In this document: positions 1 through 64,000 of the stretch, in pieces
Position numbering within the stretch: the stretch's first letter is position 1
Layout of the letters: the number at the start of each line of letters is the position of its first letter
Source: Phycisphaerae bacterium
GTDB taxonomy: Bacteria; Planctomycetota; Phycisphaerae; Sedimentisphaerales; Anaerohalosphaeraceae
Assembly (NCBI GenBank): GCA_012729675.1
Contig: JAAYCR010000005.1
Coordinates: 1 to 64,000 of the forward strand
Length of the DNA: 64,000 nucleotides
Reading direction: 5' to 3'
Made by a program: the position numbers and the translations under genes
The notes under the pieces: model-generated
Seen by the model: only the letters and a program-made list of their open reading frames with translations
The model's database searches: none
Told to the model about the DNA's origin: nothing

Positions 1-148
1 ATGGTTTCGACGTTTGATCGAACGCAAAAGCAAACGGCGAGAGACAGCACGGTTTTATCATTACAAGCGACATAAGTTATTGGCTCCGTTAAGAGTTAAA
101 GAACGAAAATGAAATTGGACAGTACAACTATAACGAACCGAATATTTT

Positions 149-1195
149 ATGCAGTTTTCAAAAGATTCTATTATCGGATTATTCATTGGGCTTTTCTTCA
201 TTGCCGGTATTGCTTACGTGATGAATAGCCCCACGCTTTTGACATCCGCCGAACCTGCTCGCCAGATGCCGCAGGTCGATAGCAACCCAAGGGGGGGCTT
301 GGATGAAATTCGCTTCGCAGACCTTCAGATTGAGGCGGTTTTTATCGATATGGAACGATACCTTGGATGGTATCCAGATGATAAGAAACGCATAAAGCAC
401 GCCGCGGAAAAAGCAGTCTTGGAACTGAAGGCCGTTAAAGATTTCTTAAACCAATTAATTCTGCCCGACAATCTGGCAGAGTTGAAAGAGGAACAAATTG
501 AGCTTATTGTTGCATTATCCAACGCCTATAATCGCATTGAGTCCAAGAGTCCGGATCAGGTAGAGGGGGCACTTAGCCCGATTTTTTCACTTTATTCAAA
601 TTATTACGGTAAAATGCTTAAAACCTTGGAAAAGGCTGACCTCACAATTGACCCGCTTGAAGGATGTAATCCGATTCAGGAGCAGACCAGATATACCGCC
701 GATGAAAATGACCGTCAACTCTATTGGACTGCGGTTGAACAGATAGCAGGCGGCAATTATACTGCGGCGTATGACATGCTGTTGCCGGTGCAGAAAAAAT
801 ACGAAAACACGATATTCGGAACCTGTATTGATTTTAGATTGGCCTGTTGTCTTGTCCGTGCTGAATCATCCGAACAGGCTGTCGAAATATTGGCAGGGAT
901 TATTGACAGTCAATCTTACTGCCCTGTTCTTTATGATGCATTTATTCACTACCGGACACAGACACAGGCACTCAAATACGGCATGTCCAATTATTCCGAT
1001 ATTCCAAACTGGGACTACAATCTGATGCGGTGGAATGCAATACAGACCATCAGACGATATCTCATTGAAAAACCGGAAGATATGTGGGCACAGCATCAAG
1101 CTAACGAGCTTTTGACCCTGCCCAATATTGGATGTGGAGGGTCTTTTGGTAACGACAACATCACCTATTGGTTAGAACTGTATGGGGCAGAATAA
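149..1195 (+). CDS. Membrane-anchored protein of unknown function
   Basis: I do not recognise this family. The 348-residue product opens with one hydrophobic segment (about residues 8-25) after a short charged tail, so it is probably anchored in the inner membrane with the rest in the periplasm. The remainder is helical and hydrophilic. Residues about 190-260 (repeated alanine/tyrosine helices around GNYTAAYDMLLPVQKKY) resemble TPR-like helical pairs, but this is inferred by eye. Five cysteines lie in the C-terminal half, including a final GCGGSF segment. The start has no strong Shine-Dalgarno sequence. It lies on the same strand as the AAA+ ATPase gene, about 180 bp upstream, in an A+T-rich segment unlike the G+C-rich core, which suggests acquired DNA. 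Confidence 0.6.
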   Translation: MQFSKDSIIGLFIGLFFIAGIAYVMNSPTLLTSAEPARQMPQVDSNPRGGLDEIRFADLQIEAVFIDMERYLGWYPDDKKRIKHAAEKAVLELKAVKDFLNQLILPDNLAELKEEQIELIVALSNAYNRIESKSPDQVEGALSPIFSLYSNYYGKMLKTLEKADLTIDPLEGCNPIQEQTRYTADENDRQLYWTAVEQIAGGNYTAAYDMLLPVQKKYENTIFGTCIDFRLACCLVRAESSEQAVEILAGIIDSQSYCPVLYDAFIHYRTQTQALKYGMSNYSDIPNWDYNLMRWNAIQTIRRYLIEKPEDMWAQHQANELLTLPNIGCGGSFGNDNITYWLELYGAE

Positions 1196-1377
1196 GACCC
1201 ATAGTTATTTGATTTGACACTCAGCACGGCTGACCGAATCGGCATCACCAAATCTTAATATTTTCGGCTCATATTACGATTTATAATATGCTTCGGCACA
1301 CCCTGTCGTACCCCTCCCATATAATACTTCGTGGTTCAGGAACTCGGAGCGTTATTGAAATCAAAGGACAGAAAACT

Positions 1378-3351
1378 ATGGCAGACCTTGAAAATTTTGA
1401 AATTCAGTGCCCGCGATGCGGATTGCGTATTGATTTAAAGGACGACACCTTTTGTATGATTCCAGAACCGGAACCGACACACAAGCAATCCGAGAGCAAG
1501 CCAGTCTCCATGCAAGCGGATAATGATTTTTCACGAAAAGCAGCGGCACCATTTAAATCCGATGAAGAAATATTGGAGCTTATACTCCAGATATTTGAGT
1601 TGCGTAATTCATTGAACAAAAATATGTCTCTTTTAGGCGACGGCAAAAGCAATAATATAAATGCAGGGATTGAAATCAAGATGACAAATTATTTTCATAA
1701 GTGCATCGATTCAACAGATTCCAGCGTCTATATTGTTGATATTATCAAGAAGTTTAAGCTACGCCGGATTGAAAGAGAGGTCTTGTTGCTTTTTACCTTA
1801 AGTCATTTGGGGATTATTCGAGGGGTCTCCTCTGCTGCGGCCATGCAAAAATGGTTTGAACGAAGTGGCAAAACTGTGTTAAATGTCATAAGGACAATAA
1901 GTGAAGGCAGCAGATTATTGACATCCCGCCTGATTCAGCAAGACAGCGAGGACGATTCCTACTGCGTTGGCTCTGAATTTATAGAACCTCTTATCAACAA
2001 AACAAAACGGTTTGTCACCGGATGGGATGTCAAATCCTACAGTGCCTTGCTCGACAAGCTCTATGACATCTCAAAAGTTGCCAAAAACAGGGCGGATGCT
2101 ATCGAAAGAGTACAGGTCAGTTACCGCACACATACATCTGGAAAACACTTTACCAAGGTGATTGAAGACAATCTCTGGCGATTGAAAAATACTCTTGAGA
2201 AACACCCCAACTGGCCGCTCAACAAACTGATCAAGTCAAAACTGAATGATTCAGAAAAGCTTATCGTGTTGATATTAACCAGTAAAGATCTCGGACATTT
2301 TCGCCCTGATGATGAGTTATTCACAGGTATCGGTTTAGCCCGCTCTGTCAGCGGTAAAGTCCCCGATATAAGACATAATATGTTTCTTCTTAATCGTGAC
2401 CATAAATTACGCAGGGAGGAATATATCCGAGTCTGCGGAGGTCTTTCAAATACATATGAGACAGAAGACGAAGGCACCCTGCAAAGCTGTGAATTCGAGT
2501 TGACCACAAAGTCGCTTGAGCTATTTAAAATCAAACGTCAGCGTCGAGAAAGCCAGTCTGCCAGAAAACCTGTTGTGACATTTGACCAGTTGATATTTCC
2601 TGATGAAATGCAGGAGTTGATTGACATGTGTCTTTGTCAGATACAACACAAAAACATCCTTTTTGAGCAGTGGGGATTAGGTGACACACTCGCATACGGC
2701 AAAGGGGTTACTATGCTTTTTTCGGGTAGTCCGGGAACAGGAAAAACCGCCTGTGCCGAGGCAATCGCACATAAATTGAACAAGTCAATTATTGCTATCA
2801 ATTACGCGGAAATACAAAACTGCTGGGTTGGCCAAACAGAAAAAAATATTGTCAGGGCCTTCCGAGAGGCGACGGAGTCCGATTCCGTATTGCTTTGGGA
2901 TGAAGCCGATGCCATGTTCTATGACAGAGAGACAGCTTTTCGAAACTGGGAAGCTCGGACAGTTAATTTACTGTTACAGGAAATTGAACGTTTTGAAGGG
3001 GTATGTATATTGTCAACCAATCGAAAAGGATGCTTGGACAGTGCACTTAGCCGACGTATTTCTTTAAAGCTGGAATTTGATCTGCCAGTACAGAAGAATC
3101 GATACAGAATTTGGAAAAAGATAATTCCTTCCAAAATGCCCTTGGCCAGCGATGTGTCTATTCAGGAGTTAAGTCATACCGAGTTGTCGGGTGGTGAAAT
3201 TAAAAATGTTCTTGTTAATGCAGCTCGAATCGCACTGAAACGGAATGGAGGTTCTGCGGTAACCAAAACCGATTTTATGGAGGCCATTAAAATGGAGAAA
3301 GATGGTAGGTGGGGAAAAGGATTCTCCAAAAAGTTTGGATTTGGGACATAG
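1378..3351 (+). CDS. AAA+ ATPase with N-terminal zinc ribbon
   Basis: A single-module AAA+ ATPase of about 657 residues. The start at 1378 is preferred over an in-frame ATG 90 bp upstream because it follows AAAGGACAG and begins just before the CPRCG motif. That motif, with a later Cys, suggests a small zinc ribbon at residues 10-30. Residues about 60-420 are helical with winged-helix-like stretches and could bind substrate or DNA. The ATPase core has Walker A (GSPGTGKT, about residue 450), Walker B (LLWDEADAMF, about 502), a sensor-1-like LSTN and a double arginine (SRRISL) in the arginine-finger region, then a helical lid. This layout matches the CDC48/FtsH/spastin-like clade of remodelling ATPases, but no protease domain is present. 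The substrate is unknown. It may work with the membrane protein upstream. Confidence 0.8.
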   Translation: MADLENFEIQCPRCGLRIDLKDDTFCMIPEPEPTHKQSESKPVSMQADNDFSRKAAAPFKSDEEILELILQIFELRNSLNKNMSLLGDGKSNNINAGIEIKMTNYFHKCIDSTDSSVYIVDIIKKFKLRRIEREVLLLFTLSHLGIIRGVSSAAAMQKWFERSGKTVLNVIRTISEGSRLLTSRLIQQDSEDDSYCVGSEFIEPLINKTKRFVTGWDVKSYSALLDKLYDISKVAKNRADAIERVQVSYRTHTSGKHFTKVIEDNLWRLKNTLEKHPNWPLNKLIKSKLNDSEKLIVLILTSKDLGHFRPDDELFTGIGLARSVSGKVPDIRHNMFLLNRDHKLRREEYIRVCGGLSNTYETEDEGTLQSCEFELTTKSLELFKIKRQRRESQSARKPVVTFDQLIFPDEMQELIDMCLCQIQHKNILFEQWGLGDTLAYGKGVTMLFSGSPGTGKTACAEAIAHKLNKSIIAINYAEIQNCWVGQTEKNIVRAFREATESDSVLLWDEADAMFYDRETAFRNWEARTVNLLLQEIERFEGVCILSTNRKGCLDSALSRRISLKLEFDLPVQKNRYRIWKKIIPSKMPLASDVSIQELSHTELSGGEIKNVLVNAARIALKRNGGSAVTKTDFMEAIKMEKDGRWGKGFSKKFGFGT

Positions 3352-3445
3352 CGCAAATTGAAGACGAATCAGACGCAGTGTCTGTCTGCGGTTAGTTTTT
3401 GTGTTTGAATGGTTAAGAAAACTTTTTTTTGAAAGGACAGAAAAG

Positions 3446-4120
3446 ATGAAGAACAGGAGAATGACACTTTGGTTGGCAGTTGTACCGTTGATTATAAGTA
3501 CAGGAGCTGATGCGTTCATTGAGGTATCGATTACTGGAGGTAGCCATTTTCAAATAACCTCAGGTGATTGGTGGGTAAATGTGCATGACACGAGCAGTGT
3601 AGATATTTATGGGGGACAAATGTATGTATACCTTCACCAAAACAGCAAAGCAGATATTTTTGGCGGCACTGTATATTATCACGAGACTAAAGGCGAAAGT
3701 AGATCAAACATTTCAGGAGGTACAATTTGGACTCTTTGGGCAATCGACAGAAGTCGGTCAAATATTTCTGGTGGCAACACAGGAACAGTATATGCCAAAA
3801 ATCAAAGTAGAATAACTATTAGTGGCGGAATGGTAAACAAGGTAAGTGCCGCAGATTCTTCCTTTGTTAGATTTACTGGTTACGATTTTGAAGCATCAGA
3901 CGGGTTGAGCTTTGTTGGTGAACCTACTGTGGGTTGGCAAATCGCACTACATGGATGTGGTACTTTGTCGGGTAAATGGGCTGATGGGACAAGTTGGACA
4001 ACATCTATTGAAAATGGACGTAATATGCAAGTATATACAATCGTCCCAGAACCCACCACGCTGTTGATATTGGGTTTTGGCGGCTTGGGTTTGCTCAAGC
4101 CCAGAAATAGGTATTTTTAA
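3446..4120 (+). CDS. PEP-CTERM secreted protein with beta-solenoid repeats
   Basis: The start at 3446 follows GAAAGGACAG and gives a clean signal peptide (MKNRRMTLWLAVVPLIIST, cleaved near GADA). The body holds four to five degenerate repeats of about 20 residues ending in I-x-GG or ISGG, a pattern typical of right-handed beta-solenoids. The C-terminus is a PEP-CTERM sorting tag: VPEPTT, a hydrophobic stretch, and a short basic end (KPRNR). In PEP-CTERM systems an exosortase removes this tag and moves the protein to the surface; no exosortase gene is in the window. It follows the AAA+ gene by about 95 bp and ends at a hairpin. Ligand and function are unknown. Confidence 0.8.
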   Translation: MKNRRMTLWLAVVPLIISTGADAFIEVSITGGSHFQITSGDWWVNVHDTSSVDIYGGQMYVYLHQNSKADIFGGTVYYHETKGESRSNISGGTIWTLWAIDRSRSNISGGNTGTVYAKNQSRITISGGMVNKVSAADSSFVRFTGYDFEASDGLSFVGEPTVGWQIALHGCGTLSGKWADGTSWTTSIENGRNMQVYTIVPEPTTLLILGFGGLGLLKPRNRYF

Positions 4121-4137
4121 AAGGAGGGGTTTCCAAA

Positions 4138-4167
4138 GAGGTTCTATCTTGGTCAAGGTAGAACCTC
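4138..4167 (+). terminator. Hairpin terminator after the PEP-CTERM gene
   Basis: The arms GAGGTTCTATCTT and AAGGTAGAACCTC pair with one mismatch around a 4-base loop, followed by ATTTTCT. It lies 18 bp after the PEP-CTERM stop codon. The T run is short, so termination strength is uncertain. The hairpin is nearly symmetric and could also stop transcription from the minus-strand side. Confidence 0.6.
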
Positions 4168-4172
4168 ATTTT

Positions 4173-5066
4173 CTACCCCACCCGCACAATCGCCTCCAGC
4201 CGCTGTTCAGGCCAGGGATGCAGAATTTTCGCTGGGGGCAGTACGGCATCTGCAATCTTTGTCATTCGGTCCCAGTTAAGACGGCTTTTCTGGCTTCTCC
4301 GCTTCAGCGTTTTGTACCACATGCGCGTGACTTGGGTACAGAACGCCCCAAGCGTCTTCCAGTTTCCCGGAATGGCATGATATTGGTAGTACCCTCTGAC
4401 AACGGAACGCAGCCATTGGGCCTGTTCCCCAATGGGCTGATGCATGCGCTTTTGTAGTTCTGCCTTGACCTCGTGAAGTTTAGCATTAAACCGCTTCTTC
4501 ATCGTGATCCGACTGATCATAAACTTCCCGTTTTTGTTCACACCACAATAGTGTGTAAACCCAAGGAAGTCGAAGGTCTCTGGCTTCTTCCCGTCAAAAC
4601 GCCTGCAATCCCGTCGGGCAAAGTGCTTGAAACGGATGAGGCGCGTCTTTTCGGGGTGAAGTTTTAACGAGAACTTCTCCAATCTGTCGTGCAATTCTGT
4701 GTGAAACCGCTTCGCATCGTCTTCATACTGAAACCCTACGACAAAGTCGTCAGCCCAGCGAACGATAATCACATCACCGCGTGCATAGCGTTGCCTCCAC
4801 TGATGTACCCAGAGATCCAGAACATAGTGGAGATAAACGTTCGCCAGCAAGGGTGAAATGGATGCTCCTTGCGGGGAGCCTGCTCCGCTCGCTGTCCATT
4901 GCCCGTCCTCAATGACTCCGGCTTTCAACCACTTTCTGATCAGGCGAAGCATACGCTTATCGATAATGCGATGCTCCATAAACTTGATCATCCAGTTGTG
5001 GTTAATCGAATCGAAGTAACCTTGGACATCTGCATCAAGAATCCAGCTTATCTTCTTGAAACGTAT
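4173..5066 (-). pseudogene. Group II intron reverse transcriptase/maturase, 5'-truncated
   Basis: On the minus strand the frame runs from LDADVQGYFDSINHNW (5041 downward) to the stop at 4173. It carries the RT motif GSPQGASISPLLANVYLHY, the catalytic box as RWADDFVVG (WADD in place of the usual YADD), TFDFLGFTHY, and a C-terminal region resembling maturase domain X. These identify a group II intron-encoded RT of the LtrA type. The N-terminal RT blocks are missing: upstream the frame runs straight into IS66 sequence at about 5067. I found no domain V/VI ribozyme hairpin below 4173, so neither intron boundary is present. It is a fragment, though a protein starting at the internal ATG (4991) could be made. 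Confidence 0.85.
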
Positions 5067-5068
5067 TC

Positions 5069-5305
5069 CTAGAAGTAAGCATTTTTGCGGTGCAAAATTG
5101 CTTTTTTAAGGGCGCGTTCACAGATGTTATTGTCCAGGGGTGCCCCCGGCTGCCTTAAAAACAGCGTCAGTTCCTCCCAGTGCCGCAGCATATAGCCGAT
5201 CGCCTCCCCCCCCAGTCCGCTGTTGGGTTCGACCTTTTTTTGCTCAATCTGCTCGGCCAGCCAAATCTTCAGTTCCGCCATCCCCGGGCCGCTGTGGGTC
5301 CGATG
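5069..5305 (-). pseudogene. IS66-family transposase, C-terminal fragment
   Basis: The minus-strand frame contains LDWHRTHSGPGMAELKIWL, EAIGYMLRHWEELTLFL, PGAPLDNNICERALKKAI and HRKNAYF. This is the conserved C-terminal catalytic end of IS66-type DDE transposases; the Glu in CERAL fits the last acidic catalytic residue. The usual continuation after KNAYF (YKT and about 40 residues) is absent: the frame stops at once at the junction with the reverse transcriptase fragment. Upstream it is joined directly to asnS at about 5303. Both ends are therefore truncated and no terminal inverted repeat is visible. Confidence 0.85.
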
Positions 5306-5960
5306 CCAGTCGAGTCGTCCTTTTTTCGGCGCGGAATGTCGGCCCGAAGCAATACACCTTGCCAAAACTCATCGCCGCGCTTTCCAGATACAACTGCCCC
5401 GTCTGCGACAGAAACATCGGCTGGCCGAAATAATCGACCGCAAACAGCGTCTGCTCGCCCTCGCCCGCCGCGGCGGTAAAGATCGGTGTATCGACCAGCG
5501 TAAACCCGTTGTCGTTGAAAAACCGCCGGATGGCGTCGATGACCGTGTGCCGCACCCGCCCGATGCACCACGGCCGCTGGCTCCGCAGGTGCAGATGCCG
5601 GTTGCGCATCAGAAACTCCACCCCGTGCTCTTTGGGCGTGATCGGGTACTCCTCCGTCGGGCAGATCACCGCCGCATCCGTGACCGCCAGTTCCACCCCG
5701 CCCGGCGACCGCGGCTCGGCACGCACCGTACCGGTCACCGTCAGCGACGATTCCTGCCCCAGCCGCTTGACGGCCTCGAAGACCGCTTCGCTGACGCCGG
5801 CCGCCTCGACGACGCACTGACACAGACCCGTCCCGTCCCGCACCACCACAAACAGCACCTTGCCGCTTGCCCGGTTGTGATACACCCACCCGGCGAGCGT
5901 CACCGTTTGTCCGATATAATCCGAAAGCCGATTTATGGTTGTCTTTGTTGTCTCTGTCAT
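5303..5960 (-). pseudogene. asnS: Asparaginyl-tRNA synthetase, truncated after motif 2
   Basis: AsnRS charges tRNA-Asn with asparagine. The first ~218 residues are intact: an OB-fold anticodon-binding domain (about 10-110, with TLAGWVYHNR and VVRDGTG), then the class II core with FNDNGFTLVDTPIFT (motif 1 region) and GPTFRAEKRTTR (start of motif 2). The family continues with RHLTEFW and about 240 more residues holding the ATP site and motif 3; here it switches within a few bases into IS66 sequence. The product cannot be active. The start at 5960 follows AGGATAACGCA and lies 33 bp after the P-type ATPase stop, so it was probably the last gene of that operon. An intact copy elsewhere, a GatCAB route, or an assembly error must be considered. 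Confidence 0.88.
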
Positions 5961-5993
5961 TGCGTTATCCTGTGTCTGAAAACGGTACTTTCA

Positions 5994-8690
5994 TCATTCG
6001 TGTTTGGGCGCACGACCATGAACGCCGAGCCGTTTGAGTAGTTCCTCGACGACCCAGATGGTGCCGGCCATCAGCACGATACGGAGCCAGTCGGCCGCCG
6101 ACAGCGAGGTTGTGCCGAACAGCGTCCGCCCGACAGCGGTGTGGACGACGGCGACCTGCATCAGGATGGCTGCCGCGACGCCGGTCAGCAGCCATTTATT
6201 ACTGAATATGCCGATGGAAAAAATGGACTGGTAGTGGCTTCTGGCATTGAAGGCTTGGAACCACTGGAAGGCCGCCAGCGTCGTAAAGGCCACCGTCCGG
6301 GCGTATTCCAGCCCGCCGGGGCGTGCCCCATGGTACATCAGCAGTGTCCCGGCCGCCATCAGCGGTGTCAGCAGCACGATGCGACGAATCAAATCACCGG
6401 TCAAAATCGACTGGCGCGGGTCGCGCGGCGGCAGTTTAAGCACGTCCCAGTGCTTCGGTTCCACCCCCAGCGGAATCGTGCACGCCCCGTCGGTGACCAG
6501 ATTGATCCATAAAATCATCACCGCCGTCAGCGGCAGATCAAGCCCAATCAGCAGCGCCGCAACCATGGTCAAAATCTCGCCGATATTCGTGGCGACCAGA
6601 AAATACACCACGCGCCGAAGATTGCTGAAGATCACCCGTCCTTCTTCAATCGCGTGAACAATCGTCGCGAAGTTGTCATCCGTCAAAATCATATCGGACG
6701 CCTCCTTGGCCACTTCAGTGCCCGATTGTCCCATCGCAATCCCGATATCGGCGCCCTTCAGCGCCGGCGCATCGTTGACCCCGTCGCCGGTCATTGCCAC
6801 CACATGCCCCTTTTCGCGCAGCGCTTCCATAATCTTGAGCTTGTGCGCCGGCGAGACCCGCGCAAAGACCCCCGACCGCAGCGCCGCGGCGGCCAGTGCG
6901 GGCTTGTCCAGCGTATCAATCTCCGGCCCCGTCAGCGCCTGCCCATCGCCGGCGATGCCAACCTGTTTGGCAATCGCCAGCGCCGTGGCGGCGTGGTCGC
7001 CGGTAATCATCACCGGATGAATCCCGGCCTCTTTGGCCTGTCGGACGGCTTGGACGCTTTCTTCGCGAGGTGGGTCAATCATCGCCCACAGCCCCGCCAG
7101 CATCAGGCCGCCCTCGACGTCCTCCGGCGCGAGCGTCTGCTTGTCCTCTTCAAAATCGACATACGCTGCGGCCATCACCCGCAGCGCATCGTCTGCGAAA
7201 TCCTCAATCGCCTGTGCAACGGTCTGTTTTTGTTTGTCATCCATCACCACCCCATTGCCGTCCTTGAGCACATACGTGCAGAACTCCAGCAGGCGGTCGG
7301 CACCCCCTTTAACATACGCCCGCGTCCCCCGGCCCTCCTGCGAATGCAACGTTGCCATATATTTGCGCTCACTGGAAAACGGAATTTCACTTAGCCGCGG
7401 ACTGTCTTTTTGCAGCGCCTGCAGATCTATTCTTGTTTTCTGTGCCGCCGTCAGCAAAGCCGCCTCGCTCGGATTGCCGTCGGCCTGCCAGCGCCCGTCT
7501 TGTTCGTGAATGCGGGCATTGTTGTTCAGCACGCCCGTTTGCAGCAACACTTCCAGAGCCTTTGGCATGTGCTCGATTGTCTTGCCTGCCTGGTCTTTCA
7601 ATTGCCCCTTCGGTTCGTACCCTTCGCCCGTCAGTTCAAATGTCCTGCCGTCGGCCCACATCTTACGCACCGTCATCTGGTTTTTGGTCAGCGTACCGGT
7701 TTTGTCCGTACAGATCACCGTGGTCGATCCCAGCGTTTCGACCGCGGGCATGTGCCGGATAATCGCGTGCCGGTCCGCCATCCGCCGCACGCCCATCGCC
7801 AACGTTACGCTGATGACCGCCGGCAGCCCTTCAGGGATCGCCGAGACCGCAATCGCTACGGCAAACATAATCGCCTCGGTAACCTCATAAGCCCGCACAA
7901 TCTCCAGGGCCAGCACCACCAATGCCAGGCCGATACCCGCCGCCCCCAGTACGATACCCAGCGTATGCATCCGCTTTTGCAGCGGTGTTTGTTCGCGCAG
8001 TGTGGAGCGGACGGCGCCGGCGATCTGTCCCATTTGCGTCTGCATGCCCGTGTGTACCACCACCGCCCGGCCGCGGCCGCCGGTGACATTCGTGGACATC
8101 CAGACCATATTGCGGCGGTCCGCCATCGCCGTGCCCTCATCCAGCGTCTCGGATCGCTTGGCGACCGGCTGCGATTCGCCCGTCAGCGCCGATTCGTCCA
8201 CCTGAAGTTCTTCGGCGGCGAGCAGCCTCGCATCGGCGCTGACCCGGTCGCCGGTTTCCAGCAGCAAAACATCGCCCGGCACAACATCCGAGGCCTCGAC
8301 CTCGATCGGGTTGCCGTCTCGCAAGACCTTCGCGTGAAGCGAAGCCATCCGCCGCAGTGCCGCCAGCGCCCCCTCGGCCCGCCATTCCTGAAAAAAGCCC
8401 AGCAGGCTGTTGAACACGATCACACCGACAATGACGCCGGCGTCAATGAATTTGCCTGCCGCCAGCGACAGCACCGCCGCACCAATCAGCAGGTAAATCA
8501 GCGGATTGTGCACCTGGCGAATCAGCAGTTTCGCCGGGTTTACGCTCTCTTCAGCTTCCAGGGTATTGGGGCCGACCGTCTTCAGTCGCTGTGCGGCGTT
8601 TTCGGCACTGAGTCCTTCGGTTGCGCTTTCCAGTCGTTCTGTCACCGCTTCGGCCTCCAATGCGTGCCAAGCCGTTTGAGAGGTACTCAT
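5994..8690 (-). CDS. P-type cation-transporting ATPase (type II, Ca2+-ATPase-like)
   Basis: An 898-residue P-type pump that uses ATP to move cations across the membrane. The N-terminal cation-ATPase domain (WHALEAEAV...GLSAENAAQRL) is followed by TM1-2, the actuator loop with TGES, and the phosphorylation site CTDKTGTLTKNQM (about residue 328). The hinge TGDGVNDAPALK and a C-terminal six-helix bundle complete the family length. Ion-site residues match SERCA-type pumps: PEGLP in TM4, NIGEIL in TM5 and NLVTDG in TM6. This supports calcium or a related cation rather than a heavy metal; ion identity is inferred. The start has GGAG upstream. It is in a minus-strand run with potassium uptake genes, suggesting a joint role in ion homeostasis. 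Confidence 0.92.
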   Translation of the reverse strand: MSTSQTAWHALEAEAVTERLESATEGLSAENAAQRLKTVGPNTLEAEESVNPAKLLIRQVHNPLIYLLIGAAVLSLAAGKFIDAGVIVGVIVFNSLLGFFQEWRAEGALAALRRMASLHAKVLRDGNPIEVEASDVVPGDVLLLETGDRVSADARLLAAEELQVDESALTGESQPVAKRSETLDEGTAMADRRNMVWMSTNVTGGRGRAVVVHTGMQTQMGQIAGAVRSTLREQTPLQKRMHTLGIVLGAAGIGLALVVLALEIVRAYEVTEAIMFAVAIAVSAIPEGLPAVISVTLAMGVRRMADRHAIIRHMPAVETLGSTTVICTDKTGTLTKNQMTVRKMWADGRTFELTGEGYEPKGQLKDQAGKTIEHMPKALEVLLQTGVLNNNARIHEQDGRWQADGNPSEAALLTAAQKTRIDLQALQKDSPRLSEIPFSSERKYMATLHSQEGRGTRAYVKGGADRLLEFCTYVLKDGNGVVMDDKQKQTVAQAIEDFADDALRVMAAAYVDFEEDKQTLAPEDVEGGLMLAGLWAMIDPPREESVQAVRQAKEAGIHPVMITGDHAATALAIAKQVGIAGDGQALTGPEIDTLDKPALAAAALRSGVFARVSPAHKLKIMEALREKGHVVAMTGDGVNDAPALKGADIGIAMGQSGTEVAKEASDMILTDDNFATIVHAIEEGRVIFSNLRRVVYFLVATNIGEILTMVAALLIGLDLPLTAVMILWINLVTDGACTIPLGVEPKHWDVLKLPPRDPRQSILTGDLIRRIVLLTPLMAAGTLLMYHGARPGGLEYARTVAFTTLAAFQWFQAFNARSHYQSIFSIGIFSNKWLLTGVAAAILMQVAVVHTAVGRTLFGTTSLSAADWLRIVLMAGTIWVVEELLKRLGVHGRAPKHE

Positions 8691-8739
8691 CGCTGGTCTC
8701 CTGTCCCGTGCGTTATCATGTTCGAATCATTCATTGAAA

Positions 8740-9594
8740 TCACATTGCGGCTTTTGTCGCATTGCGCTGAATGTATTTGACCACCGCGTCGTCGTCGTTG
8801 GAGCCGATGATTTCGTCGGCGTGCTGTTTGACGATCTCTTCGGCGTTGGCTACCGCCACCGCTCGGCCGGCCTTTTGCAGCATCTTGATATCATTGATAT
8901 GGTCGCCGAAAACCGTCAGCTGCTCATTCGGAATACCCTCCATCTCCAGCAACGTCTCGATGGCCCGCGATTTGCACGCCTTACAGTCGTGGATCGTCAG
9001 CCACCAGTGGCCGGGGCTGTAGGGGTTTTCAAACAGGAAATTTTCCATCCTGCCCGGATACCGCTCGGCCAGCAGACCCGCCAGCACCGTCACGTTTTCC
9101 CGCGGCCCCATCACCGCAAACGCAATCACCTTGTCCCGAAGCGCGTCGGTCAGCCGCCCGATTCGCCGCAGCCGCTGGTCATGCTCCAGCTCGAGAATAT
9201 CGTGATACCACTGCATCTCGGCGTTGATCAGCCGCTCCCAATACAGACAGTCCTCCGCCCCGTTGTGCGCGACCACAAACGGCAGCAGCCCCTCGTCCAG
9301 AATGTGCGCATAGATCGCCCCGGCCAGTTCCCCATCCAAATGATTGATCACATAGTGCCGCCCCGTCGCATAATCGGTCAGGTACGCCCCGTTGACGGCA
9401 ATCACCGGCAGCCGTAGCGGCAGATCGCCGAGAATCGGCGTCATCTCCGCCCACGCCCGCCCGCTGGCCACCGTAAACCGCACCCCCGCCGCCAACAATT
9501 CGGCCAGCGTCTGCCGACTATAGTCCGACAGTCGCCCCGCCGTCTGCAACAGCGTCCCGTCCATATCGGACACAAATATTAAACCATTGTTCAT
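8740..9594 (-). CDS. Cof-type HAD-IIB phosphatase
   Basis: A 284-residue haloacid-dehalogenase phosphatase of the Cof/YidA type. Motif I is SDMDGTLL near residue 9 (two catalytic aspartates), motif II is the Ser in VASGRAW (about 44), and motif III/IV is FGDHINDIKML (about 230), the diagnostic IIB signature. The large cap between motifs II and III fits subclass IIB. Relatives hydrolyse sugar phosphates, pyridoxal phosphate or nucleotide phosphates; the substrate cannot be told from sequence. It lies 49 bp upstream of the P-type ATPase on the same strand, and about 120 bp downstream of the KtrA-like gene, so co-transcription is likely. Confidence 0.9.
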   Translation of the reverse strand: MNNGLIFVSDMDGTLLQTAGRLSDYSRQTLAELLAAGVRFTVASGRAWAEMTPILGDLPLRLPVIAVNGAYLTDYATGRHYVINHLDGELAGAIYAHILDEGLLPFVVAHNGAEDCLYWERLINAEMQWYHDILELEHDQRLRRIGRLTDALRDKVIAFAVMGPRENVTVLAGLLAERYPGRMENFLFENPYSPGHWWLTIHDCKACKSRAIETLLEMEGIPNEQLTVFGDHINDIKMLQKAGRAVAVANAEEIVKQHADEIIGSNDDDAVVKYIQRNATKAAM

Positions 9595-9713
9595 CTTGAA
9601 TGCTGTGTGTTATTTCTTGCAAATTAGAAATCTATTTCTATTTTGTTAGACTTCTTAATAATGACAAACAAACTCTTTATTTCTGTGGAATCTGTGCCTT
9701 CTGTGGTTTCGAT

Positions 9714-10394
9714 TTATTCCTGCGGCAGGCGAGCCAAGTCAAAGTCCGAGCCGGCAATCATCAGCACATCGTCGGCATAGATCACCGTCTCCGGCATCGG
9801 GACATTGATCACCCGTTCCCCATCATCCTTGACGTTTTCTTCGCTGCGTTTGATCGCCACCAGGTTAACGTTGTACTTTTGACGAAGCTGCAGTTCCATA
9901 ACGGTCTTGCCTTCAAATCCGGCCGGTGCTTTGACCCTCGCCAAACTGTAACCCGGCGCAAAATCAATCTTCTCTTCAATATGCGGCGCAATCAGCCGAT
10001 ACGCCCACCGCTGAGCCGTCTCAATCTCAGGATAAATCACATCGGTCGCTCCCACGGCGCTGAACACCTGCCCGGCGGTCAGGTCCGCCGCCCGCGCATA
10101 GATCTGCGGAACACCCATCTGCTTGAGATTGACCACCGTCAATATCGCCGACTCAAACCCCCGCCCGCGTTCGCCCATCCCGACAATCGCCACGTCGGCC
10201 TTCTCCACGCCCTGCGCCCGCATCGCGTCTTCGTCGGTGCTGTCCAGCCGCACGGCAAGACTGACCTGGTCGCGAATGTCCTCAATAATATCGCGTTCCC
10301 GGTCAATCGCGATGACTTCGGCGCCGCTCATCGCCAGGGCGATCGCCAGCTTCTTGCCGAACCGCCCCAATCCGATCACCACAAATCGTTTCAT
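9714..10394 (-). CDS. KtrA/TrkA-type potassium uptake regulatory subunit
   Basis: A 226-residue cytoplasmic RCK protein that gates a potassium channel subunit in response to nucleotide. The N-terminal Rossmann fold begins RFVVIGLGRFGKKLA, where GLGRFG is the dinucleotide-binding glycine loop, and the acidic residue in AIDRE is the ribose-binding position. A TrkA-C domain follows at about residues 140-226. The single N-C arrangement is the KtrA form rather than the duplicated TrkA of enterobacteria. The membrane subunit lies immediately upstream, separated by 110 bp holding a repeat hairpin. Confidence 0.92.
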   Translation of the reverse strand: MKRFVVIGLGRFGKKLAIALAMSGAEVIAIDRERDIIEDIRDQVSLAVRLDSTDEDAMRAQGVEKADVAIVGMGERGRGFESAILTVVNLKQMGVPQIYARAADLTAGQVFSAVGATDVIYPEIETAQRWAYRLIAPHIEEKIDFAPGYSLARVKAPAGFEGKTVMELQLRQKYNVNLVAIKRSEENVKDDGERVINVPMPETVIYADDVLMIAGSDFDLARLPQE

Positions 10395-10439
10395 AAGCCC
10401 ACCTGTTCACATAAAAAATAAAAATGCATATATCAAAAT

Positions 10440-10504
10440 TAATGAAGTCACCGCCGAAGGCGGCTCCGCAATTTTAATTTTTAATCTTTTACTTTTAATT
10501 TTTA
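10440..10504 (-). repeat. Intergenic hairpin repeat with A+T-rich tail
   Basis: Between the two potassium uptake genes the minus strand reads AAAAGTAAAAGATTAAAAA, then TTGCGGAGCCGCCTTCGGCG. The G+C core folds as CCGCC-TTC-GGCGG. The same layout (A+T-rich TTAAAAG tail, GCGGAG-like link, G+C hairpin) recurs at about 52.65, 61.59, 62.94 and 63.55 kb, which identifies a dispersed element rather than a gene-specific terminator. Confidence 0.7.
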
Positions 10505-12289
10505 TTACCCCACCATCAGCGGCTCGGACGGATAGTCGTAACCGGCGGGTTTGACGTTGAACATCAGCGCCGCCAGCAGCGTCAGCGGCCCCAGCCGACC
10601 CACCAACATCGTCAGTATGATAATCCACTTGCCCGCCGTTGTCAAAAACGGCGTTATGCCGGTCGAAAGCCCGACTGTCCCAATCGCCGAGGCCGCCTCA
10701 AACGCCAAATCGCCCATCGGCCAGCCGTGATGGCGTTCGGTCACACACAGCATCAGCGTAGCCGTCAGCAGCAAAATCAAAAACAGTATCGTAACCGTAA
10801 TCGCCCGCCCGACCACCACCAGGCGCACCGAGCGTTTGAACACCTCCACCTCACGCCGCTTGCGCAGCGTGGCATAGACGGACATCACCAGCAAGGCAAA
10901 CGTAACCGTCTTAATGCCGCCAGCCGGCGAACCGGGCGAGCCGCCGATCAACATCAGCGCGATCAGCGTCAGCCTGCTCGCCTCGGACATCTCGGCAATT
11001 GGGATGGTGTTGAACCCCGCCGTCCGCGCCGTAATCGACTGAAACAGCGCCGACAACAATCGCCCGTCCGCCTGCGGATTCGGCGAGACCTGCTCAAACA
11101 GCAGCAGCAGCACCGTTCCCGCAACAATCAATATCGCACTGGTCGTCAGCACGATCTTGCTTTGAAGCTGCAAACGCACCGGCGGGTTCATCTTGAAAAA
11201 GTGTTCCGGACAGCTCTGCCGCCGAATCATCCGCCAAAAGCGAAACCACAGCACACAAGCAATGTTATGCAGCACCCCGAACCCCAGCCCCCCGACAATG
11301 ATCAGCGGCGCGATGACGCCATAGACGCCCCACGCCCCATGAAACAATTCCAGACTGTTCGTACACAAACTGAAGCCTGCATTGCAGAACGCGCTGACCG
11401 CGTGAAAGATGCTGAAAAACCACTGCTCATCCGGGCTGGCGACCATCCCCGGCACTGTGCTCCACATCGGATACATCATCACCGCCCCGAGCGCCTCGAT
11501 GAGCAGCGTGCCGCCGAAGATAAACGCTATCATCGCCCCGATTCGATTCATCGTTTGCGCACTGAGCAAGTCCTGCATCGCCACCGCTTCTTTGACGTTC
11601 AATGACTGCCCCAGCATCAAAGCAAGCACTCCGCCGAAGATCACGATACCCAGCCCGCCCAACTGAATCAGGGTCAGGATTACGATCTGCCCCATCCGCG
11701 TAAAGTCGCCGCCCGTATCCCGCACGACCAGCCCGGTCACACACGTAGCACTGGTGGCCGTGAAGACCGCATCGGTAAACGACAGCGGCGCATCGTGATG
11801 CGTCTGCGCCTTGGGCAGCATCAGGAGGCCGGTCCCGGCCAAAATCAGCGCCAAAAATATCCCGATCAGTGCCCGCGTGGGATTCAGCCCCGACGCCGAC
11901 AGAACCACCATACTCAAGCAGACCTTGCTGATGACCTGCAACACCAGATAGGCGCTGACGGCCACCAAAATCGCCTCCGCCCGATGCTCAATCGCAAACC
12001 ATCGCCCCGCCCCCACGGCCACCACCACCAGCGTCAGCAGCAGCGGCGCCTCAAACCAGTTCGCCCGCAAATACTGCCGTTTATCGAGAACATTGAAGAG
12101 ACGGACAAGTTTTTCACCAAAAAATACAAATATTATCGCTATCTGCACTGCGTGCAGCAGCGTTTCGCTGAGTACCGGCCGGTCAAACCCGTACAGCATC
12201 ACAAACGTCGTCGCCGCTGTCATCGCCGCCAGCACCGTCGCCGCGATGACCCACGCCTCAAGCGTCGAATTTTTGTAATGAAGCCTCAT
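10505..12289 (-). CDS. KtrB/TrkH-type potassium transporter membrane subunit
   Basis: A 594-residue integral membrane protein for K+ uptake (symport with Na+ or H+ in the family). The four pore loops of the SKT superfamily are visible: TSATCVTGLV, NAGFSLC, TARTAGFNT and AIGTVGLSTG, each with the selectivity-filter glycine. The protein is longer than the ~450-residue KtrB because about 140 residues with four hydrophobic segments precede the usual first helix (from GLNPTRALIGIF). The start follows AAGGACGGTTT. It is the first gene of the minus-strand potassium/cation run and pairs with the KtrA-like protein downstream. Confidence 0.92.
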   Translation of the reverse strand: MRLHYKNSTLEAWVIAATVLAAMTAATTFVMLYGFDRPVLSETLLHAVQIAIIFVFFGEKLVRLFNVLDKRQYLRANWFEAPLLLTLVVVAVGAGRWFAIEHRAEAILVAVSAYLVLQVISKVCLSMVVLSASGLNPTRALIGIFLALILAGTGLLMLPKAQTHHDAPLSFTDAVFTATSATCVTGLVVRDTGGDFTRMGQIVILTLIQLGGLGIVIFGGVLALMLGQSLNVKEAVAMQDLLSAQTMNRIGAMIAFIFGGTLLIEALGAVMMYPMWSTVPGMVASPDEQWFFSIFHAVSAFCNAGFSLCTNSLELFHGAWGVYGVIAPLIIVGGLGFGVLHNIACVLWFRFWRMIRRQSCPEHFFKMNPPVRLQLQSKIVLTTSAILIVAGTVLLLLFEQVSPNPQADGRLLSALFQSITARTAGFNTIPIAEMSEASRLTLIALMLIGGSPGSPAGGIKTVTFALLVMSVYATLRKRREVEVFKRSVRLVVVGRAITVTILFLILLLTATLMLCVTERHHGWPMGDLAFEAASAIGTVGLSTGITPFLTTAGKWIIILTMLVGRLGPLTLLAALMFNVKPAGYDYPSEPLMVG

Positions 12290-12351
12290 AAACCGTCCTT
12301 TTACACCCCAATTGCCCCGAATTCCAGAAAAATTTTGCCGCCCCCAGCTTA

Positions 12352-12400
12352 GCTCCCCTCCTTTTTAAGGAGGGGTGGCCGCGAAGCGGACGGGGTGGCA
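12352..12400. repeat. Palindromic repeat, CCCCTCCTT/AAGGAGGGG type
   Basis: Perfect arms CCCCTCCTT and AAGGAGGGG (12355-12375) with a 3-base loop are followed by a second pairing region, GTGGCCGCGAAGCGGACGGG. The element lies in the gap between the divergent potassium transporter and msrA genes. A degenerate relative at 23097-23152 shares the opening CCCTCC, a short T run, GGGG and an ending GGGGTGGC. It looks like a short non-coding mobile or REP-like element. Confidence 0.65.
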
Positions 12401-12557
12401 TTAAAAATCGGTCCGCCAACGCTGGCTCCGTACCCCAACTTTCGAGTTTTGAACTGTGGTTTTAACCTTTGGACTTTCCACTTTAAATTAACCCGAACCG
12501 CCTGTGTCCGCTTTTCGTAAAAACGTATAATAAACGTATGGATACAAGGCCTTAACA

Positions 12558-13157
12558 ATGACCATTTTGCCCTATATACTTTCGGCTGTGCTGTTGACTG
12601 GCGGGGTACAAGCCGCCGGGGAAAGGAAAGCTCCGATGCAGCAGGAAACGTCCGACCCCAACACCGCCTCGGCCACATTTGCGGCGGGTTGTTTTTGGGG
12701 CGTTGAGCACTTTTTCAGCGACGTACCCGGCGTGTTATCCACCGCCGTCGGCTATACCGGCGGCACGACCCGAAACCCCACCTATCAGCAGGTCAGCCGC
12801 GGCAACACCGGCCATGCCGAGGCCGTCCATCTTCAATACGACCCCAACCAGATCAGCTATGAAACGCTCGTGCGGCTGTTTTTCAAGATGCACGACCCCA
12901 CCACCCGCAACCGGCAAGGCCCCGATGTCGGCTCGCAGTACCGCTCGGCCGTCTTCTATAATACCGACTCGCAAAAACAGACCGCTCAGGCCGTCATCCG
13001 CCAACTGACCGCCGAACGCGCTTTTGCCGGCGGCATCGTCACCCAAGTCGCCCCGGCCGTGACTTTCTGGCGGGCTGAGGAATACCATCAGCAATACTTC
13101 AAAAAGACCCCCGGCCGCTCCTGCCACATCGACTTTTGTCCCACCATGCTCGAATAA
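12558..13157 (+). CDS. msrA: Peptide-methionine (S)-S-oxide reductase, exported
   Basis: MsrA repairs methionine S-sulfoxide in proteins using a catalytic cysteine. The signature GCFWG (Cys about residue 45) is intact, as are YTGGTTRNPTYQQV, GHAEAV and FFKMHDPTT typical of the family. A C-terminal cysteine pair (CHIDFC) lies where resolving cysteines are found. The 199-residue product starts with a hydrophobic stretch (PYILSAVLLTGGVQAAG) that reads as a cleavable signal peptide, so it probably acts in the periplasm. No SD is strong at the chosen start; a later ATG at residue 27 would give a cytoplasmic form. It is convergent with the htpX-like gene. Confidence 0.93.
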   Translation: MTILPYILSAVLLTGGVQAAGERKAPMQQETSDPNTASATFAAGCFWGVEHFFSDVPGVLSTAVGYTGGTTRNPTYQQVSRGNTGHAEAVHLQYDPNQISYETLVRLFFKMHDPTTRNRQGPDVGSQYRSAVFYNTDSQKQTAQAVIRQLTAERAFAGGIVTQVAPAVTFWRAEEYHQQYFKKTPGRSCHIDFCPTMLE

Positions 13158-13251
13158 CAGTCCGCGTGATACCGTTTCGCGTATCGGGTCTGCGCCCGGC
13201 GGCAGTCCGAGTTCCGCTGCAGGCAGTCGTTGTTCCTGCGCATACGGATTG

Positions 13252-14466
13252 TCAGACACTGTGAGTGCGTTTGCAGCGGGGGCATTGCACGGTGCGGCTT
13301 TTGAAATTGGGCGGCAGCTTGAGCCGCAGGCCGCAGGAGCAGGGCAGGAAGGTAAACCCGCTGACCTTGCGCATAATATCGCCAACCTGCCGCTGGGTGT
13401 GTTTGGGGGTTTCTGTTTTCGTGACTTTTGCCCCCTCGCGCACGGCGACGGTCTCATCCGGCTTGACGGCCGAGCGCGGAATCACGCCGCCGCGATGAGT
13501 CACCTGCTCAAACGCAGCGTTGTAATCCTTGAACCCCGCGCCGCCTGCCATATTCCGCAATATCTTTATCCGCTCGTCGATGGGCGGGTGCGTGCTGAAC
13601 AGATGGCTGACACTTCGGCCGCGAAAAGGATTGGCGATATACATCGGCGCAGTCACCTTGTTGGCCGCTTCCATCGTGATGTTGGAGCCGGAAATCTTTT
13701 CCAGCGCCCCGGCCAGCCCCTCCGGATAGCGCGTCAGCCGCACCGCGCCGGCGTCGGCCAGATACTCGCGCTTACGGGACAAGGTAAAATACAGAATCTG
13801 CGCAAACAGCGGCGCCAAGATCGCGGCCACAATCGCCAGCACCATCACCAGCACCTGCGCCCCGTCGCCGCCCCCGCTGCCGCGGCCTCGCGACGAGTAC
13901 CGCCGTCCGCCCATCGCGCTGTAAAACATCCCGCGCAGGAACACCTGGCTGAGCAGGACGATCGCGCCGAGCATCACGCCGGCGACGGTGACGAACAGAA
14001 TGTCGCGGTGAATAATATGGCTGATCTCGTGGGCGATGACGCCTTGCAGCTCGTCGCGGTTGAGCTTGCCGAGCAGGCCGGCGGTGACAGCCACCGCGGC
14101 GTGTTCGGGGTTGCGGCCGGTCGCGAAGGCATTGGGCGACGGGTCGTTGATGATATAGATTTTGGGCATCTTGGGCAGATTGGCCGCGATGGTCATCTCT
14201 TCGACGATGTTAAACAACTGCGGATGCACGTCCGCCGTCACCGGCGTCGCCCGGCTGGACGCCAGCAGGATCTGATCGCCGCCGAACAGACTGAGCAGCA
14301 TCATCACCACCCAGATAATCGTGGCGACAAACATCCCGATCCAGCCCGCGTCCCGAGAGCCGCCGAAGGCAATCCCCAGCACAAACCCCAGCCCGCACAA
14401 GACCACGCCCATCACACCCAGCAAGATCACTGAGTTCCGTTTATTGACCCGTATTTGTTCCCACAT
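13252..14466 (-). CDS. HtpX-like M48 membrane metalloprotease with C-terminal zinc ribbon
   Basis: A 404-residue zinc endopeptidase of family M48B. The catalytic HEISH motif is at about residue 142, with the third ligand probably the Glu in REYLADAGAV. Two hydrophobic segments precede the protease domain, and two further segments flank the glycine/arginine-rich loop at about 170-225. FSTHPPIDERI is also typical of HtpX. Unlike classical HtpX (about 290 residues), the tail adds about 100 residues ending in CSC...CPRC, a probable zinc ribbon. Such proteases degrade damaged membrane proteins. It clusters on one strand with a LemA gene and a separate zinc-ribbon gene, a known HtpX/LemA association. 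Confidence 0.92.
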   Translation of the reverse strand: MWEQIRVNKRNSVILLGVMGVVLCGLGFVLGIAFGGSRDAGWIGMFVATIIWVVMMLLSLFGGDQILLASSRATPVTADVHPQLFNIVEEMTIAANLPKMPKIYIINDPSPNAFATGRNPEHAAVAVTAGLLGKLNRDELQGVIAHEISHIIHRDILFVTVAGVMLGAIVLLSQVFLRGMFYSAMGGRRYSSRGRGSGGGDGAQVLVMVLAIVAAILAPLFAQILYFTLSRKREYLADAGAVRLTRYPEGLAGALEKISGSNITMEAANKVTAPMYIANPFRGRSVSHLFSTHPPIDERIKILRNMAGGAGFKDYNAAFEQVTHRGGVIPRSAVKPDETVAVREGAKVTKTETPKHTQRQVGDIMRKVSGFTFLPCSCGLRLKLPPNFKSRTVQCPRCKRTHSV

Positions 14467-14590
14467 TTTTTAGTTTTTAGTTTTAAGTTCTTAGTTGTAA
14501 ATGCTTTTTCAATCCTGTAAGGATTCAACAGAAATAACCTCAGGTATGGCCTTCAGGCAAATCAGCAGCAACTCAGTTGCACAGATGGAA

Positions 14591-15085
14591 CTAATCCGTC
14601 GGTTCTTCGTTTGGCGATAAGACGCGTTCATCTAATTTTTTGATCAACTCGATCATTGGTTCTTTGTACTCTTCAAGATTCCATCCTTTAATGTCTGCTG
14701 CTGCCTGAAAACACTGGGCTGCTTTCGCATCATTTCCCGTTTTTCCATAGAGCAAAGCGAGCCTGACATAGCTTATCCACCGCTCGCCCGGGGTTGCGAT
14801 GAAAAAGACTTTTGATCTGTCTTTTGTTGTTTCGATGGCAGTTATTCGTTGTTCAACGACCTCGTTGAAAAAATCCAAATAACGCTCCATCGCCCAAATT
14901 GCAACTTCAGGCGACTCATTGAAATATGCATCTGTAGCAGCGATTTCCATTCTTATGATATCGTTATCTTGCAGCATAAACATGCCGCGGACAAAATAGT
15001 AACCGCTATACGTGGTTGCACCAATCCCGCCAAGAACTCCGCCGACAACGATGAAGATTAAAGCAAACAGGATTTTTTTTAACAT
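14591..15085 (-). CDS. Small membrane-anchored protein, unknown
   Basis: I do not recognise this family. The 164-residue product has an N-terminal hydrophobic segment (residues 5-24, IFIVVGGVLGGIGATTY), then a hydrophilic helical domain. Residues about 100-150 (YVRLALLYGKTGNDAKAAQCFQ) resemble a TPR pair. The start is well supported by GGGGAGAA eight bases upstream. It is in the htpX/lemA minus-strand cluster, so a role at the same membrane is plausible but inferred. Base composition is A+T-richer than htpX and lemA, which may mean it was inserted into the cluster later. Confidence 0.7.
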   Translation of the reverse strand: MLKKILFALIFIVVGGVLGGIGATTYSGYYFVRGMFMLQDNDIIRMEIAATDAYFNESPEVAIWAMERYLDFFNEVVEQRITAIETTKDRSKVFFIATPGERWISYVRLALLYGKTGNDAKAAQCFQAAADIKGWNLEEYKEPMIELIKKLDERVLSPNEEPTD

Positions 15086-15149
15086 GTCATTCTCCCCGGT
15101 AAGTTACCAATAGCGATCAGCAGTGCGCAGCGCAAAATCATAACTCTTT

Positions 15150-15236
15150 TCCCGTACGGTAGCGCCATTGTGCATAGCATCTCCCTTAACTCAAAACTCA
15201 AAACTAAGAACTAAGAACTAAGAACTCAAAACTTCA
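15150..15236. repeat. AAGAACT phrase repeat, overlapping the lemA 3' end
   Basis: From about 15182 the plus strand reads AACTCAAAACTAAGAACTAAGAACTAAGAACTCAAAACTTCAC in pieces: a 9-base phrase (AAGAACTAA) repeated three times and flanked by CTCAAAACT. Its last bases form the final codons and stop region of lemA. The same phrase recurs at 14468-14492, 48172-48192, 49150-49175 and 63656-63732. Confidence 0.7.
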
Positions 15237-15792
15237 CTTGCGGCACACTTCGTTCGGCTTCGTTTTCAATCTCAAAGTAATCGCGTTTGGCAAAGTTGAA
15301 CATCCCGGCGATGATATTGGACGGGAACATCTGGATTTTGTTGTTGTAGAACAGCACTTGATCGTTGTATCCCTGCCGGGCAAAGGCGATCTTGTTTTCG
15401 GTGCTGGCCAGCGTTTCCTGCAGCGACAGAAAGTTCTGGTTGGCCTTCAGTTCCGGGTAGTTTTCCACCACCAGCATAAATTTGCTCAGCGCCTCGGTCA
15501 GTTGCCCTTCGGCCCTGGACGCCTCAGAGACGTTATGCGCCCCCATCGCCTTGCTGCGGGCCTCAGTGATCGCCTCGAACGTGCCGCGCTCATGCGTCAT
15601 ATAGCCCTTGGCGGTCTCGACCAGATTCGGAATCAGATCGTGCCGTCGCTTGAGTTGCACGTCAATCTGCGACCAGGCGTTATCCACTTGATTCCGCAGC
15701 CGCACCATGGAATTGTAGATACCGATGACCAGCAGTACCACAACGACCAACAACCCGAACACCATCAACATCCCAATTACAACATTTGGCAT
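15226..15792 (-). CDS. lemA: LemA family protein
   Basis: A 188-residue LemA-family protein: one N-terminal membrane helix (residues 5-25) followed by a long helical domain. Recognisable family segments are YNSMVRLRNQVDNAWSQIDV, QLKRRHDLIPNLVETAKGY, and SLQETLASTENKIAFARQGYND with a YNNKIQMFPSNIIAGMFNF end. The fold is an extended helical bundle on the outer face of the membrane. Its biochemical role is not settled; it is often next to HtpX-like proteases, as here. The start is preceded by GGAG. The C-terminal codons lie in repeat DNA. Confidence 0.94.
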   Translation of the reverse strand: MPNVVIGMLMVFGLLVVVVLLVIGIYNSMVRLRNQVDNAWSQIDVQLKRRHDLIPNLVETAKGYMTHERGTFEAITEARSKAMGAHNVSEASRAEGQLTEALSKFMLVVENYPELKANQNFLSLQETLASTENKIAFARQGYNDQVLFYNNKIQMFPSNIIAGMFNFAKRDYFEIENEAERSVPQVKF

Positions 15793-15871
15793 TTTTTGAC
15801 TCCTATTAAAGAACCATTGCGGTTAACTCATTGCCATTAAAACTTCGAAAATAGACACGGCGCAACCGCCG

Positions 15872-16267
15872 TCAATTTTTTTCGTCCGGGTGGTACATGT
15901 CGCTCAGCAGACGGGCAACCTTGCCGTTGGGGTCCAGGGCGCCCTGCTTGAGGACATCGACCAATTCGCCGCGGTCAAACCACAAGCCGTGCGCCTTGGG
16001 GCAGCGGTCGATCAGCACGGCCTCGTCCCCGTGGCCGACCCACACTTTCTGCATTGGCTTGCGGCAGATCGGGCACGGCCGATGGCCCTCGTCGGTCGTC
16101 GCCGGCGCAAACGACGCCAGCAGCCGCTGCGTCGCCTCGGCATCTTCCAACAGGATTTCAAGCTCCCCGGCGTCCAGCCAAATCCCTTTGCACTCGGTGC
16201 AGTAATCCGTCTCGATTTCCTCAAGCTCGAAAACAATCATCGGCTCTCCACAAATAGGACAATCCAT
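15872..16267 (-). CDS. Double zinc-ribbon protein (zf-TFIIB type)
   Basis: A 131-residue soluble protein made of two similar zinc ribbons. The first has CPICGEPM and CTECKGIWLDAGELEILL (residues 3-40); the second has CPICRKPM and CPKAHGLWFDRGELVDVL (about 64-105). The W-[LF]-D-x-G-E-L segment after the last ligand is diagnostic of the zf-TFIIB family. In the second ribbon the last Cys is replaced by His (CPKAH), which can still bind zinc. Function is unknown; it may be a partner of the neighbouring LemA and HtpX proteins. The start follows AAGGATTGCAGCT. Confidence 0.85.
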   Translation of the reverse strand: MDCPICGEPMIVFELEEIETDYCTECKGIWLDAGELEILLEDAEATQRLLASFAPATTDEGHRPCPICRKPMQKVWVGHGDEAVLIDRCPKAHGLWFDRGELVDVLKQGALDPNGKVARLLSDMYHPDEKN

Positions 16268-16412
16268 AGCTGCAATCCTTAAATGAGTTCGTCCCCTATC
16301 CTATCGGTACTCTTTCGCCCTGTCAAGCAATTCCACACGGCGGAAAATATTCTTGAAAATCCTGTTAATCCTGTCAAAATACGCCTTTTATATCACGGAC
16401 AAGGATACGAAA

Positions 16413-18122
<1,710 letters not shown>

Positions 18123-18134
18123 TTTTCCGCGCAC

Positions 18135-18169
18135 AAAAAAACCGCCGGTAATTTAACGTTACCGGCGGT
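18135..18169 (-). terminator. Rho-independent terminator of the pseudopilin gene
   Basis: Perfect 11-bp arms ACCGCCGGTAA / TTACCGGCGGT enclose a 7-base loop. On the minus strand the stem is followed by a run of seven T. This stops transcripts coming from the pseudopilin gene that ends at 18204. The plus-strand side lacks a T run, so glnS transcripts are less certain to stop here. Confidence 0.85.
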
Positions 18170-18203
18170 ATTCATCATAAACCGCTTTATTATGCTCGAC
18201 TTG

Positions 18204-19034
18204 TTATAATTGCCGAGGAGGTACGGCCGGGTTGGAGTTTCCCTGATAACCTTGATGCCAGGACAGCATAAAAAGATCTTGCAGGTCTATTGTCTCGACA
18301 CTGTTGTCCATATAGAGAACATTCGTCTTATTCGTTCCGGCAGCATCTAAATAAAAACGGAACATCATCGTATTGTTTGCGGAAGTGCCTAACGTACATT
18401 CTCTTCCCCCTGTCTCATAACTGTCACTCGACTGCCATGCCGGCAATGCGTTGTCTCCTCGCGGCCACGCGTCCGGCCAGTTCGAGTTTAAGATAGCCGG
18501 CGTTCGGCTCGTATTTTTGATGGCGGTACTTTTGCCGAAAGAGAAATTACGATGGTTTGCATCAAGCTGTTGATGTGTACCCGAATATAGCCACCCATTA
18601 AGCCCAAAACTGCCCAGTTCGTATCGTTTTGTGGGATCGGAGGGATCGGCCGACTTTGCCCACAGCCAGGGACGCCAATTACTTCCCCATTGGTCACCGC
18701 CGTTATTTTGGTAAGCACCCACTACTTCCTCAATGCCGGATGCCGTTCTCGGACTGTAGCGTATTTCATCCACGTTATCCACATAATACCCGAGTTCGGC
18801 CAACCATAAATTGTTCGTATTGTATCTAAAAAATTCATAATCGTTGTTGTTCAGAAAAGCATGTAATGCCACGCCGAGACTTCGCAGGTTGCTCTGCTCG
18901 ACCACACGCGATGCATATAATTTGGCCTTATTCAGCGCAGGCACAATAATACTCAGCAACATTGCAATAATCGCAATAACCACCAGCAATTCGATCAATG
19001 TAAAACCGCGTTTGTGCACAAATCGTAACATCAT
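18204..19034 (-). CDS. Pseudopilin-like protein with prepilin N-methylation motif
   Basis: The N-terminus RGFTLIELLVVIAIIAML is a class III prepilin leader: a prepilin peptidase would cut between Gly and Phe, then methylate the Phe. The hydrophobic helix is followed by a 250-residue globular domain. This layout is typical of the very numerous planctomycete pseudopilins related to type II secretion minor pilins; partner secretion genes are not in the window. The C-terminal NVLYMDNSVETIDL is close to the region where this group usually carries an H-x-DG motif, but the motif is not exact here. The start follows GGAGTTTGA. Confidence 0.88.
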   Translation of the reverse strand: MMLRFVHKRGFTLIELLVVIAIIAMLLSIIVPALNKAKLYASRVVEQSNLRSLGVALHAFLNNNDYEFFRYNTNNLWLAELGYYVDNVDEIRYSPRTASGIEEVVGAYQNNGGDQWGSNWRPWLWAKSADPSDPTKRYELGSFGLNGWLYSGTHQQLDANHRNFSFGKSTAIKNTSRTPAILNSNWPDAWPRGDNALPAWQSSDSYETGGRECTLGTSANNTMMFRFYLDAAGTNKTNVLYMDNSVETIDLQDLFMLSWHQGYQGNSNPAVPPRQL

Positions 19035-19410
19035 TCAAACTCCAAACATAATGGTTAATGGTTAATGGTTAAAGGTGAATGGCTAATGGTACACATACCC
19101 CCAGAACCTATACGAACAGGAACAGTATATCAAAACAGGTCGCATATATAAACTATTTTCTTGAAAATTATCAAAAAAATAGCTTTCCGGCGAATAAAAA
19201 GATGTGGAATATCAAGAGACACGGCTTTGAGGTAGGCAAAATAGAAGAAATAAATGCAATTTAAAGTTATTTTTTGTTTGCAAAATCCCGATAGACGGCG
19301 TAATATATTAAGGGTGAAGTGTTTTCTTTGATCTCTCAAGAACATACTTCCTACAAAATAACGGTCGAGAGATACAGTTTAATGGCCTTTTATAGGCCAA
19401 GGAGTACGCA
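19035..19410. other. Gap upstream of the cold-shock gene
   Basis: No gene is supported in this 376-bp gap. Its left part has the phrase ATGGTTAATGGTTAATGGTTA with a variant copy (19050-19090). The rest is A+T-rich and probably forms the promoter and a long 5' leader for the cold-shock gene, including a short hairpin GGCCTTTTATAGGCC (19384-19398) just before the ribosome-binding site. Confidence 0.5.
19277..19306 (+). promoter_or_regulatory. Candidate sigma-70-like promoter of the cold-shock gene
   Basis: TTTGCA and TAATAT are separated by 18 bp. This would give a 5' leader of about 95 nt. Long structured leaders are common for cold-shock mRNAs. The match is modest and the region is A+T-rich, so chance matches are likely. 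Confidence 0.35.
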
Positions 19411-19614
19411 GTGAGTACAGGTACAGTAAAGTGGTTCAACGCAAGTAAGGGTTTCGGATTCATTTGCCCGGACGACGGCGGTCCCGATCTGTTCGTGCAT
19501 CACACCGAGATCAAAACCGGTGGTTATGCCACACTCGACGAGAACCAGAAAGTTCAATTTGAGGTCGGCCAGGGCAAAAAAGGCCCGTGTGCCAACAATG
19601 TAACCCCGGTCTAA
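19411..19614 (+). CDS. Cold-shock domain protein (CspA family)
   Basis: A 67-residue single-domain nucleic-acid chaperone. [15 protein letters not shown] carries the RNP1 motif (KGFGFI) and DLFVHHTEI the RNP2 motif (LFVHH); the beta-barrel ends in [11 protein letters not shown]. The start is GTG with AAGGAG seven bases upstream. It is a monocistronic gene with a strong terminator 20 bp after the stop. Cold induction is inferred from the family; the leader hairpin at 19384-19398 would sit just before the ribosome-binding site. Confidence 0.95.
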
Positions 19615-19634
19615 CCGAGTCACATTGAACATCG

Positions 19635-19668
19635 AAAGGCCTCGCCAAACGGCGGGGCCTTTTTTTTT
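19635..19668 (+). terminator. Rho-independent terminator of the cold-shock gene
   Basis: Arms AAAGGCCTCGCC and GGCGGGGCCTTT pair (one G-T pair) around the loop AAAC and are followed by eight T. It lies 20 bp after the stop codon. Confidence 0.92.
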
Positions 19669-19851
19669 ACCCGGATTCCCGCACCCCCCCGCAGCAGCCA
19701 ATCAAAAATCCCCCCCGCTTGAGCAAATCGCAACCGGTTCGCCCATATTAACACCAAATTGCCAAAACTGATCTCTGTTAACTGTTAACCGACAACTGCA
19801 AATAGTCAACAGGAAATAAACACTTTCTTAATTCTCTATTCTTCATTCTTA

Positions 19852-20115
19852 AGAGCCTGTTGCATAAATAATTGCCAGTAATTGCTCTTTTAACAAGTGA
19901 ATAAATCCAGCTTTTCGGTTATAATAGGCCAAACGGATTGCTAAACATGTAAAGGACTACAGAATGGCTTACAATTTCCTGCCTTGCGACCGAAATCAGG
20001 CGTACCCTATAAAAAGTTAAGAAAAGGTGTTTGGGAAACAGAGAATTGGGCCGTCTGCCCCAGACAGCCGTCGAATCCAATGGTTGGATTCGAAAATCAT
20101 TGTGCAACAGGCTCT
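19852..20115 (+). mobile_element. Internally deleted IS1182-type element (MITE-like)
   Basis: Perfect 13-bp terminal inverted repeats AGAGCCTGTTGCA (19852-19864) and TGCAACAGGCTCT (20103-20115) bound a 264-bp element. Inside, an ATG at 19964 opens a frame reading MAYNFLPCDRNQAYPIKS then stop. MAYNFLP at the start is, from memory, the way IS1182-family transposases begin, so this looks like the first codons of a transposase whose body has been deleted. The remaining ~100 bp to the right end would be the 3' part. No clear target duplication is visible. It lies directly upstream of the alkaline phosphatase gene. Confidence 0.75.
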
Positions 20116-20164
20116 ATAATTGTGCATATTCCAATAAATAAAATTTTAGCTTAAAGGATAAACA

Positions 20165-21730
20165 ATGAAATTAGCGCGTTATTTCAGGAGTTCAGTATTC
20201 CTTTGTATTTTGGTAGGTTTTCTCGTCTTATCTGGTTGTACCACTACAGGAACAACAGCGTCAGCTACATCGTCTTTACAAGATTCAATTAAATATGTAT
20301 TTTATTTCATTGGCGATGGCATGGGGTCTGCGCAAATTCATCTCACTGAAGCGTATCTTGCCTCTGTGAAAGAAGGTTATAATGATAATAAGCCGGAATC
20401 GGAAAAAACAGAAGACCTGATTTTCACGCAATTTCCTGCAATGGGAATGATAACAACATACTGTGCGAATCGATTCATCACGGATTCTGCAGCAGCGGGC
20501 ACGGCTTTGGCTTGCGGTGAAAAAACCATGACTGAAGTTGTCAGTCTTAAACAAGATAAACAAACAAGATTAAATACGATTGCAGAGCGGGCGAAAGCAA
20601 AAGGAATGAAAGTCGGTATCGTGACAAGTGTAGGAATAGACCACGCTACACCGGCGGTATTCTATGCACATGAGCCTGATAGGGATAATTATTATAATAT
20701 TGGAGTTCAGCTTGCTAATAGTGACTTTGATTATTTCGCCGGTGGTTCACTTCATCAACCAACCCCGCCAAGAGCAAGAATGAGACGAAGAGGTGAAATC
20801 AGCGATGCAAATGCAGTTGAGCCCAAGAGTTCTTATGAAGTTGCTGCGGATAATGGTTTTAAAATTGTCACTTCACGAGAAGAATTAAGTACTTGTAAAC
20901 CGGGCGAGAGAGTTATTGCATATAACAAATCAGAAGAAGGTATGAATCAGCTTACTCCTGAAATCGATAGACCTGACAATTGTATGTCACTCGCTGAGTT
21001 TACTGAAAAAGGCATCAATTTACTCGATAATAATCAAGGTTTTTTCATGATGGTCGAAGGCGGCCAGGTTGACTATGCCTGCCATGATAAAGATACGGTA
21101 ACCGCTATTAATGAAATACTTGCTTTTGATGAAGCAATCGATAAAGCAATGGATTTTTATAAAGAGCATCCTGATGAAACACTGATTGTCGTTACTGCAG
21201 ATCATGAGACAGGAGGTTTGACAATGGGAAATGGCTTATCGGAGTATTCGACCTCGTTTGAGATATTAAAAAATCAGAACATGAGCTACGCTGCATTTAA
21301 AGATAATGTTTGGTCAAAATACACGTCAGGCCAGTGGGGCGGCGTGGAGGACAATATCCCTGATGCTCTCAAGACAGATATTGAAAATGCTTTCGGCCTT
21401 GTTTATGACAAATTAAATGATTATGAAAAGGACCTTCTTGAAGATGCTTATGATAAAGGTATGTCCAGTGCAAAACGTGTCCGGGTGAATATCCATGAAT
21501 ATTCTCAGGAAGATAAGTTGCTTTATAGTGATAATGACCCGCTCAGTATTACTCTCGTTGGCATACTTGCCGAGAAAGCAGGTATTGGTTGGACAACTTT
21601 TGCTCATACAGGTATTCCGGTTGAAGTACACGCCATAGGTTCAGGTTCTGAGATTTTTAATGGATTCTATGACAATACAGATGTTCCGAAAAAAATGGCG
21701 AAATTAATAGGCATAGAACTAGGCAATTAA
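20165..21730 (+). CDS. Alkaline phosphatase, probable lipoprotein
   Basis: A 521-residue PhoA-family alkaline phosphatase that releases phosphate from organic monoesters. YFIGDGMGSAQ provides the first metal ligands, TDSAAAGTA holds the catalytic serine (about residue 112), and VEGGQVDYACH and VTADHETGG give further metal ligands; a His near FAHTG completes the set. The N-terminus has a signal peptide ending in the lipobox LSGC, so the enzyme is probably attached to a membrane outside the cytoplasm. The start follows AAAGGATAAAC. The gene is A+T-richer than its neighbours and lies between two mobile-element remnants, which suggests acquisition. No Pho-box could be assigned. Confidence 0.95.
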   Translation: MKLARYFRSSVFLCILVGFLVLSGCTTTGTTASATSSLQDSIKYVFYFIGDGMGSAQIHLTEAYLASVKEGYNDNKPESEKTEDLIFTQFPAMGMITTYCANRFITDSAAAGTALACGEKTMTEVVSLKQDKQTRLNTIAERAKAKGMKVGIVTSVGIDHATPAVFYAHEPDRDNYYNIGVQLANSDFDYFAGGSLHQPTPPRARMRRRGEISDANAVEPKSSYEVAADNGFKIVTSREELSTCKPGERVIAYNKSEEGMNQLTPEIDRPDNCMSLAEFTEKGINLLDNNQGFFMMVEGGQVDYACHDKDTVTAINEILAFDEAIDKAMDFYKEHPDETLIVVTADHETGGLTMGNGLSEYSTSFEILKNQNMSYAAFKDNVWSKYTSGQWGGVEDNIPDALKTDIENAFGLVYDKLNDYEKDLLEDAYDKGMSSAKRVRVNIHEYSQEDKLLYSDNDPLSITLVGILAEKAGIGWTTFAHTGIPVEVHAIGSGSEIFNGFYDNTDVPKKMAKLIGIELGN

Positions 21731-22276
21731 GTACTCAATCGGTCAACTCGAGATCATTACCTGTAACACGACAGGGTGTCGTTGTCCTTCTTGCCCTTGA
21801 GCGGGATGGTACCGATTTAATAAACTTATGGATATAGTCAAATTTTAGTTTGTGTGTCATAGATGGGCCACAAATTCGCTTGTGTGTCATATTTGTCTTA
21901 AAATGGCACACAATTATTTGAGAATCAGAGCGGAAACACAATAAACTGAATATACCTCTTGTTTTTCCTTAATTGAGATGGATCTTTCAAAGACCATATT
22001 GCGCGCATACGCAAAATGGTCTCAAAGCCCACGTCCATATTTTCGGATTTCGATAATCGAATCTCGAATTTGCTTGGGATATAGTGTTTTGCAACTGGTT
22101 TCCGAAAGCTGGCCGAGGAAGGTAAAAAAAAAAATGATACGTTCTGGCCGGTTTGTCCGATAATGCCGCCTGTCGCTGCCTCATTATCACGGCTGCTCGG
22201 TAATGCCGATAATATTTGACCGAAAACCCTTCGAACGGATTGTCGCTCCGCATGCAATCTGCTATACTAAAGGGCG
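21731..22276. other. Gap with a possible IS21-type end
   Basis: No gene is supported in this 546-bp gap. At 21849-21914 two direct copies of TTGTGTGTCATA lie 30 bp apart, followed by an inverted partial copy, GGCACACAA. Multiple terminal repeats with this kind of spacing are a feature of IS21-family ends, but no istA or istB sequence was found, so at best it is a solo end. A small inverted repeat (ACGACAGGGTGTCGT, 21767-21781) lies closer to the phosphatase stop. Confidence 0.4.
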
Positions 22277-23092
22277 ATGGAACAGTGGCTTGAGACAATC
22301 GGGGTGTTCGCCATCGCGGCCGTGGGGATGCTCTTGGGGCATATCGCCTCGCGCAGCGGCACCTTTTCGCGCACCGCGGCACTGATAATCCCCTTCTTGA
22401 TTATCGGACTCGTGCTGGCCGGTCGATTTCCCGACCTGGTGTATCGCTGGCCGCAGTTGTATCCGCCCGCAGCCGGACGGGTGCGGTTCGTGCTGCTGGT
22501 CTTCGCTGTCACGCTCGGCCTGTCGGCCCCGCTGGCCCAACTGACGCGCCCGGCCATCCGACTGCTGACCTGCGTCATTATGGCGCTGTATGTCTCGGCG
22601 CTGACAATACTTCCGTTCGTCGCCCCCGCAGCAGTGCAGGGCCAACTGGCGGCCCTTGACACCACATTTGATGCCGACGGCGTTTGTCGCCAGTCGCAGC
22701 CGTTCACCTGCGGCCCGGCCGCAGCGGCCACCGCTCTGCGCCGGCTGGGCTTTGACGCCGACGAAGGCGCACTGGCGGTCGCCGCGCGCACCAGCCCCGC
22801 CATCGGCACATCGCCCTGGACCCTCTATCTCGCGGTGCGCAATCATTACGAGCCGCTCGGATTGCTCTGTTCGTTCGGGATGTATGATTCGCTGGCCGCA
22901 ATCCCCCGCGACGCGGTATTTCTGGCCATGATGCGCGACAGTTTCTATGGCGACCATTGTGTGGCGGTACTCGACATCACCGCCAACCACATCCTCGTCG
23001 CCGACCCGGCCGAAGGGCTTCAGTACGTCCCAACCGCCGATTTTCTCCTCAACTGGCGCCGCAGCGGCATCCTCCTCCGCCGACCGATTTAA
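22277..23092 (+). CDS. Membrane-bound C39-like cysteine peptidase
   Basis: The first ~130 residues contain four hydrophobic segments; the last ~140 are a papain-fold domain like peptidase C39. SQPFTCGPAAAATALRRLG carries the catalytic Cys (about residue 146), GDHCVAVLD the His (about 229), and VADPAEG the Asp. In ABC exporters C39 domains cut double-glycine leaders; here the domain is tethered to membrane helices without an ATPase, so it may process exported peptides or work with another transporter. The substrate is unknown. The start is preceded by AAAGGGCG. ftsK lies about 230 bp downstream on the same strand. Confidence 0.82.
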   Translation: MEQWLETIGVFAIAAVGMLLGHIASRSGTFSRTAALIIPFLIIGLVLAGRFPDLVYRWPQLYPPAAGRVRFVLLVFAVTLGLSAPLAQLTRPAIRLLTCVIMALYVSALTILPFVAPAAVQGQLAALDTTFDADGVCRQSQPFTCGPAAAATALRRLGFDADEGALAVAARTSPAIGTSPWTLYLAVRNHYEPLGLLCSFGMYDSLAAIPRDAVFLAMMRDSFYGDHCVAVLDITANHILVADPAEGLQYVPTADFLLNWRRSGILLRRPI

Positions 23093-23096
23093 CAAA

Positions 23097-23152
23097 GCTT
23101 CCCTCCATTTTACGGGGGATGTCCTGTGCCAGCCGGACAGGGGTGGCTGTGT
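23097..23152. repeat. Degenerate palindromic repeat related to 12352-12400
   Basis: The stretch begins CCCTCCATTTTACGGGGGAT, continues with a CCTGT/ACAGG hairpin and ends GGGGTGGC. It shares outer sequence and order with the 12.35-kb element. Nothing else is seen in the C39-ftsK gap. Confidence 0.45.
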
Positions 23153-23325
23153 GACCTGCCGGCTCGGATTCGCGTTAACCTTGTGACTTTACGCTTAAAA
23201 TTCCCCCGTATGATTTGTATTTTGGGGCGGTTTTCAGTATTATTAGGCAAGTCTTGCAGAAAACGCGGGGGATTTACCGATATAGATTATTTAGAGGTCA
23301 GCGGTCAGCAAAATTAGAGGTCAAT

Positions 23326-25797
23326 TTGAAACACGGATATTTATATAAAGTCGCAATTGAGGGGGGGCTGCTGTGCGTCTGCGTGCTGCTGCTGTGCAGT
23401 GTGCTGAGCTTTGATATGGGCGATGCGCCGAGTGAGTATGTCTGGCCGCACAATGAGCCGACGGCCAACTGGGTCGGCCGCATTGGCGCAGTTCCGGCCT
23501 ATTACCTGCTCTATTATGCCGGGCCGGGGATTGTTATCGGGCTATTTGGGCTGATTGCATGCTTGTTTTTGCATTTATCGGGCAAGGGATTGTCCCAGCC
23601 GGTCCTGCGGGCGATTGGCCTGGTGCTGGTGACGGCGGCGGTGTCAACGTCGTGGTATTTGCTCTGGCCGAACAGTGAAAACGGCGGACACCTGTATCGA
23701 CTGATGTTGGGGCACATTTACAGCAGCGGTGATTTTCCCTGGGGCAACGGGGGGATTCTTGGCGTTGCGGCCGGTACATTCCTGCCGATTCACGTCTCCC
23801 AGTTGGGAACCTGGGTCATCGTGTTTTTTAGTTTTATCGTCGGCGCGACCGTGGCGGCCGATACTGTCGTGCTGACGCTGGCGCGATGGTTCGGGATGGG
23901 TGTGCTGAAACTCTTCGGGCTGGCCGGACCGGCGTTGTCGGCGGCCAAAGAACAGTCGCAGGCGCTGGGTGAAATCTGGACGCGGCTAAGCCAAAAACAG
24001 AAGGCCGAGGAAAAGACCTTCGCAGAAGCAATGCGCCGCTATCGTGAAAAAATCGCCCAGCCCCCAACGACGGAGGCAAAGCGGCCTGTCCCGGCCTCAG
24101 CAGCCGAACCGACGGCGGCAGCGGCGCCAAAGGTTAAGCCGACGGCAATAGCAACCCCCCCCGCAGCGTCGAAACCCAAACACAAGCCGGCCTCGGTGCC
24201 GCAAAAGAGTTATGAGGATTACGAGTTTCCGCCGCTGGATTTGCTCAAGGAGCCGGAGAAAGGATTTTCGGCGATTCAGGAGCGAATGGTGGAAGAAAAG
24301 GCCAAGATACTGGAGGCGCTGCTGGATGAGTTCGGCATCCAGGCGCAGGTGGTCAACGCGGAGGCGGGGCCGGCGATTACGATGTACGAACTGGAGTTGG
24401 CGGCGGGAGTGAAGGTCAGCCAAATCTCGACGCTGGCCAACGACATCGCGCGGGCGGTCAGTTCCAGTTCCGGGTCGGTCCGTGTGGTCGCGCCGCTGGC
24501 GGGCAAGCACACCATCGGCATCGAAGTGCCCAACAGCGAGCGGGAGACGGTGCGGCTCAAAGAGCTTTTGGTGCGGGGCGAAGCGGCCAAGATGCAGATT
24601 CCGCTGTATCTGGGGAAAAGCTCGTCGGGTGAGATTTTGGTGTCCGATCTGGCGGCGATGCCGCATTTGCTCATCGCCGGGACGACCGGTTCGGGCAAGA
24701 GCGTGTGCATCAACAGCATTCTGATCAGTATTCTGCTGACGCGGCGGCCGGACGAGGTCAAGATGATTTTGATCGACCCGAAGATGGTGGAAATGGCTGC
24801 GTTTGAGTCGATTCCGCATTCGATGTGTCCGACGATAACGGATATGAACAAGGCCGAACAGATTTTGCAGTGGGCCACGGAAAAGATGGACGAGCGGTAC
24901 GAACTGCTGGCCGAGGCGAAGGTACGCAATATCGCTTCGTATAACCTGCTGACACAGGAAGAGCTGATCGAGCGGTTCAATCCCACGTCGCCGGAGGAAG
25001 AGGCCAAGATCCCCAAGAAGCTGCCGCACATTGTGATCGTGATTGATGAGTTGGCGGATTTGATGATGACGGCGGCCAAGGAGATTGAGGCGTATATCGT
25101 GCGCATCGCCCAGAAAAGCCGGGCGGTGGGGATTCACCTGGTGCTGGCGACGCAGCGGCCGCAGGCGACGGTGGTGACGGGGCTGATCAAGTCGAATATG
25201 CCCTCGCGCATCGCGTTTCGCGTGGCGGGGCGCATGGACAGCCGTATTATTCTCGACCAGAACGGCGCCGAGACGCTGCTGGGGCAGGGCGATATGCTGT
25301 TCCTCAAGCCCGGCACCAGCGAGCTGGTACGGTCGCAGGGGGCGTTTCTGGACGACGAAGAGATTCGCGGCGTGGTCAACTTCCTCAAAGATGTCGCCCA
25401 GCCGCAGTATCATCCTGAGTTGATGCAGCTGAATACCATCGATCTGGGCGGAACACAAAAGGACGACATGTTCGACGAGGCGGTGCGGGTGGTGCTGGAA
25501 AGCAAACGCGGCAGCGTCTCGCTCTTGCAGCGGCGGTTGAGCATCGGCTATGCACGGGCCAGCCGCATCATCGAGATGATGGCGGCGGCGGGTATCCTCG
25601 GCGAATACAAAGGCAGTCAGGCGCGCGAGGTGACGATGACGCTGGACGATTACGAGGCGATGCGCAAGAATATGGTAGCCGACGAGGTGGCAGGATACGC
25701 TGATTTGACAAATGAACGAGGCGACGACGATGCTTACGATAGTCCGGTCGAAGAGGTTGAAGAGGATGACAACACGGAAGATGATAATGAAAAATAA
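23326..25797 (+). CDS. ftsK: DNA translocase FtsK/SpoIIIE
   Basis: A membrane-anchored DNA pump that moves chromosome ends through the closing septum. The TTG at 23326 is chosen because AGAGG precedes it; the longer frame to 23215 adds residues without membrane character. Four hydrophobic segments fill residues ~8-200, followed by a short proline/alanine linker (~240-320), the alpha/beta motor with Walker A GTTGSGKSV (about 452) and Walker B IVIVIDELADLM, and a C-terminal gamma winged helix (FDEAVRVVL...GYARASRIIEMM) that reads KOPS-like DNA sites. About 820 residues is normal for a short-linker FtsK. It overlaps the start of the next gene. Confidence 0.95.
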   Translation: MKHGYLYKVAIEGGLLCVCVLLLCSVLSFDMGDAPSEYVWPHNEPTANWVGRIGAVPAYYLLYYAGPGIVIGLFGLIACLFLHLSGKGLSQPVLRAIGLVLVTAAVSTSWYLLWPNSENGGHLYRLMLGHIYSSGDFPWGNGGILGVAAGTFLPIHVSQLGTWVIVFFSFIVGATVAADTVVLTLARWFGMGVLKLFGLAGPALSAAKEQSQALGEIWTRLSQKQKAEEKTFAEAMRRYREKIAQPPTTEAKRPVPASAAEPTAAAAPKVKPTAIATPPAASKPKHKPASVPQKSYEDYEFPPLDLLKEPEKGFSAIQERMVEEKAKILEALLDEFGIQAQVVNAEAGPAITMYELELAAGVKVSQISTLANDIARAVSSSSGSVRVVAPLAGKHTIGIEVPNSERETVRLKELLVRGEAAKMQIPLYLGKSSSGEILVSDLAAMPHLLIAGTTGSGKSVCINSILISILLTRRPDEVKMILIDPKMVEMAAFESIPHSMCPTITDMNKAEQILQWATEKMDERYELLAEAKVRNIASYNLLTQEELIERFNPTSPEEEAKIPKKLPHIVIVIDELADLMMTAAKEIEAYIVRIAQKSRAVGIHLVLATQRPQATVVTGLIKSNMPSRIAFRVAGRMDSRIILDQNGAETLLGQGDMLFLKPGTSELVRSQGAFLDDEEIRGVVNFLKDVAQPQYHPELMQLNTIDLGGTQKDDMFDEAVRVVLESKRGSVSLLQRRLSIGYARASRIIEMMAAAGILGEYKGSQAREVTMTLDDYEAMRKNMVADEVAGYADLTNERGDDDAYDSPVEEVEEDDNTEDDNEK

Positions 25798-26845
25798 ACA
25801 TACAATCGCGGTTCTTAAGCGATGCGGGTGGATTCCGGTATGGATCGCATTGGCCTTGACACTCGGCGGCTGTATGGCCAAAAATGCCCCGCGGCCGCGG
25901 TTCGGCAGCTATGCGACGGCCACGCCCGGCGCGCCTTTCCTTGACGGGGCAAATCTGGGCCAACACAACTACTCAAATTTTTTCTTTGAAAACAACGGCG
26001 TCGTCTATACCTGTCACGGCGGGCATATCGATATTGTCCACCTCAGGATTGCAGCCGACCATGTGCGGTATCATTACTACCGAAACAAACAATTTCTGAT
26101 GCAGTCGGATTGTCGTTTCACGTTCAAGCTCAATGTCGATCCGTCGATCTATTATGTCAGCCTGACGTATCCGGAGAACTGGAAGACGCTGCCCAAGGAC
26201 GAAAAGTCAGCGATCGCCGACGAAGTGGCGCTGGAACTGGCCCAACACTTTACCTTTATGATGGCAACCTGGCACGAGGTGCTGACGTTTTTCGGCTACA
26301 AGTCGATGGGCATTGTGCCCGAGTTTCCGTCGGCGTTTTCGTGGGAGGATAACTATTCCAATCTGTTAGGCGTATGGATGGGGACGGCGGCAGTGCGGGA
26401 TACGGAGCGGGATTATAATGCAGCGATGACGCATGCGCTGAACGAAACGCTCCAGGATCTGGGGGTTCAATCGGCCGCCGTCACCCGCGCCGCAGCCGAA
26501 TCGATGCGGGGCATCTGGTATGAGGGAAACCTGATGGTGACGATGAAAGTACGGCACATCGGCATCGGGCTGGACGACGGGACGGTGTCTCCGATGCTCG
26601 TGCCGGGAGTGTGCGAAAACGCAAAGCCGCGTGCCTACCCGACGCCGACCTTGTCGGCAGTAGAGAAGTATGGGTTCAAGGTCGCCCTTGAGGTGAATCC
26701 GAGGGTGTTTGAAAGCCGACAAATTCTGGGGGTTGTCTGTCCCGAAGGGAACTGCAAACGAGTTGCACTTCCGGACGATCTGCCGATCTTTATGGATTAC
26801 ATTGAACAACAGGGCAAGGTGATGGGTTATGATGTAGTCAAATGA
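25787..26845 (+). CDS. Lipoprotein, probable DUF4056 family
   Basis: A ~352-residue exported protein whose start overlaps the ftsK stop, implying translational coupling. The ATG at 25787 is preferred; in-frame upstream starts only add ftsK-overlapping codons. A signal peptide (WIPVWIALALTLGGC) ends in a lipobox with Cys. The mature part begins with FGSYATATPGAPFLDGANLG and has HGGHIDIVH and HYYRNKQF segments, which I associate with DUF4056; the histidine-rich stretch could bind metal. Function is unknown. Three paired cysteines near the C-terminus (CEN, CPEGNC) may form disulfides. Confidence 0.72.
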   Translation: MKNKHTIAVLKRCGWIPVWIALALTLGGCMAKNAPRPRFGSYATATPGAPFLDGANLGQHNYSNFFFENNGVVYTCHGGHIDIVHLRIAADHVRYHYYRNKQFLMQSDCRFTFKLNVDPSIYYVSLTYPENWKTLPKDEKSAIADEVALELAQHFTFMMATWHEVLTFFGYKSMGIVPEFPSAFSWEDNYSNLLGVWMGTAAVRDTERDYNAAMTHALNETLQDLGVQSAAVTRAAAESMRGIWYEGNLMVTMKVRHIGIGLDDGTVSPMLVPGVCENAKPRAYPTPTLSAVEKYGFKVALEVNPRVFESRQILGVVCPEGNCKRVALPDDLPIFMDYIEQQGKVMGYDVVK

Positions 26846-27049
26846 CCGATAAAAATCGACTTGCGTTGATACGAGCCGGGGTCTAAAAGGTACAAATCCG
26901 GAAAACACCTCAGTGTTTCTTCTTTTCCATTATTTAGTGGCGTTTGTTTGCCGAAACCATAGAGCGAAGCCTGTTGGTATGTATTGAAGATATTGACAGA
27001 CGAAATAAAAATGGAAAAGGCAATGTAGTTCAGCGAAAGAGTTCGACGA

Positions 27050-28942
27050 ATGTCGCTCCGTGAACGTATCCTGGTGATTTTGCTCATCCTGTTTTGCGGC
27101 TGTTTGGTGGTCGAGTACGCGACCTACCGCTGGCTGATGTATCCGGTGTTCACCGCGCAGGAACAACGGCAGGCCGAGGGCGTCGTGGAGTCTGCGCTGA
27201 ATGCCATTAACGGTCAATTTTCCGCCCTTCAGCAGCAGGTTGTTTCCCATGTCCATTCGAGTTCTTTTTACACAATACTTCAAACCCAAGCGCCGCCGCA
27301 GTTCGAAGATGAACTCGCCGGCTTTGATTTTGTGCTGCTGTACGACGTCCAATGGAATCCGCGTTGGCACATCGTGTCGGAAGGCCTGGACGCAGATACG
27401 CTGGGCCAACTTCTGATCGGCGACCGAACGGCCTTGCTGTCCAAAGACCTGCTGGGGTTTTCCAGAAACGGCATCGTCCGGATGAACGGGGCGTTTGCCT
27501 ATGTCGTCGCCGAACCGATTGTCGATCCGGCGAAAAGAAATAGTGTCGAAGGGACGGTGTTAGCCGGACAGTTCATCTCTGACAAACAGCTTTTGGCCAT
27601 ACGCAAGCAATTCCAAATTAATTTTCAATGGGATTTATTGTCGGATGAAGGGGTAAAAAACAGGAATGCCGAGCTATTAAGCCGGATTAATCGGCAGAAC
27701 CCGTATCACTCTGCATCCATCAGCGATAATTTTTTTCAGATTTCGACGGTTTTATTTGACTATCAAAATCAGCCGGCAATCCTGCTGAAAACCTTCCACG
27801 ACCGAACGATCAGTGATCACGGCATTATGACGATGTACAAACTGATTTTAATCAAGCTGGGGATCGGATTTGTCGCGGTGATCTTTCTGACGGGCGTATT
27901 TCAGGTAATGATTGTCAATCCGATTGTCAAACTCATCCGGCACATCATTGCCATCGAACACCCCGGGCGCGCCACGGGAAAGCTTGCTCTCTCTCAACGG
28001 GATGAGATCGGCACACTGGTCGCGGAGTTTGATCAGATGTGCCGCCGCGTGCAGAACGCGCAAATCAAACTGATGGAAAAATCTTACCTCTCCGGCGTCA
28101 CGGAGATGTCGTCCGGGATTCTGCACAACGTCCGCAACGCCCTTAGCCCGATCACCACACGCATCGACCGCATCAAGGAACATTTTCAGGATATCTCGCT
28201 GGACAACCTGGCGCAGGCGCAGCGGGAATTGCAGGACGCACACCTGGACCCGCAGCGGCGAGAGGATCTGACCCGCTTCGTCGAATTGTCGTTCCAGAAC
28301 GTGATTGACACGCTCAAGGAGATGGTGGCGGGGCTGGACGAGCTGTTCGAGCAGGTGGTGCAGATCGAAGACATGCTCAATACCCAGCGCAGCTTCGGCA
28401 TCAAACAGGACCGACCCGTCGAATACATTGAGCCGATTGAGCTGCTGAATAACGCACTGGAGTTTGTGCCCGAACACTATCGAAAGAACAATCGGATCGA
28501 TGTCAGTGCGTCGATCAAAAAACTGCCGTCCATTCCCGTCCATCCGACCACATTTGTCCAAATTCTTCAAAACCTATTGATCAATGCCGCCGAATCGCTG
28601 GAGCGCGAAAAGCCGCTGTATCCCAAGATCAGTATTCGGTGCACCATCGAACCGGGCGAGCCGGTGGACAGGCTGCATTGGACGATCCGCGACAACGGAG
28701 CGGGCATCGCCGCCGAATCGCTGGAACGAATTTTTGAGCGCGGGTCGTCGTCCAAAACGAAGGGACTGACAGGCATCGGCCTGCACTGGTGCGCCGTCAC
28801 AATCAATGCGATGGGCGGCCGCCTGTGGGCGAGCAGCGACGGCGTGCATTGCGGTGCGTATTTTCATCTGCTGATTCCAATAGCGGCGACGGAATGCCCA
28901 GCAGACAGTAAACGTGAAAGGAACAATGTCCATGAGTCTTGA
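27050..28942 (+). CDS. Membrane sensor histidine kinase, CHASE4-HAMP type
   Basis: A 630-residue sensor. TM1 (residues 7-25) and TM2 (about 268-290) enclose a periplasmic domain of about 240 residues resembling CHASE4 (VLLYDVQWNPRWHIVSEGL, AYVVAEPIV). A HAMP linker follows (PIVKLIRHIIAIEHPGR...DEIGTLVAEFDQM). The phospho-acceptor helix is GILHNVRNALSPI (His about 363) rather than the common SHELRTPL, and the catalytic domain has N, G1 and G2 boxes (NLLINAAESLE, DNGAGI, GLTGIGLHW). Its end overlaps the next gene, which carries a receiver plus its own kinase core, so the two probably form one phosphorelay. Confidence 0.92.
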   Translation: MSLRERILVILLILFCGCLVVEYATYRWLMYPVFTAQEQRQAEGVVESALNAINGQFSALQQQVVSHVHSSSFYTILQTQAPPQFEDELAGFDFVLLYDVQWNPRWHIVSEGLDADTLGQLLIGDRTALLSKDLLGFSRNGIVRMNGAFAYVVAEPIVDPAKRNSVEGTVLAGQFISDKQLLAIRKQFQINFQWDLLSDEGVKNRNAELLSRINRQNPYHSASISDNFFQISTVLFDYQNQPAILLKTFHDRTISDHGIMTMYKLILIKLGIGFVAVIFLTGVFQVMIVNPIVKLIRHIIAIEHPGRATGKLALSQRDEIGTLVAEFDQMCRRVQNAQIKLMEKSYLSGVTEMSSGILHNVRNALSPITTRIDRIKEHFQDISLDNLAQAQRELQDAHLDPQRREDLTRFVELSFQNVIDTLKEMVAGLDELFEQVVQIEDMLNTQRSFGIKQDRPVEYIEPIELLNNALEFVPEHYRKNNRIDVSASIKKLPSIPVHPTTFVQILQNLLINAAESLEREKPLYPKISIRCTIEPGEPVDRLHWTIRDNGAGIAAESLERIFERGSSSKTKGLTGIGLHWCAVTINAMGGRLWASSDGVHCGAYFHLLIPIAATECPADSKRERNNVHES

Positions 28943-30236
28943 AAGTGTGCCCAATCGCCGCATTCTGGCGGCCGATGACGAGGTGAAAATTCTGGAGGAG
29001 CTGTGCAAGGTGCTGGCACCCGAAAACGCGACCGGCCGGGAATTAAAAGACCTCCAAAGTCGGCTGTTTGCCGTCACAGACAACGGCGTCTGTCCGCAAG
29101 CCGGCTTTGACCTGCACTGTTGTTGTCAGGGCGACGAAGCGGTTGACGCGGTGCGGCAGGCCGTCGCGGACGATAGGCCCTTTGCGGCGGCGTTTCTGGA
29201 TGTGCGGATGCCGCCGGGGCCGGACGGCGTCTGGGCGGCCGAGCAGATCCGCAAACTCGACCCGAACATTCAAATCGTGATGATGACTGGCTATTCGGAT
29301 TTTGATATCAATGAAATCGCGCAGCGTGTGCCGCCGGAAGACAAGCTTCTGTATATTCAAAAGCCTATGCACGCGCAGGAAATCCGGCAGTTCGCCAGGG
29401 CACTGGCGGCCAAATGGCAGTCCGACACGCTATTGCACAAACAGAATGAGCATCTGGTCGCAGTCAATCAAAAACTGGTCGAGTACGACCGGATGAAAAG
29501 TGAATTCGTCATGACGGTTTCGCACGAACTGCGGACGCCGCTGACGATCTTTAAAAATATTCTGTCCAACGCGATGGCGGGGGTGATGGGCAAGATTCCG
29601 CCGAAGCTGGAACACAACCTGAAGATTGCCGACGAAGCGATCAATCGGCTGGGGACGATCATCGGCGATTTTCTGGATATCTCCAAACTGGAGATGGGCC
29701 GGATGAAGCTGGATCGGGAAGTGCTCTGCGTGCAGAAAGTGGCCGGCGAAATCGTGGATATGATTCGATTCGTCACCGAGAACAAGGGCATTGAGCTGAC
29801 GCTGTCGCTGCCCGACGAGGAACTGCTGATCTTAGCCGACCATGAAAAAATCGCCCGGGTGATCAATAACCTGATTGAAAATGCATCCAAATTCGTGCCG
29901 GAGAATACGGGCAAAATTACGGTCCGCATCTGTTCCCACGGCCCCGACCGCGTCAGCCTGAGCGTCGAGGACAACGGCCCCGGCATCCCCGGCGAGCATA
30001 AAGAAAGGGTCTTTGACCGATTTGTGCAGGTGGAAAAACACGTCGGCCCCGGCAAGCACGGCACGGGGCTGGGCCTGGCGATCTGCAAGGAACTGGTGAA
30101 CCTGCACAGCGGGCGCATCTGGGTCGAAGACAACCCCGCCGGCGGCGCAATCTTCAAGATTCTGCTGCCGAAATACCACCCCGACGCCGAACCTGCCCCC
30201 GATGCCGTACCGGCCGAAGAAGCGGTCTCCGTATAA
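28932..30236 (+). CDS. Receiver-histidine kinase hybrid
   Basis: A 434-residue cytoplasmic protein with the receiver domain first. ILAADDE gives the acidic pocket, FLDVRMP the phospho-accepting Asp (about residue 93), and IQKPM the conserved Lys. A coiled linker leads to a classical HisKA helix (MTVSHELRTPL, His about 196) and an HATPase domain (NLIENASKF, DNGPGIP, GTGLGLAI). The start at 28932 is chosen for its nine-base distance from AAAGGA; an ATG at 28926 is possible. No output DNA-binding domain is present, so the signal must pass to another regulator. The gene overlaps the upstream sensor kinase. Confidence 0.92.
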   Translation: MSLESVPNRRILAADDEVKILEELCKVLAPENATGRELKDLQSRLFAVTDNGVCPQAGFDLHCCCQGDEAVDAVRQAVADDRPFAAAFLDVRMPPGPDGVWAAEQIRKLDPNIQIVMMTGYSDFDINEIAQRVPPEDKLLYIQKPMHAQEIRQFARALAAKWQSDTLLHKQNEHLVAVNQKLVEYDRMKSEFVMTVSHELRTPLTIFKNILSNAMAGVMGKIPPKLEHNLKIADEAINRLGTIIGDFLDISKLEMGRMKLDREVLCVQKVAGEIVDMIRFVTENKGIELTLSLPDEELLILADHEKIARVINNLIENASKFVPENTGKITVRICSHGPDRVSLSVEDNGPGIPGEHKERVFDRFVQVEKHVGPGKHGTGLGLAICKELVNLHSGRIWVEDNPAGGAIFKILLPKYHPDAEPAPDAVPAEEAVSV

Positions 30237-30317
30237 CCTCCGCCGACGAAGTGTCCGATTGTATCCCCGCCAGCCGCTTGCAGAGACGGCCAAACCGGGT
30301 ACAATCAGGACGGTACA

Positions 30318-30535
30318 TACCGGTAACATAGGTAACAGATTATGCTAAGGACATGGGTAACAGAATGGTTTTATAATGGCCCTCAAAAACGGAGGGTCGA
30401 TTATGTCCTGGCAGGAGACCTGTGTTATGGAACCACGGATTCAATTCGTAATGGCTGTTTTTGGATGGTACTTACAGCATGTATGAGCTGTGCCGACACT
30501 TCGAGCCATCGGTAATCTCCTGTACTGTTTAAGCA
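30318..30535 (+). pseudogene. Decayed IS481-type transposase, 5' end only
   Basis: At 30327-30372 the sequence GGTAACATAGGTAACAGATT followed by ATGCTAAGGACATGGGTAAC has the repeated GTAAC pattern of IS481-family left ends. An ATG at 30403 opens MSWQETCVMEPRIQFVMAVF; the frame is then lost, and one base later another frame continues TYSMYELCRHF. Together they match the usual N-terminus of these transposases (catalytic domain absent). It is a frameshifted remnant with no right end visible. Confidence 0.75.
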
Positions 30536-31054
30536 ATTTTTATCTGACATTTCCCATTTAAACGGTTAACAAACACAATTTCTCCTAACGGTATCGATAA
30601 TTTTACAAAATTCACTCCGGCAAGGTCAAGAAAAAACCATCCCATGCACGGCTAACATCCGATTCAGCCGTCAGATGGTTTTTTGTGTAAGACAAGACCA
30701 AACTTTTTACGCTGGAGGCAATCCGGATTTAATTTTCTACAACTGCCTTTACGGCTACAAAAATCCGTAATAATACTGATTTCAAAAATTTTGTGTGCCG
30801 GCAGTTTTTTTATTTGAATTTGATTGCTTTCGCCACCGGTCACAGATATAATTAATGACGCATTTCAGGAATATACATCTCGTTGACGAACCGTTTCTAT
30901 GGCTTAGCAAGGTTAATAATGAGTGGGAGAAACCAATCCCGATATTCCTTTGCCGGCCTTTTCCAAGACCTTCTTTCTGTCACCATCCGCGCTGCGGGTG
31001 CGCGGTCACCTCATCAATTCATATTTATTAACCATTTTTTGAAAGGGAAGAAAA
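30536..31054. other. Gap upstream of the beta-helix gene
   Basis: No gene is supported. It contains the two-part hairpin at 30631-30684, an A+T-rich stretch around 30770-30860, and the promoter region expected for the beta-helix gene; GAAAGGGAAG (31040-31049) is its ribosome-binding site. No promoter boxes stood out with confidence. Confidence 0.45.
30631..30684. terminator. Two-part hairpin with A/T-run arms
   Basis: Outer arms AAAAAACCATC and GATGGTTTTTT are perfectly complementary; inner arms ACGGCT and AGCCGT pair inside them around a 12-base loop. With A on the left and T on the right it could act as a bidirectional terminator, although no intact gene ends near it. A small structured RNA is the alternative. 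Confidence 0.5.
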
Positions 31055-33433
31055 ATGAAGACGAAAACAATTTTGGTTGCGGTTTCTATGCTTGTCATCT
31101 GCGCAATGCAGGCAGCGTTAGCGGAGGTTGTCAGCGTAACGAATCCTGGATTTGAGAGTAACGTGCTGGGCGCGGGAGGCAGTACTCCGAGCGCTAACGG
31201 CTGGACCATTACCGGAAATGCCGGGACGTTATATCCTAACACCGCCGCATTCGCCGACTTGGCGCCCCAGGGCAATAATGTCGCTTACGTGGATGCTGGG
31301 AACTTATCTCAAATCATTTTTGAGACGCTCCAGGCCAATACCGTGTACTCCCTCATCGTGGAGGTTGGCGATCGGCTCAATGTCGCATTCGTCAGTTATG
31401 CCGTTAATCTCTACGCCGGCAGCACGCTTTTGGCCAGTACCAGTGCGCCCATACCGCCGAATGGCGGCTTTGTCACCGCCGTGGTCAATTACGATGTCCA
31501 ACCCGAAGATCCGTTCGTCGGCCAAATCCTAAGAATCGAACTGGTTTCCGGAGGATCTCAGGCTGTATTTGACTGTGTCCGCCTGATCAAGCTGACCGAT
31601 CCGATCCTCAACTTCACCCAAGGGACTCGCTTTGCATCGATTCAGGCCGCCGTATATGCGGCCGACAACGGCGATGTCATTGAGGTTCCTCCGGGAACAT
31701 ACCATGAGCACATTACCTTTTTAGGCAAGGAGATAACACTGAAAAGTCAAAGCGGCAATCCCGATGACACCATTATCGATGGGCGGTTTATCGATATGTT
31801 GTCCAGTAGTACGGTCGCTTTGACTTCTTTCAAGGGGTCCATCGTCACCTGTGCTAATCAAGGGCCGACTATCGATGGATTCACCCTCACCAATGGCATG
31901 GGTACCTACCGCAGCGGGTACCGCTATGGCGGCGGAATGTACAATGCTGAAAGCGGCCCGACCGTGAGCAACTGCACCTTCGCCCTGAACTCTGTCACCG
32001 GCGATGGCGGCGGGATGTATAACAAGCCCGGCAGCCCCACGGTAACGAATTGCACCTTCGCTGAAAATCATGCGAATTTTGCCGGCGGCGGGATGGATAA
32101 CAGGAACCAAAGCAGTCCGGTTGTAACCGGATGCACCTTCAGCGGCAACACGGCTGGAACATACGGCGGTGGAATGGAAAACTGGACCAGCAGCAACCCA
32201 ACCATAACCAACTGCACCTTCAGTGGTAACATTGCCGTAAATGGCGGGGGAGCAATGGAAAACACGAGCAGCAGCAAGCCAACCGTAACGGACTGCGTTT
32301 TCACGGGAAATCAGGTTTCCTCTTTAGACGGCGGGGCGACCCATAACACCGTTTCCAGCATCCCCACATTTATCCGCTGCGATTTCGATGGCAACATCGC
32401 AAAACGCTATGGCGGTGCGATTCACAACGACAACAGCTCCGCTGTTTTTGACGATTGCACGTTTACAGACAATACCGCAACAACCGAAGGCGGAGCCGTA
32501 ATGAATCACAATGCAAGTCATGCCCGCTATACCGGCTGCACGTTTACACGCAACACCAGCAATTACGGCGGTGCGATGTTTAACCGACTGAACAGTTCTC
32601 CTGTCATTCTCCACTGCCTCTTTGCGTATAACCCCGCTGCCGCTTGGGGAGGCGCCGTGTACAATGATGAGGGCACCCAAAACCCGACGTTCGCTTATTC
32701 ACAGTTCCTGGGAAACCGCGCTAACAACGAACGTGGTGGGGCTATTGTACATAGATGCGCCGGTACACTCCGCCTGAACCACTGTCTGTTTATCGGCAAT
32801 TATGCCAAGATGTATGCCGGTGGTTTTTACACCGAGGCCGGCACGACTGATATGCAGCATTGTACTTTTACGGCTAACAATGCTCCTACCCGGGGCGGCG
32901 GGATACTCATGACATCCAGCAGCATCCTCAATATAGTCAATACGATAGCATGGGATAATACATCACCAACAGGGTCGGATATCGCGAAAGACAGCGGAAC
33001 ATTGGCGGTCTCCTACAGTGACTTCGGCGTAGCGATAACCGGTGAGGGCAATCTGGCGGCTGACCCGAACTTTGCCGTTACCCCCAGTGATGGCGGAGAC
33101 GGCTGGGGCGACAATTCCTCCACCCCTGCCTTCGACGAAAGCACCAACGACAACTTTGGCGATTTACGTCTTTCGGCGGGATCCCCCTGTATCGACGCGG
33201 GAACCAGCTTTGACACCAGTGCGGTGGACTTGGACGGGAATGTACGGACTGTTGATGATCCCGATATGCCCGATATCGGTATCGGCCCCGTCGCATTTGT
33301 CGATATGGGTGCTTATGAGTTCGGTTCTGCCCCTCCTGCTGGCGGTATCCCCGGCGATGTTAACAACAATGGCATGGTGGACTTCTTAGACTTGGCCATC
33401 TTGGCGAGACACTGGCTGGAAAGCGTACAGTAA
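31055..33433 (+). CDS. Secreted right-handed beta-helix protein with dockerin-like C-terminus
   Basis: A 792-residue exported protein. The signal peptide is MKTKTILVAVSMLVICAMQA. Residues ~25-180 begin with VTNPGFESN and resemble the carbohydrate-binding-like domains that start NxGFE. Residues ~190-640 form a parallel beta-helix of at least ten coils with the recurring pattern GGGM-x-N ... V-x-NCTFxxN, like polymorphic outer-membrane and pectate-lyase-like solenoids; the GTYHEHITFLGKEITLKS opening is typical. The C-terminus GDVNNNGMVDFLDLAIL is a canonical single calcium-binding dockerin-like repeat. It is probably displayed or attached through a cohesin-like partner. No catalytic residues could be assigned. 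It lies between decayed insertion sequences. Confidence 0.88.
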   Translation: MKTKTILVAVSMLVICAMQAALAEVVSVTNPGFESNVLGAGGSTPSANGWTITGNAGTLYPNTAAFADLAPQGNNVAYVDAGNLSQIIFETLQANTVYSLIVEVGDRLNVAFVSYAVNLYAGSTLLASTSAPIPPNGGFVTAVVNYDVQPEDPFVGQILRIELVSGGSQAVFDCVRLIKLTDPILNFTQGTRFASIQAAVYAADNGDVIEVPPGTYHEHITFLGKEITLKSQSGNPDDTIIDGRFIDMLSSSTVALTSFKGSIVTCANQGPTIDGFTLTNGMGTYRSGYRYGGGMYNAESGPTVSNCTFALNSVTGDGGGMYNKPGSPTVTNCTFAENHANFAGGGMDNRNQSSPVVTGCTFSGNTAGTYGGGMENWTSSNPTITNCTFSGNIAVNGGGAMENTSSSKPTVTDCVFTGNQVSSLDGGATHNTVSSIPTFIRCDFDGNIAKRYGGAIHNDNSSAVFDDCTFTDNTATTEGGAVMNHNASHARYTGCTFTRNTSNYGGAMFNRLNSSPVILHCLFAYNPAAAWGGAVYNDEGTQNPTFAYSQFLGNRANNERGGAIVHRCAGTLRLNHCLFIGNYAKMYAGGFYTEAGTTDMQHCTFTANNAPTRGGGILMTSSSILNIVNTIAWDNTSPTGSDIAKDSGTLAVSYSDFGVAITGEGNLAADPNFAVTPSDGGDGWGDNSSTPAFDESTNDNFGDLRLSAGSPCIDAGTSFDTSAVDLDGNVRTVDDPDMPDIGIGPVAFVDMGAYEFGSAPPAGGIPGDVNNNGMVDFLDLAILARHWLESVQ

Positions 33434-33610
33434 CATTTTATTTGATGGTTTATTGGCGAAAAATGCAATCCTGTTCGGCACTCGATTTGCTCTGTTTTAA
33501 GGCCCTACTAAAATTTTTACAAATTGCCTATTTTAAAGTAGCGCCAGCATGTCCTTTATGCTTTAATCGCGTTTATGAGTGCCAAACGTGAATAAATCAA
33601 AGAATCCCAG
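33434..33610. other. Gap after the beta-helix gene
   Basis: No gene or clear terminator is seen between the beta-helix stop and the IS4 remnant. The bases around 33500-33600 are A+T-rich and probably belong to the left end of the decayed element. Confidence 0.35.
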
Positions 33611-33793
33611 CTTGTGGGATTCAAATATTTCAAGGCCCTCTCCGGGATGCTGGGATCCCTTCACGACGGCGACTGTCAGCGTGCCCGGGCGGGCAACCGG
33701 CTGCTGCACATGGACGAATAAATGTCCTTGCTGCTGCTGTACATGGTCAACCCCATCTGTACCTCACTGCGGGCCGCACAGTGCAACAGGTGA
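33611..33793 (+). pseudogene. Decayed IS4-type transposase, N-terminal remnant
   Basis: The frame from 33611 reads LVGFKYFKALSGMLGSLHDG, then CQRARAGNRLLHMDE, a stop, then MSLLLLYMVNPICTSLRAAQ. The order 'hydrophobic opening, R-x-GN-R-x-LHMD, LLLxxxxNP, SLRAxQ' is how many IS4-like transposases in planctomycetes begin. The in-frame stop after HMDE and the loss of all downstream catalytic motifs show decay. Ends are not identifiable. Confidence 0.65.
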
Positions 33794-33877
33794 CCAAGTA
33801 TCCACTACAACAGACCACCCAGTACATCTGAAAATCCGTGTGTCGGCGGTTCAGGATGAAGATTGACGACTTGTCGG

Positions 33878-35638
33878 TCAGGCAGGCTGCGGGGCGTCCG
33901 TTGAACGGGCGAACACGAATACCAGCACGGTTTCGGCTGTCATCCATGTTGCCAGTGCCAGCACGATTGCCCCGACACCAGCCAAAAGGAAATTTTTGGT
34001 CTCGATATAATCAATCTCATTGAGTACCATTGCCCAACCGGTCACGACCAGCATCGCCAGGCAGGGCAGTGCCGTGACCAGGTACTTGACGCCGCCCTTG
34101 CGTTTGAGGTACATCGTTATCACCAGCAGCGCCAGCGCCGCCAGCAGTTGATTGACCGTTCCGAACAGCGGCCACAGCACCTTGGCTCCGGTGGCGTCGG
34201 CCCCGAAGGAGACCGTTCCGCCCTCGGTCTTGATAAACGCCAGCGCCGCGGCCGACAGCACTGCCAGCGTCGTGGCAACCCATCGCCCGGACAACTTGGG
34301 GAGCTTGAAATCCTCGGCCAGCTCGCCGATGACGTACCGCTGAATCCGCACGGCCGTGTCCAGCGTCGTGCCAGCAAACGACGCCACAAACACGCCCATC
34401 AGTGCAATGCCCAGCGTCTGGGGGATGCTTAGCGACTGCATAATGTTGGCGGCGCCGCTGATAACCGGCGCCAGATTGTCACTCAAGCCTTTTTCGCCCA
34501 TCCACGAGGTGTAATAATGCGTCCACGCCTGGTGTCCGTCCATCTCGCCGACGCCCAGACTCAGCCCGGCCGCGATGCACACAATCACCAGCACCGCCAG
34601 CGCCCCTTCGATCAGCATCGAGCCGTAGCCGACAAACTGGGCGTCGGTTTCACGGGCGAGCTGCTTGGTGCTGGTGCCCCCTGACACGAGCGAATGAAAC
34701 CCGCTGATTGCCCCGCAGGCGATAATGACAAACATCATCGGAAACAGCGGCGGCGCATCCGGCCCGGCAGCCTGAATGGCCGGGGCGACCAGCTCAAAGT
34801 CCGTCCGGGTCAGTGCCGTTACGGCCACGCCCGCCGCCAGCAGCCCCATCATAATAAACAACTGCCAGGCGTTGATGTAGTCCCGCGGCTGGAGCAGCAC
34901 CGTTACCGGCAGCGTCGAGGCGAAAAAGGCATAAATCATCAGCAGAATCGTCCATATCCCCGTCGCGGGTATCGGCCACTCCGCCGGGAACTGCGTCGGA
35001 AACCAGCCAGTATGCTCGTTCCAGGCGCCCAGCGCGATTGTCCCATACATCAGCGCCACCGCCGCTACGGTCATCAGTACGACATTGGCGTTCTTTTTGT
35101 AGATCGCCCAGCCCAAGCCGACGGCGATGGGAATTTGCAACCAGACTGCCAGCACCGACTGCGGATACAGATTGAACACCGTCGCGATGACGACGCCGAA
35201 CATGGCGATAATAATCAGCAGTGCCAAAAAGACGACCAGAAAGAAGATCAGCCGCACCCGTTTGTTGATGTAGCGGGCGGCGACCTCGGAGAGGCTCTTG
35301 CCCTCGTTACGCAGCGAGACGACCAGTGAACCGAAGTCGTGTACCGCCCCCATCAGGATACAGCCGAAGACCACCCACAGCAGCGCCGGCAGCCAGCCCC
35401 AGATGATGCCGATGGCCGGTCCGACGATGGGGCCTGTTCCGGCGATTGAGGTAAAATGATGCCCGAAGACGATACCTTTTCGCGTCGGCACAAAATCGAT
35501 CCCGTCCCGTTGTTCATGGCTGGGGACGGGCGCCGCGGCATCCAGCTTAAAAATACGCCGTGCCAGAAAGCGGCCATACGTATGATACGCGACCCCATAC
35601 CCCGCAAAACACAACAGCATTAAGAGTAATACGTCCAT
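33878..35638 (-). CDS. cstA: CstA-type carbon starvation transporter
   Basis: A 586-residue membrane protein with about 16 hydrophobic segments. Family hallmarks are visible: DFVPTRKGIVFGHHFTSIAG near residue 48, GPIVGPAIG, WVVFGCILMGAVHDF, and SGFHSLVSGGTSTKQL in the middle. CstA proteins take up peptides or pyruvate during carbon limitation. The N-terminal CstA and C-terminal DUF4161-like parts are both present; the length is typical of the shorter form. The start lies five bases after the scpB stop, so it is co-transcribed with scpB. The C-terminus abuts the IS4 remnant, without truncation. Confidence 0.94.
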   Translation of the reverse strand: MDVLLLMLLCFAGYGVAYHTYGRFLARRIFKLDAAAPVPSHEQRDGIDFVPTRKGIVFGHHFTSIAGTGPIVGPAIGIIWGWLPALLWVVFGCILMGAVHDFGSLVVSLRNEGKSLSEVAARYINKRVRLIFFLVVFLALLIIIAMFGVVIATVFNLYPQSVLAVWLQIPIAVGLGWAIYKKNANVVLMTVAAVALMYGTIALGAWNEHTGWFPTQFPAEWPIPATGIWTILLMIYAFFASTLPVTVLLQPRDYINAWQLFIMMGLLAAGVAVTALTRTDFELVAPAIQAAGPDAPPLFPMMFVIIACGAISGFHSLVSGGTSTKQLARETDAQFVGYGSMLIEGALAVLVIVCIAAGLSLGVGEMDGHQAWTHYYTSWMGEKGLSDNLAPVISGAANIMQSLSIPQTLGIALMGVFVASFAGTTLDTAVRIQRYVIGELAEDFKLPKLSGRWVATTLAVLSAAALAFIKTEGGTVSFGADATGAKVLWPLFGTVNQLLAALALLVITMYLKRKGGVKYLVTALPCLAMLVVTGWAMVLNEIDYIETKNFLLAGVGAIVLALATWMTAETVLVFVFARSTDAPQPA

Positions 35639-35643
35639 AATGA

Positions 35644-36489
35644 TTATTTCTCAGGGTTTTTGAGTTCCTCGACTTTCGGCAAATCTTTCAGCGATGCCAG
35701 GCCGAAGACATCGAGGAATTTTTTGGTTGTGCCGTAGAGCATCGGGCGGCCGAGGATTTCGGCGCGGCCGACGATCTTGACCAGGCCTTTGTACATCAGG
35801 TTGCGGATGACCTCGCCGGAGGCAACGCCGCGGATGGCTTCCACGTCGGCGCGGATGATGGGCTGCTTGTAGGAGACTACGGCCAGCGTCTCCAGCGCCG
35901 CCGGGGAGAGTTTGTTGTCGGTGCGGACCTTGATGAGCTTGCTTAGCCACGGGTTAAAGGCCGGCAGCGTCATCATCTGGAAGCCGCCGGCGATCTTTTC
36001 GATGCGAAAGGAAAAGCCGCCTTTTTTGTATTTTCTGTTCAGGTCGCGGACGCACTGGCGAATCTCCTTGACCGAGCCGGCCTCGGCGATATCCACCAGC
36101 CGCTTGGGGGTGAGCGGCTCGTCGCTGGCAAACAGCACCGCCTCGATGACCGTTTCCAGCGTCGTCTCGTACTCCTCCGGCTCCAGCGGCTCAATGTCCG
36201 CGTCCGTCTCCTCCTCGTCGTCGTCGGTCGGGCTGTTTGTCGCATCCGCTTGGACGTGTTCATTTGCTTCCAGGCTTAAGCCTGAACTCCCAGCGAATTC
36301 GTCCGCAATGGCCGGTTTTTGCAGCGGGGCGTCATCGGCCACAAACTCCACCGGCTGGGCATCCGACACAGGCGCTGTCGGGGTGGCACCTTCAAGCGCA
36401 GCTCGTGGGTGCAGCGATTCGGCCTGCGCCTCATCGGCAAGGCTTTGTTCTAATTTATTGTCTTTATAATCCTGTTCTTCGTCCTGCAT
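35644..36489 (-). CDS. scpB: Segregation and condensation protein B
   Basis: ScpB is the kleisin-associated winged-helix subunit of the SMC-ScpAB complex for chromosome segregation. Residues ~105-281 carry the family core: ETVIEAVLFASDEPLTPKRL, LSPAALETLAVVSYKQPIIR, VEAIRGVASGEVIRNLM, and GRAEILGRPMLYGTTKKFL. The ATG at 36489 overlaps the Nif3 stop as TGATG, implying translational coupling, and excludes the much longer upstream frame. An acidic, alanine/proline-rich extension of about 100 residues precedes the core (with a DDDEEE run), longer than in most ScpB. scpA is not in the window. Confidence 0.93.
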   Translation of the reverse strand: MQDEEQDYKDNKLEQSLADEAQAESLHPRAALEGATPTAPVSDAQPVEFVADDAPLQKPAIADEFAGSSGLSLEANEHVQADATNSPTDDDEEETDADIEPLEPEEYETTLETVIEAVLFASDEPLTPKRLVDIAEAGSVKEIRQCVRDLNRKYKKGGFSFRIEKIAGGFQMMTLPAFNPWLSKLIKVRTDNKLSPAALETLAVVSYKQPIIRADVEAIRGVASGEVIRNLMYKGLVKIVGRAEILGRPMLYGTTKKFLDVFGLASLKDLPKVEELKNPEK

Positions 36490-37601
36490 CAGACTTGTTT
36501 CCACGTGAAGGGGTCGGCGTCTTTTTGACTGACCCGTATTATGACACCGTTGAGCTGTTTTTTCAATGTTTTTGCTAAATTTTTCAGGGCGAACCGCTCC
36601 GAGACGGTGTGCGACAGGCAAATGCAGGTCAGCCCGGCCTCTTGTGCGGCCAGGGCCTGATGGTGTTTCAGCTCGCCGGTCAGGTACAGGTCGCAGCCGG
36701 CGGCGATGACGGTGTCGAGGATCTTGCCGCACGAGCCGGCACAGACGGCGGCCTTGCGGATGGTGCGTTTGGCCGGGCCGATGAGGCCGACGGCGCGGGT
36801 GCCGGTTGCGGTTTTTATGGCTTTTACAATGGCGTCAAGTGAGGTCGGCTTTTTGAGATGGCCCATCCGCCCCAGGCCGAGCTTGTTCTCGACATCGCAG
36901 TGCCGGAATACGTCAAAGGCGGGCGTTTCGTAGGGGTGTGCAGCCCGCAGGGCGGCGATGACGGCGGCCGTTTTGTCGGCGGCGACGACCGTTTCCAGCC
37001 GGATTTCGCTGACCCGCTCCAGCGTGCCGCGCTTGCCGATAGCGGGGTTGGCCCCTTCCAGCGGCAAAAATGTCCCCACGCCCTCGGCCATAAACCCGCA
37101 GTGGGAATACTGGCCGATGGCCCCGGCCCCGGCGGCGTACAGGGCCTCGGCCACCGCATTGACCGCATCGTGCGGGACGAAGGTAATGACCTTATACTGC
37201 GGCCCGGCGGGGTCTGCGACATAATCGCCGATGGGTTTGGCGTCCTGCAGCGGCAAAATCGCCGCCAGCGCGTCGTTGATGCCCCCCGCGGCGGTATCCA
37301 GCGCGGTGTGAATCGAAAAAACGCCGATATTCGCCCGGATCAGCTCATAAATCGCCGCTGTCGGCCCGTCGGCGGTGATGCGCTTTAACCCATCCCAAAT
37401 CACGGGATGATAGGCCAAAATCAGGTCGGCCTTGAACCGTTTGGCCTCGGTCGCGACCGCCCGCGTCGTATCAATCGTCAGCAAAATCCGCTGGATGTTC
37501 CGCGTCGGGTCGCCGACCAGAAAGCCGACGTTGTCCCAGTCCTGCGCCAGCGCCAGCGGCGCAACCGCTTCCACCGCCCGGCGAATCTGTTCGAGTTTCA
37601 T
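36489..37601 (-). CDS. Nif3-like dinuclear metal-centre protein
   Basis: A 370-residue Nif3/YqfO-family protein (annotated in databases as GTP cyclohydrolase 1 type 2 homolog). The metal ligands are in AYHPVIWDG (about residue 64), SIHTALD (about 97), and the C-terminal TGELKHH and CLSHTVSE (about 315-340). The insert at ~130-240 (YKVITFVPHDAVNAVAEAL...CGFMAEGVGTF) is the PII-like domain seen in longer members. Biochemical function is unsettled. It overlaps scpB downstream and the membrane protein upstream by a few bases each, so the three genes form a coupled unit. Confidence 0.9.
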   Translation of the reverse strand: MKLEQIRRAVEAVAPLALAQDWDNVGFLVGDPTRNIQRILLTIDTTRAVATEAKRFKADLILAYHPVIWDGLKRITADGPTAAIYELIRANIGVFSIHTALDTAAGGINDALAAILPLQDAKPIGDYVADPAGPQYKVITFVPHDAVNAVAEALYAAGAGAIGQYSHCGFMAEGVGTFLPLEGANPAIGKRGTLERVSEIRLETVVAADKTAAVIAALRAAHPYETPAFDVFRHCDVENKLGLGRMGHLKKPTSLDAIVKAIKTATGTRAVGLIGPAKRTIRKAAVCAGSCGKILDTVIAAGCDLYLTGELKHHQALAAQEAGLTCICLSHTVSERFALKNLAKTLKKQLNGVIIRVSQKDADPFTWKQV

Positions 37602-38389
37602 TGCATGCTTCTTTCAAATGTTGTGGTTTGCATTCGCTGTTCCCTTAATTCTTCAAAGCCAAATGGCAGCCAGAATTTCATCGCTGGATCGGGTACACTC
37701 GGACTATAATAATAGACTACCATCTCCGAACCATCATCGGAAATAAAAATTGCACTGGCATAACCATGGACATTACCGGTTTCAAACGCTAAGACCTTAC
37801 AATCAGTATTAATTTGAATCGGGGCGTATATGAAATAGAACATTACTGCCGCAAGATCAGCTTCTCTGTATTCATCGAACGAGTTGTTTTCAAGTTTCTT
37901 GAAATCTTCTTCAAATAGCGGCAGCGAAAGATGATATTTCCAGCCGTTGGCTTCCGCAAAATCTATGATTTCCTGTGCTTGAAATGAGCCGGGTTCTGTG
38001 CGATAGTGAATTGCACCGTGGCGGACAAGTATAAATGTGTTTTGACTTTGAATATCGACGATTGCTTCCTTTTTGAAATCCAGCCAGAAAGCAGCCTGAG
38101 AGCATGCTCTCTTGAATTTGTAAACATTGAGCGGGGGAGGTATTGAACCCGGCGGCGTGAAGGTTATGAAGGCAAAAAGTAAAAGAATCAGCGATACACA
38201 GGTAATCAGTATTCCGTAGAGGCTGCGCTTGCGCCGTTTTTTTGAGACAAGCCCTAGTAGACAGACAATCAGAGACGGCAGTGCCGTTATGCCCAGTGTT
38301 GGCAAAACTGTCAACGAAAGCACCAGTCCCGCAAGACCGTGTTTATTGGTGTTTTCTTGACCTGTTATAGTTGTATTGGCATTGAGCAT
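37598..38389 (-). CDS. Membrane protein of unknown function
   Basis: I do not recognise this protein. The ATG at 38389 is preferred over an in-frame TTG 18 bp upstream, although no strong SD is present. Two hydrophobic hairpins (about residues 18-45 and 55-80) resemble the DUF4190 membrane hairpin that starts GLAGLVLSL. A C-terminal domain of about 170 residues follows, with SQAAFWLDF and FYFIYAPIQI segments. It reads like a membrane anchor plus an unknown domain. Its stop overlaps the Nif3 start (ATGA), though the composition is A+T-richer than Nif3 and scpB. Confidence 0.65.
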   Translation of the reverse strand: MLNANTTITGQENTNKHGLAGLVLSLTVLPTLGITALPSLIVCLLGLVSKKRRKRSLYGILITCVSLILLLFAFITFTPPGSIPPPLNVYKFKRACSQAAFWLDFKKEAIVDIQSQNTFILVRHGAIHYRTEPGSFQAQEIIDFAEANGWKYHLSLPLFEEDFKKLENNSFDEYREADLAAVMFYFIYAPIQINTDCKVLAFETGNVHGYASAIFISDDGSEMVVYYYSPSVPDPAMKFWLPFGFEELREQRMQTTTFERSMQ

Positions 38390-38526
38390 TGGCTTAATAC
38401 AAGACAAATTGGACTAAATTTAAGATTCAATGGCATTTTCCGTAATTATAGCCATCAAATGACTTTTCGCAAAATGCAATTTTGGTGGCGAGAACGGGCG
38501 GGGTGCGATAAATAGGGGAAATTGTT

Positions 38527-38553
38527 TTGACAATAATATAGGAACATTATACG
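38527..38553 (+). promoter_or_regulatory. Candidate promoter of the ABC transporter operon
   Basis: A consensus TTGACA at 38527 is followed after 15 bp by TATACG. The spacing is short, and a transcript would begin about 60 bp before the ABC ATPase start. It lies in the divergent gap with the membrane-protein gene. Confidence 0.4.
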
Positions 38554-38618
38554 GTTATGGGCATAGGAAGTGCCCTGGAAAGCGATAGCTATCCGACTCT
38601 TTATGGAAGGGACAGATA

Positions 38619-39560
38619 ATGGGTATTGTTCAATTGAAGGCCATCCGAAAGGAATTTTCCTCCTTGGTGGCAGTCGATGACGTGTCGTTTGAAGCCGAGG
38701 CGGGTCAGGTGGTTGGGCTGATCGGACCTAACGGGGCGGGCAAGACGACGTTGCTGCGAATGCTGGCGACCTTGCTGGTGCCGACGGATGGAACAGCGAC
38801 GGTATGCGGGGCGGATCTGCGAAAACAACCTCTTTCGATTCGGCGAAACATCGGCTACCTGCCGGACTTTTTCAATCTGTATCCCGACCTGACGCTGCGG
38901 GAATGCCTGGACTTTTTTGCACGGGCCTATCATGTGCCGTCACAACAGGTGGCCGGTCGCGTGGATGCCGCACTCAAGACAGTATCGCTCGAAAGCAAAA
39001 AGGACAGCCAGATTCGGCACCTTTCGCGGGGTATGGTTCAACGGCTGGGGCTGGCGACGCTGCTGGTACGCGAGCCGTCGGTGCTGCTGCTGGATGAACC
39101 GGCTTCGGGGCTGGACCCGATGGCGCGGATACAGCTTCGGGACATCCTGCGGCGGCTGGCACAGGAAGGCAAGACCATCCTCATCTCGTCGCACATTCTG
39201 ACGGAACTATCGGGGTTCTGCACGCATATCGCGATTATGAACGCCGGGCGGCTGGTGATGTACGGCAGCGTCGAGGAGATCGAACGTCAGATCGCCGGCC
39301 AGCAGGCGGTCGTCGTCAAGGTACTCGGCGACACCGCTCAGGCCGAGCGGATTTTGCGGGGCCTGCCGTCGGTTGAGGCGGTGGCCGCGTCTGACCATAC
39401 GTTTACGCTCACCTGCGGGGGCGGGCCGGAGGTCGTGGCCGAGATCAATCGTTCGCTCGTCACCGGGGGCGTCGGAGTGGTCGAACTGGCCCGGCACAAG
39501 ACCAGTCTGGAAGAGCTGTTTATGACGCTGTCCATCGAAAAAAATCTGCACATCAGTTGA
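38619..39560 (+). CDS. ABC transporter ATP-binding protein
   Basis: A 313-residue ATPase of the ABC-2 type. Walker A is GPNGAGKTT (about residue 38), the signature motif is degenerate as LSRGMVQRLG, Walker B is VLLLDEPASGLDP, and the switch histidine is in ISSHI. After about residue 215 a C-terminal domain common to drug and lantibiotic exporters follows. The start follows GGAAGGGAC. It is 12 bp upstream of the membrane subunit; substrate is unknown. Confidence 0.93.
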   Translation: MGIVQLKAIRKEFSSLVAVDDVSFEAEAGQVVGLIGPNGAGKTTLLRMLATLLVPTDGTATVCGADLRKQPLSIRRNIGYLPDFFNLYPDLTLRECLDFFARAYHVPSQQVAGRVDAALKTVSLESKKDSQIRHLSRGMVQRLGLATLLVREPSVLLLDEPASGLDPMARIQLRDILRRLAQEGKTILISSHILTELSGFCTHIAIMNAGRLVMYGSVEEIERQIAGQQAVVVKVLGDTAQAERILRGLPSVEAVAASDHTFTLTCGGGPEVVAEINRSLVTGGVGVVELARHKTSLEELFMTLSIEKNLHIS

Positions 39561-39572
39561 CAGGAGGCCGCC

Positions 39573-41030
39573 ATGTGCGCCAATCCGATTATTCGTCGTT
39601 ACCGTTTCAGCCAGCTTCGCCCGCAGCAGGTGTGGGTGTTCGGGGCGCTCTATGTGTGCGTCGCGCTGCTGATTTTGTTTATCAACAGCTCGATTTATCG
39701 CTATGGCGAAGGGGCCTATACAACGCTGACGGAACTGTACAAGGGGCTGTTCGTTCAGTTTGCGATTCTGGAGGTGTTTATGCTTTGGCTGCTGTGTCCG
39801 GCCAACTGTTCGAACGTCGTGGCGCGCGAAATTGCGGACAAATCGTTCGACTTTTTCCGGATGCTGCCGATCCGCGCCGGCCAGAAGGCGGTCGGAATAC
39901 TGGTCGGGCGCAACCTGCTCTGTCTGATCATCGCGACGGTCAATCTGGGGCTGTGTCTGGCGTTCGGGTTTGCCGGCGGCATCCCGGCTGCGTTGATGCT
40001 GCAGATGATGGCTGTGCTGGCGTCGGTTACGGCAGCGCTCAATCTCGTGTCGCTGCTGTTTTCGGTGCTGTCGTATAAGAAGTCCAAGGCACACAGCTCA
40101 ATTCCGCTGGTGCTGATCGTCGGGCTGTTTACATTCGGTCCGCTGATGGGGATGATGAGGACAACTGTAGGCGGCGGCCAAATCGAAACCTATCCTGCGT
40201 TTTTCTACGGGGCTGCAATGCCGGTGCTGTACCTGGTTTCATGCTGCACGCTCTTTGTCGCGGCGTGGGCCTACATTGGGTTGCTGCGGCGCTTTACGCG
40301 GGAGTACGAAGCGCTGTTTAGCCGGGTGGGAGCGGGGTTGTTTATGCTGACGTTTATGGTCGTGCTGTGCGGGTTGTTTTATGTCTATTTGCTGGGGCCG
40401 GACGGTCATCGTATCGTTTGGGGGGTTTGGTTGTCGGGGCTATTACTTGTGGGGATTGTGCCGCTGTTTGCCATACGAAGTTTTGACCGGTATTTGGAAA
40501 TCAGCCGCACCGCCCATCGGGCCACTGGACTTTTCTGGCGATTGCTGGTCAACTCCAACATTGTCGGAGGTCTGGTATTATTTGTTATCTGGCTGGTGTT
40601 TGCAATTGCGGCCGGCCTGACGGCCAAGGCGGATAGGGTTGATTTTCTGTGGCTGTCGATCATTACCTTCAGTGCATTGTTGGTGATTTTGGCATTGATC
40701 GAGACATACGCGCTCTGGCAGCCGCGGAATGATAAAATCGGCTATTTGCTGGGCTTTTTGGCGATTCTGTATTGTGTGCTGCCCTTTATCCTGGGGGCAA
40801 TTTTTGAAAACGAAACCTTATTTCTTTTTAGTCCGCTGGGAATAGTGGGTATATTGGATGGAGGCTACGACGCGACCGTGTTGTTAATGCCGCTCTTCTT
40901 TAACCTGATCTGCCTGCTGCCGCTGGGTATCCTCATCGGTAAACGGTACTATGATTTGGTCTGCATTCGGACGCAGATCGGTTCTCTCGCTGCCCACGGA
41001 GCAGATCCATCAAGCGTCCCACTCAATTGA
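39573..41030 (+). CDS. ABC-2 type transporter membrane protein
   Basis: A 485-residue permease with 11-12 hydrophobic segments, about twice the size of a simple ABC-2 permease, so it may contain two six-helix units or a fused accessory domain. The start follows GGAGGCCGCC after the ATPase gene. Motifs are not diagnostic; the assignment rests on topology and on the adjacent ATPase. Together they would export an unidentified substrate. Confidence 0.85.
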   Translation: MCANPIIRRYRFSQLRPQQVWVFGALYVCVALLILFINSSIYRYGEGAYTTLTELYKGLFVQFAILEVFMLWLLCPANCSNVVAREIADKSFDFFRMLPIRAGQKAVGILVGRNLLCLIIATVNLGLCLAFGFAGGIPAALMLQMMAVLASVTAALNLVSLLFSVLSYKKSKAHSSIPLVLIVGLFTFGPLMGMMRTTVGGGQIETYPAFFYGAAMPVLYLVSCCTLFVAAWAYIGLLRRFTREYEALFSRVGAGLFMLTFMVVLCGLFYVYLLGPDGHRIVWGVWLSGLLLVGIVPLFAIRSFDRYLEISRTAHRATGLFWRLLVNSNIVGGLVLFVIWLVFAIAAGLTAKADRVDFLWLSIITFSALLVILALIETYALWQPRNDKIGYLLGFLAILYCVLPFILGAIFENETLFLFSPLGIVGILDGGYDATVLLMPLFFNLICLLPLGILIGKRYYDLVCIRTQIGSLAAHGADPSSVPLN

Positions 41031-41058
41031 TCACTGCACAAGAGAATGAACGGGCAGC

Positions 41059-41685
41059 TTAGAGCGGGGCGGCGTTTCCCAGCGTTGTCAGGCCGTCCAG
41101 GCAAAGCTGCGCCCAGGTCTCCATCGTGTCGCGTTCGGCCAGCAGTTCTTCGGGGGTCATAAACGCCATCTGCGTGATCATCTGCTCACGTTTTTCGACG
41201 GCCTCGCTGTTCAGCGTCCAGATGTGCACGACGCCCAGATGCACCGCCCCGACGGCGTTGGAGTCGTCGTTAATCAGCGCGGCGATGCGGTCGGTGTAGC
41301 CGGCTTTGACGTGAATTTCCTCCTCGACTTCGCGCTGCACGGCGTTTAGATACGTCTCGCGAAAATCGCCGAACAGGGCCATGTCATCGACGGGGTTGAT
41401 GTGGCCGCCGATGCCGATGGAGCGATTGCCGACCAGCCGCGTTTCACCGGCCCGCTTGCCGCGGACGTAGCTAAGGATTTTGCCGTTGCAGCACAGAAGG
41501 ACATACGAAATCAATTGCTTGAAATTCGGATCGTTTTCGGCCTCAACGCGCGGTATAAACCGGGCCGTGCCGGGGGCAAACAACCGCGCCAGCCGATGTT
41601 CCACATCAAAGGCAAGCCCCTGAAACATCCCCGTTTCTTCCAGTACCGACCGTTTGACCACCAATACCTGTTCATTCTGTGCCAT
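41059..41685 (-). CDS. Nudix-like hydrolase
   Basis: A 208-residue protein with a Nudix-type core. IGIGGHINPVDD opens the Nudix box and NAVQREVEEEIHV closes it with the metal-binding REVEEEI; the spacing between the halves is longer than the standard 23-residue box, so it is a variant. The N-terminal ~60 residues (VKRSVLEETGMFQGLAFD) are additional and match predicted phosphoesterases of this group. The substrate is unknown. It is convergent with the ABC permease gene and stands alone. Confidence 0.8.
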   Translation of the reverse strand: MAQNEQVLVVKRSVLEETGMFQGLAFDVEHRLARLFAPGTARFIPRVEAENDPNFKQLISYVLLCCNGKILSYVRGKRAGETRLVGNRSIGIGGHINPVDDMALFGDFRETYLNAVQREVEEEIHVKAGYTDRIAALINDDSNAVGAVHLGVVHIWTLNSEAVEKREQMITQMAFMTPEELLAERDTMETWAQLCLDGLTTLGNAAPL

Positions 41686-41896
41686 GCTGTCTCCGTATAG
41701 CGCTGCGATTCTGTTTTGTGCGTACTGTATCGCAGGCTCGGAGTGGGGTCAAGGAGGAAAAACACGCTCTCTGTGAATCCGGTTATCCCGCTTTTGGGAG
41801 CAACAGGCGGTTTGGGTTCGGTTTTCCTTCGCCGGCAGGCGAAGTAAAATGTTGCCGAGCGGCTGTTGGGGCGGTATGATGACAGGTTTGGGAATA

Positions 41897-42877
41897 ATGA
41901 GCACTATGCGTACCATTGAGGATATTCAGGATATTGGACGGCTGCCGCGGGGGCTGGTGTTGACCATCGGCAACTTTGACGGGCTGCACCGGGGGCATCA
42001 GGCGATCCTGGCCGCGGCCAAAAAAGCCGCCGCCGAGCGACAGGCCCACGTTGCGGTGATGACCTTCGACCCGCATCCGTTGGCGATCCTGCGGCCGGAG
42101 AAGGTGCCGGGGGTCTTGACGTCGCTGCCGCAGAAGTTGCGGCTGTTTCAGGCGGCGGGCATCGACTATACGATTGTGATTCGGGACAGCTTAAGTCTGT
42201 TAAATCTGTCGCCGGCGGATTTTGTGGACGACTTTCTGATGTCGCACCTGTCGCCGTCGGTCGTCGTGGAAGGGCCGAATTTCACCTTCGGCTACGGACG
42301 CAGCGGCACGGTCCAGACGCTGCGGACACTCGGTGCTGACCGGGGCTTTTCGGTGGTCGAGGTGCCTTTTACCGAGGTGCGGCTGGGCAAAGAACGCCGC
42401 GCGATGACCTGTTCCAGTTCGCTGATTCGCGGAATGCTCGAAGAGGGCAATGTGTATGCCGCCGCTCAGTTGCTGAGCCGTCCGTATCGGCTGATGGGAG
42501 AGGTGGTCGTCGGGCGCGGCATCGGCCGAACGCTGGGCTTTCCGACTGCCAATGTCCACCCCGCGCAGCAGATGCTGCCGGGCGAGGGCGTCTATGCGGG
42601 GTATGCGGTCATCGGCGCAACGTTCGAGGAGGTCTGCTTCGGCGGGCTGCGTCGCCCGGCGGCACTGAGCATCGGCCGGGCCAAGACGTTTGTCACCGAA
42701 CACCCGCTACTGCTGGAAGCGCATCTGCTGGAAGTCAACGTGGAAAATCTCTACGGCAAGTGGGTGGGACTGGAGTTTATGGACTGGATTCGCAGCCAGC
42801 GGCGGTTTGCGTCGCGCACGCAGTTGATTGACCAGATCGAACAGGACTGCCGCGATGCATTGGCGGTATTGATATGA
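41897..42877 (+). CDS. ribF: Bifunctional riboflavin kinase / FAD synthetase
   Basis: RibF phosphorylates riboflavin to FMN and adenylates FMN to FAD. The N-terminal nucleotidyltransferase has LTIGNFDGLHRGHQAIL (HxGH-type) and FDPHPLAILRP; the C-terminal kinase has GRGIGRTLGFPTANV with the PTAN motif. The ATG at 41897 gives about 326 residues; a further in-frame ATG at 41906 is possible, and the longer frame to 41849 has no support. In many bacteria ribF is next to truB/rbfA; here nrnA follows, which fits the wider rbfA-nrnA-truB-ribF neighbourhood. Confidence 0.94.
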   Translation: MSTMRTIEDIQDIGRLPRGLVLTIGNFDGLHRGHQAILAAAKKAAAERQAHVAVMTFDPHPLAILRPEKVPGVLTSLPQKLRLFQAAGIDYTIVIRDSLSLLNLSPADFVDDFLMSHLSPSVVVEGPNFTFGYGRSGTVQTLRTLGADRGFSVVEVPFTEVRLGKERRAMTCSSSLIRGMLEEGNVYAAAQLLSRPYRLMGEVVVGRGIGRTLGFPTANVHPAQQMLPGEGVYAGYAVIGATFEEVCFGGLRRPAALSIGRAKTFVTEHPLLLEAHLLEVNVENLYGKWVGLEFMDWIRSQRRFASRTQLIDQIEQDCRDALAVLI

Positions 42878-42885
42878 GGACAAAA

Positions 42886-43042
42886 GAATTTAAAAATCAA
42901 AGTCAAAAAGTTAAAACCACAATTCAAAATGAAAAAATCGAAATCGCATCGTCAGTTTTGAGTTTTACATTCGGGCTTTAAATTTTTGATTTTAAACTTA
43001 AACTTTTTTGATGGGCTAAAGCCCATCCTACGAAAGGATTTT
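42886..43042 (+). repeat. A+T phrase repeat plus GATGGGCTAAAGCCCATC hairpin
   Basis: The ribF-nrnA gap holds an AAATTTAAAAATCAAAGTCA phrase tract and, at 43010-43032, the hairpin GATGGGCTAAAGCCCATC followed by CTACGAAAGGA. The AAAGGA at its end is the probable ribosome-binding site of nrnA. The same hairpin with CTACGGGAG precedes the AsmA-like gene at 52.71 kb. Confidence 0.75.
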
Positions 43043-43050
43043 TCTTAGCG

Positions 43051-44073
43051 ATGCCGAACAACGGTGAATTTCAGGCGGCGATTGAAATGCTGGAGCAAGC
43101 CCGGCGGGTGTTGATTACGACGCATCTAAAGCCGGACGGCGACGCCTGCGGGTGTATGCGGGCGATGGCCGAGTATGTGACGACGGCGGGCAAGACGGCC
43201 CTGCCGCTGGTGCTGTCGCCGCTGGCCAGTTGGTACGCCGAGTTGTTCGATGTGCCGATTCCGGTGCTGGGCAATGACGTCAAGCCGGAGGAGTTGGGGC
43301 GGGTCTATGGCGACTGCGATCTGATGGTGATCGTCGATACGAACAGCTATACCCAATTGCCGGGGCTTGAGACGTTTATCAAGGCTGCGCGGGCGGCCGG
43401 GACGCCGAAAATCATGGTCATCGACCACCACATCACGGGCGATCATCTGGGCGATGTGGAGCTGATCGATACGCAGGCGGCCGCCGCCGGCGAGATCGTC
43501 TATGACCTGTTCAAAGCCGCCGGGCATACGATTACGCCGCGGATCGCCGAGTCGATTTTTATCGCCCTGGCCACCGACACCGGCTGGTTTCGTTATGGTA
43601 ACGCCGACAGCCGGATATTGCATACCGCCGCCGAGCTGGTGGCCGTGGGCGTCCATCCCAACGAGGTCTATAGGCGGCTGTATCAGAGTTTTTCGCCCGC
43701 CCGTCTGGCGCTGATGACGCGAATGCTGGAACATTTGGAGCTGCACCACAACGGCCGCATCGCCACGCAGTATATCTTGCGAAAGGATTTTGACGAGACC
43801 GGAGCGTCCGGGGCGGATACGGAAAATCTCATCGACGAATGCCAGCGCATCGGCACCGTCGAAGTTGCGATTTTGCTGGTCGAACTGGCCGACGGCAAGT
43901 ACCGCTGTTCGCTGCGGAGCAAGGGTGGTGTGGACGTGCGGGCCGTCACGCAGGCCTACGGCGGCGGCGGCCACACCCTGGCGGCCGGCGTCACCCTGCC
44001 CGGTCCGCTGGACACGGCCTTGGGGCAACTGGTCGCCGACGTGAGGCGGCAGATGACAGAGGATAGAGGTTAG
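43051..44073 (+). CDS. nrnA: NrnA-type DHH phosphoesterase
   Basis: A 340-residue DHH/DHHA1 enzyme. The DHH motif appears as VIDHHITGD (about residue 130); THLKPDGDACG and VDTNSYTQ supply further metal ligands. The C-terminal DHHA1 domain has SLRSKGGVDVRAV and the GGGGH motif (YGGGGHTLAAG). NrnA enzymes degrade short RNA oligomers to mononucleotides and in many species dephosphorylate pAp. The AAAGGA supplied by the repeat upstream is the only SD candidate. The last codons (EDRG, stop) lie inside an AGAGGATAGAGGTTAG phrase repeat. Confidence 0.93.
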   Translation: MPNNGEFQAAIEMLEQARRVLITTHLKPDGDACGCMRAMAEYVTTAGKTALPLVLSPLASWYAELFDVPIPVLGNDVKPEELGRVYGDCDLMVIVDTNSYTQLPGLETFIKAARAAGTPKIMVIDHHITGDHLGDVELIDTQAAAAGEIVYDLFKAAGHTITPRIAESIFIALATDTGWFRYGNADSRILHTAAELVAVGVHPNEVYRRLYQSFSPARLALMTRMLEHLELHHNGRIATQYILRKDFDETGASGADTENLIDECQRIGTVEVAILLVELADGKYRCSLRSKGGVDVRAVTQAYGGGGHTLAAGVTLPGPLDTALGQLVADVRRQMTEDRG

Positions 44074-44092
44074 AGGATAGAAGTTAGAGTGT
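44053..44092 (+). repeat. AGAGGATAGAGGTTAG phrase repeat at the nrnA 3' end
   Basis: The phrase AGAGGATAGAGGTT is repeated with one change. It is the reverse complement of the 14-bp unit of the array at 51.1-51.24 kb. It encodes the last residues and the stop codon of nrnA. Confidence 0.7.
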
Positions 44093-44112
44093 GCGGAATG
44101 TTAATCAGGTAA

Positions 44113-45435
44113 TTGACTATCGAGACGCGACGACACAGATTTGATTTGTTGTCCGGGCGGTTTTTGGAGGCCCGGCTTCCGTTGCTGCTGGCGACGCTGG
44201 CGCTGGTGTGCATTAGTCTGGTCACGATCTACGCCATCGGCCACCCCCGCACCGACGCGCCGCAGGCCGCCGACAGTCCGGCGGTCGGCGACGAGCGCAT
44301 CGAGCTGCAGCAATCGCGTTATGCCGGCTTTTGGCTCAAGCAAGCCCTCTATGCCGCCGCAGGGCTGGCGTGCCTGGTCGCGGTCAACCTGGTCGATTAT
44401 CGGCGGATCGGGCCGTACAGCTACGCCATCTACGCCGGGATTCTGGGGCTGCTGATGGTACTGCTGCTGGATAAATACATCGACCTGCCGTTTGTGCCGG
44501 TCGTCAACAGTGCCCGCCGCTGGATCCGCATCACCATAATGGGGCGGGATGTCGTCAACATCCAGCCGTCGGAGTTCTGCAAAGTCGGCTTTATCCTCGC
44601 GCTGGCGTGGTATTTGCGGTTTCGGGAGAATTATCGGATGTTCAAGGGGCTGGTCGGCCCGTTCGCCATCACTCTGCTGGCCATCGTGCTGATTATGCGT
44701 CAGCCCGACCTCGGCACAGTGATGCTGCTGATGCCCATCCTGTTTACGATGCTCTTCGTGGCCGGGGCACGGGTCAAGCACCTGCTCCTTATAATAGGGA
44801 TGGCGCTGCTGTCCGCCCCGATCCTCTGGCAGTTTATGCATCCATACCAGCGGATGCGCATCTCCTCGGTCGCCCTGCAAAACGAGCGGGTGTTCGCCGC
44901 CGCCCAATCCCGCCCGCGTCTGGCGGCCTACCTCGTCGGCGACACCGACAAGCTGCGGACGTGGCGGCGCGACGAAGGCTACCACCTGATCCACTCCAAA
45001 CAGGCGATTGCCTCCGGCGGCATTCGCGGCTACGGCCTGGGCCGCGGGCCGTATCTGCGCTACGACTACCTGCCCGAACGCCACAACGACTTTATCTTCG
45101 CGGCCATCGCCCATCAATTCGGCCTGGTTGGCTGCGTGGTGGTGCTGCTTTTGTACGGGGTGATTATCGCCGCGGCGATGGAGATCGCCTGGCTGAATAC
45201 CGATGCGTTTGGTCGCCTTGTGGCCGCCGGGATCGGGGCGATGTTCGCCGTCGAGGTGCTGGTCAACGTCAATATGACCATGGGCCTGATGCCCATCACC
45301 GGTCTGACGCTGCCCCTGGTCAGCTATGGCGGCTCCAGTATGGTCGTCCACCTCATCGCCGTCGGCCTGCTTAATAATATCGGACGCGAAAGACCGTTTT
45401 CACTGGCAAAAAAGCCGTTTGAGTTCGAGAATTAG
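44113..45435 (+). CDS. rodA: RodA/FtsW-type SEDS peptidoglycan glycosyltransferase
   Basis: A 440-residue SEDS protein that polymerises lipid II during elongation, working with a class B PBP. About ten hydrophobic segments are present. Family motifs are NIQPSEFCKVGFILALAWYL, RQPDLGTVMLLMP, and the C-terminal MGLMPITGLTLPLVSYGGSS. The start is TTG at 44113 with only a weak SD (AATCAGG). mreBCD and a PBP2 gene are not nearby. RodA is assigned over FtsW because of length and the GLMPITG end, but the distinction is not absolute. Confidence 0.9.
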   Translation: MTIETRRHRFDLLSGRFLEARLPLLLATLALVCISLVTIYAIGHPRTDAPQAADSPAVGDERIELQQSRYAGFWLKQALYAAAGLACLVAVNLVDYRRIGPYSYAIYAGILGLLMVLLLDKYIDLPFVPVVNSARRWIRITIMGRDVVNIQPSEFCKVGFILALAWYLRFRENYRMFKGLVGPFAITLLAIVLIMRQPDLGTVMLLMPILFTMLFVAGARVKHLLLIIGMALLSAPILWQFMHPYQRMRISSVALQNERVFAAAQSRPRLAAYLVGDTDKLRTWRRDEGYHLIHSKQAIASGGIRGYGLGRGPYLRYDYLPERHNDFIFAAIAHQFGLVGCVVVLLLYGVIIAAAMEIAWLNTDAFGRLVAAGIGAMFAVEVLVNVNMTMGLMPITGLTLPLVSYGGSSMVVHLIAVGLLNNIGRERPFSLAKKPFEFEN

Positions 45436-45466
45436 GAGGCAGGAGTCAGGAGGCAGGAGGCAGAAC
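45434..45466 (+). repeat. AGGAGGCAGGAG phrase repeat
   Basis: Directly after the rodA stop the phrase AGGAGGCAGGAGTCAGGAGG and AGGAGGCAG repeats GGCAGGA four times with one change. The rodA stop codon TAG overlaps its first bases. Confidence 0.6.
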
Positions 45467-45880
45467 AGCCGGCCAAGTCGCCCGCGGAAACTAAAAATTT
45501 TCAGTTTTGATTTGAAACTTTTGATTTTAAATTTTAAAGCTTTCCCCCGTGCCGTCCGCATAAAATCCGCATTATTAGGCCAAAAAAGGCAGATGCGGGC
45601 GACAACAGGACGTATTAGCACTGAAAATACGTGTATTATGGGAAAAATTTTTGTTATTCCGCACATTTTCCTTGCATCGGGACGCGATTTATAGTACTAT
45701 CAGCAGTGTACCAAGGAAGCTGAATTTCGGATGGGAGAGTCCGGGGGTTGCTTTTGGGGTACGATATTGCGGACGGATGAAAGCATAGTAGTCGATTGCG
45801 AGAACGCCTGCGGGGCGCGTGGCCTTTCGGGTTGTGACATAAAGCTGTAACGCAAGTAAAAGAGAAAAGGATGGTGTCGA
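45467..45880 (+). other. Gap and long leader before the dockerin protein gene
   Basis: No protein gene is supported here. The left half is A+T-rich and phrase-like; the right half from the promoter at 45672 is a leader of about 175 nt. It has G-rich and complementary stretches (GGATGGGAGAGTCCGGGGG; GGGGCGCGTGGCC; CTTTCGGGTTG) that could fold. It does not match any riboswitch consensus I know. Confidence 0.45.
45672..45700 (+). promoter_or_regulatory. Candidate promoter of the dockerin protein gene
   Basis: TTGCAT and TACTAT are separated by exactly 17 bp. It would start a transcript near 45707, giving a leader of about 175 nt. Confidence 0.55.
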
Positions 45881-47164
45881 ATGAAAAAGCTTGTTTTGGC
45901 AATGCTGGTCGCGGCTATGGCTGTGCCGGCGTTCGCGGTGGTCAACATTAACGCCACGGACGAGGGGAATGGTGTTCTGAAGTTGTGGTACGAATGTACC
46001 GAAGGCGAAATTATCCGCGGTATTGCCCTCAGGATCGAGGCCGACGGCAATGCGACCATCGCGAATAACGGCGCCGCAACCGTATTGGCGTTGTGGGAAA
46101 TCGACGGAAAGTCGTTCGGTTTTAACACGTATATGGATTATGCGTTCACCGTTGAATCGGATACCCCTGGATTCTATGATATCGATCTGGGACATCCGCT
46201 GGCCAAGGCCGACGAACGCGGCGAGTTGGACAGCTTTCCGGCCGGCCTGTTTTCGGTCAGCATGGGTGCACTGGACCAGCTCGGCGAGCAGGCGGGCGTC
46301 GGCAGTTCCGGTGAACTGATGACCATTAAGTTTGACCTGACCGGAGATGCCGTTATCAGCATCGCAGCGGATACCCTCCGCGGCGGCGTCGTCGGTGACG
46401 GTGTCGAAGTCGTGGCCGTACAGCCCACCCAGTGGCTGATAGACGGCGGCGTGGTCGAAGAGGTCGTTTGCAGCGCTCTGGCCAAGACGACGGCCGGTAC
46501 GAACATTGACCAGACCCGCGTGAATGCCAGCCGTGTGGAGACCTTCACCGCCGCCGCCAGCAGCAACGTGGCCGGCGAGATTGAGTACTCCTTCGACTTT
46601 GGCGATGGCAACTGGACGGCGTGGGGCGCGGCCTCGCAGACCAAGACATTTGTCTATGGTGGTGCTGGTGTAGTTGCAGCGAATGACTATAGCTTCAATG
46701 TCAAGGTCAAGGCACGCAATGCCGCGACACTGGTCGAATCCGCCGAATACGGTCCCATCGTCATGGTCAGCGAACCCGTCAAGTCAACAATTGGCGCAAC
46801 ACAGTATGGCATTTGGGCAGCAGCTGGCCGTCCGAACTGCTGGGCCTTTCCGCGCAACTGCCGCGGCGATGCAAACGGTGGAAGTACAGGTTTAGGTGCT
46901 AATCGTACGTGGGTAACTGTCGCAGATTTGAACATTCTTGCCGCCGCCTTTAACAAAGTTGAAGCTGATCTTTTGGTCTCTTCGTTTGGCGGATTCCCTG
47001 GTGTCTGTGCCGATTTCAACCGTGGGAGTACCGGACTTGGTGCAAACCGTACATGGGTAACTGTTGCGGACTTGAATGTTTTGGCTCAGTATTTCAACAA
47101 GGTCGTAGCTGAAGTTCCGGTTTGCGAGCAGACGCAGTATCATTATTGGACGGGCAATCTGTAA
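45881..47164 (+). CDS. Secreted protein with duplicated, expanded dockerin-like motif
   Basis: A 427-residue exported protein with signal peptide (MKKLVLAMLVAAMAVPAFA). Residues ~20-185 form a beta-rich domain (LKLWYECTEGEIIRGIALRI, GFYDIDLGH, LMTIKFDLTGDAVISI) that could be cohesin-like; this is inferred. Residues ~200-310 resemble a PKD or Ig-like fold (SFDFGDGNWTAW). Two copies of a calcium-binding-like motif follow at ~328-360 and ~377-407, each DxN-[GR]-GSTGLGANRTWVTVADLN. Canonical dockerins read DxNxDGxVxxxDLN; here about eight residues (STGLGANR) are inserted and Asp5 is lost. Both copies share the insert and part of the nucleotide sequence, so the duplication is recent. The start follows AGAGAAAAGGATGGTGTC. 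Confidence 0.85.
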   Translation: MKKLVLAMLVAAMAVPAFAVVNINATDEGNGVLKLWYECTEGEIIRGIALRIEADGNATIANNGAATVLALWEIDGKSFGFNTYMDYAFTVESDTPGFYDIDLGHPLAKADERGELDSFPAGLFSVSMGALDQLGEQAGVGSSGELMTIKFDLTGDAVISIAADTLRGGVVGDGVEVVAVQPTQWLIDGGVVEEVVCSALAKTTAGTNIDQTRVNASRVETFTAAASSNVAGEIEYSFDFGDGNWTAWGAASQTKTFVYGGAGVVAANDYSFNVKVKARNAATLVESAEYGPIVMVSEPVKSTIGATQYGIWAAAGRPNCWAFPRNCRGDANGGSTGLGANRTWVTVADLNILAAAFNKVEADLLVSSFGGFPGVCADFNRGSTGLGANRTWVTVADLNVLAQYFNKVVAEVPVCEQTQYHYWTGNL

Positions 47165-47192
47165 TTTATATTGACACACACTTTACACTAAA

Positions 47193-47204
47193 GTTAACGT
47201 TAAC
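47193..47204. promoter_or_regulatory. Perfect 12-bp palindrome upstream of a PEP-CTERM gene
   Basis: GTTAACGTTAAC is a perfect palindrome 50 bp before the start codon and 17 bp after a TTGACA. It could be an operator; no regulator is known. Confidence 0.35.
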
Positions 47205-47254
47205 GTAAGTTTGTACAAACAAAAACACAACTAATGTATGAAAGGGGAACGATG

Positions 47255-47758
47255 ATGAAGAAGTTAATGGTTCTGAGTTTGGTTTTGGCAATCAGTGCAA
47301 TGTCAAGTGCGGCCTTTACGATTGATTATTTAAATGATTCAGTCGTAGTAAGTAATACCGAAGACTTAATTGGCGGTATAGACGTCTATTTTGGTATTAT
47401 TGGCGGAAGTACAGGCTTGCTTGGCGACATTTCCTATCGCGATGGCGGTCCTGGTGTAGCAGCGATCCTAGATTCCTATACAGGTGAAGATGCTCTGGGC
47501 GAAGGCTTGCCTTGGGATGGCGGTTTGTGGCAGATTAAGTGGGCAATTGCCGAAGTGACTTCTTTTGATGCGGGCACATGGTTTTCAGTTGCTCTGCCGG
47601 GTTACTTTAGAGCCGCAGAAGGCCAGCATGACATCCAGATTGATGTTGTAGATGCTGCCAGTGGCGAAGGTGCCAGCCTGTACTTGGCCGTAGTTCCTGA
47701 GCCGATGACAATGGGTCTGTTGGGTCTTGGCGCGTTGTTCCTGCGTCGCCGCAAATAA
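47255..47758 (+). CDS. PEP-CTERM secreted protein
   Basis: A ~167-residue exported protein. Of three in-frame ATGs the one at 47255 has the best distance (six bases) from AGGGGA. The signal peptide is MKKLMVLSLVLAISAMSSA. The body is short and beta-rich without a known domain. The C-terminus has VPEPMTMGLLGLGALFLRRRK, a complete PEP-CTERM tag for exosortase sorting. It follows the dockerin protein by 90 bp and ends at a strong terminator, so the two secreted proteins may be coexpressed or have separate promoters. Confidence 0.85.
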   Translation: MKKLMVLSLVLAISAMSSAAFTIDYLNDSVVVSNTEDLIGGIDVYFGIIGGSTGLLGDISYRDGGPGVAAILDSYTGEDALGEGLPWDGGLWQIKWAIAEVTSFDAGTWFSVALPGYFRAAEGQHDIQIDVVDAASGEGASLYLAVVPEPMTMGLLGLGALFLRRRK

Positions 47759-47800
47759 GCGATTGCTGAATTACCAAACTCAGTAAAAACAAAGTGTGTA

Positions 47801-47836
47801 AAGAGGCTCGCCCGCAAGGACGAGCCTCTTTTATTT
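47801..47836 (+). terminator. Rho-independent terminator after the PEP-CTERM gene
   Basis: Perfect arms AAGAGGCTCG and CGAGCCTCTT enclose a 10-base loop and are followed by TTATTTTA. It lies 42 bp after the stop codon. Confidence 0.9.
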
Positions 47837-47839
47837 TAT

Positions 47840-48310
47840 GGTTTTTAGACACAGATTTCACTGATTTTCACTGATTTTTTATACTATTTATGTGTTAATC
47901 GGTGTCAAAAAATTTTTAGACAGGATAACAGGATTGACAAGATGTTTTCTTACCACGAAGAACACGAAGCACACGAAGAAAAAAATAGGGATAAAAACAA
48001 AAATAGAGAGTATTATATTTGTGCCAATTGGTGATAATTAGTGGCAAAAAGTTTAGACACAGATTTCACAGATTTTCACTGATTTTTTTAGACTATTTTT
48101 TTATAATCTGCGTTAATCTGCGTTAATCCGTGTCAAAAAAATTTTAGACAGGATAACAGGATTGACAGTTGAGTTCTTAGTTCTTAGTTCGTAGAATCGG
48201 TGAAATCTGTGGTTCCAAAAAAACTTCGTGCCTCTTCGTGCCCTTCGTGGTAGAATAAATTTGTGCTGATCGGTGTTAATCAGCGGCAAATAAACTCTGT
48301 GGCAAAAAGG
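47840..48310. repeat. Cluster of phrase repeats upstream of the Bro-N gene
   Basis: This 470-bp gap has no gene; it is almost wholly built of repeat phrases. They are CACAGATTTCACTGATTTTC (47851, 48058), GTTAATCTGCGTTAATCCGTG (48112 and variants), GACAGGATAACAGGATTGACA (47921, 48147), ACGAAGAACACGAAG (47957) and its reverse complement CTTCGTGCCTCTTCGTG (48225), and AGTTCTTAGTTCTTAG (48172). Each phrase repeats a core of 8-12 bases two or three times with one or two changes. The CACGAAG phrases are in opposite orientations at the two ends. Confidence 0.85.
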
Positions 48311-48321
48311 AGCCAAGAGTC

Positions 48322-49149
48322 ATGGAATCGACTAAAATCATCGTTTTTGAAAGCAATCAAGTCCGTCGGATTTGGCACAATGACCGGTGGTATTTCTCGG
48401 TCGTGGATGTCTGCGGCATATTGACAGACACCCCTGAACCGCGGAAATATTGGAGTGTCCTAAAAACCCGGCTTAAAAAGGAAGGAAGCGAACCGACTAC
48501 AATCTGTAGTCAGTTGAAAATGCAGGCCAACGACGGCAAAATGCGATTGATGGATTGTGCTGACGCCGAGGCCCTGTTTCGGATTATCCAATCCATCCCC
48601 TCGCCCAAGGCCGAGCCGTTTAAGCGGTGGCTGGCCAGGGTCGGCTACGAGCGCGTTCAGGAGATTGAAAACCCTGAACTGGCGCAGCAGCGAATGAAGT
48701 CCCTTTATGAGCAGAAGGGCTACCCCAAGGTCTGGATTGACAAACGGCTGCGGGGCATTGCCATCCGCCAGAATCTGACCGATGAATGGAAACAGCGAGG
48801 CATTGACCGTGAGCGAGATTTTGCGATTTTGACGGCCGAGATATCCAAGGCGACCTTCGGCCTGACCCCGACGGCCTACAAAAAACTCAAAGGGCTTTCC
48901 AAAAAACAACAAAATCTTCGCGACCATATGACCGATTTAGAATTGATTTTTACGATGCTCGGCGAAAAGGTAACGACCGAAATATCGCACAAAGAACGTC
49001 CGGAAACATTTGATAAGAGCAAGCAAGTCGCCCGCCGCGGCGGCGCCGTCGCAGGCACCGCCCGAAAAGCGACCGAAAAAGAACTCGGCAGAAGCGTCAT
49101 TTCAAGACAAAATTTTCTTGACCAAAAAGAACCAGAAAAAATAAAATAA
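48322..49149 (+). CDS. Bro-N domain protein (DinD/antirepressor-like)
   Basis: A 275-residue protein. The N-terminal ~110 residues form a Bro-N domain: RRIWHNDRWYFSVVDVCGIL, then PRKYWSVLKTRLKKEGSE and SPKAEPFKRWLARVGYERV, as in phage and virus antirepressors. The rest (NLTDEWKQRGIDRERDFAIL, LTPTAYKKLKGLSKK, LRDHMTDLELIFTMLGE) matches the C-terminal part of DinD-like proteins. In this family the domain binds DNA and some members respond to DNA damage; the role here is unknown. The start lies 12 bases after AAAAAGGAGCC. It stands alone, with dense phrase repeats on both sides and no phage genes nearby. Confidence 0.88.
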   Translation: MESTKIIVFESNQVRRIWHNDRWYFSVVDVCGILTDTPEPRKYWSVLKTRLKKEGSEPTTICSQLKMQANDGKMRLMDCADAEALFRIIQSIPSPKAEPFKRWLARVGYERVQEIENPELAQQRMKSLYEQKGYPKVWIDKRLRGIAIRQNLTDEWKQRGIDRERDFAILTAEISKATFGLTPTAYKKLKGLSKKQQNLRDHMTDLELIFTMLGEKVTTEISHKERPETFDKSKQVARRGGAVAGTARKATEKELGRSVISRQNFLDQKEPEKIK

Positions 49150-49263
49150 CTCAAAACTACGAACTAAGAACTAAGAACTATCTTCGTGCTCTTCGTGTCC
49201 TTCGTGGTTAAAATTAATCTGCGTAAATCCGCGTAATCTGTGGTTACAAAAAAGGAATGAAAA
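49150..49263. repeat. Phrase repeats between the Bro-N and lipoprotein genes
   Basis: Starting at the Bro-N stop: AACTACGAACTAAGAACTAA (49154), CTTCGTGCTCTTCGTGTCC (49183) and TCTGCGTAAATCCGCGTAAT (49218). All are also in the clusters at 47.84-48.31 and 49.80-50.03 kb. Confidence 0.8.
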
Positions 49264-49803
49264 ATGATACCAGGAACCCAAGAACCCAAGAACCCAAGAA
49301 CTCAAGAATTGAAAATTAGGAATTCAAAATTAAGCACTTTTCTCCTGTCTTCTGTGTTCTGTATTCTGTTATCTCTTTCCGGCTGCAGCCAGCCCACCGC
49401 GCCGGACGCCGAGACATCCGGCTCGCCCGATATGATCCGCCGGGCGCAGCTCGTTGGCCAAGAGAACATCCAACTCAAAAAGCAGGTTGAGGCACTCGAA
49501 AAGCAGGCCGCCGACCGGGACAAGCGGATTGCCGACCTCACGGGTCAACTGTCCCAATCGAAAAAGCAGGCCGCCGACTGGCAGACGCGATATGGACAGT
49601 TGGATCGCAACATGAACGCCGCATTGCTGGAGTGCCAGACGGCCTTGCAGGCCAGCCAGACCGAGACCCCGGCCGAGGCAATCTCGTGTGAAGAAGTCGA
49701 GGCCAAATACGCCGAAACAATCCAAACCCTGATGCAGAACCTGCTGGACTGCTCGACCAAACTCGAAGCCTTCGAAAACACAACCACGGATTCCGCTGAT
49801 TGA
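49264..49803 (+). CDS. Small lipoprotein with coiled coil, N-terminus in repeat DNA
   Basis: I do not recognise this family. The 179-residue product has a lipobox (LLSLSGC, Cys about 41), then a coiled coil at about residues 55-115 (QENIQLKKQVEALEKQAADR, RIADLTGQLSQSKKQ), and a C-terminal pair of short helices with two cysteines. The first ~30 residues (PGTQEPKNPRTQELKIRN) are encoded by the phrase repeat AACCCAAGAACCCAAGAAC, so this stretch was probably gained from repeat DNA. The start follows AAAGGAATGAAAA. It may be an outer-membrane or periplasmic spacer protein. Confidence 0.65.
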   Translation: MIPGTQEPKNPRTQELKIRNSKLSTFLLSSVFCILLSLSGCSQPTAPDAETSGSPDMIRRAQLVGQENIQLKKQVEALEKQAADRDKRIADLTGQLSQSKKQAADWQTRYGQLDRNMNAALLECQTALQASQTETPAEAISCEEVEAKYAETIQTLMQNLLDCSTKLEAFENTTTDSAD

Positions 49804-50032
49804 CACGGATTTATGTAAAAAGCACTAAACTCTAATCGCTAAACCCTATAGCTGATTCGTCGCAAAAAAGGTTGAACCACGAAGAACACGAAGTACACGA
49901 AGAAAATATAGGAATAAAAATAAAAAAAAGACAAGAATTATTTATAAATCCTTCGTGCTCTTCGTGTGCTTCGTGGTTAAAATTAATCTGCGTAAATCGG
50001 TGTAATCTGTGGTTACAAAAAAGGAATTAAGA
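49800..50032. repeat. Phrase repeats between the two lipoprotein genes
   Basis: The gap holds CACGAAGAACACGAAGTACA (49876), its reverse-complement relative CTTCGTGCTCTTCGTGTGC (49952), and TCTGCGTAAATCGGTGTAAT (49987). The AAGGA that serves the next gene directly follows the last phrase. Confidence 0.8.
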
Positions 50033-50584
50033 ATGAAGAATTTAGAATTAAGAATTGCCTTTTGCCTTTTACCTTTTGCCTTTTGCCTTTTCTCCGGCTG
50101 TCAACCTCTGCAGAAAACCCCCAACGCCCCCTTCCCCCCCGAAATGGTCGGCACGTGGGAAACCTGGTTCGGCCCCGAGCAGAAGTGGGCGATCACGTTT
50201 GACCGGGACGGCGCGATTACCGGGATGCATCATTACGTCTTTGGCCCGATGACCGCCGAGGAAGGCGGCGTCTATAAAGACGGCCCCGACCCCGGCACCT
50301 ATATGGTCGCCGTCCTCGGCCCGCTCCAGACCGAATACGTTCCTTTAACGAACCGGCTCAAGGCGACGGTTACGATTGACAGCTATACGATGCAGTTTGT
50401 CGAGGGTGCCTTGAAGGGACGAGTGATTGACAAACTTGAAGGACCTGTCACCGAGGATGGCACAACATGGAACATCGAATGGCGGAGCTACGGCTGGCTG
50501 GAGGGTGCGGATGAGCCGCCGATAGATTTTATTGACGCAAATCCTGAACTTCTTGTATTTCATAAAGTCGAAGTCAGTCAGTAA
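50033..50584 (+). CDS. Lipoprotein whose signal peptide is encoded by repeat DNA
   Basis: I do not recognise the family; the mature part (MVGTWETWFGPEQKWAITF, AITGMHHYVFGP) resembles small lipocalin-like or META-like beta-barrel domains. The ATG at 50033 follows AAGGA by seven bases. The signal peptide LPFAFCLLPFAFCLFSGC (residues ~12-28) is encoded by the tract CTTTTGCCTTTTACC, whose unit TTTTGCC/TTTTACC is the reverse complement of the intergenic AAAAGGCAAAAGGT repeat at 52.65 kb. The lipobox Cys is at FSGC. The C-terminus overlaps the convergent pseudopilin gene by seven bases. Confidence 0.7.
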   Translation: MKNLELRIAFCLLPFAFCLFSGCQPLQKTPNAPFPPEMVGTWETWFGPEQKWAITFDRDGAITGMHHYVFGPMTAEEGGVYKDGPDPGTYMVAVLGPLQTEYVPLTNRLKATVTIDSYTMQFVEGALKGRVIDKLEGPVTEDGTTWNIEWRSYGWLEGADEPPIDFIDANPELLVFHKVEVSQ

Positions 50585-51099
50585 TCAAAAAACTTGACGC
50601 CTTGGCTGTCTGTCCCCGGCCAGTTCAGTTTGATGCTTTTGGTGGCTGGATGGTAAATCCACCCGGCATCAAAAGGCGAATATATCGCAGCGGTGGCTTC
50701 GTCAAGCGTTTGTTCGCTGCTGAGTACACGAATAATCGATTGATCGCTAAAGGGGTTTTTCGGCAATGTTGAAAGATATTTTTTGGTAACAGTAAGTTGA
50801 TTCTGTAAAATCACGAAGGTCGGCGGATTGTTCGGATTGTTACTAATATGCCCCGGTGGTACTCCGCCGTGTTCTGCGGCGTAGCGTTCGATGGCTTCTC
50901 TTAGGAGTTTTAGGTTTGCTTTGGCTTGGGCTTCTTTGGCCTGCTGGACGTGCCCTTGGAATTCTGGATAGACAATGGCCGCCAATATGCCGAGGATGGA
51001 CACGACGATCATCAATTCAATCAGCGTGAACGCTGATTGGGATTGACGATTGACGATTGACGATGGACGATTTGTTGGTTTTAAATTATCCAGATCCAA
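50578..51099 (-). CDS. Type II secretion-like pseudopilin
   Basis: A 173-residue protein with prepilin leader QSAFTLIELMIVVSILGILA; cleavage here would be after Ala rather than the usual Gly, which is unusual but tolerated in some minor pilins. A hydrophobic helix is followed by an N-terminal helix (QAKANLKLLREAIERYAAEHG) like that of GspG. The best start is TTG at 51099, with no strong SD. The leader codons SSIVNRQSQS come from a CGTCAATCGTCAATC phrase repeat. It overlaps the convergent lipoprotein gene by seven bases. Confidence 0.85.
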   Translation of the reverse strand: MDLDNLKPTNRPSSIVNRQSQSAFTLIELMIVVSILGILAAIVYPEFQGHVQQAKEAQAKANLKLLREAIERYAAEHGGVPPGHISNNPNNPPTFVILQNQLTVTKKYLSTLPKNPFSDQSIIRVLSSEQTLDEATAAIYSPFDAGWIYHPATKSIKLNWPGTDSQGVKFFDY

Positions 51100-51102
51100 G
51101 TC

Positions 51103-51244
51103 TCTGTCATCTATACTCTATCTTCTAACCTCTATCTTCTAACCTCTATCCTCTATCCCCTAACCTCTATCCCCTAACCTCTATCCTCTAACCTCTATCA
51201 TCTAACCTCTATCATCTAACCTCTATCCTCTATCATCTAATCCC
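51103..51244. repeat. 14-bp phrase array, CCTCTATCNNCTAA x8
   Basis: Eight tandem copies of CCTCTATC[TCA][TC]CTAA (14 bp, with two 7-bp inserts) lie between a pseudopilin gene and purD. Reverse-complement copies occur at 44053-44092. Units vary at one or two positions only, and there are no spacers, so it is not CRISPR. Confidence 0.8.
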
Positions 51245-51284
51245 ATACCAACACCCCCTCCTCATCGGTCTGTTCTCGACACGG

Positions 51285-51362
51285 ATTAACACTGATTTTG
51301 CTTTGGTAAAAAATAGAAAGAATTATTATAATCTGCGTTAATCTGTGTGAATCTGTGTCTAA
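51285..51362. repeat. Phrase repeats upstream of purD
   Basis: The motif CACGGATTAACACTGATTTT (51289) and the phrase TCTGCGTTAATCTGTGTGAA (51331) belong to the same family as at 48.1 and 49.2 kb. The purD ribosome-binding site (GGAG) follows 5 bases after the end of the phrase. Confidence 0.75.
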
Positions 51363-51376
51363 GATATGGAGAAATT

Positions 51377-52645
51377 ATGAAGGTTTTGCTGGTTGGCGGC
51401 GGGGGTCGTGAACATGCGTTGGCGTGGAAGCTGTCGCAGTCGGACAAGCTGGATCATCTGTATATTGCGCCGGGCAACCCCGGAACGGCCGATTATGGGA
51501 CGAACGTCGATATCGCGGATACGGACGTGGCGGGTCTGGCGGCGTTTGCGCAGGCCAGGAAGATTGATCTGGCGGTGATCGGGCCGGAGGATCCGCTGGC
51601 GGCCGGGGCGGTGGATGCGTTTGAGGCGGTCGGAATCCGGGCGTTCGGCCCCAGCGGCGCCGCGGCCCAACTTGAGGCGGACAAGGCGTTTGCCAAGCAG
51701 ATTATGCGGGCCAACAGCATCCCGACGGCCGAGAGCCGGACGTTTACGTCGTTTGAGGACGCCAAGGCGTATATCGCCAGCCGGGACGAGGCGGTGGTGG
51801 TCAAGGCCGCCGGACTGGCCAAGGGCAAGGGGGTGTTCGTGTGCGATGAGCCGTCGGAGGCGATTTTGGCGGCCGAGCGGATTATGGTCGATGGGATGTT
51901 CGGCGATGCGGGCAAGACGGTGGTCGTCGAGGACAAGCTCTTGGGGCAGGAAGCGTCGATCCTGGCGTTTGTCGATGGGCGGAATATCTATGTGATGGAG
52001 TCGGCGCAGGATCATAAGCCGATCGGGGATGGGGATACGGGCGATAATACCGGCGGGATGGGGGCGTATAGCCCGGCGCCGATAGTGACCGACAAGCTGA
52101 TGGCACAGATTGTGCGGGAGGTGCTGGTGCCGACGGTCGATGGGATGAATCGCAACGACACGCCGTATAAGGGGGTGCTGTATGCGGGGATGATGCTGAC
52201 GCAGGGCGGGCCGCGGGTGCTGGAGTTTAATGTGCGGTTTGGCGACCCGGAGACGCAGCCGATTCTGATGCGGATGAAGGGGGATTTGCTGGAGGTGATG
52301 TGGGCGGTGTGCGAGGGCAAGCTGGATCGGGTCAATCTGGCGTGGGACAAGCGGCCGGCGGTGTGCGTCGTGATGGCGTCGGGCGGATATCCGGGGGCGT
52401 ACGAGAAGGGCAAGGTCATCCGCGGGCTGGATGAGGCGGGTAAGCTGAAGGATGTGATGGTGTTTCATGCGGGCACGGCGCGAAACGGCGACGATATCGT
52501 CACAAACGGCGGGCGCGTGCTGGGGGTGACGGCGTTGGGCGAGACGATTGCCGCGGCAAAGGCGAGTGCGTATGAGGCGGTGGATATGATTTCGTTTGAT
52601 GGGGCGTATTGTCGGCGGGATATTGCGGATAAGGCACTGAAATAA
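51377..52645 (+). CDS. purD: Phosphoribosylamine-glycine ligase (GARS)
   Basis: PurD joins phosphoribosylamine and glycine with ATP in the second step of purine synthesis. The 422-residue enzyme starts MKVLLVGGGGREHALAWKL; the ATG at 51377 has GGAG upstream, and a longer frame adds only residues without homology. ATP-grasp motifs are complete: VVKAAGLAKGKGV, EASILAFVDG, DHKPIGDGDTGDNTGGMGAY and LEFNVRFGDPETQ, with the C-terminal domain (GLDEA...VFHAGT, GGRVLGVTALG). It is not in a pur operon here. Confidence 0.96.
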   Translation: MKVLLVGGGGREHALAWKLSQSDKLDHLYIAPGNPGTADYGTNVDIADTDVAGLAAFAQARKIDLAVIGPEDPLAAGAVDAFEAVGIRAFGPSGAAAQLEADKAFAKQIMRANSIPTAESRTFTSFEDAKAYIASRDEAVVVKAAGLAKGKGVFVCDEPSEAILAAERIMVDGMFGDAGKTVVVEDKLLGQEASILAFVDGRNIYVMESAQDHKPIGDGDTGDNTGGMGAYSPAPIVTDKLMAQIVREVLVPTVDGMNRNDTPYKGVLYAGMMLTQGGPRVLEFNVRFGDPETQPILMRMKGDLLEVMWAVCEGKLDRVNLAWDKRPAVCVVMASGGYPGAYEKGKVIRGLDEAGKLKDVMVFHAGTARNGDDIVTNGGRVLGVTALGETIAAAKASAYEAVDMISFDGAYCRRDIADKALK

Positions 52646-52737
52646 AGGCAAAAGGTAAAAGGCAAAAGGTAAAATTGCGGAGTCGGCCTTTGGCCGAATC
52701 ACTTTCTTGATGGGCTAAAGCCCATCCTACGGGAGCC
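52646..52737 (+). repeat. AAAAGGCAAAAGGT tract plus two hairpins
   Basis: Directly after purD come three AAAAGGCAAAAGGT-type units, then TTGCGGAGTCGGCCTTTGGC with hairpin GTCGGCC-TTT-GGCCGA, then GATGGGCTAAAGCCCATCC and TACGGGAG. The final GGGAG is the ribosome-binding site of the next gene. Confidence 0.8.
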
Positions 52738-52738
52738 G

Positions 52739-55700
52739 ATGAGTAAGGGACGCGGGATTTTGCGATGGATTGGTCGCGGGCTGCTGCGGACGATGGTGTG
52801 GGCCGCGGCGGTCGGGGGGGCGGCGTATCTGGGCAGTGCGTGGTATTTGCCGCCGGTGCTGGAGGGGGTGTTGGCTCGGCGGTTTCCAGATGCGGGGGTG
52901 TCTGTGCAGGGGGTGCGGTTCAGCGGGCTGGGGGTTTTGGTCAAGGGGCTGGCGGTTGCGGAGGATGAGGCGTCATTGGCGAGTTCGCCGATTTTCTTTG
53001 CCGAGCGGGTGCGGGTGACCATTGCGCTGGGCGAGCTTTTGAAGCGGCGGGTTGTCGTTCGGTCGGTAGGGGTGCGGGATGCGGTGCTGACGGCTGAGTT
53101 CGAGAAGGAGCGCGGGTGGAATGTATTGCGGCTTGGGCTTGGCGGGCGCGAGGACGGAGTTCCCCGGCTGCCGGTGGTGCGGATTGAGCGGGGTGCGGTG
53201 CGTGTGCGGCGGATTGTTGACGGGCGGGTTGTGCCGGTGGCGGCCGTGGGGCTGGATGGACAGATTACGACGACGAATGAGGCGGGAGAATACAGATTTT
53301 CGCTACGGGCCGATGAGCGGCTTGCATTGTCGGGAAGTCATGCGGAGGGAGTGCTGCGCGTCGGGGGTGCGGGGCAAAAGAGCGAATTGTCTTTGGCGGG
53401 ACAGGTGCGGATGCCGCGTGTGCGGATTTTGGACAATGCGTGGAATTTGGATGAAGTTGAGCTGATGTGTGCGTTCGATGCGGAGGCCGTTGAGGTCGAG
53501 CGGCTTTCGTTTCGGATGGGCGAGGGGGTCGGCACAGCGTCGGGGCGGCTGGAGCTTGCGCGGGATGGGGCGTTTGATGTGAAGACGGATTTGGCGGGGT
53601 TTGTGATTTCGGATACGCATTCGCCGGATACGGTGGTGTATGGTGATTCGGCAATGGAACTGCTGGGGCCGTGGGCGGAGAGGTTTTTGCGGCAGTATCG
53701 GCCGCGGGGGCGGGGGGATGTCGATCTGGAGCTTCAGGGACGGTGGGATGAACTGGGGCAGACGGCGATTACGGGGCAGGTGGTGTGTCGGGATATTACG
53801 ATTGAGGATACGCAGTTTCCCTATGAACTGGAGCGAATGGAGGGGGTGATTACGTTTTCGGGGCGGTCACTGACGCTGGATTCGCTGAAAACTCGGCATG
53901 GCGAGTCGGTTTTTTTGATTGACGGGTCGATTGACGATTTCGGGTCGGAGATGGAGATTCGGCTTCGGGTTGTCAGCGGGATGATTGCGTTTGATGAGGA
54001 TGTCTATCGGGCGCTGGGATCGGAGGCCAAGCGAATGTGGTTTGCGTTTTCGCCGTCGGGGATGGGGGCGATCGATCATACGTATCGGCGGTTCTCGGAT
54101 GGGCGCAAGGATCGGCTGCTGGCAGTCGATCTGATTGACGTTGGGGCGATCTATGAGCATTTTCCGTATCCGCTGGAGCATTTGACGGGTCGGATTGTGT
54201 TTGAGCCGAACCGGACAACATTAAGCAGTATCGAAGCGCACTATGCCGATGCACGAAAGGTGCGGCTGGATGGTTTTGCGGCGGGTGCGGATGATTTTTC
54301 GGTGCGCGTGCGGGCTGCGCATATCCCGATGGATGAGCAGTTGGTCAGGGCGCTGCCGCAGGCGCAGCAGGATGTGTTGGCACAGTTTGAACTGGATGCG
54401 ACGGCCTCTGTGGATGTAACGGTTAAGTCGGATATGACAGGGGAGCGTCCTTTTGACTATGCGGCGCATCTGGAAGTTGCGGGGCGTCGGCTGGTGTCGG
54501 CAGGGTTTGCGATTCCGCTGGAAGATGTTCGGATTATCGCTGATTTGACGCAGGAGACGATCGGGTTGCGGGAAATGACCGCTCGGTATGGGGATGGGCG
54601 TCTGCTGCTGGGCGGGCACATCGCGGCGGCGGGAGACGATGGAGAGACGCCGGGATTTTGTTTAGCGGTCGAGGCGGTGGGGTTTGACCTGGACGAGCCG
54701 TTTTGGGCGGCGGCGGACGGTCAAATCCCGTTTCCGCCGGGGGTTCGGCTGGGAGGGGCGGTGGATGTTGCGGGCCGCTGGAGCCGGAATGTATCGGCAG
54801 AGGGGTGTGAGCCGACGGATTTGACGGTGGTGTGTCTGGATAATCCGGTATGGGTAGATGGGCAGACGGTCGGGGAGGTCTCTGGCGCGATGCGATTTGA
54901 GGATGGGCGTGTTCGTTTGGATGATTTTCACGTCAAAGGGCTTCTGCTCGGCGAGGCGCTGGCAGCGGCGATGCCGGAGCGAATGCGGGCTGCGTACGAG
55001 CGGTTGGATGTCACCGGGCGAGTGGATGCGTCGATTGTGTCGGCTCTGCTGACGTTGGGTGAGGACGGGTTCGGCGGGATCGAGGCGACGGGGCGCGTTA
55101 GGCTGGACGGGATCAAGAGCGGGTCGACGGACATTGTCGGCAATCTGAACGGTCGGATTGAGGGGTGGATTGCTTTGGATGCCGCCGATCAGATCAAACA
55201 GGTGGATGCGGCCTATCGGGCCGAGGATTTTGATATTCGCGGGCGGCGTGTGGACCGGCTGTCGGGACGGATGGTGTATGATCCGAACGAGGGGGTCTTG
55301 GCCAGTCGAAACTTTCTGGTGGAGGTGGGCAACGGGAAGGCTGTCGGGTCGGCGACGGTGGATATTGTCAATGAGGCGTCGCTGCTGGACTATACGCTTG
55401 GCTTGAGTTTTGAGCAGATAGGGGTGGATCGTCTTGTTGCGTCGGTTCCGGCATCGGGGGTTAAAGACGATGAGCCGAGGCAGCGGGGGCAGGCGGCGGG
55501 GACGATGAACGTACAGGGGCGAATCGGCCGGTCAGACAGCAAAGAGGGAAGGCTGTCGGTGTCGGTGACGAACATGCAGTTGGGGCAACAGTCGCTGATC
55601 GGGCGGATGCTGACGGCGATTCAGTTTCGCGAGCCGAAAGACTATGTTTTCAATCGGATGGAGATTGAGGCGTTTGTGATGGGCGATGAACTGGTGATTG

Positions 55701-55966
55701 ACCGCATTCGCATTTTCGGGCGGCCGTTTGTGTTTCATGGTCAGGGGCGGCTGGATCTGAATACCAACCGGATTACGATGGACTTGGTCGCGTTGGGTGG
55801 ATTATCGGGACTTGAACCTCTTATTCTTGACTCGCTGCTGCGCGGGCTGGGGTCGGCATTATGGAAGATAGAGATTCGCGGTGCGATGGACGCCCCCCAG
55901 ATACGGACGATCTCTCTGCCGATTTTGCAACTTCCGCTGGACGTGCTGGAACTGCTCAGAAAGTAA
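52739..55966 (+). CDS. AsmA-like giant envelope protein
   Basis: A 1075-residue protein with one N-terminal hydrophobic segment (about residues 14-36) and a very long beta-rich region of repeated short strands, without other membrane helices. The C-terminal ~120 residues (LIGRMLTAIQF, FNRMEIEAFVMGDELVIDRI, RLDLNTNRITMDLVALGGL) match the end of AsmA/YhdP/DUF3971-type proteins. These relatives form periplasmic bridges that carry lipid between membranes; that role is inferred here. The ATG at 52739 is served by GGGAG at the end of the repeat. Strand composition is markedly G-rich. Confidence 0.82.
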   Translation: MSKGRGILRWIGRGLLRTMVWAAAVGGAAYLGSAWYLPPVLEGVLARRFPDAGVSVQGVRFSGLGVLVKGLAVAEDEASLASSPIFFAERVRVTIALGELLKRRVVVRSVGVRDAVLTAEFEKERGWNVLRLGLGGREDGVPRLPVVRIERGAVRVRRIVDGRVVPVAAVGLDGQITTTNEAGEYRFSLRADERLALSGSHAEGVLRVGGAGQKSELSLAGQVRMPRVRILDNAWNLDEVELMCAFDAEAVEVERLSFRMGEGVGTASGRLELARDGAFDVKTDLAGFVISDTHSPDTVVYGDSAMELLGPWAERFLRQYRPRGRGDVDLELQGRWDELGQTAITGQVVCRDITIEDTQFPYELERMEGVITFSGRSLTLDSLKTRHGESVFLIDGSIDDFGSEMEIRLRVVSGMIAFDEDVYRALGSEAKRMWFAFSPSGMGAIDHTYRRFSDGRKDRLLAVDLIDVGAIYEHFPYPLEHLTGRIVFEPNRTTLSSIEAHYADARKVRLDGFAAGADDFSVRVRAAHIPMDEQLVRALPQAQQDVLAQFELDATASVDVTVKSDMTGERPFDYAAHLEVAGRRLVSAGFAIPLEDVRIIADLTQETIGLREMTARYGDGRLLLGGHIAAAGDDGETPGFCLAVEAVGFDLDEPFWAAADGQIPFPPGVRLGGAVDVAGRWSRNVSAEGCEPTDLTVVCLDNPVWVDGQTVGEVSGAMRFEDGRVRLDDFHVKGLLLGEALAAAMPERMRAAYERLDVTGRVDASIVSALLTLGEDGFGGIEATGRVRLDGIKSGSTDIVGNLNGRIEGWIALDAADQIKQVDAAYRAEDFDIRGRRVDRLSGRMVYDPNEGVLASRNFLVEVGNGKAVGSATVDIVNEASLLDYTLGLSFEQIGVDRLVASVPASGVKDDEPRQRGQAAGTMNVQGRIGRSDSKEGRLSVSVTNMQLGQQSLIGRMLTAIQFREPKDYVFNRMEIEAFVMGDELVIDRIRIFGRPFVFHGQGRLDLNTNRITMDLVALGGLSGLEPLILDSLLRGLGSALWKIEIRGAMDAPQIRTISLPILQLPLDVLELLRK

Positions 55967-56201
55967 ATAGGCAAAGGGCAAAATCGGAGAGAGCGCTTTA
56001 GGCGGCGGTATTATTTTTTGGGGTGAACTTTCAGGCCATTATCGGAGTATAACAAAAAGACGAGGGTGTTTTTTTGCCTTGTTGTTCCGTTTTAGACTAT
56101 TTTTTATCCGCAGACCTTTGATGTTGATCTTTTTTGTGATAGTATCAGGGGTGTTTGGTCGAAGAAACATTACGCAGGAATAAGTTGCGTAACTGAAGGG
56201 A
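55967..56201. other. Gap between AsmA-like and HEAT-like genes
   Basis: No gene is seen. A short phrase (AGGCAAAGGGCAAAATCGGAG, then GCGCTTTAGGCGGCGG) resembles the dispersed hairpin element, followed by T-rich sequence. Promoter elements were not clear. Confidence 0.4.
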
Positions 56202-58421
56202 ATGGATGTGCCGATGCGGTGGTTATTCATTGTGATTTTTGCGGGGGTTCTGACCCTGCCGCTGGCGCTGCGCGCGGCGGATGCCCCATCGGTTTTCGAC
56301 CCGGCGGTTGAGGAGGAAACCGCTCGTCAGTTGCGCATCTATCGGGAGGCATTGCTGCAGGGCAGTACGGAGGAGATTCGTATGGATGCGGCGGTTGGCC
56401 TGCTGCTGGGGCGTGAGGCGGCCGGGCGTGAGGTGCTGGCCTCGGCGCTTCAGTTGTCCGATAATTCCTCCGCCGTCAAGGCGGTGTGTCGTGCGCTGAT
56501 CAAGAGCCGGGCTATCGGCGCGAGCGATGGCTTACGGGACCTCTTTCTGGAGCCGCTGCTGGCGCTGTTGGCCGGGTTAGATACGGATTTGTCGCGCCTT
56601 GCGGCTGAGGCACTGCTGGTTTTTCGATACGAGGCTATCGAGGGGCGGCTCATTGAGATAGTGCATGACACTGCGCTGGATAGGCGTGTTCGGCTGAATG
56701 TCCTCTATGCCCTTCAGATTCGCCCGGAACCGGAAGCCCTAGTGGCTCTGATCGAGCTATTGGACAAGGCGGATCCGGACGTTTCGCGTGCGGCAGAAGC
56801 GGCGCTGAAGGAGGCCTTCGGCATTTCCACGGGAACCGCTCGGATGGTGTGGGAGCAGATTCTTCGTGATTTGCGGGAGAAAAGTCCCGAGGACATTCAT
56901 CGAGAGCGTCTGTTGCGTCAGGAGATGAACTTGCGCCAGATGCAGGCGGAGCGCGATCGCTGGCAGCGGCTGTATCTGGGGGCACTCGATAAACAGTTTG
57001 AAACCGCCGACGAGGCGTCGCGCAGCGCGATGACGCTTGAGCGGCTGGACTCGGATTTGACGCCGATCCGATTGTGGGCGCTGGATAAGATTGAACGCAG
57101 TTTGTCCAATGGGCCAGCGGGTTTGCGGGAGAAACTGCTGTCCTTGCTGGGGGACGAAACGCGCCAGGTTCGATTGCGGACGGCGCAGGTGCTGAACAAT
57201 ATGAGCGCGCTGAATCCGGCAGAAAAGCTGCTGGAACGGTTTCGCCTGGAGCAGGACGGGGAGGTTGCCTTGGCCATGTTTGAGGCGCTGGGTGAGGCGT
57301 GCTTTTTTGCCTTTTCGCCGGGGTCGAAGATTGAACTGCCCGGCGAGATCAAGCTCCAAACGCTTGAGATTGCCGGCGGCTATCTGAACTCGGACGATAT
57401 TGAGACGGCTAAAAAGGGGGGGGAGATTGCACGGAAGCTTCTGGAACTGGAAGGTTTTTCGGATGAACTGGCGGAGCAATATCTTAAGCTCTTCAGTGCT
57501 CGCTACACGCTTTCGGTGGAGCGCGGTTCGACGCTGCGTGCTGATTTGCTGGCGATGATGGCGCGCCTGAGCGGTCGCGGGGCGCAGCGTGAGCGTGCGG
57601 CTCGGATGTACCAGCCCTATTTTGTCGAATCGGTTGGCATCCGGGAAAATCCCGCGGTGCGTCTTGCGGCGGCGACGGGGCTGTCCCATATTGATAAGGC
57701 GCAGGCGCTGAGGTTGTTTAAGCAGCATAATGTGCTGCAGGATGCCAGTGCGGCGTTGCGGCAGCTTGTGTTTGACGCCGCCGGACAGGCCGGTCAGCCA
57801 GCGGATTTGGAGTGGCTTAGCGGCTATGTGTCCTCCAATGGCCAATCGGAGGCGGCCATCGAGGCGTTTGGGGCGATTTGTCAGCGGGCGGAGGGGCAAA
57901 TTGTGCTGCAATGGGCCGAACGTCTGGATAAGAACGGGGCGTCGGCGGCACTGGTGCGCCAGATGCTGGAACTGGCTGAGCAGAAGGCTGTTTCGGAGAA
58001 GAATGAGATGCTGCTGGCGGAAAGCCGGGAGCGTCTGGCGGGGTGGTTTGTGCGACAGCGGCAGCCGAAGGAATTGGCGGCGTATTTGCAACGGGCCAAG
58101 GATGCGGGGGTAAGCCTGGTATTTCCGGATGCGACGGGGGCAGAATTGCTTGATACACTGATTTTTGCAGGTTTTCATGAGGCGGCGGCCGAACTGGTCC
58201 AGTCGCGACTGGAACGGGGCAGCTTGGGTCGAAATTCCCTTATTTTAGAAAAACTGGACAATTATTTCTACGCTGAGATTGTTACCGATGCGGCCAAGAA
58301 AGAGCTGCTTGAAAGGCTGGATGCACTGAAATACGACACAGAAAGTCCGTTTTTTGTTTCACGGATGGACCACTGGAAAACCCTGCTTTCCCCGATGGCC
58401 GGGGTGACGGTATCTGACTAA
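56202..58421 (+). CDS. Exported HEAT-repeat-like protein
   Basis: A 739-residue protein with a signal peptide (RWLFIVIFAGVLTLPLALRA) and then helical repeats of about 35 residues that look like HEAT/armadillo pairs (e.g. RLAAEALLVFRYEAIEGRLIE, VRLRTAQVLNNMSALNPAEK). Such solenoids serve as binding scaffolds; no catalytic motif was found. A long helix with RQMQAERDRWQRLYLGAL (about residues 245-275) may be a coiled coil. The start is uncertain: GAAGGGA is immediately before the ATG at 56202, while GTG at 56208 or ATG at 56214 are better spaced. Confidence 0.75.
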   Translation: MDVPMRWLFIVIFAGVLTLPLALRAADAPSVFDPAVEEETARQLRIYREALLQGSTEEIRMDAAVGLLLGREAAGREVLASALQLSDNSSAVKAVCRALIKSRAIGASDGLRDLFLEPLLALLAGLDTDLSRLAAEALLVFRYEAIEGRLIEIVHDTALDRRVRLNVLYALQIRPEPEALVALIELLDKADPDVSRAAEAALKEAFGISTGTARMVWEQILRDLREKSPEDIHRERLLRQEMNLRQMQAERDRWQRLYLGALDKQFETADEASRSAMTLERLDSDLTPIRLWALDKIERSLSNGPAGLREKLLSLLGDETRQVRLRTAQVLNNMSALNPAEKLLERFRLEQDGEVALAMFEALGEACFFAFSPGSKIELPGEIKLQTLEIAGGYLNSDDIETAKKGGEIARKLLELEGFSDELAEQYLKLFSARYTLSVERGSTLRADLLAMMARLSGRGAQRERAARMYQPYFVESVGIRENPAVRLAAATGLSHIDKAQALRLFKQHNVLQDASAALRQLVFDAAGQAGQPADLEWLSGYVSSNGQSEAAIEAFGAICQRAEGQIVLQWAERLDKNGASAALVRQMLELAEQKAVSEKNEMLLAESRERLAGWFVRQRQPKELAAYLQRAKDAGVSLVFPDATGAELLDTLIFAGFHEAAAELVQSRLERGSLGRNSLILEKLDNYFYAEIVTDAAKKELLERLDALKYDTESPFFVSRMDHWKTLLSPMAGVTVSD

Positions 58422-58515
58422 AAGTAGAGCACGCGAGTTTTTTAGATGCAAAATCGGAAGAATGGGGCGTAATTTCTGGTGGGGCGAATTTTTTTCAAAA
58501 AATTTTTTTTTCTGG

Positions 58516-58544
58516 TTGCTTTTGTGTGTCTCAATTTATATACT
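58516..58544 (+). promoter_or_regulatory. Strong candidate promoter of the tRNA-Thr/tuf operon
   Basis: TTGCTT and TATACT are separated by exactly 17 bp, with T/A-rich upstream sequence that could act as an UP element. It lies 130 bp before tRNA-Thr and is the best sigma-70-type promoter in the window. Confidence 0.7.
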
Positions 58545-58674
58545 CTTCTCTTTGCTCTGATTACAGAGACGAAGAATCCCTCTTTACATTCCGGTTTGCC
58601 GGGTGTGTTAAGGTGGGATTAAGGTTTTTCCCGATGCGGGGGGAATTCCTTAATTTGTTTATTTACAGAGACTT

Positions 58675-58747
<73 letters not shown>

Positions 58748-58896
58748 CGGTATTCCAAACAGGCCGGCGGATTGGGTTCGGCCGGACCGAGTGTGATATA
58801 TTGATAGAGTGCAGGCGCTGTTGTTGAGACAGACGATAGTTAATCCGGAAACTTGGCTGGTTAGAGGACATAACCGAATATCAGGAGATTGCAGAA

Positions 58897-60108
58897 ATGG
58901 CAAAAGACGTATTTCAGCGTACAAAACCACACGTGAACATCGGGACAGTCGGTCATATTGACCACGGGAAGACGACCTTGACGGCGGCGATTACGATGCG
59001 CATGGCGCAGAAGTTCGGCGGCACGGTCAAAGGCTATGACCAGATTGACAATGCCCCGGAAGAAAAAGAGCGTGGTATCACGATCAACACCTCGCACGTC
59101 GAATACGAGACGACCGGACGTCACTATGCTCACGTGGACTGTCCCGGTCACGCGGACTACATTAAGAACATGATCACCGGCGCCGCCCAGATGGACGGGG
59201 CGATTTTGGTGGTGGCGGCCAGCGACGGCCCGATGCCTCAGACGCGCGAGCATATTCTGCTGGCCCGTCAGGTTAACGTGCCGCGTATCGTGGTGTTCCT
59301 GAATAAAATCGACCAGGTGGACGATCCGGAACTGATCGACCTGGTGGAGATGGAGCTTCGCGAACTGCTGAGCAAGTACGAATTTCCGGGCGACGAAATT
59401 CCGATCATTCGCGGTTCGGCGCTGAAGGCGATGGAAACCGAATGCAAGGACGACGAGGCCGCCAAGTGCATCGACGAGTTGATGGATGCGGTGGATGCCT
59501 ATATTCCGGTGCCGGAACGTGCGGTGGATCTGCCGTTCCTGATGCCGGTCGAAGACGTGTTCAGCATTAAAGGCCGCGGTACCGTCGGTACCGGCCGTAT
59601 CGAACGCGGCATGGTGAAGGTCGGCGAGGAAGTGGAAATCGTCGGTATCACCAAGGAAGTTCGCAAGACGACCTGTACGGGCGTTGAGATGTTCAACAAG
59701 ACGCTGGATCAGGGTCAGGCGGGCGACAACGTGGGGCTGCTGCTTCGCGGTATCGAAAAGAAAGACCTGGAACGCGGGCAAGTTATCGCCAAGCCCAAGT
59801 CCATTACGCCGCATACCAAGTTCAACGCGGAAGTGTATGTGTTGGGCAAGGACGAAGGCGGCCGTCATACGCCGTTCTTCCCCGGCTACCGTCCTCAGTT
59901 CTTCTTCCGGACGACCGACGTGACGGGCGCGATCACTGAGATCCGCAGCCGTGAAGGCAAGCCGGTCGAGATGTGTATGCCCGGCGACAACATCGAAATG
60001 GCGGCCGAGATTATCTCGCCCATCGCGATGGAAGAAGGCCTTCGGTTTGCGATTCGCGAAGGCGGACGCACGGTCGGCGCGGGCGTTGTGACCAAGATTG
60101 TCGAGTAG
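58897..60108 (+). CDS. tuf: Elongation factor Tu
   Basis: EF-Tu delivers aminoacyl-tRNA to the ribosome as a GTP complex. All GTPase motifs are intact: GHIDHGKTT (G1), [12 protein letters not shown] (G2), DCPGHADY (G3), NKID (G4) and SAL (G5). Domains 2 and 3 ([28 protein letters not shown]) complete the normal ~400 residues. NKID uses the standard Asp. The start follows AGGAG (in ATCAGGAGATTGCAG). It is followed by a terminator hairpin, so the rpmG-secE-nusG-rpl genes may be read through or have their own promoter. Confidence 0.99.
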
Positions 60109-60126
60109 TGAACCAATAACTCAGAC

Positions 60127-60156
60127 GGCGCCGCACGCTTGATGCGGCGCCTTTTT
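60127..60156 (+). terminator. Terminator between tuf and rpmG
   Basis: Perfect arms GGCGCCGCA and TGCGGCGCC enclose a 7-base loop and are followed by five T. It lies 18 bp after the tuf stop. Confidence 0.85.
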
Positions 60157-60217
60157 CGACCTTTCCGCGACGACAAGGGGCGGGGAGGTTGTCGTGTTTA
60201 GAGAGGATTACCCGAGT

Positions 60218-60385
60218 ATGGCCAAGGCGCAAAAAACTGAATGGGTGTGGCTGGAGTGCAAAGACTGCGGCGATCGGAATTATCGCACGCCGGTCAATGT
60301 GCAGGGCGGCGCTCCGAAGCTGGAACTGAAGAAGTTCTGCAAGCGTGAGCGCAAGCATACGGTGCATAAGCTTCGCCGTAAATAA
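60218..60385 (+). CDS. rpmG: 50S ribosomal protein L33
   Basis: A 55-residue L33 starting MAKAQKTEWVW. The ATG at 60218 is chosen over an upstream frame because of homology; GAGAGG lies 11 bases upstream. The zinc-binding form of L33 has two CxxC pairs; here the first (CKDC) is intact but the second reads FCKRERKH, so one Cys is lost. NYRTPVNVQGG and LELKKFC are typical. It lies before tRNA-Trp and secE, as is usual. Confidence 0.95.
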   Translation: MAKAQKTEWVWLECKDCGDRNYRTPVNVQGGAPKLELKKFCKRERKHTVHKLRRK

Positions 60386-60470
60386 AGTAAAGGGTAAAAC
60401 GTAACAAGTGCAGAGGCGGCGTTGCCGCGGCAAGAAACAGGCGAACGCCTGGACGATGTGCGGCGATGCG
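60386..60470 (+). repeat. Short repeat-like gap between rpmG and tRNA-Trp
   Basis: The gap contains AAAGTAAAGGGTAAAACG (a TTAAAAG-type phrase) followed by GCAGAGGCGGCGTTGCCGCG, where GGCGGCG and CGCGGC can form a hairpin. This layout matches the dispersed A+T-phrase-plus-hairpin element. Confidence 0.45.
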
Positions 60471-60475
60471 GTTTT

Positions 60476-60548
<73 letters not shown>

Positions 60549-60615
60549 TTGATGCGATCTGTAGAGGCGAACCCAAGCGGCTGTTGACGACGGCATATAA
60601 CGAGGTGTCATAACG

Positions 60616-61005
60616 ATGAATCTGAAGATATACAAACGCGGACAAGGTAAAAATACACGTCTCTGGACGGGACTGGTGTGTTTCGTGATCGCGGCTTACG
60701 GCTGTGTGGTGCTGCATCTGCGGCTGCAGGCGACGACGACGAACGTCTGGGTGGAAACGCTGATTCCGGCGGGACTTTGTGCTGTGTTTGCCGGGCTGAT
60801 CTGGTGGCTGAGCAATCTGCCGAGCGTGGCGGACTTTTTGATCGCAGCCGAAGGCGAGATCAAGAAGGTCAGTTGGTCCAGCCGCAAAGAGATCATCAAT
60901 TCGACGATGGTGGTGATTATCGTTGTGGCGGTGATGTCGATCGGCATCGGCGTGTGGGATTTGGCGCTGCATGCGTTCTTTGATAATGTTGTGAAATTAT
61001 ATTAA
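60616..61005 (+). CDS. secE: Preprotein translocase subunit SecE, extended
   Basis: SecE stabilises the SecY channel. The conserved core is at the C-terminus: EIKKVSWSSRKEIINSTMVVIIVV, an amphipathic helix plus membrane segment. Two additional hydrophobic segments (about residues 17-35 and 48-66) precede it, giving three membrane spans where many bacteria have one. This extended form occurs in several phyla including planctomycetes and enterobacteria. The start follows GAGGTGTCATAACG. It is 33 bp before nusG. Confidence 0.95.
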   Translation: MNLKIYKRGQGKNTRLWTGLVCFVIAAYGCVVLHLRLQATTTNVWVETLIPAGLCAVFAGLIWWLSNLPSVADFLIAAEGEIKKVSWSSRKEIINSTMVVIIVVAVMSIGIGVWDLALHAFFDNVVKLY

Positions 61006-61038
61006 CGACCGGGCGGTTTGAACAAGGATCCAGCGCTG

Positions 61039-61584
61039 ATGGCAATGCAATGGTTTGTATTACGGGTCGCCTCCAATAAGGAGGAGCAGGTTCGCGAAAC
61101 CTTAGCGCGCAAGATGCAGGTTGAGGGCGTTGAGGGCGTCGGGCGTATTCTGGTGCCGACCGAGCAGATAAAACGCATCCGCGCCGGCAAGCAGCGTGTG
61201 CACAAGCGCAAGCTGTACCCCGGCTATGTGTTTATGGAAATGGAATTGGGCGAGGACGGCAAAGTGCCGCAGAATGCCTGGTACGTGATCAAGGATACGA
61301 TGGGGGCGGGGGATTTTATCGGGACTGAAGGGGTTCCGACGCCGATGCGCGACACGGATGTGGCCAAGATGCTCAAGGAAGCGGAAAAGCCCGAAGATAC
61401 GCCGAATATCAAGATGGAATTTGAGAAGGGCGATATGGTGAAGATCCGCGAGGGGGCGTTTGAGAATTTTGAAGGCACGGTGGATTTTATCGACGCCGAG
61501 CGGGGCATGGTGCGGGTGATCGTTACGATCTTCGGTCGCAGTACGCCGCTGGATATTGAGTATTGGCAAATTGATAAAGTATAA
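61039..61584 (+). CDS. nusG: Transcription termination/antitermination factor NusG
   Basis: NusG binds RNA polymerase and couples it to Rho or the ribosome. The NGN domain begins MQWFVLRVASNKEEQVRETL, with YPGYVFMEMELGEDGKVPQN in the middle; the KOW domain is at the C-terminus (EKGDMVKIREGAFENFEGTV). At 181 residues it is a normal length. The ATG at 61039 gives a start close to the family's; an in-frame TTG at 61018 is possible but adds residues without homology. The SD AAGGA lies 11 bases upstream. Confidence 0.96.
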   Translation: MAMQWFVLRVASNKEEQVRETLARKMQVEGVEGVGRILVPTEQIKRIRAGKQRVHKRKLYPGYVFMEMELGEDGKVPQNAWYVIKDTMGAGDFIGTEGVPTPMRDTDVAKMLKEAEKPEDTPNIKMEFEKGDMVKIREGAFENFEGTVDFIDAERGMVRVIVTIFGRSTPLDIEYWQIDKV

Positions 61585-61585
61585 A

Positions 61586-61645
61586 AAACAGTTAAAGATA
61601 ATAAGTTAAAAATCAAAATTGTGGATTCGCCTTCGGCGAGAGATA
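61586..61645 (+). repeat. Repeat hairpin between nusG and rplK
   Basis: AACAGTTAAAGATAATAAGT, then AAAATTGTGGATTCGCCTTC and GGCGAGA. The core TCGCC-TTC-GGCGA is a hairpin, and the layout is that of the 10.44-kb and 62.94-kb copies. Confidence 0.7.
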
Positions 61646-61660
61646 AAAACAGGACTCATT

Positions 61661-62086
61661 ATGGCAAAAGAAGTCAAAGCGGTCATTAAGCTGCAGGCGC
61701 CGGGCGGTAAGGCGACGCCGGCACCGCCGATCGGCCCGGCACTGGGTCAACACGGCGTGAATATTGGTCAGTTTGTCTCGCAGTTCAACGAGCGGACGCG
61801 TGAGGCCGACGGGATGGCGATTCCGGTTGAAATTACGGTCTATGGGGATCGGACGTTTACGTTTATCACCAAAAGCCCGCCGGCAGCGGTGCTGCTGAAA
61901 AAGGAAGCGAACCTGGCCAAGGGCAGCGGTGTGCCCAACAAGGATAAGGTCGGCAAGGTGACCAAGGCGCAGATTCGCAAGATCACGGAAATGAAATTCA
62001 ACGACCTCAATGCGTATGACCTGGACCAGGCCGACCGGATTATCGAAGGGACGGCGCGGAGTATGGGCATTGAGATTGAAGGTTAA
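61661..62086 (+). CDS. rplK: 50S ribosomal protein L11
   Basis: A 141-residue L11, starting [20 protein letters not shown] at 61661; the longer frame adds 14 residues encoded by repeat [26 protein letters not shown] and the C-terminal rRNA-binding domain ([21 protein letters not shown]) are fully conserved. It binds the GTPase-associated region of 23S rRNA. Confidence 0.97.
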
Positions 62087-62095
62087 ATGTTCAAT

Positions 62096-62145
62096 TTAAA
62101 ATGTTAAAGGTGTGGTGGCCGCCGGTGGCGGCGGTGAATTATCAA
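62096..62145 (+). repeat. Repeat hairpin between rplK and rplA
   Basis: AATTTAAAATGTTAAAGGTG is followed by GTGGCCGCCGGTGGCGGCGG, a GGCCGCC/GGCGGC hairpin, matching the dispersed A+T-phrase-plus-hairpin element. The remaining ~100 bp to rplA shows nothing further apart from the SD. Confidence 0.6.
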
Positions 62146-62246
62146 GCTGATGCTTGAACTCCAACCAATTTTGAAATGTCCTGAACGGGACCTGCAAACC
62201 ACGGCAGCGACAGTGGGAGCGAAACACTAATTTCGCGGAGACAGCG

Positions 62247-62933
62247 ATGAGATCAAGAAGCAAGCGTTACAAAAGTGAATTACAAAAGGCGGTCAAAGAG
62301 CCGCAGCCGATGGACGCGGGGATCAAGAAGCTCAAGGGCTTCGCCTCGACGAAGTTCGACCAGACGGTGGAGTGTGTGATGCACTTGGGGATCGACCCCA
62401 AGCAGGCCGACCAGATGATTCGCGGAGCGATCAGTCTGCCCAACGGCATCGGCAAGGCGCGTCGGGTGATAGCGTTTTGCGACGATTCGGAAGCCGAGGC
62501 CGCCAAGGCCGCCGGCGCGATTGAGGCCGGATGCGATGAGCTGATCAAGAAAGTGGCCGACGGGTGGATGGATTTTGACGTGGCCATTGCTTCGCCGAAG
62601 GTGATGGGCAAAGCGGGTAAGCTGGGTCGTGTGCTGGGGCCGCAGGGCAAGATGCCCTCGCCGAAAAACGGCACGGTGACGGCGGATGTGATCACGGCGA
62701 TCAAGGAATTTGCGGCCGGTAAAGTGGAGTTTCGCAACGATTCGGGCGGCAATGTGCACGGTGTTGTGGGCAAGCTGAGCTTTGACGATGCCAAGCTTCA
62801 GGAGAATATTCAGGCGTTTATCGACCATATCAAACGCATCAAGCCGACGGGTGCTAAAGGCACGTACATTAAGAAAGTCTGCATCAGCGCGACGATGAGT
62901 CCGTCGGTGCAGCTTGAGGTCAGCGGGGCGTAA
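62247..62933 (+). CDS. rplA: 50S ribosomal protein L1
   Basis: A 228-residue L1 that forms the L1 stalk and in many bacteria represses its own operon. Conserved segments are KFDQTVECVMHLGIDPKQAD, QMIRGAISLPNGIGKARRV, DVAIASPKVMGKAGKLGRVL and the signature GPQGKMPSPKNGTV. The C-terminal KKVCISATMSPSV is typical. The start follows GGAGACAGCG. The N-terminus MRSRSKRYKSELQ is normal in length. Confidence 0.97.
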   Translation: MRSRSKRYKSELQKAVKEPQPMDAGIKKLKGFASTKFDQTVECVMHLGIDPKQADQMIRGAISLPNGIGKARRVIAFCDDSEAEAAKAAGAIEAGCDELIKKVADGWMDFDVAIASPKVMGKAGKLGRVLGPQGKMPSPKNGTVTADVITAIKEFAAGKVEFRNDSGGNVHGVVGKLSFDDAKLQENIQAFIDHIKRIKPTGAKGTYIKKVCISATMSPSVQLEVSGA

Positions 62934-62935
62934 CA

Positions 62936-62999
62936 TAAGTTAAAAGTAAAAAGTGAAAAGGTGAAAGTGTCGAGCCGCCTACGGCGGGATAAATAGATA
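62936..62999 (+). repeat. Repeat hairpin between rplA and rplJ
   Basis: CATAAGTTAAAAGTAAAAAG and GTGAAAGTGTCGAGCCGCC with the hairpin GCCGCC-TAC-GGCGGG follow rplA at once. The same element recurs after nusG and rplJ. It is in the position where the L10 leader of the rplJL operon would be, so function in attenuation is possible but unproven. Confidence 0.7.
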
Positions 63000-63012
63000 A
63001 CGAGGTGAAACG

Positions 63013-63546
63013 ATGAGTTATTTTGTCAAGGGACTGGTTCAAAGCGAATACGCCAAGAAATTCGAAGGGATGACCGAGTTTGTGGTGATCTCGACGATGG
63101 GTGTCAGCGGCGTCAATAACAACGTGATGCGCGGCGAGCTGAAGCAAAAAGGTCTTCGTGCTGTGGTCGTTCGCAACAACCTGATGCGTCGAGCGCTTCA
63201 GGAGATGGAGCTGAAGGGCGCCGATGATCTGTTCGACAGCGGCCAGTGTACCGTGGTGTTCGGCGGCGAAGGCGCCGGGATTGCGGCCAAAGAAGTGGTC
63301 GCCTGGGCCAAGAAGCTCAAGACCATCGAGCTGAAGGGCGGGTATATCGACGGGACGGTCGTTAAGGGCGATGCGGGCGTCAAGACGCTGGCAACGATGC
63401 CGACGCGGGCCGAGCTGCAGGGTCAGATCGTTCAGATCGCCTTGACGCCGGGCAGCAAGGTGGCCGGGGCAATTCTGGGTGCAGGCGGCGCGATTGCCGG
63501 GTGCATCAAGAGCGTGATCGAAAAACGCGAGAAAGAAGCAGCGTAA
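63013..63546 (+). CDS. rplJ: 50S ribosomal protein L10
   Basis: A 177-residue L10, the base of the ribosomal stalk on which L7/L12 dimers sit. The N-terminal rRNA-binding domain reads SEYAKKFEGMTEFVVIST, and the alpha/beta fold continues with LKQKGLRAVVVRNNLMRRAL. The C-terminal helix ends KSVIEKREKEAA. The start follows AACGAGGTGAAACG, almost the same as the secE site. It matches the family length. Confidence 0.95.
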   Translation: MSYFVKGLVQSEYAKKFEGMTEFVVISTMGVSGVNNNVMRGELKQKGLRAVVVRNNLMRRALQEMELKGADDLFDSGQCTVVFGGEGAGIAAKEVVAWAKKLKTIELKGGYIDGTVVKGDAGVKTLATMPTRAELQGQIVQIALTPGSKVAGAILGAGGAIAGCIKSVIEKREKEAA

Positions 63547-63826
63547 GAAAAGTTAAAAGTTAAAAGGTAAAGGGTAAAAGTGTGGAGCCGGCCGTTGGCC
63601 GGGGACGTTTTGATTTGAGATTTCAAATTTGAGATTTCAGATGTGATTTAAGAGTTGTGAGTTGATTCAGAGTGTTGAAAACTCAAAACTCAAAACTCAA
63701 AACTCAGAACTCAGAACTCAGAACTAAGAATTATTTCGGTTTGTCGCGGAGTTGTCCGAAACAATCGGTTAAACGGACGGCGGAGTCCGGCTACTTTGCG
63801 ACGCAGACTATACAGGAGTTTTAGCA
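63547..63826. repeat. Repeat-filled gap between rplJ and rplL
   Basis: AAAGTTAAAAGTTAAAAGGT and GTGTGGAGCCGGCCGTTGGC form an A+T-phrase-plus-hairpin element (63547-63601). Then come TTTGAGATTTCAAATTTGAG (63614) and an AACTCAAAACTCAAAACTCA/GAACTCAGAACTAAG tract (63675-63732). The last ~90 bp hold the rplL leader with CAGGAG (63813). A gap this long inside rplJL is unusual. Confidence 0.75.
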
Positions 63827-64000
63827 ATGTCAGAACGTGAATTTGCAGCAGAAATTAAGGAACTGGGCGACAAGATTGTTGGGTTGACCCTGATGCAGGC
63901 CAAAGAACTGGCCGACTACCTCAAGGAAGTCCATGGAATCGAACCGGCCGCAGGCGGCGCGGTGATGATGGCCGGCCCGGCAGCGGGCGGCGAAGCGGCG
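63827..64000 (+). CDS. rplL: 50S ribosomal protein L7/L12, cut by the window end
   Basis: The first 58 codons are present. They read [40 protein letters not shown] and the start of the flexible Ala/Gly hinge ([12 protein letters not shown]). This is the N-terminal dimerisation domain of L7/L12, which binds the L10 C-terminus. The globular factor-binding domain lies beyond the window. The start is preceded by CAGGAG. Confidence 0.93.

What the first reader, a model, noticed from the sequence alone, without database searches (positions are those of the whole stretch)
1378..4120. AAA+ ATPase with zinc ribbon beside a membrane protein and a PEP-CTERM protein
The ATPase has a complete motor but no recognisable protease or nuclease part, and a large unassigned central region. 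Together with a membrane-anchored helical protein it is located in an A+T-rich segment ending in mobile DNA. An accessory remodelling or defence function is possible.
Basis: inference. Interest (0 to 1): 0.5.

Follow-up and report, generated by a model that had tools for sequence, protein, structure and literature searches.

The report
Stand-alone AAA unfoldase with WYL-linked relatives
A rare bacterial ATPase that probably threads or pulls apart proteins, built like the loader motor of bacterial injection machines but living without the machine, and in about half of its relatives sitting next to a WYL stress/defence-type gene switch.

Summary
The ATPase (1378-3351, 657 aa) is real and has an intact classical AAA motor. 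The zinc ribbon is not supported: one CxxC, in a disordered tail, with no second pair. The unassigned central region consists of two winged-helix domains related by duplication, joined by a helical hairpin. The first matches the N domain (Pfam WHD) of the ATPases of extracellular contractile injection systems (eCIS, Pvc15 type). The protein belongs to a rare, monophyletic, patchily inherited family (13 members found in Planctomycetota, Myxococcota, Hydrogenedentota and Acidobacteriota). It has one AAA ring, lacks the D1 ring of Pvc15 and has no injection system beside it. The membrane protein and the PEP-CTERM protein are not conserved partners. In 7 of 13 members the neighbour is an (HTH-)WYL(-WCX) regulator, five of them divergent as described for CapW; in five genomes it is the only WYL gene detected. 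None of 74 AAA relatives outside the family has one. The window's genome has no WYL gene, so this copy is an orphan. Best reading: an accessory, probably stress- or phage-induced, protein-threading remodeller that works without a protease or nuclease. The substrate, and defence as such, are inferred, not shown. New variant of a known kind.

The parts
1378..3351 (+). AAA ATPase of the winged-helix/AAA family (657 aa, stop included)
1729..2001 (+). first winged-helix domain (residues 118-208)
   Evidence: models; VIA-align matches to MarR/Fur-type regulators, Z up to 6.9; profile match to the eCIS ATPase N domain, probability 93.7, E 1.9e-7
2038..2202 (+). helical hairpin between the two winged helices (residues 221-275)
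   Evidence: models
2248..2526 (+). second winged-helix-like domain (residues 291-383), a duplicate of the first
   Evidence: profile comparison of the two halves, probability 86, E 4.9e-6; model; one MarR-type match (2fxa, Z 5.9, rmsd 4.9 over 98 residues) spans it
2560..3312 (+). AAA motor with lid (residues 395-645)
2725..2748 (+). Walker A, GSPGTGKT
2824..2832 (+). pore loop 1, W-V-G
   Evidence: alignment, (family-wide W, F or L followed by V-G)
2887..2910 (+). Walker B, VLLWDEAD
3052..3057 (+). paired arginine fingers R559, R560
1408..1419 (+). lone CPRC motif (the alleged zinc ribbon; not conserved)
149..1195 (+). neighbour, not part of the conserved unit: N-terminally anchored helical protein
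3446..4120 (+). neighbour, not part of the conserved unit: PEP-CTERM protein
1..133 (.). repeat shared with the end of contig C29 (98%), its last ~40 bases partly also with the ends of C91 and C39: probably the end of a mobile element
4173..5060 (-). C-terminal fragment of a group II intron reverse transcriptase/maturase
5069..5365 (-). IS66 transposase fragment joined to a truncated asnS-like gene (5244-5960)

Best explanation
It is a single-ring, protein-threading AAA remodeller. Shown by sequence and model: an intact AAA motor with a hydrophobic pore loop (W/F/L-V-G) and paired arginine fingers; a duplicated winged-helix N module; no second enzymatic domain. Shown by comparison: membership of a small monophyletic family whose recurrent neighbour is an (HTH-)WYL(-WCX) regulator. 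Inferred: six subunits form a ring; the winged-helix module selects a target (a protein, or a protein on DNA); ATP hydrolysis pulls the target through the pore and unfolds it or strips it from its complex, with no attached protease. Inferred: in most relatives the WYL protein holds the gene off until a nucleic-acid or stress signal (DNA damage, phage) releases it. The window's copy has lost or never had that regulator and is probably constitutive or degenerating.
For: Motor motifs intact in the ten aligned members that carry the whole AAA region. PDB matches are protein remodellers: p97/Cdc48, Rix7, NVL, the 26S ATPases, Vps4. Winged-helix N module. Family monophyletic with support 98/94. WYL neighbour in 7 of 13 members and in 0 of 74 AAA relatives outside the family. 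In five genomes (G071, G337, G553, G680, G684) it is the only WYL gene detected. By my arithmetic, the chance expectation for a WYL gene within about 2 kb is about 0.03 over all 13 genomes. CapW, a wHTH-WYL-WCX repressor, is reported upstream of and on the opposite strand from the CBASS genes it represses (PMC9122588, passages). Some members lie among defence or mobile genes: L031 with a Dsr1-like protein and an integrase, L029 beside a PDC-S05 gene, L036 on one contig with a type IIG restriction enzyme.
Against: No WYL gene at all in the window's genome, nor in G266 and G682; G103 has three, none adjacent. L034, L132 and L133 have ordinary neighbours: an AIR-synthase-related gene, an rsmB-like gene and a glycoside-hydrolase-like gene, so a defence island is not the rule. 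No common operator palindrome between the WYL and ATPase genes. Nothing here shows threading, oligomerisation or a substrate. The net charge of the winged helices is near zero or negative in most members, which gives no support to DNA binding.
Confidence: 0.45

Rival explanations
1. An IetA-type antiphage ATPase that works with a protease, possibly encoded elsewhere: unfolding feeds a serine protease as proposed for IetAS (recalled).
For: Best curated matches for the motor are IetA models: NCBIfam 100 bits, PADLOC 110 bits.
Against: The matches cover the AAA part only, far under the NCBIfam cut-off of 510 bits. No subtilisin-like gene among the neighbours scanned. Short IetA-like ATPases lack the winged-helix module and fall outside the family in the tree.
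Confidence: 0.13
2. An orphan cargo loader of an extracellular contractile injection system (Pvc15/Cis15 type).
For: Homologous N domain. Many AAA relatives lie among sheath, tube, eCIS_core, Pvc16 and baseplate genes.
Against: No sheath gene in the window's genome; only 2 of 13 member genomes have one above the cut-off, on another contig than the ATPase. No D1 ring in the model, whereas each of the domains N, D1 and D2 is needed in Pvc15 (PMC11495950, abstract and passages).
Confidence: 0.05
3. A DNA-acting factor: the two winged helices bind DNA and the AAA ring remodels a nucleoprotein complex (replication, transposition or repair).
For: The winged helices resemble MarR- and Fur-type DNA binders. 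WYL regulators such as PafBC and DriD answer DNA damage (PMC9122588 and PMC9122601, passages). A DnaB_C-like gene follows the ATPase in L027.
Against: No consistent positive charge on the winged helices; the DnaB_C-like neighbour is not seen directly after the ATPase in other loci; the N domain of Pvc15 has no demonstrated nucleic-acid binding (PMC11495950, passage).
Confidence: 0.2
4. A general housekeeping chaperone of this lineage.
For: A complete AAA motor; PDB relatives include general segregases.
Against: Full-length relatives in only 2 of 39 genomes of the taxonomic family, and in none of the three other genomes of the genus.
Confidence: 0.02

Closest known systems
eCIS loader ATPases (Pvc15/Afp15/Cis15; Pfam WHD PF22977 + AAA)
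   Same: Homologous winged-helix N domain and the same kind of active C-terminal AAA domain with a DEAD-type Walker B
   Different: No D1 ring, a second winged helix in that place, no injection-system genes beside it; separate clade
IetA (IetAS antiphage system)
   Same: Nearest curated models for the AAA domain
   Different: IetA-like proteins are short (models of about 260-400 positions) without winged helices; no S8 protease neighbour found; far below cut-off
CapW / BrxR type wHTH-WYL-WCX regulators with their defence operons
   Same: Neighbouring regulator of the same domain make-up, often divergent (PMC9122588)
   Different: The partner here is a lone AAA ATPase rather than CBASS or BREX; no regulation has been tested
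Classical protein-remodelling AAA (p97/Cdc48 D2, Vps4, Rix7)
   Same: Motor, pore loop and arginine fingers
   Different: Single ring with an unrelated N module

Membership tests
Classical AAA ATPase (PF00004) | Walker A, Walker B, sensor 1, arginine fingers, score over the curated cut-off | tested here: met
   89.3 bits against a cut-off of 21.2; motifs
Zinc-ribbon protein | two pairs of metal-binding Cys/His | tested here: not met
   one CxxC only; pLDDT under 50; not conserved
eCIS loader ATPase (Pvc15 type) | N-terminal WHD domain | tested here: met
   family level: PF22977 in 5 of 11 members at E up to 1, best 6.2e-6, not in the window's protein alone; L133 just over the cut-off, 27.3 against 27; profile-profile probability 93.7
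eCIS loader ATPase (Pvc15 type) | tandem D1 and D2 AAA domains | tested here: not met
   the model has no Rossmann-like domain between WH1 and the AAA domain; no profile alignment outside WH1
eCIS loader ATPase (Pvc15 type) | sheath/tube genes nearby or in the genome | tested here: not met
   0 sheath hits in the window's genome; 2 of 13 member genomes over the cut-off, on other contigs
IetA | score above the curated cut-off | tested here: not met
   100.2 against 510 bits
IetA | adjacent subtilisin-like IetS | tested here: not met
   none among the window neighbours or the scanned neighbours of relatives; some contigs end early and not every neighbour was scanned
WYL-controlled defence operon (CapW/BrxR type) | adjacent HTH-WYL-WCX regulator | tested here: inconclusive
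   7 of 13 members have an adjacent WYL gene, with WCX in 6 of the 7 and a Pfam HTH in 5 of the 7; absent in the window's own genome
WYL-controlled defence operon (CapW/BrxR type) | regulator represses the partner; pair protects against phage | not testable with these tools
   needs experiments

The most novel reading that the evidence does not exclude
A two-gene, signal-gated unfolding system: a WYL protein senses a nucleic-acid or stress signal and releases an AAA segregase that uses a duplicated winged-helix module to seize a phage or host protein complex and unfold it, with neither protease nor nuclease. It would be the motor of an injection-machine loader re-used on its own as a stress or immune effector.
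Probability: 0.2. Interest if true: 0.7.

Novelty: new variant of a known kind. Interest (0 to 1): 0.42.

Why it matters
If right, it ties an uncharacterised AAA clade to the WYL class of defence and damage regulators. It would show that the winged-helix/AAA architecture, known from loading injection-machine cargo, also works as a free-standing regulated remodeller. The pair is small enough to be tested in a laboratory strain.

Tried and rejected
Zinc ribbon: rejected. Partnership with the membrane protein: rejected. PEP-CTERM gene as partner: no PEP-CTERM gene was met among the neighbours scanned; not searched for specifically. Orphan eCIS loader: largely rejected. IetA membership: rejected on score and partner. 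Plasmid carriage: N-terminal queries of two members gave no match in 72,556 plasmid records; the full-length query matched 1253 plasmid records, none over 80% of its length. Phage carriage: 68 of 50,697 phage records matched, none over 80%; a viral-contig scan gave 4 loci matching parts of the AAA domain only. A shared operator palindrome was not found. Rfam found nothing in 1-6000. Foldseek of the N module against the PDB gave nothing at E 0.001 or better; VIA-align Z of 6.9 or less is middling by the tool's own note. The hhalign probability of 86 for the internal duplication is moderate and rests on 65 columns. Rows dropped: the neighbour blast printed only pairs over 40 bits; the tree left out L029 and L133 (truncated) and 17 of 20 AAA rows of the taxonomic family that look like FtsH (L002, L006 and L013 kept); the motif table covers 11 members, of which L029 lacks most of the AAA domain, with L132 printed in the same call and read by eye, and L133 truncated.

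Literature: searches (listings); passages read in PMC9122588, PMC9122601, PMC4012209, abstract and passages in PMC11495950. None of these described a WYL plus winged-helix/AAA pair; the library lacks most subscription journals, so this is no proof of absence. What is said of IetAS as ATPase plus subtilisin is recalled, not read.

Full report
What is there. The ORF at 1378-3351 (+) encodes 657 aa with an AAA domain at residues 446-568 (E 3.9e-25). Its motifs are complete: GSPGTGKT, LLWDEAD, STNR, paired arginines RR, and a pore loop W-V-G. PDB sequence matches are p97/Cdc48, Rix7, NVL and, weaker, proteasome-activating ATPases. No protease or nuclease domain is present. The zinc ribbon is a single CPRCG in a disordered N-terminal tail that the aligned relatives do not conserve. 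Upstream (149-1195) is a membrane-anchored helical protein with only a weak BamD/TPR-like match; downstream (3446-4120) is a PEP-CTERM protein.

Surroundings. The window starts at the first base of its contig. Bases 1-133 recur (98%) at the end of contig C29, and a stretch of 40 of them (92-131) also near the ends of C91 and C39, as expected for the end of a mobile element. Downstream are a group II intron reverse-transcriptase fragment, an IS66 fragment and a truncated asnS-like gene. That junction stretch is single-copy in the assembly. The 42% GC of this segment is not special: 18-22 kb, with ordinary genes, is as low.

The unassigned region. A model of residues 55-398 from 11 family members has mean pLDDT 85.9 and pTM 0.71. 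It shows two winged-helix-like units joined by a helical hairpin. VIA-align, a second look at Foldseek's candidates, ranks MarR- and Fur-type regulators first (best Z 6.9, rmsd 2.2 over 80 residues); Foldseek alone found nothing significant. The first unit aligns with the second (probability 86, E 4.9e-6, 65 columns) and with the N domain of ATPases of the eCIS-type clade (probability 93.7, E 1.9e-7, 106 columns). PF22977 (winged helix domain, variant) matches 5 of 11 members at E up to 1, best 6.2e-6, though not the window's protein alone. The N domain of Pvc15 was likewise reported to resemble MepR (PMC11495950, passage); MepR is among our rows as well. The family has no D1 ring, which Pvc15 needs (PMC11495950, abstract).

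The family. Full-length or N-region relatives: L027/L033 (46% identical), L028, L029 (truncated), L030, L031, L034, L035, L036, L037 (contig edge), L038, L132 and L133 (contig edge), 13 with the window. They are rare: 2 of 39 genomes of the taxonomic family have a full-length copy, the other matches being AAA-only, by their length and motor apparently FtsH; 5 of 294 in a phylum sample; 3 of 397 in a class sample by profile; only the starting genome in 347 genomes of the phylum of L038 and in 345 genomes of the phylum of L034. In a tree of 88 AAA domains the 11 members included form one group (98/94); Myxococcota copies sit inside it among Planctomycetota copies, which suggests horizontal transfer. 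A neighbouring larger clade is the winged-helix/AAA group, many of whose loci carry sheath, tube, eCIS_core, Pvc16 and baseplate genes. Another is a group of short ATPases (IetA-like by size and motor). Which of the two is sister is not resolved.

The conserved neighbour. A WYL gene lies next to the ATPase in L027, L029, L030, L034, L038, L132 and L133, 7 of 13. In five of these it is divergent (in L029 with a PDC-S05 gene between); in L027 it is upstream on the same strand; in L038 it follows the ATPase. WCX is found in 6 of 7 and a Pfam HTH in 5 of 7. In five genomes (G071, G337, G553, G680, G684) it is the only WYL gene detected; in G032 and G319 it is one of two. Two members (L035, L037) have the ATPase at the contig start, so what lies upstream is unknown. 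Against the association: no WYL gene in the genomes of the window, L031 and L036, and none adjacent in L028. Control: a profile of the seven WYL proteins found none in the 74 loci of AAA relatives outside the family, 67 of which have at least 2 kb upstream; the profile is self-built, so the seven positives match by construction. My arithmetic gives about 0.03 chance neighbours expected over 13 genomes; the members are related, so they are not independent trials.

Function. The motor and pore loop argue for protein threading. The missing D1 ring and missing injection genes (no sheath in the window's genome; 2 of 13 member genomes over the cut-off, on other contigs) argue against cargo loading. 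The WYL neighbour argues for conditional expression: CapW, of the same domain make-up and divergent, represses CBASS (PMC9122588, passages), and WYL proteins such as PafBC answer DNA damage (same paper). Some members lie among defence or mobile genes (L031, L029, L036), others between ordinary genes (L132, L133, L034). I therefore commit to a regulated accessory remodeller and leave defence as the more likely but unproven purpose. The window's copy has no WYL gene in a genome rated 99.92% complete and sits beside an unrelated membrane protein found in none of the other 38 genomes of the taxonomic family.

Verdict. Observation partly confirmed; interpretation partly supported; new variant of a known kind; interest 0.42.

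Noticed in passing
window 5244-5960 (-): An asparaginyl-tRNA-synthetase-like gene is cut off at an IS66 fragment; no other fragment of it turned up (PF00152 hits: two complete genes elsewhere, by their lengths probably AspRS and LysRS, plus this piece). Either a real loss or an assembly join.
   Followed up: partly
window 1-133; contig ends of C29, C91, C39: A repeat at contig ends sharing ATGAAATTGGACAGTACAA, probably the end of one or two IS types that broke the assembly.
   Followed up: partly
L027:622-1500: A 293-aa stand-alone DnaB C-terminal (helicase/KaiC-like) gene directly after the family ATPase.
   Followed up: no
L031:3037-6567: A 1177-aa SIR2 protein with a Dsr1-like match, in a locus with a tyrosine integrase and a family ATPase.
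   Followed up: no
L133, L132: Two planctomycete members in different genera share closely related WYL regulators (43%) while their ATPases align at 30% over the overlapping part: the regulator seems better kept than the ATPase N region.
   Followed up: no
L039, L050: Archaeal AAA proteins (363 and 444 aa) branch near the base between this family and the eCIS-type clade, unresolved.
   Followed up: no

Follow-up and report, generated by a model that had tools for sequence, protein, structure and literature searches.

Why would a bacterial protein carry the same eight-residue insert in both calcium loops of a tandem dockerin-like motif, and what might such a domain bind? This question is raised by an open reading frame encoded in the window, i.e., the whole stretch of 64,000 nucleotides analysed here (Table 1). 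The C-terminal part of the protein reads C-RGD-ANG-GSTGLGANRTWVTVADLN-ILAAAFNK ... C-AD-FNR-GSTGLGANRTWVTVADLN-VLAQYFNK ... C: loop 1 runs from D330-ANG through GSTGLGANRTWVTVADLN to N351, loop 2 runs from D378-FNR through the same block to N399, and this 18-residue block, which includes the insert, is identical in the two loops. Compared with the canonical loop (D1 x N3 x D5 G6 x7 V8 x x x D12 L13), D1, N3 and D12 are retained, whereas positions 4-7 comprise 12 residues instead of 4 and Asp5 is lost. The insertion, the loss of Asp5 and the identity of the insert at the protein level had been recognized in a preliminary description of this DNA, and all three hold. The same description had assigned one DxN form to both motifs, which is correct for copy 1 but not for copy 2, which reads DFNRG and not DxNGG. 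The PKD-like spacer of the protein is missing in most of its orthologs.

Table 1. Features of the ORF and their positions in the window
Feature	Coordinates	Strand	Basis
Secreted cohesin-like - PKD - dockerin protein, 427 aa	45881..47164	+	ORF; signal peptide MKKLVLAMLVAAMAVPAFA, recognized in the translated sequence
Cohesin-like beta-sandwich, residues about 20-180	45938..46420	+	Type II cohesin fold matches (prob 0.96-1.00); homologous in 129/161 order genomes; no Pfam Cohesin match
PKD-like spacer domain, residues 211-282	46511..46726	+	PF00801 E 4.5e-4, below gathering score
Insert-type dockerin domain, residues 306-417, four conserved Cys	46796..47131	+	Order-wide alignment; model pLDDT 90; fold search
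Loop 1 with insert, D330-N351	46868..46933	+	Sequence
Loop 2 with identical insert, D378-N399	47012..47077	+	Sequence
Dockerin helix 1, residues 347-356; bears matched positions 10, 14, 17	46919..46948	+	Structure model, position-wise matching
Dockerin helix 3, residues 395-404; bears the same matched positions 10, 14, 17	47063..47092	+	Structure model, position-wise matching
ORF part with deviant third-position GC (0.49 vs 0.73 before change point), probable replaced module	46646..47164	+	GC3 change-point analysis

The C-terminal slot and its expanded calcium loops

The identity of the C-terminal region was addressed by comparison with its orthologs. Canonical tandem dockerins occupy the same slot, after the same N-terminal domain, in L202-L205 and L207-L213 (the repeats of L210, for example, are GDANSDGLISALDVQVLLGAWGQ / CVDFNRDGLVSALDVQVLLGTWGG), a PEP-CTERM signal is found there in L215 and L216, and the cohesin-like proteins L199, L200, L201 and L206 of the same family end without dockerin or PEP-CTERM. 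Mixed forms exist. L207 has canonical loops behind the cysteine-rich lead known from the insert form. In L127 (genome G026), loop 1 bears an insert and loop 2 is canonical (DRDGDVDTADL), which makes this dockerin a possible intermediate and an exception to the matching between loops described below. The canonical dockerins and the mixed forms indicate that the slot is a dockerin slot and that the insert is an expansion of the calcium loop.

The structure of the C-terminal domain, predicted from 76 sequences, reached a pLDDT of 90 and a pTM of 0.83. When this model was submitted to Foldseek, all 8 PDB matches were dockerins or dockerin-bearing entries, the best being 2y3n_B, a type II dockerin of B. 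cellulosolvens (prob 0.99, TMt 0.73, with a weak E of 0.13). Pfam Dockerin_1 gave no match over the gathering score for the window domain and one weak match among the 76 members; the order-wide profile finds the dockerin in register. The dockerin-like identity proposed earlier is thus borne out, and the C-terminal region of the window protein is a type II-like dockerin with both EF-hand loops expanded by inserts. In the alignment of 125 domains, D1 is invariant, D12 is invariant in both copies, and position 3 is D or N in 123 of the first copies and in 72 of the second. The full set of calcium ligands (positions 1, 3, 5, 7, 9 and 12) is not found, position 5 being replaced by the insert and position 9 being mostly G or S.

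Matched and variable inserts across the order

We searched 161 genomes of one planctomycete order, mostly metagenome assemblies, in which the named matches belong to Phycisphaerae/Sedimentisphaerales. The C-terminal domain was found in 82 of these genomes by single-sequence search and in 111 by profile; outside the order, no insert-type domain was retrieved at E 1e-10 from class and phylum samples, and a search for plasmid relatives returned none. Inserts were compared in 125 parsed domains from 77 genomes. Their length ranges from 3 to 12 residues and their sequence varies between proteins (KTMIFWVAVPDL, KSGLYWVYTNDL, AAGKGGVPPAHWVGSPDL, FLKPVMSSDL and SQSSKSGTWWVGTNDL are examples from different proteins), and in 113 of the 125 domains the two loops have inserts of equal length. 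With one protein taken per genus (36 genera) and pairs of equal insert length used between proteins, insert identity was 0.70 within a protein vs 0.31 between proteins, and identity at positions 9-11 was 0.81 vs 0.14; in 10000 permutations, insert matching reached a maximum of 0.57, against the 0.70 observed. The exact insert of the window occurs in a single protein of its genome and is unique to that protein, but its position and the rule of one insert in both loops are order-wide. Rarity of the insert in other proteins, which the preliminary description had offered as grounds for refuting a binding module, would therefore have misled: the design is common although the exact insert is unique.

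Resolved by position, matching within a protein is strong at the insert and at positions 9, 10, 17 and 20 and moderate at positions 11 and 14, and V8, D12, L13 and L16 are near constant across insert-type dockerins. Two positions are reproducibly unlike: just before V8 (-1), most proteins have W or Y in the first copy but R in the second, and position 19 is A in the first copy but N or Y in the second. The W and R may contact each other across the pseudo-dyad; in the window protein, W precedes V8 in both copies. When insert length was mapped on a cohesin-domain tree, 19 changes were counted for copy 1, 18 for copy 2 and 20 for the pair, so that about 17 were made in both loops together; these absolute counts are rough, as the tree is built on a short domain. 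Paralogs of one genome have a common insert type in most multi-copy genomes, the exceptions being G016 and G152.

Matching of this kind is also present where there is no insert. In 10 canonical orthologs, positions 9, 10, 11, 14 and 20 match between copies in every protein, with a between-protein agreement of 0.09-0.36 at the same positions. For type II dual-binding dockerins, 10, 17, 20 and 21 are listed as the positions of recognition or as prevalent ones (PMC5590126), and they coincide with the matched positions here. In 2y3n, Met10 and Phe20, ten residues apart, act, as tested by ITC, in a dual-binding mode whose crucial feature is the symmetry of the repeats (PMC8063739), and in the symmetric group-4 dockerins binding is impaired by the double mutant only (PMC5301203). 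By analogy, the matched positions would most simply mark two equivalent binding faces, each extended by the insert that lies beside position 8, although the unlike positions -1 and 19 argue that the two faces are not fully equivalent. Partial Mantel tests on 53 proteins showed that similarity at positions 9, 10, 17 and 20 follows cohesin similarity (r 0.27, p 0.002, the framework being allowed for) and that the insert follows it weakly (r 0.12, p 0.048).

Alternatively, the matching could come from packing of the inserts against each other within the domain, just before the antiparallel bridge at V8, so that a change in one has to be met by a change in the other, and the partner would not read them; we consider this explanation possible but unlikely. 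The insert does end at V8, where paired EF-hand loops form a short antiparallel bridge, the asymmetric W and R before it would face across the pseudo-dyad, and the DSSP bridges of the model at T336/T343 and T384/T391 fit a pairing between or within loops. Moreover, inserts vary widely while the cohesin stays the same: L031 and L084 have different inserts on cohesins that are 95% identical, which suggests that the insert may not read the cohesin. Packing leaves unexplained, however, why the helix positions 9-11, 14 and 17 match just as strictly in the insert-free canonical orthologs. In view of its weak link to the cohesin, the insert may partly or wholly pack the two loops on each other.

Codon usage bears on a further explanation, in which occasional copying of DNA between the repeats, by gene conversion or slippage, makes the copies match with no function needed. 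Within the insert and tail of the window gene, 10 of the 16 identical degenerate codons differ between copies (10.7 expected if the codons were independent); the sharing of the insert at the DNA level that had been described as partial is hence real, but only as extensive as the shared protein forces. Over loop and helix, residues identical in both copies show 16 synonymous codon differences vs 15.1 expected. A recent tandem duplication of the window loop is ruled out by these saturated synonymous sites, and saturation together with matching residues indicates that selection keeps the window copies alike. Over all proteins, 889 synonymous differences between copies were observed vs 1101 expected, they are nearly absent in L122, L090 and L015, and the ratio is lower in the proteins that are symmetric at the position before V8 (0.64 vs 0.81), all of which speaks for some copying. 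Yet in the window gene and in most others the residues match although synonymous differences have reached saturation or come close to it (median ratio 0.85), which points to selection for the match and speaks against copying as its sole cause. Copied tracts would also erase the unlike single positions (W/R, A/N) that lie in or beside the matched block, and we consider the copying explanation very improbable.

Exchange of whole dockerins

Comparison of L031 with L084, from two species of one genus, located an abrupt boundary. The nucleotide identity of these genes is 0.92-1.00 in the stretch encoding residues 1-120, stays at about 0.88-0.95 up to residue 220 and falls to 0.50-0.70 from residue 221, where the dockerin starts; where the two proteins have the same residue, the codon is also the same at 0.90 of the sites before this boundary and at 0.39 after it. 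In some species, the whole dockerin has been exchanged as a unit while the cohesin-like protein that carries it is conserved. An isolated case could stem from a chimaeric assembly, but several nearly complete genomes show this same boundary, which chimaeras would not explain. In several other genera the cohesin and dockerin parts evolve at like rates. L049 and L099, about 95% identical otherwise, differ at position 10, which is T in both copies of one and F in both copies of the other.

Base composition was examined along the same lines. The difference in third-position GC between the two gene parts has a median of 0.003 in 76 genes, whereas in the window gene third-position GC drops from 0.71 to 0.47 at the dockerin part (rank 3 of 76, p 5e-6), which places it beside L031, L084 and L024, the genes flagged by the identity-drop test. 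The best change point of the window gene, 46646, is somewhat upstream of the dockerin. This fall suggests that the window dockerin, too, was probably replaced as a module.

The downstream PEP-CTERM gene (window 47234-47758) has a third-position GC of 0.45, low like the dockerin part of its neighbour, and has the 11-mer GGAAGTACAGG and the peptide GGSTGL in common with insert 1; on the + strand of the window, this 11-mer occurs at these two places only.

The cohesin-like domain and the proposed assembly

The best fold match of the full-length model was the type II cohesin 3l8q_C (E 1.5e-5, prob 1.00), followed by several other type II cohesins, and as the C-terminal model alone matches dockerins, this match was assigned to the N-terminal domain, modelled with a pLDDT of about 55-92. 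Antibody folds, too, are among the matches, with lower probabilities, as any beta-sandwich can be expected to give. The domain gave no Pfam Cohesin match over threshold and no sequence match to solved cohesins, and a profile search with it against the PDB returned no useful match. It is present in 129 of the 161 genomes, including 63 of the 66 good ones, mostly once per genome. A single cohesin-like domain and a single insert-type dockerin are encoded in the window genome (99.92% complete), in the same ORF, and a hand count gave about 60 genomes with one, and no more, of each. That the only cohesin-like domain and the only insert-type dockerin lie in one ORF makes head-to-tail self-association the economical reading.

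We therefore propose, with a probability of roughly 0.55, that the C-terminal region is an expanded-loop type II-like dockerin with two equivalent cohesin-binding faces, whose partner would be the N-terminal cohesin-like domain of the protein itself, so that the molecules may link head to tail. The two inserts and the matched positions 9, 10, 11, 14, 17 and 20 would form the two faces, which would be kept alike since the partner could bind either way round, and the protein might thereby be joined into chains or a network on the surface of the cell. The earlier suggestion of a distinct binding module that has a partner of its own is plausible in this form: the evidence points to the cohesin-like domains of the same protein family as putative partners, here the protein's own N-terminus. 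In other genomes, a membrane-anchored cohesin (PEP-CTERM) and many dockerin-bearing proteins would be added to give a small cellulosome-like assembly. Genome G031 encodes an extra cohesin-like protein that bears a PEP-CTERM signal, and dockerins of this kind are found on another 22-27 of its proteins. Cadherin and bacterial Ig domains, leucine-rich repeats and, on a protein of 2832 aa, a C25 peptidase were identified in those scanned, and the accessory proteins examined in G031 and G034 together are of the Ig/cadherin, LRR, peptidase C25 and DUF7901 types. In G031 (L092, L215 and about 22 further loci), the cohesin-PEP-CTERM and cohesin-dockerin proteins, together with over 20 dockerin proteins, make up a candidate non-cellulolytic cellulosome-like assembly. 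It is no cellulosome in the strict sense: a cellulosome has a multi-cohesin scaffoldin that binds dockerin-bearing cellulases, whereas one cohesin-like domain is found in the window genome.

That the domain is instead a C-terminal sorting or anchoring signal, read by the surface-attachment machinery and not by a cohesin, would suit its C-terminal place on secreted proteins that have nothing else in common (about 22-27 of them in G031), as well as the use of the same slot by PEP-CTERM signals (L215, L216), but is very improbable given that other orthologs have an ordinary tandem dockerin in this slot and that G031 and G159 have PEP-CTERM and dockerin forms side by side on the cohesin-like domain. 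A bolder extension of the head-to-tail reading, in which the cohesin-dockerin protein of nearly every species self-polymerises, with a hypervariable dockerin cassette, its loop inserts duplicated on both faces, exchanged between lineages and a surface polymer in each lineage that recognises its own kind or escapes predator or phage, is speculative and in our judgement improbable.

Several known systems resemble parts of this arrangement. The Cel48 type II dockerin of B. cellulosolvens (2y3n; PMC8063739, PMC5590126) is the best fold match and has internally symmetric repeats. Type II dual-binding dockerins have no loop inserts, however, and occur in numbers on cellulases with one code per organism, whereas the dockerins of this order are usually single in a genome, lie on the cohesin-bearing protein and differ in code between most species. 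The type II dockerin of Acetivibrio cellulolyticus ScaA (PMC5141474) has a four-residue insertion in its first calcium loop, i.e., in one loop of one protein, whereas here both loops carry matched and variable inserts of 3-12 residues. In Ruminococcus flavefaciens, the group-4 dockerins and the ScaB/CttA X-dockerins duplicate their recognition residues in both repeats, and ScaB/CttA dockerins have insertions, but these disrupt the symmetry and brace the X-module (PMC5301203), whereas the inserts here are the symmetric part. Finally, the Ig/cadherin, LRR and C25 peptidase proteins of G031 recall the hypothetical 'planctosome' of freshwater Planctomycetes, for which the parts of the source consulted (PMC6461901) describe cohesin and dockerin modules on non-cellulolytic secreted proteins including peptidases, and an adaptor with both; it belongs to another lineage, Nemodlikiaceae, and loop inserts or matching are not reported in those parts.

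The matched, swappable loop inserts look like a fast-changing protein-protein recognition code. Inserts of varied length and sequence, changed in both loops together about 17 times, constitute a natural experiment, and close relatives with different dockerins on a nearly unchanged cohesin provide matched natural variants for testing the role of symmetry. The set may also supply possibly orthogonal docking pairs for protein engineering, and it points to cohesin-dockerin assembly outside cellulose degradation across a whole, mostly uncultured order.

A recognition code common to the other dockerins of the window genome was considered and rejected: about 16 weak Dockerin_1 matches were found, several with one readable C-terminal repeat, and the readable canonical loops, mostly single-repeat, are of a different kind and do not share the code. 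One canonical repeat, DVNNNGMVDFLDLAILARHW, forms the C-terminus of the protein at 31.05 kb, in agreement with the preliminary description; this protein of 792 aa (window 31055-33433) has an HpiC1-like domain and Chlamydia-PMP-type repeats ahead of its single canonical dockerin repeat.
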